Below are positions 1-32,244 of a stretch of DNA of 32,244 nucleotides, piece by piece (positions within the stretch are counted from its first letter, which is position 1; each line of letters starts with the position of its first letter). Under the pieces are notes generated by a model. The model saw only the letters and a program-made list of their open reading frames with translations, was not told the DNA's origin and made no database searches. The position numbers and the translations under genes were made by a program. Location: the NCBI GenBank assembly GCA_016871675.1, contig VHCN01000036.1, positions 1 through 32,244 on the forward strand, written 5' to 3'. The DNA comes from Verrucomicrobiota bacterium. GTDB lineage: Bacteria > Verrucomicrobiota > Verrucomicrobiia > Limisphaerales > VHCN01.

Positions 1-220
1 CCTTGCGCACGCGCTGGCCGGTGTATTCGCAGAACCAGATGTTGCCATCCGGCCCGCGCACGACGCCGAAGGGATTGTTGATTTGCGCCGCCGTCGCCGG
101 GCCGCCGTCGCCGGAGAAACCCGCCTGCCCGGTGCCTGCGAAGGTCGAGACGCGATTTGCCGCGACGGACGACGCCACCAAACCGGGCGTGAGAAGCAGT
201 GCAAGCAGCCGGGAAGTCAT
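1..220 (-). CDS. Secreted NHL-repeat protein, N-terminal part only
   Basis: The 73 visible residues start at the ATG complementary to 218-220 and run off the left edge of the window. Residues 1-21 look like a signal peptide (MTSRLLALLLTPGLVASSVA). They are followed by RVSTFAGTGQAGFSGDGG and then PATAAQINNPFGVVRGPDGN, which is the typical first blade of NHL-repeat beta-propellers in which FAGTG, GDGG, A.L/I..P and G.D...YV recur. Such proteins are exported and probably bind partners or ligands in the periplasm or outside the cell; the precise role is unknown. Its upstream neighbours on the same strand are an MDR dehydrogenase and a VCBS protein, another repeat beta-propeller type. The domain assignment is firm for the visible part, but the full length and any C-terminal domain cannot be judged. 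Confidence 0.8.
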   Translation of the reverse strand, partial: MTSRLLALLLTPGLVASSVAANRVSTFAGTGQAGFSGDGGPATAAQINNPFGVVRGPDGNIWFCEYTGQRVRK

Positions 221-325
221 GCGCGGAATGTGGCGTGCGCGGTGCGGGAGGCAAGCGCAGAGTGGGACGGCGGCGGACAGAACGAAGGCGACGGATCGTT
301 CGCAGCGGCTGCGCATCCCCAAGAG

Positions 326-1357
326 TTACTCCGGCACGATGAGCACTTTGCCCATCACGGTGCGTTCGCGAAGCGCGGCGTAGGCCCGGCTGGTCTCGGC
401 AAGCGGGAACACGCGATCAATCACCGGCTTGAGGCGGCCGTCGGCGGCCCACTCGAGCGTGGCGCGGAAGTCCGCGTGGTTGCGGCCGTAGCTGCCGATG
501 AGCCGCTGCTGTTTCACAAAAAACGGCCACACCTTCAGCGTCAGCTCGCGGCCGGCCGTCGCGCCGCACGTCACAACGGCGCCGCCGCGGGCGAGGCACT
601 GAAACGCGCGCGCGAGCACGTCGCCGCCGACGTGCTCGATGACGAGGTCCACGCCGCGCCTGCCGGTGAGCCGCCGGACTTCAGCGGGCCAGTCGGCGAG
701 CGCGGAATCCACGGCGGACTCCGCGCCGAGCCGGAGCGCGAGTTCGCGCCGGGAGTCCGAGGAGCCGGTGGCCAGCACGCGCGCGCCGAGCTGCTTGGCA
801 ATCTGAATCGCCGCGGAGCCGACGCCGCTCGACGCGCCCACCACGAGCACCCAGTCGCCGGGCCGCACCTCGACGCGGTCCGTGAGCATGTGCATCGCGG
901 TGCTGCCCGCGAGCGTGAGCGCGGCACTGGTCTGGAATTCCACCGCCTCCGGCAGCGCGACGAGCGAGCGCGCGGGCACGCAGACTTTTTCCGCGAAGCC
1001 GCCGTCGGAGTCCACTCCGACGAGCCGCGTGTTGAGGCAGTTGCTCTCCTCGCCGCGCAGGCAGAATTCGCACGTGCCGCAAAAGGAGTTGGATTGCACG
1101 GCCACGCGGTCGCCGAGCCTCCACTGGTCCACATCGGCGCCGAGCGCGGCGACTTCGCCGGCAATTTCGCAACCGGGTGTTCGCGGGAGGCGGATGGAGA
1201 TGGGCAGTTCGCCGGCTTCGACCCAGAGGTCGAGGCGGTTCAGCCCGCACGCGCGCACCCGCACGACGACCTCGTCGTGGGCCGGGCGCGGGTCCGGCAC
1301 GTCGCGAAGTTCCAGCCGGCCGGGGCATCCGTGGGCGACGAGCTGGATGGCCTTCAT
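326..1357 (-). CDS. Zinc-binding MDR-family alcohol dehydrogenase / quinone oxidoreductase
   Basis: 343 residues, the normal length for a medium-chain dehydrogenase/reductase. The N-terminal GroES-like domain (about 25-125) carries the candidate catalytic zinc ligands Cys37 (RACGLNRLD) and Cys63-Glu64 (TPGCEIAGEV), where many family members have GHE. The structural zinc loop has four cysteines at 93, 96, 99 and 107. The Rossmann domain follows, with the nucleotide-binding motif GASSGVGSAAIQIAKQLGA around 174-192. It should be a cytosolic NAD(P)-dependent oxidoreductase acting on an alcohol, aldehyde or enone; the substrate cannot be told from sequence. It lies 21 bases downstream of the VCBS gene on the same strand, so the two may be co-transcribed. 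Family confidence is high and substrate confidence is nil. Confidence 0.92.
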   Translation of the reverse strand: MKAIQLVAHGCPGRLELRDVPDPRPAHDEVVVRVRACGLNRLDLWVEAGELPISIRLPRTPGCEIAGEVAALGADVDQWRLGDRVAVQSNSFCGTCEFCLRGEESNCLNTRLVGVDSDGGFAEKVCVPARSLVALPEAVEFQTSAALTLAGSTAMHMLTDRVEVRPGDWVLVVGASSGVGSAAIQIAKQLGARVLATGSSDSRRELALRLGAESAVDSALADWPAEVRRLTGRRGVDLVIEHVGGDVLARAFQCLARGGAVVTCGATAGRELTLKVWPFFVKQQRLIGSYGRNHADFRATLEWAADGRLKPVIDRVFPLAETSRAYAALRERTVMGKVLIVPE

Positions 1358-1378
1358 GGATGAAACGCGGGCGCGAGG

Positions 1379-2542
1379 TCAACGCGCGCGCTCGTTGAAC
1401 AGGATGCGCAGGTTCTTGGTCTGCCGCCCCGCGAGAATGATGTCGGGCTTTCCATCACCGTTGAGGTCGGCGACCTTCATGTCCTCGACGGCGACTTCGT
1501 CCGTGGAGAGGGTGTCGGTGCGCCACCGATTCGCACCGGCGTCGAGCGGCGTGAAGAGCTTCACACCGGGCACTGCCTTGGGCGTCATGCCGCGCCACGC
1601 CGCGATGACCTGCACGGAACCGACGCCGAGGACGTCGGCGACGGCGAGCGCGTGGCCGTCCTTGAGTGAGTCGTCCAGGACCTGCCGCGCCCAAAGTCCC
1701 TTGCCGGACTCGGGCTGGCGATAGACGGCCACGGTGGTGCCGTGCATCGGCTCGATGGTGGCGAGGAAGCGCGTGCCATCGGGGAGGAAGCCGTCGCGCA
1801 CTTCGCCCGTGGGCTGGTCGGTGAGCTGGCGCTTTTTCCACGAGCCGGTGCTGCGGCCAAACCACCACACGCCTTCCTTGCCACCGATGGCGAGTTCGTG
1901 CTCGGGGTCGTTGTCCCAATTGATGGGTTGGAAGTTGTGGCTCGCGTGCAAGAAGTCGCTCACGACCTCGGTCTTCCACGGCTGATTCACATCCGCGGGA
2001 ACCGTGTAGGCGAGGACCTTTCCACCGACGCCCTCGTTGGCCTTGTTGCCGCGGCCGTGCAGGGGCTTGACGATCAGGTCCCATTTGCCCGCGGGATTCT
2101 TCGCCCAATGCATGCGATGGACGGTGGGCTCGTGGTGGAGCTTGACGGGCTCCCACTTCTGCGTGCGGTCCTTCGGGGCGACAAGGTAGAAAACCGCGCC
2201 GCTGTTGACGGTGTCGCCGGGATTCCACTCGGCGCCGACGGCGATTTCGCATTTGCCGTCGCCGTCAATGTCGCGCGCGGCGATGCAGACATTGTCCTTC
2301 GGCGTGAGGTTCTCGGCGATGAGATGCTTCTTCCACGTCGGGTTGTGATACCACTGGATGGTCTTCTGGTCGGCGAGCAGGATGTCGGGCTTGCCGTCGC
2401 CGTCCACGTCGGCGATGGCAAGGCCGTAGCCGATGCTGACGTTGGTGTCCACATTCACCGCCCGAAACCTGGGCGCGGGCAGCTCGGCGGCCCAGACTGC
2501 GACGGCGGCGATTGAAAGCGAGAAGGGAAGCAGAGTCTTCAT
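1379..2542 (-). CDS. Secreted VCBS/FG-GAP repeat protein
   Basis: 387 residues from the ATG at 2542. An upstream in-frame extension exists, but it is rich in Arg/Pro and lacks a signal, so the start MKTLLPFSLSIAAVAVWAAE with its signal peptide is preferred. Calcium-binding-type FG-GAP/VCBS repeats are visible: IADVDGDGKPDILLAD, ARDIDGDGKCEIAVGAEW, a degenerate WDNDPEHELAIGG, VADVLGVGSVQVIAAW and, near the C terminus, VADLNGDGKPDIILAG. The D.DGDG.PDI core is the metal-binding loop of a seven-bladed beta-propeller. The protein is probably exported. Stand-alone VCBS proteins of this kind are abundant in Planctomycetes and Verrucomicrobia, and their function is mostly unknown. It is divergent from the hydrolase gene at 2688, with about 145 bases between for both promoters. 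Confidence 0.88.
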   Translation of the reverse strand: MKTLLPFSLSIAAVAVWAAELPAPRFRAVNVDTNVSIGYGLAIADVDGDGKPDILLADQKTIQWYHNPTWKKHLIAENLTPKDNVCIAARDIDGDGKCEIAVGAEWNPGDTVNSGAVFYLVAPKDRTQKWEPVKLHHEPTVHRMHWAKNPAGKWDLIVKPLHGRGNKANEGVGGKVLAYTVPADVNQPWKTEVVSDFLHASHNFQPINWDNDPEHELAIGGKEGVWWFGRSTGSWKKRQLTDQPTGEVRDGFLPDGTRFLATIEPMHGTTVAVYRQPESGKGLWARQVLDDSLKDGHALAVADVLGVGSVQVIAAWRGMTPKAVPGVKLFTPLDAGANRWRTDTLSTDEVAVEDMKVADLNGDGKPDIILAGRQTKNLRILFNERAR

Positions 2543-2687
2543 GCGCGAGGCCGGCAGCGTAGCGCAGCGAGGACGGCGGGCAACGTTTTTCCCGGTCGCC
2601 GTCGCGTGAAACCGGCTCGCCTCCGTTGCGCCCGTGTGCAAGCCTCGCGGCGGATCCGGCGATGCAGGCACGCGCCCGGGTCGAGCC

Positions 2688-3488
2688 ATGTTGCGCAAGT
2701 TCGAGCACAGCCAGGTGTATCACCCGACGCGGGAGATGGAGTTTGAGCCGTCGTCCGTCGGCCGCGCGTGGGAGGAAGTGTGGCTCACGACTGCGGATGG
2801 CCTGCGGCTGCACGCCTGGTTCTTCAAGGCGGACGAATCCTCGCCGCGCAAGGCGTTCGCCGTGCTGTTTTGCCACGGCAACGGCGGGAACATCAGCTCG
2901 CGCCCCGGCTACTACAAGGCCCTCTGCGAAACGGGTGTGAACCTGCTGACGTTCGATTATCGCGGCTACGGGCGCAGCGAGGGCCGCGTGGACGAGGCGG
3001 GCACCTACACCGACGCATTGACCGCGCTGGCGTGGCTGCAAACGCGGGGATTCCCGCCGTCGCACGTGGTCGCCTGGGGCGAATCGCTCGGCGGCGGCGT
3101 GGCGAGCGAGGTGGCGTCGCGCGTGGCGCTCGGCGGGCTGGCGCTGCAAAGTTCCTTCACGAGCATCGCCGACCTCGGCGAGGAGATTTTCCCGTGGCTG
3201 CCGGTGCGGTGGATCAACCGCATCAAGTATGACACGCGCGAGCGGCTGCCGCGCATCGGATGTCCCGTCCTCGTGATGCACAGCCGCGCGGACGACGTGA
3301 TTTCCCCGCGGCACGGAGAGCGGAACTTCGCGGCGGCGCGCGAGCCGAAGTTGTTTTGGGAAATCGCCGGCACACACGTGGGCGCGCTCGACGCGGACCG
3401 GCCCAAGTTCGTCGCAGGAGCCGAGGCGTTCATGAAAATGGTGGACGCGGGCGTGAGGCAGCCCGGCGCCGGGGCCCGGCACGGCTGA
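2688..3488 (+). CDS. Alpha/beta hydrolase (Bem46/ABHD13-like serine hydrolase)
   Basis: 266 residues from the ATG at 2688. An in-frame extension to 2634 is Gly/Arg-rich and unlike the family, while FEHSQVYHPTR right after the chosen start matches the usual family beginning. The oxyanion region HGNGGN is near 63-68. The nucleophile elbow GESLGG places Ser133, followed by an acid at Asp202/203 (HSRADDVIS) and His230 (AGTHVG), so the catalytic triad is intact. There is no clear signal peptide or long membrane segment, although related proteins are often membrane-anchored by a short N-terminal helix. It probably hydrolyses an ester or thioester; the substrate is unknown. The stop codon is one base before the yebC start, so the two genes are very likely translated together. 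Confidence 0.9.
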   Translation: MLRKFEHSQVYHPTREMEFEPSSVGRAWEEVWLTTADGLRLHAWFFKADESSPRKAFAVLFCHGNGGNISSRPGYYKALCETGVNLLTFDYRGYGRSEGRVDEAGTYTDALTALAWLQTRGFPPSHVVAWGESLGGGVASEVASRVALGGLALQSSFTSIADLGEEIFPWLPVRWINRIKYDTRERLPRIGCPVLVMHSRADDVISPRHGERNFAAAREPKLFWEIAGTHVGALDADRPKFVAGAEAFMKMVDAGVRQPGAGARHG

Positions 3489-3489
3489 C

Positions 3490-4215
3490 ATGGCGCGCCA
3501 CAGCAAATGGTCGAAGGTGCGGACCTTCAAGGGGGCGATCGACGCGAAGCGCGGGCGGATGTTCTCGAAGCTTGCGCGCGAGTTGATGGTCGCATCGAAA
3601 CTGGGCGGCGCGGATCCGGCGTTGAATCCCCGGCTGCGGATGGTGTTGATGCGCTGCCGCGCGGCGAGCATGCCGAACGAAAACGTGGAACGCGCGATCA
3701 AGAAAGGCGCCGGTGACACGGCTGGAATCTTGTTTGAAGACCTGACCTACGAAATCTTCGCGCCGCATGGCGTGGCCCTGCTCGTGGAGCTCACGACGGA
3801 CAACCGAAACCGCACCGCGGCCGAAATCCGGAGCCTTGTGACGAAGGCCGGCGGCAAGATCGCCGACGCGGGCTCGGTCTCGCGGCTCTTCCGCAAGGTG
3901 GGCGAGCTCGTCCTTGCGCGGGACGCGGCGGCCGAGGACGAGTTGATGGCCATCGCGCTGGAGGCGGGCGCGGAGGATTTCGTGGCGGGCGCGGACGGGT
4001 TCGGGATCGTCACGGACCCGGCGCACTTCGAGGCGGTGCACAAGGCTGTCGAGTCGCGAAGGCTCAAGTGCGACGCGGCGCAGGTCATCGCCAAACCGGC
4101 GATCACCGTGCCGGTGGGCGGGCCCGCCGCGGAGGACGTGGCCGCGCTCATCGAGGCGATCGAGGATCACGATGACGTGCAGGAAGTGTGGCACAACGCG
4201 GACTTTTCGGAGTGA
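3490..4215 (+). CDS. yebC: YebC/PmpR-family protein (DNA-binding regulator or translation factor)
   Basis: 241 residues, the usual length. The start MARHSKWSKVRTFKGAIDAK followed by RGRMFSKLAREL matches the family signature (M-GHSKW-N---K---DAKRGK-F-KL-REI). Further conserved blocks are NPRLRMVLMRCRAASMPNEN, ERAIKKGAG, YEIFAPHGVALLVE, TDNRNRTAAEIRS and the acidic C-terminal end DHDDVQEVWHNADF. YebC/PmpR proteins are cytosolic; some members repress transcription, and others have been shown to relieve ribosome stalling at proline-rich motifs. Which role applies here cannot be seen from sequence. The TGACATG junction with the upstream hydrolase indicates translational coupling. Unlike the common arrangement, ruvC/ruvA/ruvB are not next to it. 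Confidence 0.95.
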   Translation: MARHSKWSKVRTFKGAIDAKRGRMFSKLARELMVASKLGGADPALNPRLRMVLMRCRAASMPNENVERAIKKGAGDTAGILFEDLTYEIFAPHGVALLVELTTDNRNRTAAEIRSLVTKAGGKIADAGSVSRLFRKVGELVLARDAAAEDELMAIALEAGAEDFVAGADGFGIVTDPAHFEAVHKAVESRRLKCDAAQVIAKPAITVPVGGPAAEDVAALIEAIEDHDDVQEVWHNADFSE

Positions 4216-4268
4216 GCGCAGCCTTGATCGCAATCCGGTTCCAAATCTAAATCCCCCGCGCCGAGACT

Positions 4269-7034
4269 GTGCAAACCGAGCCCAAGCCATCCCTGCCGCA
4301 GCGCCTGCTCGGGCGGTTGTCGGACGCGGTGTATTCGTATCCGCGGCTCTTCTTCTATCCGCAGGTGGTGCTGTTCCTCGTGTGCGTGCTCTACACGGTG
4401 GTGAAGCTGGACTTCACGACGAACCGCGACGACCTCGTCGGGGCGGACAAGCGGTATCACCGGAATTTCCTCACGTTCAAGAGGGAGTTTCCGCCGCAAG
4501 ACGACCTTGTGGTGCTGGTCGAGAGCAACGACCCGGCGCGCAACCGGCGGTTTGTCGAGCGTCTCGGCGCGCGCCTCGAGGCCGAGACGAACCTCTTCAC
4601 CGACGTATTCTTCAAGGGCGACTTGCGGATGATGGGCTCGAAGGCGCTGCTCTTCGTGAAGGAGGAGGACCTGCGCGAACTGCACGGACAGTTGAAGGAG
4701 TTCCGCCCGTTCCTCGAAACGTTCACGCAAGCCACGAATCTCGCGTCGCTGTTTCAGTTGGTGAACGCGCAGTTCCGAACCGCGAAGCGCGAGGAAAGCG
4801 CCGAGAACAAGTCGCTCGTGAAGGCGCTGCCGGCGCTGGAGCGGCTGGTGTCCGAGGCGAGTGATTGCCTCGCGCGGCCGGGCACGCCGGGGTCGCCCGG
4901 CATCGCGTCGTTTTTCGGAGGCGGCGAGGAAGCCGAGCAGGAGCAATACATCACCTACGCGAACGGGCGCATTTACCTCGTCACGGCGCACGCGCGGACC
5001 GCGGACTTGAACGCGGACGCGGTGGAGCGATTGGGAGAGCTGGTCCGCCGCACGTCCGTGGAGGTGCCGGGCTTGAACGTGGGAATCACCGGCGAGCCCG
5101 TGCTCGAAGTGGACGAGATGAAGCAATCGCAAGAGGACACGATGGTCGCGTCGATAGTGTCGCTCGTGATCGTCGCACTGATCTTCATCTACGGATACCA
5201 GCAGACCGGACGGCCGTTGAAGGCGACGCTTTGCCTCGTGGTGGGGCTTGGCTACACCATGGGTTACACGACGCTCGTGGTCGGGCACCTGAACATCCTC
5301 ACCATCACATTTGCGCCGATGTTGATCGGGCTGGCGGTGGACTTCGGCGTGCACCTCGTCACGCGGTATGAGGAGGAGTTGCGGCACGGGCGCACGGAGC
5401 GCGAGGCGTTGCACAAGGCGATGGTCCATACGGGCCTTGGGATTTTCACGGGCTGTTTAACGACGGCCGGAGCGTTCTTCGCCATGGCGATCACGAATTT
5501 CCGAGGCATCCAGGAAATGGGAGTGATCGCCGGCGGCGGCCTGCTCATCTGCCTCGTGCCGATGCTCACGCTGCTGCCGGTGCTGCTGTTGCGCGGCCGG
5601 CAAAACGTGATCGACCACGCGGCGCCGCCGGCCGAGGCCAAACGGGCGCGCATCGAGCGCGCGTGGCTTGAGCGGCCGGGTCTGGTGCTTGTGGTGACCG
5701 TGGTCTTGTGCGGCTTGTCCTGGTCGCGCTTCGGCCGGGTGCCGTTCGATTACAACCTGCTTCACATGCAGGCCGACGGCCTGCCCGCGGTGGTGTATGA
5801 GAAGAAGCTTCTGCACTCGGCCTCGAACTCGCTGCTCTACAGCGCCGTGATTGCGACGAATCTCCAGCAGGCCGTGGCGCTGGAGGCGAAGCTCACCAAC
5901 CTGACCACGGTCGGAATGGTCCGCTCAATGGGGCAGTTCCTCGCGGAGAATCCCGCGCCCAAGCTGCAGCTCATCCGTGACTTGAAAGCGGAACTCGCGA
6001 CGATGCGCTTCCCGCGGTTGGACACCAACCCGGTGAATGTCCCCGAATTGAGCCAGATTCTCTACTCGCTGCAGGGCTACCTCGGGCTTGCGGAAGAGGA
6101 AGTTCGCAAGGAGAACGATCTTGTTCTCGAGCAGAACCTGCGGAAGCTGCGGGACGCGATCCAGGTGCTGCGCACGCAAATCCTGAACGCCCACCGGGGC
6201 AGCGCGCCGGAAAAGCTCGCGGCATTTCAACAGGCGTTGCTGGAGGATTTGCACGAAACGCTGGAGACGATGCGGGGACAGGACGCCACTGCCGGTCTTC
6301 GGGTCGAAGACTTGCCCGAGCCGCTTCGGAACCGGTTCATCGGCCGATCGGGTCATTTGCTTCTGCAAGTCTATCCCTGCGTGGATGTCTGGCAACGCGA
6401 AGGCCAGCGAGCTTTCGTGGACGAGCTCCGTCGCACGCTGGATCCCGAGGACTCCGGGCATCCCATCATCACCGGAACTCCCGTGCAGTTGCTCGAATAT
6501 ACCACGCTGTTGAAGCGCAGTTACGAGGAGGCCGCGCTGTATGCACTCGCGGCGATTGCCCTGATTGTCTTTGCCCACTTCCGGAGTGTCGGGTGCGTCC
6601 TGCTTGCGCTCCTGCCAGTCGCCATTGGCGCGATTTGGATGGTCGGCTTCATGGGGTGGGTCGGCATCCCGTTCAACCCCGCCAATATCATGACACTGCC
6701 GCTCGTCATCGGCATTGGCGTATCGAACGGCATCCACATCCTCAACCGCTTCGCTGAGGAACAAAACCCAGGCATTCTCGCCAAGTCCACCGGCAAGGCC
6801 GTCCTCGTCTCCGGGCTCACGACAGTCGCCGGGTTCGGCAGCCTCATACTCGCGAAGCACCAAGGCATCAGCAGCCTCGGCTGCATCATGGCCGTGGGCA
6901 CGACCACTTGCATGGTCGCTGCATTGACGTTTCTGCCCGCGCTCCTCAACCTTCTCGTGCGGCGGGGTTGGAAAATAAAAGGACCCAGCGGAGATAATGC
7001 ACTACCCCCGCTGGGTCGGGAGGAACCGAGGTAA
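4269..7034 (+). CDS. MMPL/RND-family transporter, HpnN-like
   Basis: 921 residues from a GTG start with no obvious Shine-Dalgarno sequence. It has the two-half MMPL layout. There is one membrane segment at about 27-47, a periplasmic domain to about 290, then about five membrane helices (291-460). The second half repeats this: one helix near 475, a periplasmic domain rich in Leu/Glu helices, and five helices from about 755 to 900. The fourth-helix motif GLAVDFGVH of half one keeps Asp358, a residue position used for proton relay in RND/MMPL proteins. The equivalent in half two is GIGVSNGIH, with Ser819 in that place. HpnN-type proteins move hopanoids or related lipids to the outer membrane. 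No hopanoid synthesis gene is in the window, so the cargo is unknown. The last 40 bases of coding contain a perfect inverted repeat (6982-7017). Confidence 0.88.
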   Translation: MQTEPKPSLPQRLLGRLSDAVYSYPRLFFYPQVVLFLVCVLYTVVKLDFTTNRDDLVGADKRYHRNFLTFKREFPPQDDLVVLVESNDPARNRRFVERLGARLEAETNLFTDVFFKGDLRMMGSKALLFVKEEDLRELHGQLKEFRPFLETFTQATNLASLFQLVNAQFRTAKREESAENKSLVKALPALERLVSEASDCLARPGTPGSPGIASFFGGGEEAEQEQYITYANGRIYLVTAHARTADLNADAVERLGELVRRTSVEVPGLNVGITGEPVLEVDEMKQSQEDTMVASIVSLVIVALIFIYGYQQTGRPLKATLCLVVGLGYTMGYTTLVVGHLNILTITFAPMLIGLAVDFGVHLVTRYEEELRHGRTEREALHKAMVHTGLGIFTGCLTTAGAFFAMAITNFRGIQEMGVIAGGGLLICLVPMLTLLPVLLLRGRQNVIDHAAPPAEAKRARIERAWLERPGLVLVVTVVLCGLSWSRFGRVPFDYNLLHMQADGLPAVVYEKKLLHSASNSLLYSAVIATNLQQAVALEAKLTNLTTVGMVRSMGQFLAENPAPKLQLIRDLKAELATMRFPRLDTNPVNVPELSQILYSLQGYLGLAEEEVRKENDLVLEQNLRKLRDAIQVLRTQILNAHRGSAPEKLAAFQQALLEDLHETLETMRGQDATAGLRVEDLPEPLRNRFIGRSGHLLLQVYPCVDVWQREGQRAFVDELRRTLDPEDSGHPIITGTPVQLLEYTTLLKRSYEEAALYALAAIALIVFAHFRSVGCVLLALLPVAIGAIWMVGFMGWVGIPFNPANIMTLPLVIGIGVSNGIHILNRFAEEQNPGILAKSTGKAVLVSGLTTVAGFGSLILAKHQGISSLGCIMAVGTTTCMVAALTFLPALLNLLVRRGWKIKGPSGDNALPPLGREEPR
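6982..7017 (+). terminator. Perfect 10-bp inverted repeat at the 3' end of the MMPL gene
   Basis: GACCCAGCGG (6982-6991) is exactly reverse-complemented by CCGCTGGGTC (7008-7017) across a 16-base loop. It lies inside the last codons of the MMPL gene, and the gene's stop follows at 7032-7034. A second, weaker hairpin, GAGGT-AAGA-ACCTC (7028-7041), straddles the stop codon. Neither is followed by a T-run, so this is not a classical intrinsic terminator. It could be a Rho-assisted terminator or an mRNA 3'-end protector. Confidence 0.4.
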
Positions 7035-7296
7035 GAACCTCAATCAACTGGCGCGAACCTAGGATTCGGTCGGATTGAAGTCAAATACGAAGTTGCCGCC
7101 CCGGATACGGAGAAACCGGGAGAAAAGAGCCGATTCGTTAACGGTTTCGATCGGTTCGAGTTTTCCGCAACTCTTTGACCTAGCGACCTTGAGTGAGGGG
7201 AACGACCATGCAATCTGATCTTGCCGTGCGGAGATCGACTCACTGAATCCGAGTCGCAATCTTGACGCCCACCCAAGCCCTCTACATCCTGCGTGC

Positions 7297-8772
7297 GTGA
7301 CCCCTTCCGTCGCGCGCCGGCCAGCCTTCAGTCAGTGGTGGCTCGTCATCCTTGGGTTTGCACTTCACCCCGCTCCATCGAGCCGGGGCGCGGACTCCTT
7401 CGTCGCGGGGCCCGCTCATTCCCGGTTCGAATTGACGCTGGAAGACGGCAACCGGACGGAGTTGCTCGGACCGCTTTATTACCGACAGCAAGCCGGGACG
7501 CGTTCGAGCACCGCGTTTCCGCCGTTTTTCTCCCTGTTTGACGATCCGGATGTCGCAGCGACCGAGTTCGACATCCTTTACCCGCTTCTGAGTTGGGATC
7601 GGTTTGGCGACGAGTATCGGTTCCACCTTTTCCAACTGCTCAGTTTTTCGGGCGGCAGCAGTCAAGACGACCTGATCACGCGGCGATTCTCGCTCTTCCC
7701 CTTCTACTTCCAACAGCGATCGGCAAACTCCAACGACAACTACACGGCGTTGCTCCCATTCTACGGCCACTTGAAGGGGCGCCTGTTGCGCGACGAGATT
7801 CGCTTTGTGCTGTTCCCGCTCTGGTCGCAGACACGCAAGCGCGACGTCGTCACCGACAACTACCTCTATCCATTCTTCCACATGCGCAGCGGGGACCGGA
7901 TGAGCGGGTGGCAATGCTGGCCGCTGGTCGGGCGCGAGCACCGCGACGCTTTCATTCGCACCAACAGCCTCGGCATCGAGGAAACCGTGGGCGGGCATGA
8001 CAGCTTCTTCGCACTCTGGCCGTTCTTTCTCCGGCAAGACAGTGGCATCGGCACCACGAATGACATTCACGAGCGCGCGTTCCTTCCTGTGTTCACTTCC
8101 TATCGCTCACCCGCGCGCGACTCGACCACGTATCTGTGGCCGCTCTACACCGTCACGGACGACCGGGAGAAACGCTACCGCGAATGGGGCGCGCCGTGGC
8201 CGCTCATCGTCTTCGCGCGCGGCGAGGGAAAAACCGCCAACCGCATCTGGCCGTTCTTCGGCCACGCGCACAATGACGTGCAAACGAGCGAATTCATCCT
8301 GTGGCCGCTTTGGAAATACAACCGCGCCTCGTCCGACCCGCTTGATTGGGAGCGCACACGCATCCTGTTCTTCCTCTACTCCGACCTCGTCGAACGGAAC
8401 ACCGCCACCGGCAACGCGCTGCGGCGCGTGGACCTCTGGCCGTTCTTCACATGGCGGCGCGACCCCGACGGGCACGAGCGCCTGCAAGTGCTCGCACCCA
8501 TCGAACCGATCCTCCCGAACAACAAGAGCGTCGAACGCAACTGGTCCCACGTGTGGTCCATCTGGCGCGAAGAACGCAACGCCAAGACCGGCGCCACCAG
8601 CCAGTCGTTGCTGTGGAACCTCTGGCGCCGCGAGTCGAGCGCCGACATCAAAAAGGCGTCTTTCCTTTTCGGCCTCGTCCAGTATCAATCGTCCGCGGAC
8701 GGCGCGCGATGGCGTTGGCTCTGGCTTCCTGCGAAAGACTCGAGAGCGCCGTCTGCTCCCGCAAACAAGTGA
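7297..8772 (+). CDS. Exported protein of Trp-Pro/aromatic repeats, family not recognised
   Basis: 491 residues from a GTG start. Residues 1-32 form a signal peptide (FSQWWLVILGFALHP core, then SRGADSF). The mature part is a run of about a dozen short units in which a hydrophobic aromatic core (LWPFF, LFPLW, LYPFF, LLPFY, IWPFF, LWPLY, LWPLW) alternates with polar charged stretches of 15-30 residues. Examples start near 131 (FSLFPFYFQQRS), 169, 188, 237, 278, 315, 333 and 378. The alternation fits amphipathic strands with polar turns, so an outer-membrane beta-barrel or a periplasmic beta structure is plausible. However, the C terminus (LPAKDSRAPSAPANK) lacks the terminal aromatic residue typical of barrels. 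Its position about 150 bases before mlaE suggests a link to phospholipid transport. I assign no function. Confidence 0.75.
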   Translation: MTPSVARRPAFSQWWLVILGFALHPAPSSRGADSFVAGPAHSRFELTLEDGNRTELLGPLYYRQQAGTRSSTAFPPFFSLFDDPDVAATEFDILYPLLSWDRFGDEYRFHLFQLLSFSGGSSQDDLITRRFSLFPFYFQQRSANSNDNYTALLPFYGHLKGRLLRDEIRFVLFPLWSQTRKRDVVTDNYLYPFFHMRSGDRMSGWQCWPLVGREHRDAFIRTNSLGIEETVGGHDSFFALWPFFLRQDSGIGTTNDIHERAFLPVFTSYRSPARDSTTYLWPLYTVTDDREKRYREWGAPWPLIVFARGEGKTANRIWPFFGHAHNDVQTSEFILWPLWKYNRASSDPLDWERTRILFFLYSDLVERNTATGNALRRVDLWPFFTWRRDPDGHERLQVLAPIEPILPNNKSVERNWSHVWSIWREERNAKTGATSQSLLWNLWRRESSADIKKASFLFGLVQYQSSADGARWRWLWLPAKDSRAPSAPANK

Positions 8773-8804
8773 TGAGCGACGGCTTGCCGACAATTCCACG
8801 ACCC

Positions 8805-8880
8805 GTGATGCGTGGTGCGTGGTGCGTGACGACTGCGCACAGCCGCGCCTTCCCTCCACGCACCACGCACCGCCCATCAC
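8805..8880. repeat. Long near-perfect inverted repeat made of 7-base units, between the repeat protein and mlaE
   Basis: The left arm (8805-8828) contains the tandem unit TGGTGCG about three times. The right arm (8857-8880) is its reverse complement over 24 positions, with one true mismatch and one G-U pair, enclosing a 28-base loop. RNA from this region would fold into a very stable hairpin. There is no T-run, so it is not a standard terminator; it may be a dispersed intergenic palindrome or an mRNA processing/stability element separating the upstream gene from mlaEFD. Confidence 0.75.
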
Positions 8881-8928
8881 ACCGGGCCCTGTCCCGCACC
8901 TGGCCCTCCAAACTCCGCACTCCGTAGC

Positions 8929-9672
8929 ATGTTCCGCGACATCGGCCAACTTGTCGTCCTGTTCTGGAAAACGCTCGGCGCGCTGTCGTTCGCGTGGCGG
9001 CATCGGCGCAAGGTCATGGAACAACTCCACGAAATCGGCAACGCCAGCCTGCTCATGGCGTGCATTCTCGCGTTCTTCATCGGCGGCGTGCTTGCGCTCG
9101 AAATGGGCCCCGTGATGGTCGAGCGTGGGTTGTCGAACTACATCGGCGGCATCGTCGGACTCAGCCTCTGCCGCGAGCTCATCCCGGTGATGATGGCCGT
9201 GCTCATCGCCGGGCGCATCGGCTCGGCGATGGCCGCGGAAATCGGCTCCATGGCCGTGTATCAGGAGATCGATGCGCTGCGCACGATGAACATCAACCCG
9301 ATCCACTACCTCGTTCTGCCGAGGTTCCTCGCGATCTGCGTCGCGTTGCCCGCACTCACCGTGCTCGCGGACCTCGTGGGATGGTTCGGCGGCGCGATCG
9401 TCTGCGCGACCAACCACCAGATCGTGCTGAGCCAGCAGTCCTACTTCGCAAACCTCCGGGAAACGGTCGGCTTCGATGACCTGATGCACGGCCTCATCAA
9501 GAGCTTCGCCTTCGCCGTGACCATCGTCACCGTCTCGTGCCATCAAGGCCTGCACACCATCGGCGGCCCGCGCGGCATCGGCCGGTCCGTCACCAAGGCC
9601 GTCGTCAACTCCATCATCCTCATCCTCATCCTCGACTACTTCGTCACCAGCCTGCTGCTGCAACTGGAGTAA
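8929..9672 (+). CDS. mlaE: MlaE-family ABC transporter permease (phospholipid transport)
   Basis: 247 residues, close to the usual MlaE length. It begins with the amphipathic segment MFRDIGQLVVLFWKTLGALS. The characteristic permease core follows: LMACILAFFIGGVLALE, then GLSLCRELIPVMMAVLIAGR, then IGSAMAAEIGSMAVYQEIDA and LRTMNINPIHYLVLPRFLA. The ELxPV...AGRxGSAxAAEIG...EIDAL signature is near-complete. It forms the inner-membrane channel of a lipid-moving ABC complex with MlaF and the MCE protein MlaD encoded next. Its stop overlaps the mlaF start (TAATG). No mlaA, mlaB or mlaC homologue is seen in the window, so the system differs from the E. coli set. Direction of lipid movement cannot be told from sequence. 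Confidence 0.95.
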   Translation: MFRDIGQLVVLFWKTLGALSFAWRHRRKVMEQLHEIGNASLLMACILAFFIGGVLALEMGPVMVERGLSNYIGGIVGLSLCRELIPVMMAVLIAGRIGSAMAAEIGSMAVYQEIDALRTMNINPIHYLVLPRFLAICVALPALTVLADLVGWFGGAIVCATNHQIVLSQQSYFANLRETVGFDDLMHGLIKSFAFAVTIVTVSCHQGLHTIGGPRGIGRSVTKAVVNSIILILILDYFVTSLLLQLE

Positions 9673-10427
9673 TGCCCACCCCCGCAAACAACCAGACCGT
9701 CCGCGTCGAAGTCCGGGGCTTGCGCAAGAGCTTCGGCGACCATGAAGTGCTGCGCGGCGTGAGCTTCGCCGTCGAGCGCGGCGAGATTTTCGTGCTGATG
9801 GGCCCGAGCGGCAGCGGCAAAAGCGTCCTGCTCAAACACATCATCGGCCTCGAACCGCCGGACGAAGGCGACATCCTCATCGACGGCCGGCCCATCCGCG
9901 ACGAGGGCGTGACGGACTCCTTCCGCATGGCCATGGTCTTTCAATCCGGCGCGCTGCTCAACTCGCTCACCGTGGGCGAAAACGTCGGCCTCTATCTCGC
10001 CGAGCACGAGCTCAAGCCCCCCGCCGAGATCGAGCGCATCGTCGCCGAGAAGCTCGATGTCGTCGGCCTCAAGGGCGCCGCGCACAAGATGCCCGGCGAG
10101 CTTTCCGGAGGCATGAAGAAGCGCGTGGCCATCGCCCGCGCGCTCGTCATCGAACCGCAACTCATCCTCTACGATGAGCCCACGAGCGAGCTCGACCCGC
10201 TCATCTCCATCACCATCGGACAGGAAATCCTCGACCTGCGCGACCGCACCCACGCCACGAGCATTGTCGTCTCACACGACCGCGACCTAGCCTTCGGCAT
10301 CGCCGACCGCATCGCGATCATTGCCGAGGGTGAGATCATCCTCACCGGAAAGCCCGAGGAAATCCGCCGCAGCACGCACCCGCTCGTTCAGCGATTCATC
10401 ACCGCCGACTTCAAACCCAAGCACTGA
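9672..10427 (+). CDS. mlaF: MlaF-family ABC transporter ATP-binding protein
   Basis: 251 residues from the ATG at 9672, which overlaps the mlaE stop; a longer in-frame reading to 9537 only shadows mlaE. All ABC ATPase motifs are present: Walker A GPSGSGKS at 44-51, Q-loop MVFQSGALLNSLTVGEN, signature LSGGM at 144-148 followed by KKRVAIARAL, Walker B LILYDEP near 164-170, D-loop SELDP and switch histidine VVSHD. The MVFQSGAL segment after a short Q-loop is typical of the MlaF/Mkl group. It supplies ATP hydrolysis to the MlaE permease on the cytosolic face. Followed after 57 bases by the MCE gene on the same strand. Confidence 0.95.
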   Translation: MPTPANNQTVRVEVRGLRKSFGDHEVLRGVSFAVERGEIFVLMGPSGSGKSVLLKHIIGLEPPDEGDILIDGRPIRDEGVTDSFRMAMVFQSGALLNSLTVGENVGLYLAEHELKPPAEIERIVAEKLDVVGLKGAAHKMPGELSGGMKKRVAIARALVIEPQLILYDEPTSELDPLISITIGQEILDLRDRTHATSIVVSHDRDLAFGIADRIAIIAEGEIILTGKPEEIRRSTHPLVQRFITADFKPKH

Positions 10428-10484
10428 GCCGCCACTCGCCCCTTGCCTTTCGCCGCGCCACAACCACACTGATCCGCAACACTC

Positions 10485-11624
10485 ATGAAAACCTCCCTCG
10501 AAACCCGCCTCGGCATGTTCGTCGCCCTCACCGTCGTCGCCGCCGCCATCGTCCTCGAACTGGCCGGTGGCACGGACCTCTTCCGTCCCGGCAAGCGGCT
10601 TCACGCCCTCTTCAACACCGTGATGGAACTCAAGGCCGGCGACCCCGTGAAACTCTCCGGCGTGCAGATCGGCAAGGTCGAGAAGATCGGCATCGAGACC
10701 GTGCAGGAGGAGCAGCGCCGCGTCACCAAGGTCAAGGTCACCATGAAGATCAGACGCGACGCCGCGGTGCCCACCGATTCGCGAGCCACCATCCGTTTCG
10801 CCGGGTTGCTCGGGCAAAACTTCATCGGCATCAACGTCGGATCCGCCACCACCACGTTCGAGGACGGCGCGACCATCGACATCCTTGAGCAGACCGACCT
10901 CGGCACACTCATGACCAAACTCGACGAAGTCGCGAGTGGAATCCAGAACGTCGCCAAGAGCTTCAGCGGCGAGTCCATCCAGAACATCCTCGGCCCCTTC
11001 ACCGACTTCATGAAGGCCAACCAGACCAAGCTCACCGCCACCATCGCCAACATGCAGATCATCTCGCAGGACATCACCGAGGGCAAGGGCACCGTCGGCA
11101 AGCTCATCAAGGACGACTCGCTTCACAAGGCCGCGCTCGACACCGTCAAGACCCTCAACGACACCGGCGCCGAAGTGCAGAAGTCCCTGACGGACGTGAA
11201 GGGCATGATGGACGACGCCAAGAAACTCATGGCCAACGCCAACGCCGCCGCGACCAACGTCAACTCCCTGTTCGACGAGGCGAAACTGGCCATCAAGGAC
11301 GCCCGTTCCGCGCTCACGAACGCCCACACCGCCATCGCCGACGGCCGCACCATCATCGCCGACATCAACGCCGGCAAGGGCAACCTCGGCCTGCTCATCA
11401 AGCAGGACGCCCTTTACAAGGACGGTTCCGCCTCGCTCACAAACCTCCGGGAGATCCTCGAGAAGATCAACAAGGGCTACGGCACCGCGGGCAAGTTCGT
11501 GAACGACGAGAGCCTCTTCAAGAACGCGCGCATGACGCTCCAGAAACTCGACAAGGCCACCGAGGGCTTGGAGGACCAGGGGCCTTTGAGCGTCCTTGGC
11601 ATGGTTGTCGGCCGGCTGTTCTAA
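10485..11624 (+). CDS. mlaD: MlaD-type MCE-domain protein with a repeated C-terminal extension
   Basis: 379 residues, twice the length of E. coli MlaD. One N-terminal membrane helix (about 8-28) anchors it in the inner membrane. The MCE domain spans about 37-118, with the typical LFNTVMELKAGDPVKLSGVQ and IGKVEKIGI, then RFAGLLGQNFIGINVG. The long C-terminal part is mostly helical and contains three copies of a motif: GKGTVGKLIKDDSLHKA at 200-216, GKGNLGLLIKQDALYKD at 297-313 and GYGTAGKFVNDESLFKN at 331-347. The G-G-T-G-K-L-DD-SLY motif is common in long bacterial MCE proteins. Family knowledge says MCE proteins form hexameric rings that carry lipids across the periplasm; the helices probably extend a tunnel or needle. 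It completes an MlaE-MlaF-MlaD operon. Confidence 0.93.
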   Translation: MKTSLETRLGMFVALTVVAAAIVLELAGGTDLFRPGKRLHALFNTVMELKAGDPVKLSGVQIGKVEKIGIETVQEEQRRVTKVKVTMKIRRDAAVPTDSRATIRFAGLLGQNFIGINVGSATTTFEDGATIDILEQTDLGTLMTKLDEVASGIQNVAKSFSGESIQNILGPFTDFMKANQTKLTATIANMQIISQDITEGKGTVGKLIKDDSLHKAALDTVKTLNDTGAEVQKSLTDVKGMMDDAKKLMANANAAATNVNSLFDEAKLAIKDARSALTNAHTAIADGRTIIADINAGKGNLGLLIKQDALYKDGSASLTNLREILEKINKGYGTAGKFVNDESLFKNARMTLQKLDKATEGLEDQGPLSVLGMVVGRLF

Positions 11625-11637
11625 CTCGCATCACGGC

Positions 11638-12624
11638 ATGAGCACCGAGTCCCTTCGCGCACCTCGCACGCGCGCTTCCACGTCACGCCGTCGTTTCCTC
11701 GCCGCCTCCGCCTCGCTGCTGGGCGCAAGCCCGCTCGTCGCGCAGCAACCGGCGCCCGCGCCGCGCAAGAAGCGCATCAAACTCGGCATCTCCACCTATT
11801 CCTACTGGCACTTCCGCTCGGCCAAAGTCTCCATCGAGACTGTCATCGAGAAGACCGCCGACCTCGGCGTCGAGGGCGTGGACATCCTGCATCGCCAGAT
11901 GGACATCCCCGAGCGCGAGCCGCTCACGCCCGCGCACCGCGCCTACCTGCAGCGGCTCAAACGCCACGCGTTCACCAACGGCACGAGCCTCATCTGTCTC
12001 TCGATCCACCAGAACTTCGTCTCGCCCGACCGCGAGAAACTCCAGCGGGAGATTGATCACACGCTCAAGTGCATGGACATCGCGCACGAACTCGGCGTGC
12101 CGTGCATCCGCCTGAACTCCGGCCGGTGGGGAACCATCCCATCCTTCGACGCGCTCATGCGGGCGCGCGGCGAGGAGCCCGTGCTGCCCGGTCACACCGA
12201 CGACGACGCCTTCAAGTGGTGCATCGATTGCATCGAGAAGTGCCTGCCCCGCGCGGCCGAGCTCGGCGTCATCCTCGCCGTCGAGAACCACTGGGGCATC
12301 TCGCGCACGCCTGAGGGACTGCTGCGCATCGTCAATGCGATCAAATCCCCGTGGCTCGGCGCGTTGATGGACACCGGGAACTTCCTCGAGGACCCCTACG
12401 ACAAGCTCAAGGCCATCGCGCCCAAGACCGTGTTCGTGCAGGCCAAGACCTATCACGGCGGCGGCGAGTGGTATACGCTCGACCTCGACTACGACCGCAT
12501 CGCGCGCATCCTCGCCGACGTGAATTACACCGGCTTCATCTCGCTTGAGATGGAAGGCAAGGAACACGCCGACACCGCCGTCCCCAAGAGCATCGCCACG
12601 CTGCGGAAGGCGTTTGGAGTTTGA
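11638..12624 (+). CDS. Tat-exported sugar phosphate isomerase/epimerase (AP endonuclease-like TIM barrel)
   Basis: 328 residues from the ATG at 11638, 13 bases after mlaD. The N terminus carries a Tat signal (STSRRRFLAASASLLGASPL). The barrel begins at KLGISTYSYWHFRSAKV. Metal-site candidates match the xylose isomerase-like TIM-barrel family: Glu in ILAVENHWGISR, Asp in GALMDTGNF, His in FVQAKTYHGGG and Glu in FISLEMEGKEHADTA. The reaction is likely epimerisation or isomerisation of a sugar or polyol in the periplasm; no substrate can be assigned. Tat-exported members are numerous in Planctomycetes and Verrucomicrobia. It might be co-transcribed with mla but has no evident functional tie to it. 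Confidence 0.88.
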   Translation: MSTESLRAPRTRASTSRRRFLAASASLLGASPLVAQQPAPAPRKKRIKLGISTYSYWHFRSAKVSIETVIEKTADLGVEGVDILHRQMDIPEREPLTPAHRAYLQRLKRHAFTNGTSLICLSIHQNFVSPDREKLQREIDHTLKCMDIAHELGVPCIRLNSGRWGTIPSFDALMRARGEEPVLPGHTDDDAFKWCIDCIEKCLPRAAELGVILAVENHWGISRTPEGLLRIVNAIKSPWLGALMDTGNFLEDPYDKLKAIAPKTVFVQAKTYHGGGEWYTLDLDYDRIARILADVNYTGFISLEMEGKEHADTAVPKSIATLRKAFGV

Positions 12625-12672
12625 ACCACGGGAGACACGGACGCAGGCAATTAGAACGGTGCCGAAGACCCG

Positions 12673-12765
12673 GTCCTCCAGCACGGAGACGCGCCCGGTC
12701 GGGTCGGCCTCGCCATCGCCGTCCGGCGTGAACACGTAACTGGGCATCTCGACGACCCACAACCG
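12673..12765 (-). pseudogene. Remnant of a PVC-type large dehydrogenase (membrane-bound dehydrogenase domain)
   Basis: Read on the minus strand, about 31 codons give RLWVVEMPSYVFTPDGDG followed by EADPTGRVSVLED. This matches, from memory, the conserved N-terminal block of the very large PVC-type (membrane-bound) dehydrogenases, which reads RLWV-EM-SY---DG-GE-DP-GR-S-LEDTDGDG. The reading before and after it does not resemble the family. The rest of the usual protein, around a thousand residues with a C-terminal haem-binding part, is missing. It therefore looks like a decayed leftover rather than a working gene. Confidence 0.6.
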
Positions 12766-12845
12766 GGCAGACAAGCGGGATGGCGCCCCGGCTGATGCGG
12801 GCGGTCGTGGGTCCATTTTGGCGGTTGCTTCGGTGAACTTTTTTT

Positions 12846-12871
12846 GAACACTATCCCGCTCCGTTGTCTAA
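12846..12871 (+). promoter_or_regulatory. ECF-sigma-like promoter candidate upstream of the ABC/Gld-like cluster
   Basis: GAAC (12846-12849) lies after a T-run and is separated by exactly 16 bases from GTCTAA (12866-12871). GAAC-N16-GTCTA is the general pattern of many group IV (ECF) sigma factor promoters. It sits about 90 bases before the ATG at 12961. A perfect TTGACA follows at 12885-12890, but no convincing -10 hexamer stands 16-18 bases after it. No sigma factor gene is in the window. This is a pattern match only. Confidence 0.4.
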
Positions 12872-12960
12872 GCCGGCGTAGTTCTTGACAGGCAAAGTAT
12901 TTTTCCCGGTGTTCCCGCCGGGCAGAAGCTGGCCGGGCGCAACGGGATGGAGTATTGGAC

Positions 12961-13920
12961 ATGATCAAAGTCAAAGAGCTGAGCAAGTCATTCGGGCCGA
13001 AACTGGCGGTCAACAACCTCTCGTTCACCGTCGAGCGCGGCGAGGTGCTGGGCTTCCTCGGGCCAAACGGAGCCGGAAAGTCCACCACTATGCGGATGAT
13101 CACCGGCTACCTGCCGCCGTCCGCGGGCCGCATCTCCGTGGGAGGGCACGACATTGTGGAGAATCCCGTCGAGGCCAAGAAACTCATCGGCTACCTTCCC
13201 GAGAATGCCCCGGCCTACAGCGACATGACGGTGCACGGCTTTCTCGGGTTCGCCGCGGAGATTCGCGGGTTGCGCGGCGCGGCCAGGGAGAACGCCATCC
13301 AGCGCGTGGCGGAGATGTGCTTCCTCAAGAACGTGCTGCATCAAAGCGTGGACACGCTCTCGAAGGGCTACCGCCACCGCACTTGCTTCGCTCAGTCCAT
13401 CATTCACGACCCGGAAATCCTGATCATGGACGAGCCCACCGACGGCCTCGACCCAAACCAGAAGCACGAGGTGCGGTTGCTTATCCGCCGGATGGGCGAG
13501 AAAAAGGCGATCATCTTCTCCACGCACATCCTCGAGGAAGTCGAGGCCGTGTGCTCCCGGGCCATCATCATCGACCGCGGCAGCATCGTCGCGAACGGCA
13601 CGCCCGCCGAGCTCAAGGCGAAGTCCGAGAACGCGGGCTGCGTGACCTTGCGCGTGACCGGCGCCGCGTCCGGCACCGTGACCCAAAAGCTCGGCGCCAT
13701 TCCTGCCGCGAAGAAGATTTCCGTGGTGAAAGAGGAGCACGGCACCGTGACCGTGCGGGTGCAAGCGAAACCGAATTTTGCGAACGGCGACCTTTCCCGC
13801 GCCGTGGCCGAAGCCGCCGCCGGATGGCGTATCGAGGAACTCCACACCGAGGAAGGCCGTCTCGACGAGGTCTTCCGCAGCATCACCCAGTCCGACACCG
13901 TGCAGGAGAAGAAGAAATGA
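12961..13920 (+). CDS. ABC transporter ATP-binding protein, GldA-like
   Basis: 319 residues from the ATG at 12961, with GGAG about ten bases upstream; the TTG six bases earlier is a less likely start. Motifs: Walker A GPNGAGKS at 34-41, signature LSKGY at 133-137 (instead of LSGGQ, as is usual in the GldA/NatA-like group) followed by RHRTCFAQSIIHDP, Walker B ILIMDEP at 153-159, D-loop DGLDPNQ and switch FSTHILEEVE. A C-terminal domain of about 90 residues follows the nucleotide-binding domain, as in ABC-2-type exporters. It powers the permease encoded immediately downstream, whose ATG overlaps this stop by four bases (ATGA). In Bacteroidota the equivalent set GldA-GldF-GldG is needed for gliding; here the function is unknown. 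Confidence 0.92.
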   Translation: MIKVKELSKSFGPKLAVNNLSFTVERGEVLGFLGPNGAGKSTTMRMITGYLPPSAGRISVGGHDIVENPVEAKKLIGYLPENAPAYSDMTVHGFLGFAAEIRGLRGAARENAIQRVAEMCFLKNVLHQSVDTLSKGYRHRTCFAQSIIHDPEILIMDEPTDGLDPNQKHEVRLLIRRMGEKKAIIFSTHILEEVEAVCSRAIIIDRGSIVANGTPAELKAKSENAGCVTLRVTGAASGTVTQKLGAIPAAKKISVVKEEHGTVTVRVQAKPNFANGDLSRAVAEAAAGWRIEELHTEEGRLDEVFRSITQSDTVQEKKK

Positions 13921-14669
13921 ACAACTCGCTGAGCCACATCCGCACCATCGCCAAGCGCGAGCTGGGCGCGTATTTCGCGTCGCCCGTCGCCTACGTCTTC
14001 ATCGTGATCTTCCTGCTGCTGGCGGGGTTCTTCACGTTCATGATCGGCTTCTTCTTCGAGCGGGGCGAGGCGTCGCTGCGCGACTCGTTCTTTGTCTGGC
14101 ACCCATGGCTGTATTTGTTCCTCGTGCCCGCGGTGGGCATGCGACTCTGGTCGGAGGAACGCCGGCAAGGCACGCTCGAACTGCTCATGACCATGCCCAT
14201 CACGCCGTGGCAGGCCATCGTCGGGAAGTTCATCGCGTCGTGGGCGTTTCTCGGCCTCGCGCTGGCGCTGACTTTCCCCGTGGTGCTGACGGTGCGGCAC
14301 CTCGGCACGCCCGACATGGGCGTGATCGTGGGCAGCTACTTCGGGAGCTTCCTGCTGGCGGGCGCGTATCTCGCGGTGACGAGTTTCACCTCCGCGCTCA
14401 CGCGCAACCAGGTCATCAGCTTCATCATGTCGCTCGTCGTCTGCTTCTTCCTCCTGCTCGCAGGCTGGCCGCCCGTGACAAATTTCATCACCAAGGTCAT
14501 GAGCGGCTCGACCGGGCTCGTGGACTTCGTCTCGGCGTTCAGCGTGATGACCCACTTCGAGGGCTTCCAGAAGGGCGTGGTGGACCTGCGCGACCTTGTC
14601 TTCTTCCTGTCGGTGATTGGTTTCTCGCTGTTCGGCACGGCCGTGGTGCTGCGCGGGCTGCGGGCGTGA
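13917..14669 (+). CDS. ABC-2-type permease, GldF-like
   Basis: 250 residues from the ATG at 13917, overlapping the ATPase stop. Cytosolic start MNNSLSHIRTIAKRELGAYF, then six hydrophobic segments: about 20-42 (VAYVFIVIFLLLAGFFTFMI), 60-77 (WLYLFLVPAVGM), 100-125, 140-160, 165-185 and 225-245. The motif MRLWSEERRQGTLELLMTMP between helices 2 and 3 is the conserved coupling region of ABC-2 permeases (E-R--GTLE-L---P). It forms the membrane channel partner of the ATPase. The next gene, which encodes a GldG-like protein, starts ten bases after the stop. The cargo cannot be determined from sequence. Confidence 0.93.
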   Translation: MNNSLSHIRTIAKRELGAYFASPVAYVFIVIFLLLAGFFTFMIGFFFERGEASLRDSFFVWHPWLYLFLVPAVGMRLWSEERRQGTLELLMTMPITPWQAIVGKFIASWAFLGLALALTFPVVLTVRHLGTPDMGVIVGSYFGSFLLAGAYLAVTSFTSALTRNQVISFIMSLVVCFFLLLAGWPPVTNFITKVMSGSTGLVDFVSAFSVMTHFEGFQKGVVDLRDLVFFLSVIGFSLFGTAVVLRGLRA

Positions 14670-14679
14670 TTTTCCCAAC

Positions 14680-16614
14680 ATGAACAAAAAACTCGAGTCC
14701 CTCCTGTTCTCCGCCGTCGGCTTGGGCGCGATGTTTGTCATCCTCGTCGGCGCCAACGTCATCGTCTCCACCGCCAAGCTCCGCAAGGACCTCACCGCCG
14801 AGAAGCTCTACACACTCTCCGACGGCACGCGCAAAATCCTGGGCCGCCTCGACACGCCGGTGAAGGTCCGCTTCTACTGCACGCAGGGCGAGAACGCGAT
14901 GCCCGTCCCCCTCAAGACCTTCGCCGCGCGCGTCGAGGACATCCTCTCCGAGTATCGCTCCATCTCGAAGGGCAAGTTGACGATCGAAAAGCTCGACCCG
15001 CAGCCCGACTCGGACGCGGAAGACTCGGCGAACCTTGACGGCGTCGAGGGACAGCCCATCAGCGCGAACGAGAAAATCTACCTCGGCGTCGCCATCCGCT
15101 GTCTCGACCAGGTCGTCGCCATCCCGTTCCTCTCGCCCGAACGCGAAAAGCTCCTCGAATACGACCTCTCCCGCGCCATCGCGCGCGTCGTGAACACCAC
15201 CAAGCCCGTCATCGGCGTGATGACCGCGCTGCCCATGTTCGGCCAGCCGATGAACCCGATGATGATGCGGATGGGCCAGATGCGCGGCACCGAGCCGTGG
15301 CTCTTCATCAGCGAGCTCAAGCGCGACTTCGACGTGAAGCAAGTGCCGCTCACGGCCGACAAGATTGACGACGACGTGAAGGTGCTGCTGGTCGTCCACC
15401 CGCGCGACATCAGCGAGGCGGCGCAGTTCGCGGTCGACCAGTTCGTGCTGCGCGGCGGCAAACTGATCGCGTTCGTGGACCCGGTGAACGTGATTGACGC
15501 GCAGCAAAGCGGCGGCAACCCGATGATGGGCGGGGGCCCGCCGAGCGGTTCCACGCTCGACAAGCTCTTCAAGGCATGGGGCGTCGAGTTCGACAAATCC
15601 AAGGTCGTGGCCGACCCGAACTTCCTCACCACGATGCGCGGACGCGGCGGCCGCCCCGAGAAGAACCCGTGCTGGCTTTCGCTGGACCGCACCGCCGTGG
15701 CCGAGGATCCCGCGACATTCCAGATCGACAGCCTGTTGCTCGCGATGCCCGGCGCGTTCACCGGCACGCCCGCCGAAGGCCTGCAACAAAAAGTCCTGCT
15801 CCACGCCACGAAGGACTCGGCGACCGCCGAGGCGTTCCTCGCGCAGATGTCCGGCGAAGCCGTGATGAAGGACCTCAAGCCCTCCGGCAAGGAGCACACG
15901 CTCGCAGTGCGGCTCAGCGGCAAGTTCAAGACGGCCTTCCCCGACGGCAAGCCCGGCGAGAAAAAGGACGACCACGACCACGCAAAGGACGACAAGGACG
16001 GCAAGAAAGACGACGCCAAGAAAAAGGATGAGAAAAAGCCCGACGACTCGCTGAAGGCGTCGAAAGACGAGAACTTCGTCATCCTCGTCGCGGACTCCGA
16101 CATCCTGTATCACGAGTTCTCGATGCGCGTGCTCGAGGGCTTCGGCGTGATGATGCCGTTCAACGCCAACCTCTCCCTCGCACAGAACCTCGTCGAGCAG
16201 CTCAGCGGCGACACCAGCCTGATCAACGCGCGCACGCGCGCGACCATGAGCCGGCCGTTCACGCTCGTGAAGAAGATGCAGGCCGAGGCCGAGGCCAGCT
16301 ATCGCGACAAGATCGAGGGCCTGGAGAAGTCGCGCCAGGAAGCCGAGCGCAAGATCAACGAACTGATGCAGAACAAGGACAAGACGCAACGCTTCGTGCT
16401 CTCGCCCGACCAGCAGAAGGAAATCGAGAAGTTCAAGAAGGAGCGCACCGACACCGCGCAAGAGCTCAAGAAAATCCGCAAGCAGCTCCGCCAGGACGTC
16501 GACTCGCTCGAGAACCGCCTCAAGTGGATCAACATCGCCGGCATGCCCTTCCTCGTGACCATCGGAGGCATCGGCCTGGCACTCGTGAAACGCAAACGCA
16601 CCGCAGCCAAATGA
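14680..16614 (+). CDS. GldG-like ABC-associated protein (Gldg domain, membrane-anchored)
   Basis: 644 residues from the ATG at 14680. A membrane helix at about 10-30 is followed by the family motif DLTAEKLYTLSDGTRKIL, then PVKVRFYCTQ and an extended extracytoplasmic region with GVMTALPMFG, VLLVVHPRDISE and GGKLIAFVDPVN. This is the layout of GldG and the related auxiliary subunit of ABC-2 systems. A Lys/Asp-rich low-complexity insert lies at about 426-457. Later come ENFVILVADSDILYHEFSMR, a charged coiled coil at about 545-610 and a final membrane helix (INIAGMPFLVTIGGIGLALV) with a basic tail. It presumably sits in the inner membrane with its bulk outside and works with the ATPase and permease. 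The ATG of the DUF4340 gene overlaps its stop. Confidence 0.9.
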   Translation: MNKKLESLLFSAVGLGAMFVILVGANVIVSTAKLRKDLTAEKLYTLSDGTRKILGRLDTPVKVRFYCTQGENAMPVPLKTFAARVEDILSEYRSISKGKLTIEKLDPQPDSDAEDSANLDGVEGQPISANEKIYLGVAIRCLDQVVAIPFLSPEREKLLEYDLSRAIARVVNTTKPVIGVMTALPMFGQPMNPMMMRMGQMRGTEPWLFISELKRDFDVKQVPLTADKIDDDVKVLLVVHPRDISEAAQFAVDQFVLRGGKLIAFVDPVNVIDAQQSGGNPMMGGGPPSGSTLDKLFKAWGVEFDKSKVVADPNFLTTMRGRGGRPEKNPCWLSLDRTAVAEDPATFQIDSLLLAMPGAFTGTPAEGLQQKVLLHATKDSATAEAFLAQMSGEAVMKDLKPSGKEHTLAVRLSGKFKTAFPDGKPGEKKDDHDHAKDDKDGKKDDAKKKDEKKPDDSLKASKDENFVILVADSDILYHEFSMRVLEGFGVMMPFNANLSLAQNLVEQLSGDTSLINARTRATMSRPFTLVKKMQAEAEASYRDKIEGLEKSRQEAERKINELMQNKDKTQRFVLSPDQQKEIEKFKKERTDTAQELKKIRKQLRQDVDSLENRLKWINIAGMPFLVTIGGIGLALVKRKRTAAK

Positions 16615-17837
16615 ACCGAAAGCAGTTCACCCTCCTCATCGCGCTCGTCATCGTCGTCGGCGGCCTCGGGCTGATGATGAACGCCAAAAAGCAGGCCACG
16701 TGGCAACGCGGCTCCACCGGTGCCGGCGGCAAACTCCTCGCCGGGTTCGACTACAACGCCGTCGCGTCGCTGACCATCAAGAGCGCCTCCAACGAAGTCA
16801 CCCTCGCCAAGCGCGAGGAAGGCTGGCGCGTCAAGGAGCGCGGCGAGTATCCCGCCAACTTCAGCACGCTCGCGGATTTCCTCCGCAAGGCCGCCGACCT
16901 CAAGATCGTGCAGTCCGAGCCCATCGGCGCCTCGCAGTTCGAGCGCATGGAACTCAACCAGCCCGGCAAGGGCGCGGGCGCGGGCACGCTCGTCGAGTTC
17001 CGCGACAAGGACGGCAAGCCCCTGCGCACGCTCGTGCTCGGCAAGAAACAGATGAAAAAGTCCGAGGGCGGCTCCCCGTTCGGTGGCGGCGAGTGGCCCG
17101 TCGGCCGCTGGGTCATGGACCTCAAGGACACGGCGAACGTGAGCCTGGTTTCCGACGCGCTCTCCGACATCGAGCCCAACGCCTCGCACTGGCTGGACAA
17201 GGAATTCTTCAAGGTCGAGAAGGTCCGCAGCGTGGCCGTGGCCCACACGAACCCGACCAACTCGTGGAAGCTCACCCGCGATGCCGACGCCGGCGAATGG
17301 AAACTCGCCGACGCCAAGGCCGGCGAACAGCCGCTCGACCCGGCGAAGGCGAACGCCATCGGCAACCCGTTCAGCTTCCCGTCCTTCGCCGACGTCGTCG
17401 CCGCCGATGCCAAGCCCGCCGACACCGGTCTCGACCAGCCCACCGTCGTCACCATCGAGACCGCGGACAAACTCACCTACACGATGAAAGTCGGCGCGAA
17501 ATCCGGCGAGGACAACCTCCACCTCGCGATGACCGTGAAAGCCGACCTCGCGGCGAAACGCGAGCCCGCCAAGGACGAGAAGCCCGAGGACAAGGACCGG
17601 CTCGACAAGGAATTCGCCGAGAGCCAGAAGAAGCTCCAGGAAAAGCTCGCCGCCGAGAAGAAGTTCGAGCGCTACGCCTTCCTCGTGAGCAAATGGACCG
17701 TGGACGCCGTCCTCAAGAACCGCGCCGAGTTGCTCGCCGAGAAGAAAGAGGAGCCGAAGCCCGAGGTGAAATCAGACGAGCCTTTGCCCGGAACCGCCGC
17801 ACCCAAGGCGGAATCACCGAAGGCAACACCCAAGTAG
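16611..17837 (+). CDS. DUF4340 domain protein
   Basis: 408 residues from the ATG at 16611, overlapping the GldG-like stop by four bases (ATGA). One N-terminal helix (MNRKQFTLLIALVIVVGGLG) anchors it. Typical DUF4340 features follow: FDYNAVASLTIKSASNEVTL, GWRVKERGEYPANFSTLADF and LRKAADLKIVQSEPIG, then the repeat-like second half beginning WKLTRDADAGEWKLAD. The C terminus is a Lys/Glu/Pro-rich tail of about 90 residues. DUF4340 proteins are nearly always encoded directly after GldG-like genes in PVC and other Gram-negative bacteria and are thought to belong to the same ABC complex. No biochemical function is known to me. It ends the cluster; 105 non-coding bases follow. Confidence 0.9.
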   Translation: MNRKQFTLLIALVIVVGGLGLMMNAKKQATWQRGSTGAGGKLLAGFDYNAVASLTIKSASNEVTLAKREEGWRVKERGEYPANFSTLADFLRKAADLKIVQSEPIGASQFERMELNQPGKGAGAGTLVEFRDKDGKPLRTLVLGKKQMKKSEGGSPFGGGEWPVGRWVMDLKDTANVSLVSDALSDIEPNASHWLDKEFFKVEKVRSVAVAHTNPTNSWKLTRDADAGEWKLADAKAGEQPLDPAKANAIGNPFSFPSFADVVAADAKPADTGLDQPTVVTIETADKLTYTMKVGAKSGEDNLHLAMTVKADLAAKREPAKDEKPEDKDRLDKEFAESQKKLQEKLAAEKKFERYAFLVSKWTVDAVLKNRAELLAEKKEEPKPEVKSDEPLPGTAAPKAESPKATPK

Positions 17838-17943
17838 TCCGCGGCCAGCCGGTCGCGCCCCAGCCCTCGCTGGCGGCTCGGCAATTCGCTTGTCAAGCCG
17901 CGGTTTCACGATTGAAGATGCGTCCGGATTTGAACCCGGACCA

Positions 17944-18672
17944 ATGCCTTCCACCGCAACGCCGCCCATCGAAGGCCAGCTCAACGCCGCCGAGCGCGCG
18001 TTGTTGATGGACGCGGTGAAGCAGGCATCCCCCAGGCCACAGGCGATCATCGAGGTGGGCACGTGGCTCGGCGGCGGAAGCACGATTCATCTCCTCCGCG
18101 CCCTCGAGCACAATGGCGAGGGGCGCCTGTGGGGAATCGAGGCCGAGCGCACGATCCATGACAGGATGATTGCAAACCTCCGCGCCGCGGCGCCCGAATG
18201 TGTCCACCGGTTCACGCCGCTGTTTGGCTCCTCGCAAGCGGTGCTGCCGCAGCTGTTGTCCACCGCGGGACCGGACTTCAAGGTGGACATGGCATTTCTC
18301 GACGGCGGCAACAATCCCTCGGAGCAGATGGAAGAGTTCCGGCTGCTTGCGCCCTGCATCCGCGTCGGCGGGGTCCTTTTCGCGCACGATGCGAAGTTAC
18401 GGAAGGGGAAGTGGCTCGTGCCGTTCCTCTCGGCGTTGGACAACTGGGAATGCCAGCTCCATGACATCAGCGACGAGGGGCTGTTCGAGGCGCGCAAACT
18501 GGGTGACGAACCGACGCAGACGAGCCTGGCGGCGGCCCGGCGGCGACTGCGCAGGCAAAGACTCGAACCGAAGGAAATCGCCGCCGCCGTGCTCCCGCGC
18601 CCGCTTTGCGCCCTGATCCTCCGGTTGCTCCCCGAGCGGATGGTGCGCCGGATTGCAGACGGCCGTGGTTGA
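17944..18672 (+). CDS. Class I SAM-dependent methyltransferase (Methyltransf_24-like)
   Basis: 242 residues from the ATG at 17944; an in-frame TTG at 17890 would add 18 residues, but the ATG is preferred. The SAM-binding motif I is AIIEVGTWLGGGSTIHLLRA, with an acid-containing motif II at LWGIEAERTIHDRM, then VDMAFLDGGNNPSEQMEEF and VGGVLFAHDAKLRKGKW. The DG-xNPSEQ and GG-x-HD pattern is that of Methyltransf_24-type enzymes, often found with glycosyltransferases, where they may methylate sugars. The last 40 residues are basic and hydrophobic and could touch the membrane. First gene of the glycan region; 15 bases separate it from the next glycosyltransferase gene. Confidence 0.82.
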   Translation: MPSTATPPIEGQLNAAERALLMDAVKQASPRPQAIIEVGTWLGGGSTIHLLRALEHNGEGRLWGIEAERTIHDRMIANLRAAAPECVHRFTPLFGSSQAVLPQLLSTAGPDFKVDMAFLDGGNNPSEQMEEFRLLAPCIRVGGVLFAHDAKLRKGKWLVPFLSALDNWECQLHDISDEGLFEARKLGDEPTQTSLAAARRRLRRQRLEPKEIAAAVLPRPLCALILRLLPERMVRRIADGRG

Positions 18673-18687
18673 TGCGGCGTTCCTGCG

Positions 18688-19719
18688 ATGAAAGTCATCT
18701 TCTCGCACAACCTGCCGTTCGCCCTGGCGCACGGCGGCGTGCAGACGCAAGTCGAGGCGTTGATGCGCGAACTCGGCGCGCTCGGTGTCGCCGTCGAACC
18801 GGAGCGTTGGTGGGACGCGGCGCAACAGGCTGACATCCTCCATTACTTCGGCCGGCCACCGACGGTCGGCCACGTCCGTCAAGCCCGCCTGAAAGGCCGC
18901 CGCGTAGTGATGTTCGAGAACCTTGACCAGACCGCGTCGCGGAGTCGTCCCGCGCTCCTCGCGCAGAGACTCCTCATTCGCGCCGCGCGCGCCACGCCCG
19001 GCGGCCTCACGAACCGCCTTGCATGGGACTGCTACGGCGAGTTGGATGCGATGATCTATGCGACGTCGATCGAATGGGACGTCGCGAAGTATCTGTTCCA
19101 GGCGCGCCACGACCGGGGGCACATCATCCCACAAGGCATCGAAGCGCGCGCGCTCGAAGAACTGCAGGCCCCCGCCCCGCAGGAAGATTACCTCGTGTCT
19201 GTCGCCACCATCACGGCGCGCAAGAACTCGGTGTTGCTGGCCGAGGCTGCGCGGATCGCGCAGGTGCCGGTCTTGTTTCTCGGACGGCCCTATTCGGAGG
19301 ACGACGAGTATTTCCGGCAGTTCCGCGCGCTTGTGGATGGCAAATTCGTGCGGCACGAGGGCTTTGTGCCTGAGGAAGTGAAGTTCGCGCGGCTTCGGTC
19401 CGCGCGAGGTTTCGCGCTGCTGAGCCAGTTCGAGAGCGGTTGCATCGCGGTTCACGAGGCCGCGGCCACGGGTTTGCCGTTGCTTCTGCCCGACCTGCCG
19501 TGGGCGGCGCGGGTTTATGACGGAGTAGAGCGCGCGAGGTTCGTCGGCCTTGGAAGCGCCGAGGCCGTCGCCGGCGAGTTGGCGCGCTTTCACTCCGAAT
19601 CACGTCGCGGACCCGGCCCGACCTTTCACGTGCTCTCGTGGCGCGCCGTCGCCGAGGCGTATCTCCGGGTTTACCAGACGGTCCTCGCCCCAACGCCGCC
19701 CGAGCGGAGGGTCGGATGA
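18688..19719 (+). CDS. Glycosyltransferase, GT4-like (GT-B fold)
   Basis: 343 residues. The N-terminal half begins MKVIFSHNLPFALAHGGVQT, with the glycine loop GGVQTQVEALMREL characteristic of GT-B enzymes. The C-terminal half has YLVSVATITARKNSVLLAEA (the start of the donor-binding domain), VLFLGRPYSEDDEYF, GFVPEEVKFARLRSARGFAL, and SQFESGCIAVHEAAATGLPL, the E-x7-E donor-site motif. It should transfer a sugar from a nucleotide donor in the cytosol. Its stop overlaps the start of the next glycosyltransferase (ATGA), so the two are translated together. Acceptor and donor are unknown. Confidence 0.88.
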   Translation: MKVIFSHNLPFALAHGGVQTQVEALMRELGALGVAVEPERWWDAAQQADILHYFGRPPTVGHVRQARLKGRRVVMFENLDQTASRSRPALLAQRLLIRAARATPGGLTNRLAWDCYGELDAMIYATSIEWDVAKYLFQARHDRGHIIPQGIEARALEELQAPAPQEDYLVSVATITARKNSVLLAEAARIAQVPVLFLGRPYSEDDEYFRQFRALVDGKFVRHEGFVPEEVKFARLRSARGFALLSQFESGCIAVHEAAATGLPLLLPDLPWAARVYDGVERARFVGLGSAEAVAGELARFHSESRRGPGPTFHVLSWRAVAEAYLRVYQTVLAPTPPERRVG

Positions 19720-20873
19720 AGATCGCGATGGTCGTGCCGGACAACCGGGACGAATTCCACCGGTGGGATCAGGCCGAACCCGAGTTTGGCCCGGCTCCTT
19801 CGGCGCTGCTGGAGGGCCTCGCATCGCGGAGCGATTGCGAAGTCCACGTCGTCAGTTGCACCCACCGGCCGATGCGCGCGCCGGCGAAGCTTGCGCCGAA
19901 CGTGAGCTTCCGCCTCGTCGAAGTGGGCTCGTGGGGTTGGATGCGCGGTGGATACATCGGATGCGTCACTGCCGTGCGTCGCGTGTTGCGCGCGATCCGG
20001 CCGGACATCGTCCACGGGCAGGGCACCGAGCGTTACTGCGCGCTGGCTGCGGGTTGGTCGGGGTTTCCAAACCTCGTCACCGTGCACGGAAACATGCGCG
20101 CCATCGCGCGGGTCCATCGCGCACGCCCGCTCTCGTTCCAATGGCTGACGGCGCGGCTTGAATCCATCGCGTTACGCCGCACGCACGGCGTGGTTTGCCT
20201 CACCCGTCACACGGAGCATCAGGTGGCGCGGCTGGCGCGGCGGATGTGGTGCGTGCCGAACGCCGTGGATCGAAGTTTCTTCGATGTTGTGCCGTCGCCC
20301 CGCGAGCGGCCGCTCGTCTTGTGCGTCGCAACCATTTCTCACTTGAAGAATTCGGCGCGCCTGCTGGGGGCACTGGACCCGCTCGCCGCGGAGCACGCGT
20401 TCGAGCTTGTCTGCCTCGGATTCGCGCCCGGGCGAGACCCGTATGTGAAGGAATTCTTCCGCCTGCTGCAGGCGCGGCCGTGGGCGCGGCATGCGGGTTA
20501 CGCGACGCGCCCGCAGTTGCAGGCGTTCCTTCGTGAGGCCTCGGTGCTCGTGCTGCCGTCGATCGAGGACAACTGTCCGATGGCCGTCCTCGAGGCGATG
20601 GCAGCGGGCGTGCCCGTCGCCGCGAGCACCGCGGGCGGCATTCCAGAACTCGTCGAGCCGGAAGTGACGGGCTTGCTCTTTGACCCGCTTGATGAGCGGG
20701 CCATGGCCGGCGCGGTGCGGCGTCTCATCGTGGACCGCGCCATGGCCCGGCAGCTCGCGCTCACTGCGCGGGAACGTGCGCGCCGGCTTTTCTCGCCCGA
20801 TCTGGTCGCGGCGCGGCACATGGAGATTTACCGCGAGGCCATGGATGCCACCCGCGTGCGGCCGGGCGCGTGA
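19716..20873 (+). CDS. Glycosyltransferase family 4 protein
   Basis: 385 residues from the ATG at 19716; the longer reading from 19638 only shadows the previous gene. The GT-B acceptor domain starts MKIAMVVPDNRDEFHRWDQA and includes VHGQGTERYCALAAGW and NLVTVHGNMRAI. The donor domain has VPNAVDRSFF, LCVATISHLKNSARLLGALD, GYATRPQLQAFLREASVLVL and PSIEDNCPMAVLEAMAAGVP. In this last block the first acid of the E-x7-E motif is Asp285, a common EDN-P variant, and the second is Glu293. GGIPELVEPEVTGLL completes the signature. It is a retaining transferase of the cytosolic face, probably for a surface polysaccharide or lipid-linked oligosaccharide together with its neighbours. Confidence 0.93.
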   Translation: MKIAMVVPDNRDEFHRWDQAEPEFGPAPSALLEGLASRSDCEVHVVSCTHRPMRAPAKLAPNVSFRLVEVGSWGWMRGGYIGCVTAVRRVLRAIRPDIVHGQGTERYCALAAGWSGFPNLVTVHGNMRAIARVHRARPLSFQWLTARLESIALRRTHGVVCLTRHTEHQVARLARRMWCVPNAVDRSFFDVVPSPRERPLVLCVATISHLKNSARLLGALDPLAAEHAFELVCLGFAPGRDPYVKEFFRLLQARPWARHAGYATRPQLQAFLREASVLVLPSIEDNCPMAVLEAMAAGVPVAASTAGGIPELVEPEVTGLLFDPLDERAMAGAVRRLIVDRAMARQLALTARERARRLFSPDLVAARHMEIYREAMDATRVRPGA

Positions 20874-20943
20874 GGCAGCGACGCTGAATTTGGTTCGCCA
20901 GCGAGCGGCTGGTTTGTGTTTCCTTTTGCATCGCGTCCACGCC

Positions 20944-23202
20944 ATGTCGCGGCTCAACCAATTTGCCCAGTCCCTGGCCTCGGGTTACGTCCTGATGGGC
21001 GCGAACATTGCCTTCTCGCTGGCGTCGATCCCGCTCGCGCTCCATCACCTGACACGGCCGGAGTTTGGCTTGTGGGCGCTCACCGCGCAGCTTGCGGGCT
21101 ACATCGCCCTCATCGACTTCGGAATCTCGGGCGTGTCGCGCATCCTCGTGGACTACAAGGACCGGCGGGACGGGCGCGAATATGGCAGCGTCCTGCTGAC
21201 CTTGTGGCTGGTCAGCGCAGTGCAGGGCTTGCTCATTCTCGGGATGAGCGTCGGGTTGGGATTTGGGCTCGGAGACTTGCTGCGGGTGCCCGGTGAACTT
21301 CGCGTGGACTTGCTCTGGTTGACCGTCGGCCAGGGAGCGCTGCTTGCGGCGTCTTTCCTGACTCGCACGTTCAACTTCGTGCTGGCGGCGCATCAGCGCA
21401 ATGACATCAGCAACTACGCCCAGACCGCCGCGTTCGCGCTGAATTTCGCCGTCACGTGGGTGGCTTTCGAGAGTGGGGCGGGTGTGTTCAGCCTGCTGTT
21501 CGGGCAGGGTGCCGGCTGGCTTTTGGGGTCGCTGTGTTCGTGGGCTTCGTGCGCGAAGCTCGGGCTCCTGCCCACGGCCGGAATGTGGGGCAAGCCCACG
21601 TGGGACCGGTTCCGGGAACTTTTCGACTATGGCCGCGATGTGTTCCTGTTCCTCTTGGGCGCCCAGTTCATCCACGCAAGCCAGACCATTCTTGTGACAC
21701 GATTGCTCGGATTGGACGCGGCCGCGGTGTGGGCTGTCTGCACTCGCACCTTTGCGCTCGGGCAGCAGATTGTCTTTCGAGTCTTTGACTACGCGACCCC
21801 GGCACTGGCCGAGATGATCGTGCGGGGTGAGATCGAACGGCTCCGGCATCGTTTTCGCAGTCTCGTGATGTTGTCAGCGTCGCTGGCCGTGGCCGCGGGC
21901 GTGTTGTTCGCGGCATGCAACCAGTCCTTCGTGGAAGTGTGGCTCAAGGGCAAGGCGGGCTGGCCTGTCACGAACGACGCACTGCTCGCACTCTGGCTGG
22001 TGCTCACGGTGATCACGCGTTGCCATGTCGGCCTGGTAGGGCAGGCCAAGGCTTTCGGTTTCCTCCGCTATCTCTATCTGATCGAAGGTCTCGTGTTCGT
22101 CATTCTTTCCCTGGGTTTCGTCCCACAGGGCGGCATCACGGCGATGGTGCTTTTGTCGGTCCTTTGCACCGCGACGTTGAGCCTGCCGTATGGCTTGTGG
22201 CGCACGATGGAGTTCTTTCAACTGCCTTGGAAGGACGTCGTCGTCGATTGGTCGCGGCCGATGGCGCGGCTTGCCTGCGTCGCGGTGCCGTTGGCGGTGG
22301 TGGCCTGGCTCCTCTCGCGCGGATTGCCGGCACCCGGACGGCTCGTAGTTGGTGCCTGCGTGCTGGCACCCGCGACGATCGCGCTTCTGTTTCTCACTGG
22401 CTTGGAACGACCGCTCCGTGACGAGATCGCGGGAAAGCTCCGTTCCGCGGCGCGTGCCACCAAGAGGCACGCGGTGGCCCTGCGCACGAAAGCCCTTCGA
22501 AGGCTCGGCTTCTTGGGTGGGGACTGGGGATCCGCATTGCCCGACGAGGTTCAGTTCTGGGAGCGCGCCCTCGCGGAAGAGGGCCGGCACTGGCTGCCGG
22601 AGGAGTTTCGCAAACGGATGGATCCCGCCTCGGAGTTCCAGCCCGAGTTGCAGGCGCTCGTGAACGCGCCCCCGGGCGCCTCCGTGCGCGTGCTCGACGT
22701 CGGCGCCGGGCCACTGACAACGCTCGGGAAGCGCTGGCCGGGGCGCGAGTTGAAGATCACCGCCGTGGATCCGCTCGCGGATCGATACCGCGCGATGCTT
22801 GGCCGGCTTGGGTTGAGGCCTCCGATCGAGACGACCGCCGCACATGGCGAGAAACTGCGGGAGCAGTTCCAGGGCGGCGAGTTTGACCTCGCTTACTCGA
22901 GCAACGCCTTGGACCACAGTTACGACCCTGTCGCCGCCATCCGGCAGATGATCGAGGTCGTCAAGCCCGGCGGACACGTCTATCTCTGGCACTTCGCCAA
23001 CGAGGGATTGGCCGAGGGATACACGGGGCTGCATCAGTGGAATTTCGACGTTCGTGGCGGAGATTTGCTCGTGAGCGACGGGAGAAGATCGGTGTCACTT
23101 GCCGCCGAGGTCGGCGGTGCGGCGACATTGCGCTGCGAAGAAACCACGGCGTTCGGCAAGCGGGTGGTGATCGCGATCTTGTCGAAGGCCAAGGCTGCGT
23201 GA
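20944..23202 (+). CDS. Polysaccharide flippase (Wzx/MATE-like) fused to a class I methyltransferase
   Basis: 752 residues from the ATG at 20944, 70 bases after the previous stop. Residues 1-495 are a multispanning membrane domain of about 12-14 helices. The start (MSRLNQFAQSLASGYVLMGA, then HHLTRPEFGLWALTAQLAGY) is typical of oligosaccharide flippases. After a basic linker (about 495-530), residues 530-752 form a complete SAM methyltransferase: motif I VLDVGAGP at 583-590, AVDPLADRYRAML, DLAYSSNALDHSYDPVAAIR near 648-667 and VVKPGGHVYLWHF. The reading frame is continuous with no stop or frameshift sign between the parts. The flippase moves a lipid-linked glycan across the inner membrane. The methyltransferase could cap the chain before export, as terminal methylation does in some O-antigen systems; this coupling is inference. 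Confidence 0.88.
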   Translation: MSRLNQFAQSLASGYVLMGANIAFSLASIPLALHHLTRPEFGLWALTAQLAGYIALIDFGISGVSRILVDYKDRRDGREYGSVLLTLWLVSAVQGLLILGMSVGLGFGLGDLLRVPGELRVDLLWLTVGQGALLAASFLTRTFNFVLAAHQRNDISNYAQTAAFALNFAVTWVAFESGAGVFSLLFGQGAGWLLGSLCSWASCAKLGLLPTAGMWGKPTWDRFRELFDYGRDVFLFLLGAQFIHASQTILVTRLLGLDAAAVWAVCTRTFALGQQIVFRVFDYATPALAEMIVRGEIERLRHRFRSLVMLSASLAVAAGVLFAACNQSFVEVWLKGKAGWPVTNDALLALWLVLTVITRCHVGLVGQAKAFGFLRYLYLIEGLVFVILSLGFVPQGGITAMVLLSVLCTATLSLPYGLWRTMEFFQLPWKDVVVDWSRPMARLACVAVPLAVVAWLLSRGLPAPGRLVVGACVLAPATIALLFLTGLERPLRDEIAGKLRSAARATKRHAVALRTKALRRLGFLGGDWGSALPDEVQFWERALAEEGRHWLPEEFRKRMDPASEFQPELQALVNAPPGASVRVLDVGAGPLTTLGKRWPGRELKITAVDPLADRYRAMLGRLGLRPPIETTAAHGEKLREQFQGGEFDLAYSSNALDHSYDPVAAIRQMIEVVKPGGHVYLWHFANEGLAEGYTGLHQWNFDVRGGDLLVSDGRRSVSLAAEVGGAATLRCEETTAFGKRVVIAILSKAKAA

Positions 23203-23258
23203 GCGGGGCGGGGCGCAGGCTTCCCTCGGGCGCGCCGCGAACGTATCGTCGCCGCCAC

Positions 23259-24017
23259 ATGCACTCGCTACACAAGGCTGCACGGCTCTGCGGACGGATG
23301 GTCCGGATCGTTTGCACAAACCCGAGGCGGCTCTCGCATGTGCTCGGCACGGCGCTCGCCGCGAGCGCCGAGGTGTCGGACCGCTCGGTGGACTTGCTCC
23401 GGTTTCCCACCGTGACGGTCAATGAATTGCTGCCGGAGTCGGGCCCGGAATGGCGGGCCACGCTCGCGCTGTTTCCCACGGCCAAGGCGTCCGTCTCCGT
23501 CCTCGAATCGGTCTGTCTCCTGTTGCTCATGAAGCGCTCAAATGCCACGGCGGTGTTTGAGTTCGGGACCTACAAAGGCGTGTCGATCACGCAGTTTGCA
23601 CTCAACCTCCCGGCCGACAGCCGCATGTTCACACTCGATCTGCCGGAGTCGGATGCGTCCAGCCGCTTTCCGATTTCCATCCCGAAAGACGCCGCCATCG
23701 CGAGCGAGCCGGGCAAGGGATCCCTGGTGCCTCCGGACTTGAAGCCGCGAATCACTTTCATCGCCCGGGATTCCGCGACCTTCGACGCCGAACCGCATGC
23801 GGGTCAGTTCGACTTTGTATTCGTGGACGGCGCCCACAACGCCGAATACGTCCGAAACGACTCCGAGAAGGGCTGGCGGATGCTGCGCCCCGGTGGGATC
23901 ATCACGTGGCACGATTGCGCGGTCGCGGACCCGGATGTTGTGCGCTTCCTGCTCGGGTGCCCCTACAAACCCACGCGCATCCGGGATACGTCTCTGGCGT
24001 TTGCGGTGAAGTCGTAG
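23259..24017 (+). CDS. Class I SAM-dependent methyltransferase (Methyltransf_24-like)
   Basis: 252 residues from the ATG at 23259. A GTG at 23200 overlapping the previous stop is a possible alternative start but would add an Arg-rich leader. Motif I is AVFEFGTYKGVSITQFALNL, followed by MFTLDLPESD, then FDFVFVDGAHNAEYVRNDSE and GWRMLRPGGIITWHDCAVAD. The VDGAH and GG-W-D pattern places it with Methyltransf_24 enzymes, like the gene at 17944 but clearly a different protein. The N-terminal 60 residues (MHSLHKAARLCGRMV...) are basic and not part of the catalytic fold. It ends the plus-strand glycan genes, 23 bases from a convergent glycosyltransferase. The target is unknown. Confidence 0.82.
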   Translation: MHSLHKAARLCGRMVRIVCTNPRRLSHVLGTALAASAEVSDRSVDLLRFPTVTVNELLPESGPEWRATLALFPTAKASVSVLESVCLLLLMKRSNATAVFEFGTYKGVSITQFALNLPADSRMFTLDLPESDASSRFPISIPKDAAIASEPGKGSLVPPDLKPRITFIARDSATFDAEPHAGQFDFVFVDGAHNAEYVRNDSEKGWRMLRPGGIITWHDCAVADPDVVRFLLGCPYKPTRIRDTSLAFAVKS

Positions 24018-24040
24018 GTTGTCGCTGCCCCCGGGTTCTT

Positions 24041-25216
24041 TCACCGGAACAGCCGCGCAATCCCGCGACGGACATCTCCCAACCACTCCAGCGTGTCGAA
24101 CGAGCACGCATCGAAAACCGCCGGAAGCCGGCGCGTCCCCGCCGAGGAGACGCGCTTCGCGTCTGCGATGTGGCGGACGAACGCGCCAAAGAGCCGCAGG
24201 TAGTCGTCGCCCGTGTGCGGTTCGGCGGCGCGGACACATCGCCCGCGCAACTCGGCGAACTCAGGCTCGGGCAACGTCGCAAGTCGTGCCAAGGTCGCCG
24301 CGGCTTGATCCATGCGCCCCGGTTCATAAAGCAGGCCATCCGCAATGCCAGCGACAAGAGCGTCCCCGCCGCTGGCAATCCGCGGATACACCGGCACCAC
24401 GCCTGCGGACAGCGCTTCCAGCAGCGCAATCGGCGTCCCTTCGTAGTCGCTTGTGAAGATGATGGCGTCCCATCCCCTCAACACGCGCCAGTAACTGGCG
24501 CCCTCAAGTCGGCCGTGGGAAACAACCCGCCGGTTGCTTGGGGACCGCCGGTCGAGCGCAACCCGCTCCGGACCATCGCCGAGAATCTCGAACTGATATT
24601 CCAATCCCGTCTGATCGAGTGCATCACAGAGGCCCGGGAAGCGGTCCACGCGTTTTTGCTCCACGATGAGGCGGCCGCAATACCCGATCACGAACGGCTT
24701 GCCGGCTCCCTTCCGCCGGGGCGAATCCTGAACGGACGGCGAAATCGGATAGGGAACCGCCAGCACGCGATCCGCCGTGAGCGCGGGCACGCTCCGAAGC
24801 ACGACCGGGACGAGCGTGGGAGACACGCAGAGGACGCCGTCCAGCAATGCGCCCACGCGAGAAAGCAACCGTTCGAGGGCCGGAACGTCCCCGTGCTGAA
24901 CCAGGATTCGTCGTGCGGCCTGATCCATTCCTGCCAGATGATCCATGGCCCACATCCCGTGCCAGACTGCCACTTCAGGAGATGCCGCCTCGCAAGCCTT
25001 GCGGAGACGCTCGCGCGCGCAGCCGAGCGTGCTTCGGCCATGCAGTCCCAGGAAGGCGACGTTCTCCACGGGCGGCATTTCCCCTTCGTGGTAGATCACG
25101 AACGTGGAATCCAGCGAATGCCGCGCGTCATGCGCGTGGTGGTGCCGAAGCACGGACTCGACGCCGCCCAAGCCGCGAAACGTCGGGAACAGGTGGGTGA
25201 TTCGAGTGGGCCGCAC
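24041..25216 (-). CDS. Glycosyltransferase, GT4-like
   Basis: 391 residues from a GTG start at 25216. The N terminus RITHLFPTFRGLGGVESVLR has the GG-E loop of GT-B transferases. Acceptor-domain features include VWHGMWAMDHLAG and VLCVSPTLVPVVL. The donor domain contains FVIGYCGRLIVEQKRVDRFP, YQFEILGDGPERVAL, VSHGRLEGASYWRVLRGWDA and IIFTSDYEGTPIALLEALSA with the E-x7-E motif intact (E-GTPIALL-E). It ends with a basic stretch. It converges with the plus-strand methyltransferase at 24017, so it is transcribed separately, though it most likely contributes to the same glycan. Donor and acceptor are unknown. Confidence 0.9.
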   Translation of the reverse strand: MRPTRITHLFPTFRGLGGVESVLRHHHAHDARHSLDSTFVIYHEGEMPPVENVAFLGLHGRSTLGCARERLRKACEAASPEVAVWHGMWAMDHLAGMDQAARRILVQHGDVPALERLLSRVGALLDGVLCVSPTLVPVVLRSVPALTADRVLAVPYPISPSVQDSPRRKGAGKPFVIGYCGRLIVEQKRVDRFPGLCDALDQTGLEYQFEILGDGPERVALDRRSPSNRRVVSHGRLEGASYWRVLRGWDAIIFTSDYEGTPIALLEALSAGVVPVYPRIASGGDALVAGIADGLLYEPGRMDQAAATLARLATLPEPEFAELRGRCVRAAEPHTGDDYLRLFGAFVRHIADAKRVSSAGTRRLPAVFDACSFDTLEWLGDVRRGIARLFR

Positions 25217-25279
25217 GCGCTGATTATGTGCGCCAGCCCCGCGCGCGACAGTTCATTTCGCGCAGCACCAGTGCGTGCA

Positions 25280-25298
25280 GGGCGGTCGTCGCCCGCCC
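25280..25298 (-). terminator. GC-rich hairpin downstream of the Gfo/Idh gene
   Basis: GGGCGG (25280-25285) pairs with CCGCCC (25293-25298) over a 7-base loop, 22 bases beyond the stop of the minus-strand Gfo/Idh/MocA gene and before the next minus-strand gene. There is no T-run after it in the direction of transcription. It is a possible terminator or processing stem at the end of the pyrimidine operon, but GC-rich DNA yields such stems often. Confidence 0.25.
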
Positions 25299-25320
25299 GG
25301 GCTCGCGCACAAAGCCACGG

Positions 25321-26706
25321 TCAAGCCGGTGTCACGGGCGTCGGACGCGGGACGTTGGGCTCGGTCTCGTAGCTCAAAGGCGGGATGACCTTGCCGTCGC
25401 CGGTCTTGATGGCGCGGGTCTTTTCGTCGTAGAGGAGCGTGAGGTTGAGCCGCTCGGCCATCTCGGCGAGGCACAGCGCGACCTGCCCGCGGATCGCAAG
25501 CTCGATGTCGGCCAGGGGTTTCTTGCCGGTCCGGATGCTCGTGAAGAAGTCCGCGTGCAACCGCTCGGTGCGGTCGGTCGGCAGCTCGCTTTGGAAGACT
25601 TCCGTCTCCATTTCGTCGGTGAACGGCCGCTCGGGCTTGAGCTCGACCTTGTTCTGGCTCGACGCAAACGAGAGTGTCGCCTTGAGGCCGCGCAAGGTGT
25701 CGGGCAGCCCGACTTCGTTCACCGTGCTGCCGGCGACCAGCATCGTGAAGCCGCTTGGGAACTCCGCGAGGATGTGCGTGGTGTCGGTGATTTCGCGGTC
25801 GAGCGATATCTTGCGCGAGCCGGTGCAGACGACCCGGCGCGGATACTCGGGGTTCCCCGTGGCGAGCATCATCGGGTAGAAGCGGTGCGGCAGGAGGTTG
25901 CCGATGATGCCGGAGTTGTAGGCGTAGAACTTGTGCCACGAGAAATAGTGCTCGGGCGTGAATGGAACCTTCTTGGCCCGGCCGAGCCAGCGGTTCCATT
26001 CGAGCGTCGTGGGCGTGGCGTCCTTGTCGATCGGATAGGTCCACTCGCTCTTCGGGTAGTTGTTCCGGCAGAAACTGCCCTGGCTCCACACGAGCGGGCC
26101 GAGCTTGCCGGCCTTGATCCACTCGGCGGCCTTGTGCCACTTGGGATCGGCGCAACCCTGCGAACCGACGCAATACACGCTCTTGGACTTCTTCACCGCG
26201 TCATACACTTGGAACGCCTCGTCCAGGTAGCGCGTCATCGGCTTCTCGCAGTAGACGTGCTTGCCCGCCGCGATGGCGTCGATCGTGTGTTGCGCGTGGT
26301 GGTTGTCGATCGAGGCGACGAGGACGGCGTCCACATCCTTGCGTTCGAGGAGCTGGCGGTGGTCGCTGTAGACATCGGAGTCGGAGGCGTTGATCAGCGC
26401 TTTCGCCGCATGGGCGCGCTTCTGAAAGACATCGCATACGGCGGCCTGCGCGATGTTGTTGTCTTTCATGAATTTCGTCTGGTCCTTGATGTGCGATGTG
26501 CCCCGGCTTCCGGTGCCGATGTAGGCCATCACAATGCGGTCGTTCGCGCCGATGACGCGTCCGGTGGACGGCGCCTTGTTCTGGCCGTAGACCGGCGTCT
26601 TGAAGGGATTCACGACGGCGGCGGCGGCGGCGGCGGCGGCGGACTTCTTGATAAAGCCGCGGCGGTTGCCGGCCGCGGGACTCGATGGCGGAGGAGTGGT
26701 GCTCAT
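25321..26706 (-). CDS. Tat-exported Gfo/Idh/MocA-family oxidoreductase
   Basis: 461 residues from the ATG at 26706. The N terminus holds a Tat signal: NRRGFIKKS followed by eight alanines (about 14-32). The Rossmann domain follows with the dinucleotide motif IVMAYIGTGSRGTSHI near 58-73, the segment DVDAVLVASIDNHHAQHTID and the signature EKP at 154-156 in KHVYCEKPMTRYLDEA. The substrate domain includes WHKFYAYNSGIIGNLLPHRF, with the family's conserved His. Secreted members of this family in PVC bacteria are usually assumed to act on sugars or inositols with tightly bound NAD(P). It is the last gene of the minus-strand cluster, 97 bases after the aminotransferase. A link to pyrimidine breakdown is not obvious, and it may simply be adjacent. 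Confidence 0.9.
   Translation of the reverse strand: MSTTPPPSSPAAGNRRGFIKKSAAAAAAAAVVNPFKTPVYGQNKAPSTGRVIGANDRIVMAYIGTGSRGTSHIKDQTKFMKDNNIAQAAVCDVFQKRAHAAKALINASDSDVYSDHRQLLERKDVDAVLVASIDNHHAQHTIDAIAAGKHVYCEKPMTRYLDEAFQVYDAVKKSKSVYCVGSQGCADPKWHKAAEWIKAGKLGPLVWSQGSFCRNNYPKSEWTYPIDKDATPTTLEWNRWLGRAKKVPFTPEHYFSWHKFYAYNSGIIGNLLPHRFYPMMLATGNPEYPRRVVCTGSRKISLDREITDTTHILAEFPSGFTMLVAGSTVNEVGLPDTLRGLKATLSFASSQNKVELKPERPFTDEMETEVFQSELPTDRTERLHADFFTSIRTGKKPLADIELAIRGQVALCLAEMAERLNLTLLYDEKTRAIKTGDGKVIPPLSYETEPNVPRPTPVTPA
26616..26642. repeat. Nine CGG trinucleotides inside the Tat signal coding region
   Basis: A pure run of nine CGG units on the plus strand codes, on the minus strand, for most of the alanine run in the hydrophobic core of the Gfo/Idh Tat signal. 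Slippage here would change the run by whole alanines without breaking the frame. Confidence 0.85.
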
Positions 26707-26803
26707 GACGGTTGAATTCTGGATGGCTCGGTTGTCGCGGGAGAGTAGCCAGACCGGTGTTGCGGTCAAACAAAGAAACCTCCGCCAAGTTGCGGCCGCA
26801 AGA

Positions 26804-28144
26804 TCATGCGAGGCCCAGGGCTGCATCCAGCACTTGCACCATGAAATCCGCGTCGGCGCGCGTGATGCACATCGGGGGTTTGATGCGAAGGGTGTTGCCG
26901 TGGAAGCCGCCTTTGCCGAGCAGCAGGCCGGCGTCGCGACAGGCTTCGAGCACGGCGGCGCATTGCTCGCGCGCGGGTTCCTGGGTCGAGCGGTCTTTCA
27001 CCAGTTCCAAGCCGAGCATCAGCCCGAGGCCGCGCACGTCGCCGATCAGCGCGTGCTTGACCGCGAGCTTCTGCAAGCCGGACTTGAGGTGCGCGCCGAC
27101 GTTCAGCGAGTTTTCCTGCAGCTTCTCGCGCTCGATCACTTGCAGCACCGCGCGGCCTTGCGCGGTCGTCACGGGATTGCCGCCGAACGTGTTGAAATGG
27201 GTTCGCGTCGCGAGGGCCTTCGCGACTTGGGGCGTGGTGACGACGGCGGCAAGCGGGCAGCCGTTGCCGATGCCCTTGGCCATCGTGACGATGTCGGGCA
27301 CGACGCCCTGCGTCTCGAAGCCCCAGTAGTGCGTGCCGGTGCGGCCAAAGCCCGACTGCACTTCGTCCGCGATGCACAGGCCGCCCGCGGCGCGAATGTG
27401 CTCGTAAGCGCGGCGCAAATAACCGTCGGGCAGCACCACCGCGCCGCCGACGCCCTGAATCGTCTCCGCGATGAACCCCGCGACTTGGCCCGATGTGCCG
27501 AACTGAATGAGGTTCTTCACGTCATCGGCGTATCTGCGGCCGGCGTCGGGGTCGTTCGCGCCGAACGTGCCGCGATACGTGTCGGGCATCAGCGCGTGCT
27601 GGATGCCGAAGCTGTGCGGCACGTTGAACTTCCACGAACTGTGCGACGTGAGGCCCATCGTGGACTGGCTGCCGCCGTGGTAGCCGTTGCGCAGGGCGAT
27701 GACGTCGTAGTTGCCTGTCGCCGCGCGCGCCATGAGCAGCGCGAGGTCGTTCGCCTCGGAGCCGGAGTTCACGAAATAGACGACCTTGAGTTCGCCGGGC
27801 ATCTTCGCCGCGAGGTCGCGCGCGTAAAGGGCGACGTTCGGGTGCAGGTAGATGGTCGTGGTGTGCTGGAGCGTTTCGTTCTGCGCGTGGACCGCGGCGA
27901 CGACGTCCGGGTGGCAATGGCCGACGCTCACGGTCACGATGCCGCCGAATCCGTCGAGATAACGCCGCCCCTTCTCATCGAACAGCCACTGCCCCCGGCC
28001 TGCGACGATCATGAGGGGCTTCTTGTAGTAGTGGAAGATCGCCGGGCTGAGGAACTGCTTGCGCATGGCGAACACTTCGTCCGCGGTGGGACCGGTGTAA
28101 GGCCGGGGCTTGTGGTCGCAGGGCGGGAGGGGGATGGTATCCAT
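26804..28144 (-). CDS. Class III aminotransferase, AGXT2 / beta-alanine:pyruvate type
   Basis: 446 residues from the ATG at 28144, 24 bases after the NCS1 permease stop. It is a PLP-dependent fold-type I enzyme. [20 protein letters not shown] (from 126) binds the cofactor phosphate, [14 protein letters not shown] carries Asp260, which contacts the pyridine nitrogen, and [19 protein letters not shown] carries the Schiff-base Lys290. [19 protein letters not shown] and [11 protein letters not shown] match the AGXT2-like subgroup. Enzymes of this subgroup transfer the amino group of beta-alanine or D-3-aminoisobutyrate to pyruvate or glyoxylate, which are the steps after pyrimidine ring cleavage. 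The surrounding dihydropyrimidinase, permease and semialdehyde dehydrogenase genes support that role strongly. Confidence 0.9.
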
Positions 28145-28167
28145 GGGATGTGTGCCGCGAGGGCGGC

Positions 28168-29670
28168 TTACTTGTTTGGGAAAAGTCTTCGCAGTCCAAC
28201 GTAGGCGATGAATGCAATCGCAAAGCCGGCGAACCATGCGTAGTGGAACATCCCGGCCAGCAGCGCGGGAACGTGGTCCGGGTTGAGGCGCTTCACTTGC
28301 ACGAGGAAGCCCGGGAGGCTCGGCGCCGCGCCAAGCACGAACGCGGCGATGGCAACCCAACTGAAGCCGTTGGTGTAACGATACGCCCCGTCAGCTTTGT
28401 AGAGCGCCGCGAGGTCGAGTTCACGCCGGCGGATCACGTAGTAGTCCGCGATCAGGATGCCCCCGATCGGCCCGAGCAACGCGCTGTAGCCGATCAGCCA
28501 GTCGAAGATGTAGCTCTCCGGATTCGCGAGCAGCTTCCACGGCATCATCAGCACGCCAATCACGCCCGTGATGCAGCCGCCGAGCCGGAACGAAATCCGC
28601 CGCGGCGACAAGTGCGCGAAGTCGTTCGCCGGGCTGACGACGTTTGCCGCGATGTTCGTCGCGAGCGTCGCGATGCAGAGCGCGACCATGGCGGTGATCA
28701 GCACGACGGGGTTCGTGAAGCGGGTCAGCACATCCACCGGATCCCACAACGTCTGCTTGAAGATAATCGTCGTGGCCGAGGTCACGGCGACGCCGATGAA
28801 CGAGTAGAGCGCCATCGTCGCGGGCAACCCGAGCGCCTGGCCGATGACCTGGTCGCGCTGCGATTTTGCGTAGCGTGAAAAGTCAGGGATGTTCAGCGAC
28901 AGCGTCGCCCAGAAACCGACCATCCCCGTGAGCGCGGGAAAGAAGAAACTCCAGAACTGCCCCTGCTTCGGCTGGCCCGCGTCGAACAGCGACGGCTGAG
29001 CGAGGATCGGCCCGAAGCCGCCGGCCTCGCGGTGCGCCCACGCCAGCAGCACGAGACCGAGCGCGATCAGCAGCGGCGCCTTGATGTTCAGCAGCCAGCG
29101 GATGCAATCAATCCCCATGTAGATGACCCACAGGTTGACCGCCCAAAACAAGAGGAAGCACGCGAGTTGTGCGAACGAGATGCCGAGCGCCGGGAGCGGT
29201 GTGCCGGTCGCGATGGACGGCGCGAATACGGCGAGGATCTTGAAGATCGCGCTGCCGCCAATCCACGTCTGGATGCCGAACCAGCCGCACGCGACGAGCG
29301 CGCGGAGGACGGCCGGGATGTTCGCGCCCACGGTCCCGAACGCGGCCCGGCAATAGACCGGGAACGGAATCCCGTATCTTGTGCCGGCGTGCGCGTTGAG
29401 CACCATCGGCACGAGCACGATGAGGTTGCCGAGGAAGATCGTAAAAATCGCCTGCCTCCAACTCATCCCGATCTTCGGGTCCACAAGCCCCGACGCGAGC
29501 ATGTAGGTCGGGATGCACGCGGCCATCGAAATCCAAAGCGCCGCGAAGCTGAACATTCCCCATTTACGCTGCGCCTGCGTGACGGGCGCGAGGTCCGCGT
29601 TGCAAAGGCTGCTTGCCGAAAGCTCCGGGCCCGACCCCGGAGGGCTGGAAGTCTCGGCGGGGTTGGACAT
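28168..29670 (-). CDS. NCS1-family nucleobase/hydantoin/allantoin permease
   Basis: 500 residues with 12 predicted hydrophobic helices. NCS1 features: [20 protein letters not shown] (helix 1), [31 protein letters not shown] with Trp130 and Gln134 corresponding to the substrate-stacking and hydrogen-bonding pair in the hydantoin transporter Mhp1, [20 protein letters not shown] and [20 protein letters not shown] with the substrate-contacting Asn region. It likely symports a cyclic ureide such as uracil, thymine, dihydropyrimidine, hydantoin or allantoin with a cation. Its place between dihydropyrimidinase and the aminotransferase favours a pyrimidine or hydantoin. Start at the ATG (29670), 43 bases after the PrpD fragment ends. 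Confidence 0.93.
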
Positions 29671-29713
29671 GTGACAATTCTAGCAATCGCGTTTGCGAAT
29701 GAGAAGGCGCGCC

Positions 29714-29932
29714 TCATCCGCCGGCCTGCGAACGCGCCTGGGCGACCGGCGCGCGCGTGATGGCGGCGATGGCGACCGCGGCGTTGTCAATGACGCGGTT
29801 GACGACCATCGCCGCGACCTCGGGCAGGGCGGGCGCGGAGTCCGTGGCAACGGCGGCAAGTTTCCACGCCCGTTGCTCCGTCTTGGGCAACGGTGTCCCG
29901 GACGGGAAGACTTTGACGTTGCGGGAAATCAT
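29714..29932 (-). pseudogene. N-terminal fragment of an MmgE/PrpD-family dehydratase
   Basis: 72 codons that start (ATG at 29932) directly after the hydA stop, with no base between. The reading gives SRNVKVFPSGTPLPKTEQ, then RAWKLAAVATDSAPALPE and MVVNRVIDNAAVAIAAITRA with PVAQARSQA. This matches, from memory, the beginning of long PrpD/2-methylcitrate dehydratase-type proteins (LAWKIAEVAADP...P-V-EMV-NRIIDNA-V--A---R-PV--AR-QA). Full-length proteins are about 480-500 residues; here the frame ends after RSQAGG, and no further PrpD sequence follows before the NCS1 gene. It is a truncated leftover, or less likely a small retained protein. 2-methylcitrate dehydratase would act on propionyl-CoA-derived methylcitrate, a downstream fate of the MmsA product. 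Confidence 0.65.
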
Positions 29933-31312
29933 TCAGCGGCTCGGAGTGCGTTCGAGGAATTGGCCGCGCCCAATCTTGCCGACGAACTTCCCATCGCGCG
30001 CCGACACTTCGCCGCGAACGGTCACGACGCTTGGCCGGCCCTCGATGGGCCAGCCCTCAAACGCGCTGTAGTCCACGTTCATCAACTGCGTCTCCGCCGA
30101 GATGGTGCCGCGATAATCCGGATCAAACACGACGAGGTCGGCATCCGCGCCGGATTGGATGGCGCCTTTGCGCGGGAAGAGGTCGAAGAGCTTCGCGACC
30201 TGTGTGCTCGCGACATTCACAAACGTGTGCAGGTCGAGACGCCCCGTTTTCACTCCGTGCGTGTAGAGCAGGTTGACGCGCTCTTCCAGCGACGGGATGC
30301 CGTTGGGGATTTTCGTGAAATCATTTTTGCCCATCTCTTTCTGCTGGCGGAAATCAAACGGCGCGTGGTCGGTGGCGACGGTTTGCACGAGGCCGTCGCG
30401 CAGGCCGTTCCAGAGCACGTCCTGGTTGCGCTTGTCGCGCAGCGGTGGAGACATGACGAACTTCGCGCCCTCGAAGTCCGGCTGCTCGGCGTAGGTTTTG
30501 TCCAGCACGAGATATTGGATGAGCGTCTCGACCGCGACGCGCACGCCGCGCGCGCGCGCAGCGATGGCCTGATCGAGCGCCTCCTTGCAGCTCAAGTGGA
30601 CGATGTAAGTCGCCGCGCCGGTGAGTTCGGCGAAGGTCATCAAGTGATGCACGCCCTCGGCTTCGACCTGCACGGGGCGGCTCGGTTCGTGGAAGCCGGG
30701 GCCGGTCTTGCCGGCGGCGGTCAGTTCCTTGCAGCGCTCGGCCACGAGCGTCTCGTTCTCGCAATGCGCGGTGACGATGACGCCGAGTTCCTTGGCGAGT
30801 TTGAGCGTTCGGTAGAGTTCCGCGTCGTCCACGCCGAACGCGCCCTTGTAGGCGAGGAAGATTTTGAATGAGCTGATGCCGCGCTTCACGATCTCGCGCA
30901 GTTGCGCTTCGGTCCCGCTGTCGAATTTCGTCACGCCCATGTGGAACGTGAAGTCGCACGCGGATTTGCCGGCGGCCTTGCCCATCCACAGCTCGAAGCT
31001 CGCGAGCGCGTCGTCACCGCGCGACGGGCAGCACATTTCGATGAGCGTCGTCGTGCCGCCGACGAGCGCGGCCTTGCTGGCGGTCTCGTAAGTGTCCTTC
31101 GCGAACGTGCCCATGAAGGGCAGGTAAATGTGGACGTGCGGGTCGATGAAACCGGGAAAGACAAACTTGCCCTTTGCGTCAATCACCTCGGCGCCGGGCG
31201 GCGGCGCGATGTCGCGGTCAATGCGCGTGATGGTTTCGCCCTCGCACCAGATGTCGGCGACGCAGCGCGAGTCGGCGGTGATGATCTCACCGTTCTTGAT
31301 CAGGAGGCTCAT
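29933..31312 (-). CDS. hydA: Dihydropyrimidinase (D-hydantoinase)
   Basis: 459 residues, normal length. It belongs to the amidohydrolase superfamily with a binuclear zinc site. His59 and His61 are in GFIDPHVHIYLP, Lys150 (the carboxylated lysine) in SSFKIFLAYKGAFG, His183 in VTAHCENE, His239 in YIVHLSCKEAL and Asp315 in TVATDHAPF. MSLLIKNGEIITADSRCVAD is the typical N-terminal small beta domain. It hydrolyses 5,6-dihydrouracil or dihydrothymine to N-carbamoyl-beta-alanine or N-carbamoyl-3-aminoisobutyrate in the cytosol; hydantoins are alternative substrates. The neighbours supply transport and later steps. The gene starts 80 bases after the mmsA stop, with a strong hairpin in the spacer. Confidence 0.95.
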   Translation of the reverse strand: MSLLIKNGEIITADSRCVADIWCEGETITRIDRDIAPPPGAEVIDAKGKFVFPGFIDPHVHIYLPFMGTFAKDTYETASKAALVGGTTTLIEMCCPSRGDDALASFELWMGKAAGKSACDFTFHMGVTKFDSGTEAQLREIVKRGISSFKIFLAYKGAFGVDDAELYRTLKLAKELGVIVTAHCENETLVAERCKELTAAGKTGPGFHEPSRPVQVEAEGVHHLMTFAELTGAATYIVHLSCKEALDQAIAARARGVRVAVETLIQYLVLDKTYAEQPDFEGAKFVMSPPLRDKRNQDVLWNGLRDGLVQTVATDHAPFDFRQQKEMGKNDFTKIPNGIPSLEERVNLLYTHGVKTGRLDLHTFVNVASTQVAKLFDLFPRKGAIQSGADADLVVFDPDYRGTISAETQLMNVDYSAFEGWPIEGRPSVVTVRGEVSARDGKFVGKIGRGQFLERTPSR

Positions 31313-31331
31313 AGGATTTGCCCGCTAACTG

Positions 31332-31365
31332 CGCGAAATGATGCGAAGGAGAATCTCATTTCGCG
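31332..31365. repeat. Perfect 10-bp inverted repeat in the mmsA-hydA spacer
   Basis: CGCGAAATGA (31332-31341) and TCATTTCGCG (31356-31365) are exact reverse complements around a 14-base loop. The right arm continues into two more look-alike units, TCATCCGCG and TGATTCGCA (31366-31383), giving a degenerate 9-base tandem pattern. Within an operon such a stem can act as an RNase processing or stability site; it has no T-run for intrinsic termination. Confidence 0.7.
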
Positions 31366-31392
31366 TCATCCGCGTGATTCGCAGGCATCAGT

Positions 31393-32244
31393 TCATTTCT
31401 TCCAAACATCTCCCACCCCTTCGCCGAACCACCGCGTGCTCACGACCTTCTGCTGCGTGAAAAACTGCACGCCTTCGCGGCCCTGGATGTGCAGGTCGCC
31501 GAAGAAGGATTCGTCCCAGCCGGTGAACGGGAACATCGCCATCGTCGCGGGCACGCCGACGTTGATGCCGACCATGCCGGCCTTGACGCGGTGCTTGAAC
31601 TCGCGCGCGGCCTTGCCGGAGTTGGTGAAAATCGCCGCGCCGTTGCCGAAGGCGGACTTGTTCGCCTGTTCGATGGCGTGGTCGAGGTCGTCCATGCGCA
31701 TGACGTTGAGCACGGGGCCGAAGACTTCCTCGCGCGCGAGCGCGGTGCCGTGCTCAACCTGGTCCACGATGGTTGCGCCAAGGAAAAAGCCGTTCGGCGC
31801 GTCGGCGACTTTCGCGCCGCGCCCGTCGCAGATGACTTTCGCGCCTTCCCTTTCGCCGGCGGCGACGAGGCTCATCACGCGCTCGCGATGTTGCGCGGTG
31901 ATGACAGGGCCCATGTCGGGCTGAGGCGTGGGGCGGTCGGTGCGGCCGACCTTGATGGCACGGGCGGCGTCCACGAGCGTCGGGAGCAAACGATCGGCGG
32001 CAGCGCCGACGGTAATGGCGGTGGAGCCGGCCATGCAGCGTTCGCCGGCACAGCCAAACGCCGCGGTCGAGAGCGCCTCGACGGTCTTCGGCACGTCGGC
32101 ATCGGGCATGACGACGATGTAATTTTTCGCGCCGCCGTTGGCTTGAACCCGCTTGCCGTGCTTGGTGCCGGTTTCGTAGATGTAACGCGCGATGGGCGTG
32201 GAGCCGACGAAGGAGACGGCCTTCACCTTGGGATGCGTGAGCAG
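31393..32244 (-). CDS. mmsA: Methylmalonate/malonate semialdehyde dehydrogenase (CoA-acylating), C-terminal part
   Basis: 284 codons are visible; the gene enters from the right edge, so the N-terminal cofactor domain is missing. The visible part starts LLTHPKVKAVSFVGSTPIAR, followed by VQANGGAKNYIVVMPDAD, the catalytic cysteine in AFGCAGERCMAGSTAI, EEVFGPVLNVMRMDDLDHAI, INVGVPATMAMFPFTGWDES and the end FFTQQKVVSTRWFGEGV. These blocks, especially GERCMA and GVP-----FPF-G, are characteristic of MmsA within the aldehyde dehydrogenase superfamily. It oxidises methylmalonate or malonate semialdehyde with NAD and CoA to propionyl-CoA or acetyl-CoA plus CO2. These semialdehydes are exactly what the aminotransferase in this cluster should produce. 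It is the most upstream gene of the operon visible here. Confidence 0.95.
   Translation of the reverse strand: MLTHPKVKAVSFVGSTPIARYIYETGTKHGKRVQANGGAKNYIVVMPDADVPKTVEALSTAAFGCAGERCMAGSTAITVGAAADRLLPTLVDAARAIKVGRTDRPTPQPDMGPVITAQHRERVMSLVAAGEREGAKVICDGRGAKVADAPNGFFLGATIVDQVEHGTALAREEVFGPVLNVMRMDDLDHAIEQANKSAFGNGAAIFTNSGKAAREFKHRVKAGMVGINVGVPATMAMFPFTGWDESFFGDLHIQGREGVQFFTQQKVVSTRWFGEGVGDVWKK

Follow-up and report, generated by a model that had tools for sequence, protein, structure and literature searches.

The window analysed here is a stretch of 32,244 nucleotides from the genome of a Verrucomicrobiota bacterium of the order Limisphaerales. On its forward strand, positions 7297-8772 encode a protein of 491 amino acids (GTG start at 7297, stop codon ending at 8772) whose core motifs are Trp/Tyr/Phe-Pro, and which we refer to as WPFF. 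Directly downstream on the same strand are genes encoding an MlaE permease (8929-9672; PF02405, E = 1.2e-71; TIGR00056 above cut-off), an MlaF ATPase (9672-10427; PF00005, E = 1.2e-33; best lipid-type model PRK11831 MlaF) and a long MlaD of 379 amino acids (10485-11624; PF02470, E = 6.7e-18). The ATG of mlaF at 9672 overlaps the stop codon of mlaE. Upstream, also on the forward strand, we identified a gene encoding an HpnN-like RND/MMPL exporter (4269-7034; PF03176, E = 6e-48). This protein scores best against HpnN (model TIGR03480), but its 568 bits fall short of the 752 bits set as cut-off for that family. The same genome encodes a squalene-hopene cyclase homolog, and thus a hopanoid cargo is possible, judging from gene content.

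Other features flank these genes. Beyond the RND gene on its upstream side, many loci of the order have a YebC-family gene as the next conserved neighbour (3490-4215 in the window). The gap separating WPFF from mlaE contains an imperfect inverted repeat (8805-8880) with 24-nt arms, GTGATGCGTGGTGCGTGGTGCGTG and CACGCACCACGCACCGCCCATCAC, 28 nt apart. Its unit occurs only here within the window; a regulatory hairpin and a mobile repeat are both conceivable. Further downstream (12955-17837), a Gld-type ABC transporter set (ATPase, permease, GldG-like and DUF4340-like proteins) was recognized from sequence only.

The N-terminus of WPFF (MTPSVARRPAFSQWWLVILGFALHPAPSSRGA) is, by inspection, a plausible export signal. 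The likely signal peptide covers approximately residues 1-32 (7297-7392, forward strand; RR...WWLVILGFAL...SSRGA) with a putative cleavage site, and AlphaFold2 models a helix at residues 11-23. It is followed by a hairpin-repeat region (residues 41-474; 7417-8718, forward strand) delimited from the AlphaFold2 model, the proline profile and co-variation. The mature protein contains 12 copies of a loose xWPxx-type pattern (x-aromatic-P-hydrophobic-x), compared to a mean of 0.43 and a maximum of 4 in 20,000 composition shuffles, and 9 copies of a strict WP-type pattern, compared to 0.18 in shuffles. The repeats are far beyond chance. Hydrophobic clusters recur with a period of 19-20 residues (autocorrelation 0.49 at 20 and 0.46 at 38). 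A residue profile centred on 15 prolines has two hydrophobic positions before the proline (conserved at 99%) and two after it, amounting to only about five hydrophobic residues per WP turn, and the flanks on either side are mainly polar and charged. When very distant members of the family are aligned, 25 columns are invariant, the majority of them WP-turn prolines. The protein ends in a polar, Pro/Ala-rich tail that has no terminal aromatic beta-signal. By inspection, WPFF of the window has no lipobox, and a lipobox is possible in 4 of 80 orthologs. The first-pass annotation had described an exported Trp-Pro repeat protein lying directly upstream of mlaE-mlaF-mlaD on the same strand, and both the protein (with its open reading frame, its repeats and a signal peptide that is plausible by inspection) and its position are confirmed here.

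That annotation had also called the protein unrecognised, and this holds after profile searches. Neither WPFF nor 29 members from the order and 10 distant members could be related to any family in Pfam, NCBIfam or the PDB sequences. Within Pfam, the MORN sequence repeat was not matched by the 29 order and 10 distant members, and an AsmA/TamB-type domain was matched neither by WPFF itself nor by either set of relatives. The single weak hit among PDB sequences, to PkwA (E = 0.0095), was judged to be due to chance. Literature searches found no paper on the family, no homolog was found in plasmid records, and the loci scanned for this feature contain no other WP-motif-rich open reading frames outside the family.

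WPFF is present as a single copy in the window's genome and occurs in 88 of the 97 genomes of the order. Most of these orthologs share 40-63% identity along almost their entire length and nearly all are free of internal stops, so that WPFF is a real gene. Of 387 genomes taken from across the phylum, other classes included, a profile search retrieved matches from 162, some of the weakest being partial. GTDB records with WPFF relatives are named Limisphaerales, Pedosphaera or Verrucomicrobia subdivision 3, names that put the window in Verrucomicrobiota; the distribution searches were carried out within the phylum, and the patterns used for the GTDB scan are specific to close relatives. Close relatives are also encoded in five records (L103, L106, L112, L114 and L172) titled Klebsiella pneumoniae, Akkermansia muciniphila or Proteobacteria, which are probably mislabelled metagenome bins. 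By these sequence comparisons, WPFF represents a large unnamed family that is widespread in Verrucomicrobiota and missing from the domain databases searched.

An AlphaFold2 model of WPFF, computed with 80 orthologs, has a mean pLDDT of 91.3 and a pTM of 0.79. It consists of about 44 strands of 4-8 residues (approximately 20 Trp-Pro hairpins) arranged as an antiparallel meander, in which (L)WP(F) turns, which are hydrophobic, line one edge and alternate with polar turns on the other. The only helices are the one in the signal peptide and one near residues 410-420. If fully extended, the ribbon would be roughly 200 Angstrom long, as calculated from strand number and spacing. Mean-field couplings from 121 sequences, an analysis that is partly dependent on AlphaFold given that the alignments overlap, place 36 of the top 60 short-range pairs on modelled turn centres (14.6 expected). 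These are divided between hydrophobic turns (18; 6.6 expected) and polar turns (18; 8.0 expected). Because the couplings are centred on both kinds of turn, both look like antiparallel hairpins. We considered LWPF as a proline kink within one long transmembrane strand and rejected it, since the couplings centred on hydrophobic turns and the modelled strand ends favour hairpins.

Comparison of the model with solved structures gave a best VIA-align Z of 8.9 over 148 residues at an rmsd of 5.6 A, which is in the range of chance similarity. The nearest structures are the single-layer sheets of the CPAP G-box, MORN1, junctophilin and OspA (Z 7-9, rmsd 5-8 A). Foldseek against the PDB reached TM-scores of only 0.1-0.2, with diffuse matches spread over propellers, teneurin shells and OspA; no fold was assigned, and families missing from these matches are not counted as evidence either. 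The G-box of CPAP/SAS-4 (TCP10 domain), MORN-repeat proteins and OspA have short antiparallel strands in one layer, an arrangement that the WPFF model may resemble, but they have no sequence relation to WPFF and their Z-scores are within the chance range. A hydrophobic edge anchored by prolines is not known from the CPAP/SAS-4 G-box, MORN or OspA sheets.

An all-beta, secreted protein with about 20 hairpins could be an integral outer-membrane beta-barrel, that is, a TGD4- or LptD-like channel that takes lipid from MlaD, and parts of the model do align with porin walls (OmpT, OmpU and BtuB fragments). These porin matches are partial, however, with Z of about 8 or less, a level that the tool treats as uninformative. 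Strands typical of a transmembrane barrel (at least about 9 residues long, with side chains facing the lipid in alternation) are absent from the model. With 4-8 residues, the strands of WPFF are too short to cross a bilayer; its hydrophobicity is confined to the WP turns of one edge rather than forming an alternating lipid-facing belt, and the polar tail offers no beta-signal. We therefore consider a barrel unlikely. Given strands of insufficient length for a membrane barrel and a family that has no general lipoprotein signal, WPFF is likelier to be a periplasmic or peripheral protein than an integral membrane protein. The earlier proposal of a beta-rich envelope protein is supported by the model, an unusual all-beta meander rather than an ordinary globular domain; of the two locations it had offered, outer-membrane or periplasmic, the evidence leans towards a periplasmic or peripheral one and away from integration into the membrane.

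The gene order WPFF-mlaE-mlaF-mlaD, on one strand, was found in 36 of 40 loci of the window's order, and mlaE is the next gene downstream of WPFF in 63 of 76 GTDB loci of the order, counts that (like all neighbourhood counts here) are based on draft genomes. Four exceptional genomes of the order were examined, and each encodes a close MlaE ortholog (66-75%) elsewhere, accompanied by MlaF and MlaD if the contig extends far enough. In the rest of the phylum, 19 of 20 loci have the same order and the 20th stops at a contig edge (19/19 testable). Synteny within an order could be mere descent, and YebC is likewise conserved upstream in many loci, which would be expected if the neighbourhood were an inherited gene order without functional meaning. 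Against this, the WPFF-mlaEFD order persists between very divergent sequences from different classes, and within the order WPFF is lost along with its MlaE (see below). We thus hold inheritance without function to be very improbable indeed. The suggestion that WPFF is a partner of the Mla system is supported by this survey, in which WPFF and mlaEFD remain neighbours across the phylum.

The exporter upstream had been overlooked in the first-pass annotation; the tie to Mla that it proposed was borne out, and within the order the RND gene is equally tied to WPFF. An RND gene is located within 3.8 kb upstream of WPFF in 57 of the 61 order loci that have sufficient upstream DNA. Thirteen of the 76 loci have WPFF without an adjacent mlaE, and in 12 of these 13 WPFF still follows the RND gene, which could be its primary partner there. 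WPFF might then be mainly a partner of the HpnN-like RND, with the link to mlaEFD being secondary. Outside the order, however, no RND gene was found near WPFF in 20 fetched loci of 8-14 kb, whereas mlaEFD is present in all 19 testable ones, and we regard this explanation as quite improbable.

The window's genome is 97% complete and has no match for MlaA (PF04333; controls positive) or for MlaC (PF05494; the control search recovers E. coli and Caulobacter). The absence is thus stronger than first claimed, extending from the window to the whole genome. In Verrucomicrobiota that have MlaA, the usual operon is mlaE-mlaF-mlaD-mlaC-mlaA. The two kinds of loci differ in the length of MlaD, which is 296-464 amino acids in WPFF loci (n = 117) and 147-183 amino acids in MlaC/MlaA operons (n = 13), with no overlap. 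The AlphaFold2 model of the window's MlaD (mean pLDDT 76, the C-terminal part being of low confidence) has a TM helix, an MCE domain and an all-helical extension that includes one helix of about 85 residues. A C-terminal beta-barrel is not predicted, as the model has no strands past residue 133 and helices over residues 139-378. This agrees with a published account in which MlaD proteins of the PVC group are all barrel-less (PMC10665443).

WPFF and MlaA co-occur in 19 of the 387 genomes of the phylum, compared to 63.6 expected, an exclusion that is confounded by phylogeny. Within one well-sampled family (f66), 26 genomes have WPFF, 10 have MlaA and 1 has both. In the window's own order the exclusion is less strict: an MlaA match is found in 21 of 94 genomes, nearly all inside open frames of 630-815 amino acids. 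MlaA (PF04333) within open frames of 630-880 amino acids occurs in many Verrucomicrobiota, including about 20 genomes of the order. One such frame from elsewhere in the phylum (L214:5621-7513) was examined and has a weak alpha/beta-hydrolase match after the MlaA domain; the long frames are possibly an MlaA-hydrolase fusion family.

Presence and absence within the order link WPFF to a particular MlaE. All five WPFF-negative order genomes that are at least 90% complete (G001, G056, G060, G074 and G093) also do not have the WPFF-type MlaE; the best MlaE left in them is at most 36% identical, compared to 54-72% in seven positives. Two order genomes of 57% completeness encode a WPFF-type MlaE without a visible WPFF. 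Long-MlaD systems without WPFF also exist, namely a clpC-linked type and systems on two contigs (C12 and C28) of the window's genome, and so a long MlaD alone does not require WPFF. The C12 (L216:387-3111) and C28 (L217:4720-7853) sets are MlaE-MlaF-MlaD sets of other subtypes, with long MCE-type proteins of 389 and 490 amino acids and no WP-repeat neighbour. In both gene order and presence or absence, the association of WPFF with this MlaEFD subtype is well supported.

In other Verrucomicrobiota, RND genes more distant from that of the window lie beside MlaC and MlaA. MlaA-MlaC-RND gene sets are located at L204:6284-10201 and L213:5947-9852, and an MlaA-RND pair in L208. This suggests that the periplasmic and outer-membrane partners used by RND pumps are of the Mla type. 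At the locus described here the RND is paired with WPFF instead of MlaC/MlaA; thus, WPFF occupies the place of MlaA/MlaC in both contexts.

Our preferred interpretation, which we consider probable with some reservation, is that WPFF is the dedicated extracytoplasmic partner of a distinct MCE lipid transporter of Verrucomicrobiota, the long-MlaD type, and does the job that MlaC and MlaA do in the short-MlaD type. MlaEFD would be seated in the inner membrane, and a hexameric long MlaD would form a helical needle into the periplasm, without an outer-membrane barrel of its own. WPFF would be located at or near the far end of the needle. In the window's order it probably also serves the adjacent HpnN-like RND, so that a single receiver could work with two pumps, perhaps with hopanoid or another lipid passing via the RND and phospholipid via MlaEFD. 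We infer an outer-membrane location and lipid contact for WPFF; the least certain part is that its Trp-Pro edge contacts membrane lipid.

The same hydrophobic edge could instead bury against the long MlaD helices. WPFF would then act on the MlaEFD needle as a structural, assembly or regulatory factor (e.g., a clamp or chaperone round the MlaD helices) that has no lipid contact and whose WP edge packs on protein. A turn with about five hydrophobic residues and polar or charged strands on either side suits protein packing equally with membrane contact. Such a needle factor is nevertheless difficult to match with the pairing of WPFF and the RND where mlaEFD is elsewhere, and in operons of the other type it is MlaC/MlaA that hold the corresponding positions, which points to a role on the lipid path. 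We find it rather unlikely, and retain the dedicated partner of the transporter as the preferred role.

The system resembles the E. coli Mla system (MlaA, MlaBCDEF) in having MlaE, MlaF and an MCE-domain MlaD in one operon, with intermembrane lipid traffic implied. Unlike E. coli, the window's genome has neither MlaC nor MlaA, whose place is taken by a secreted repeat protein unrelated to them, and its MlaD is twice as long, with a helical extension. The minimal trans-envelope MlaEFD of Veillonella parvula (PMC10665443) is similar in the absence of MlaA/MlaC and in its long MlaD with a helical region. However, the V. parvula MlaD has a C-terminal outer-membrane barrel, whereas the MlaD of the window is modelled without one and WPFF is an extra protein of the operon. 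The nearest analogy in role is E. coli PqiABC (PMC10897342), in which PqiC is an operon-encoded extracytoplasmic partner for the periplasm-spanning MCE protein PqiB. PqiC is an outer-membrane lipoprotein, whereas WPFF has no Pfam match, no general lipoprotein signal and a different predicted fold.

A more specific proposal, which we put forward tentatively and consider doubtful, is that WPFF is a new lipid-conducting element: a free-standing beta-meander whose row of Trp-Pro turns lies at the outer membrane as a hydrophobic track or crown, common to an ABC (MlaEFD) and an RND lipid pump. The architecture as predicted is unusual, and the protein is conserved, operon-encoded and uncharacterised. 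Across bacteria the majority of MlaD proteins are long, and those of the PVC group all lack the barrel, for which as yet unidentified proteins have been raised (PMC10665443). WPFF provides a concrete gene for the question of how these barrel-less PVC MlaD systems reach the outer membrane. If it does conduct lipid, WPFF would supply the outer-membrane end that barrel-less long-MlaD systems of Verrucomicrobiota are missing, and it is a good candidate for a missing part of lipid movement between the two membranes.
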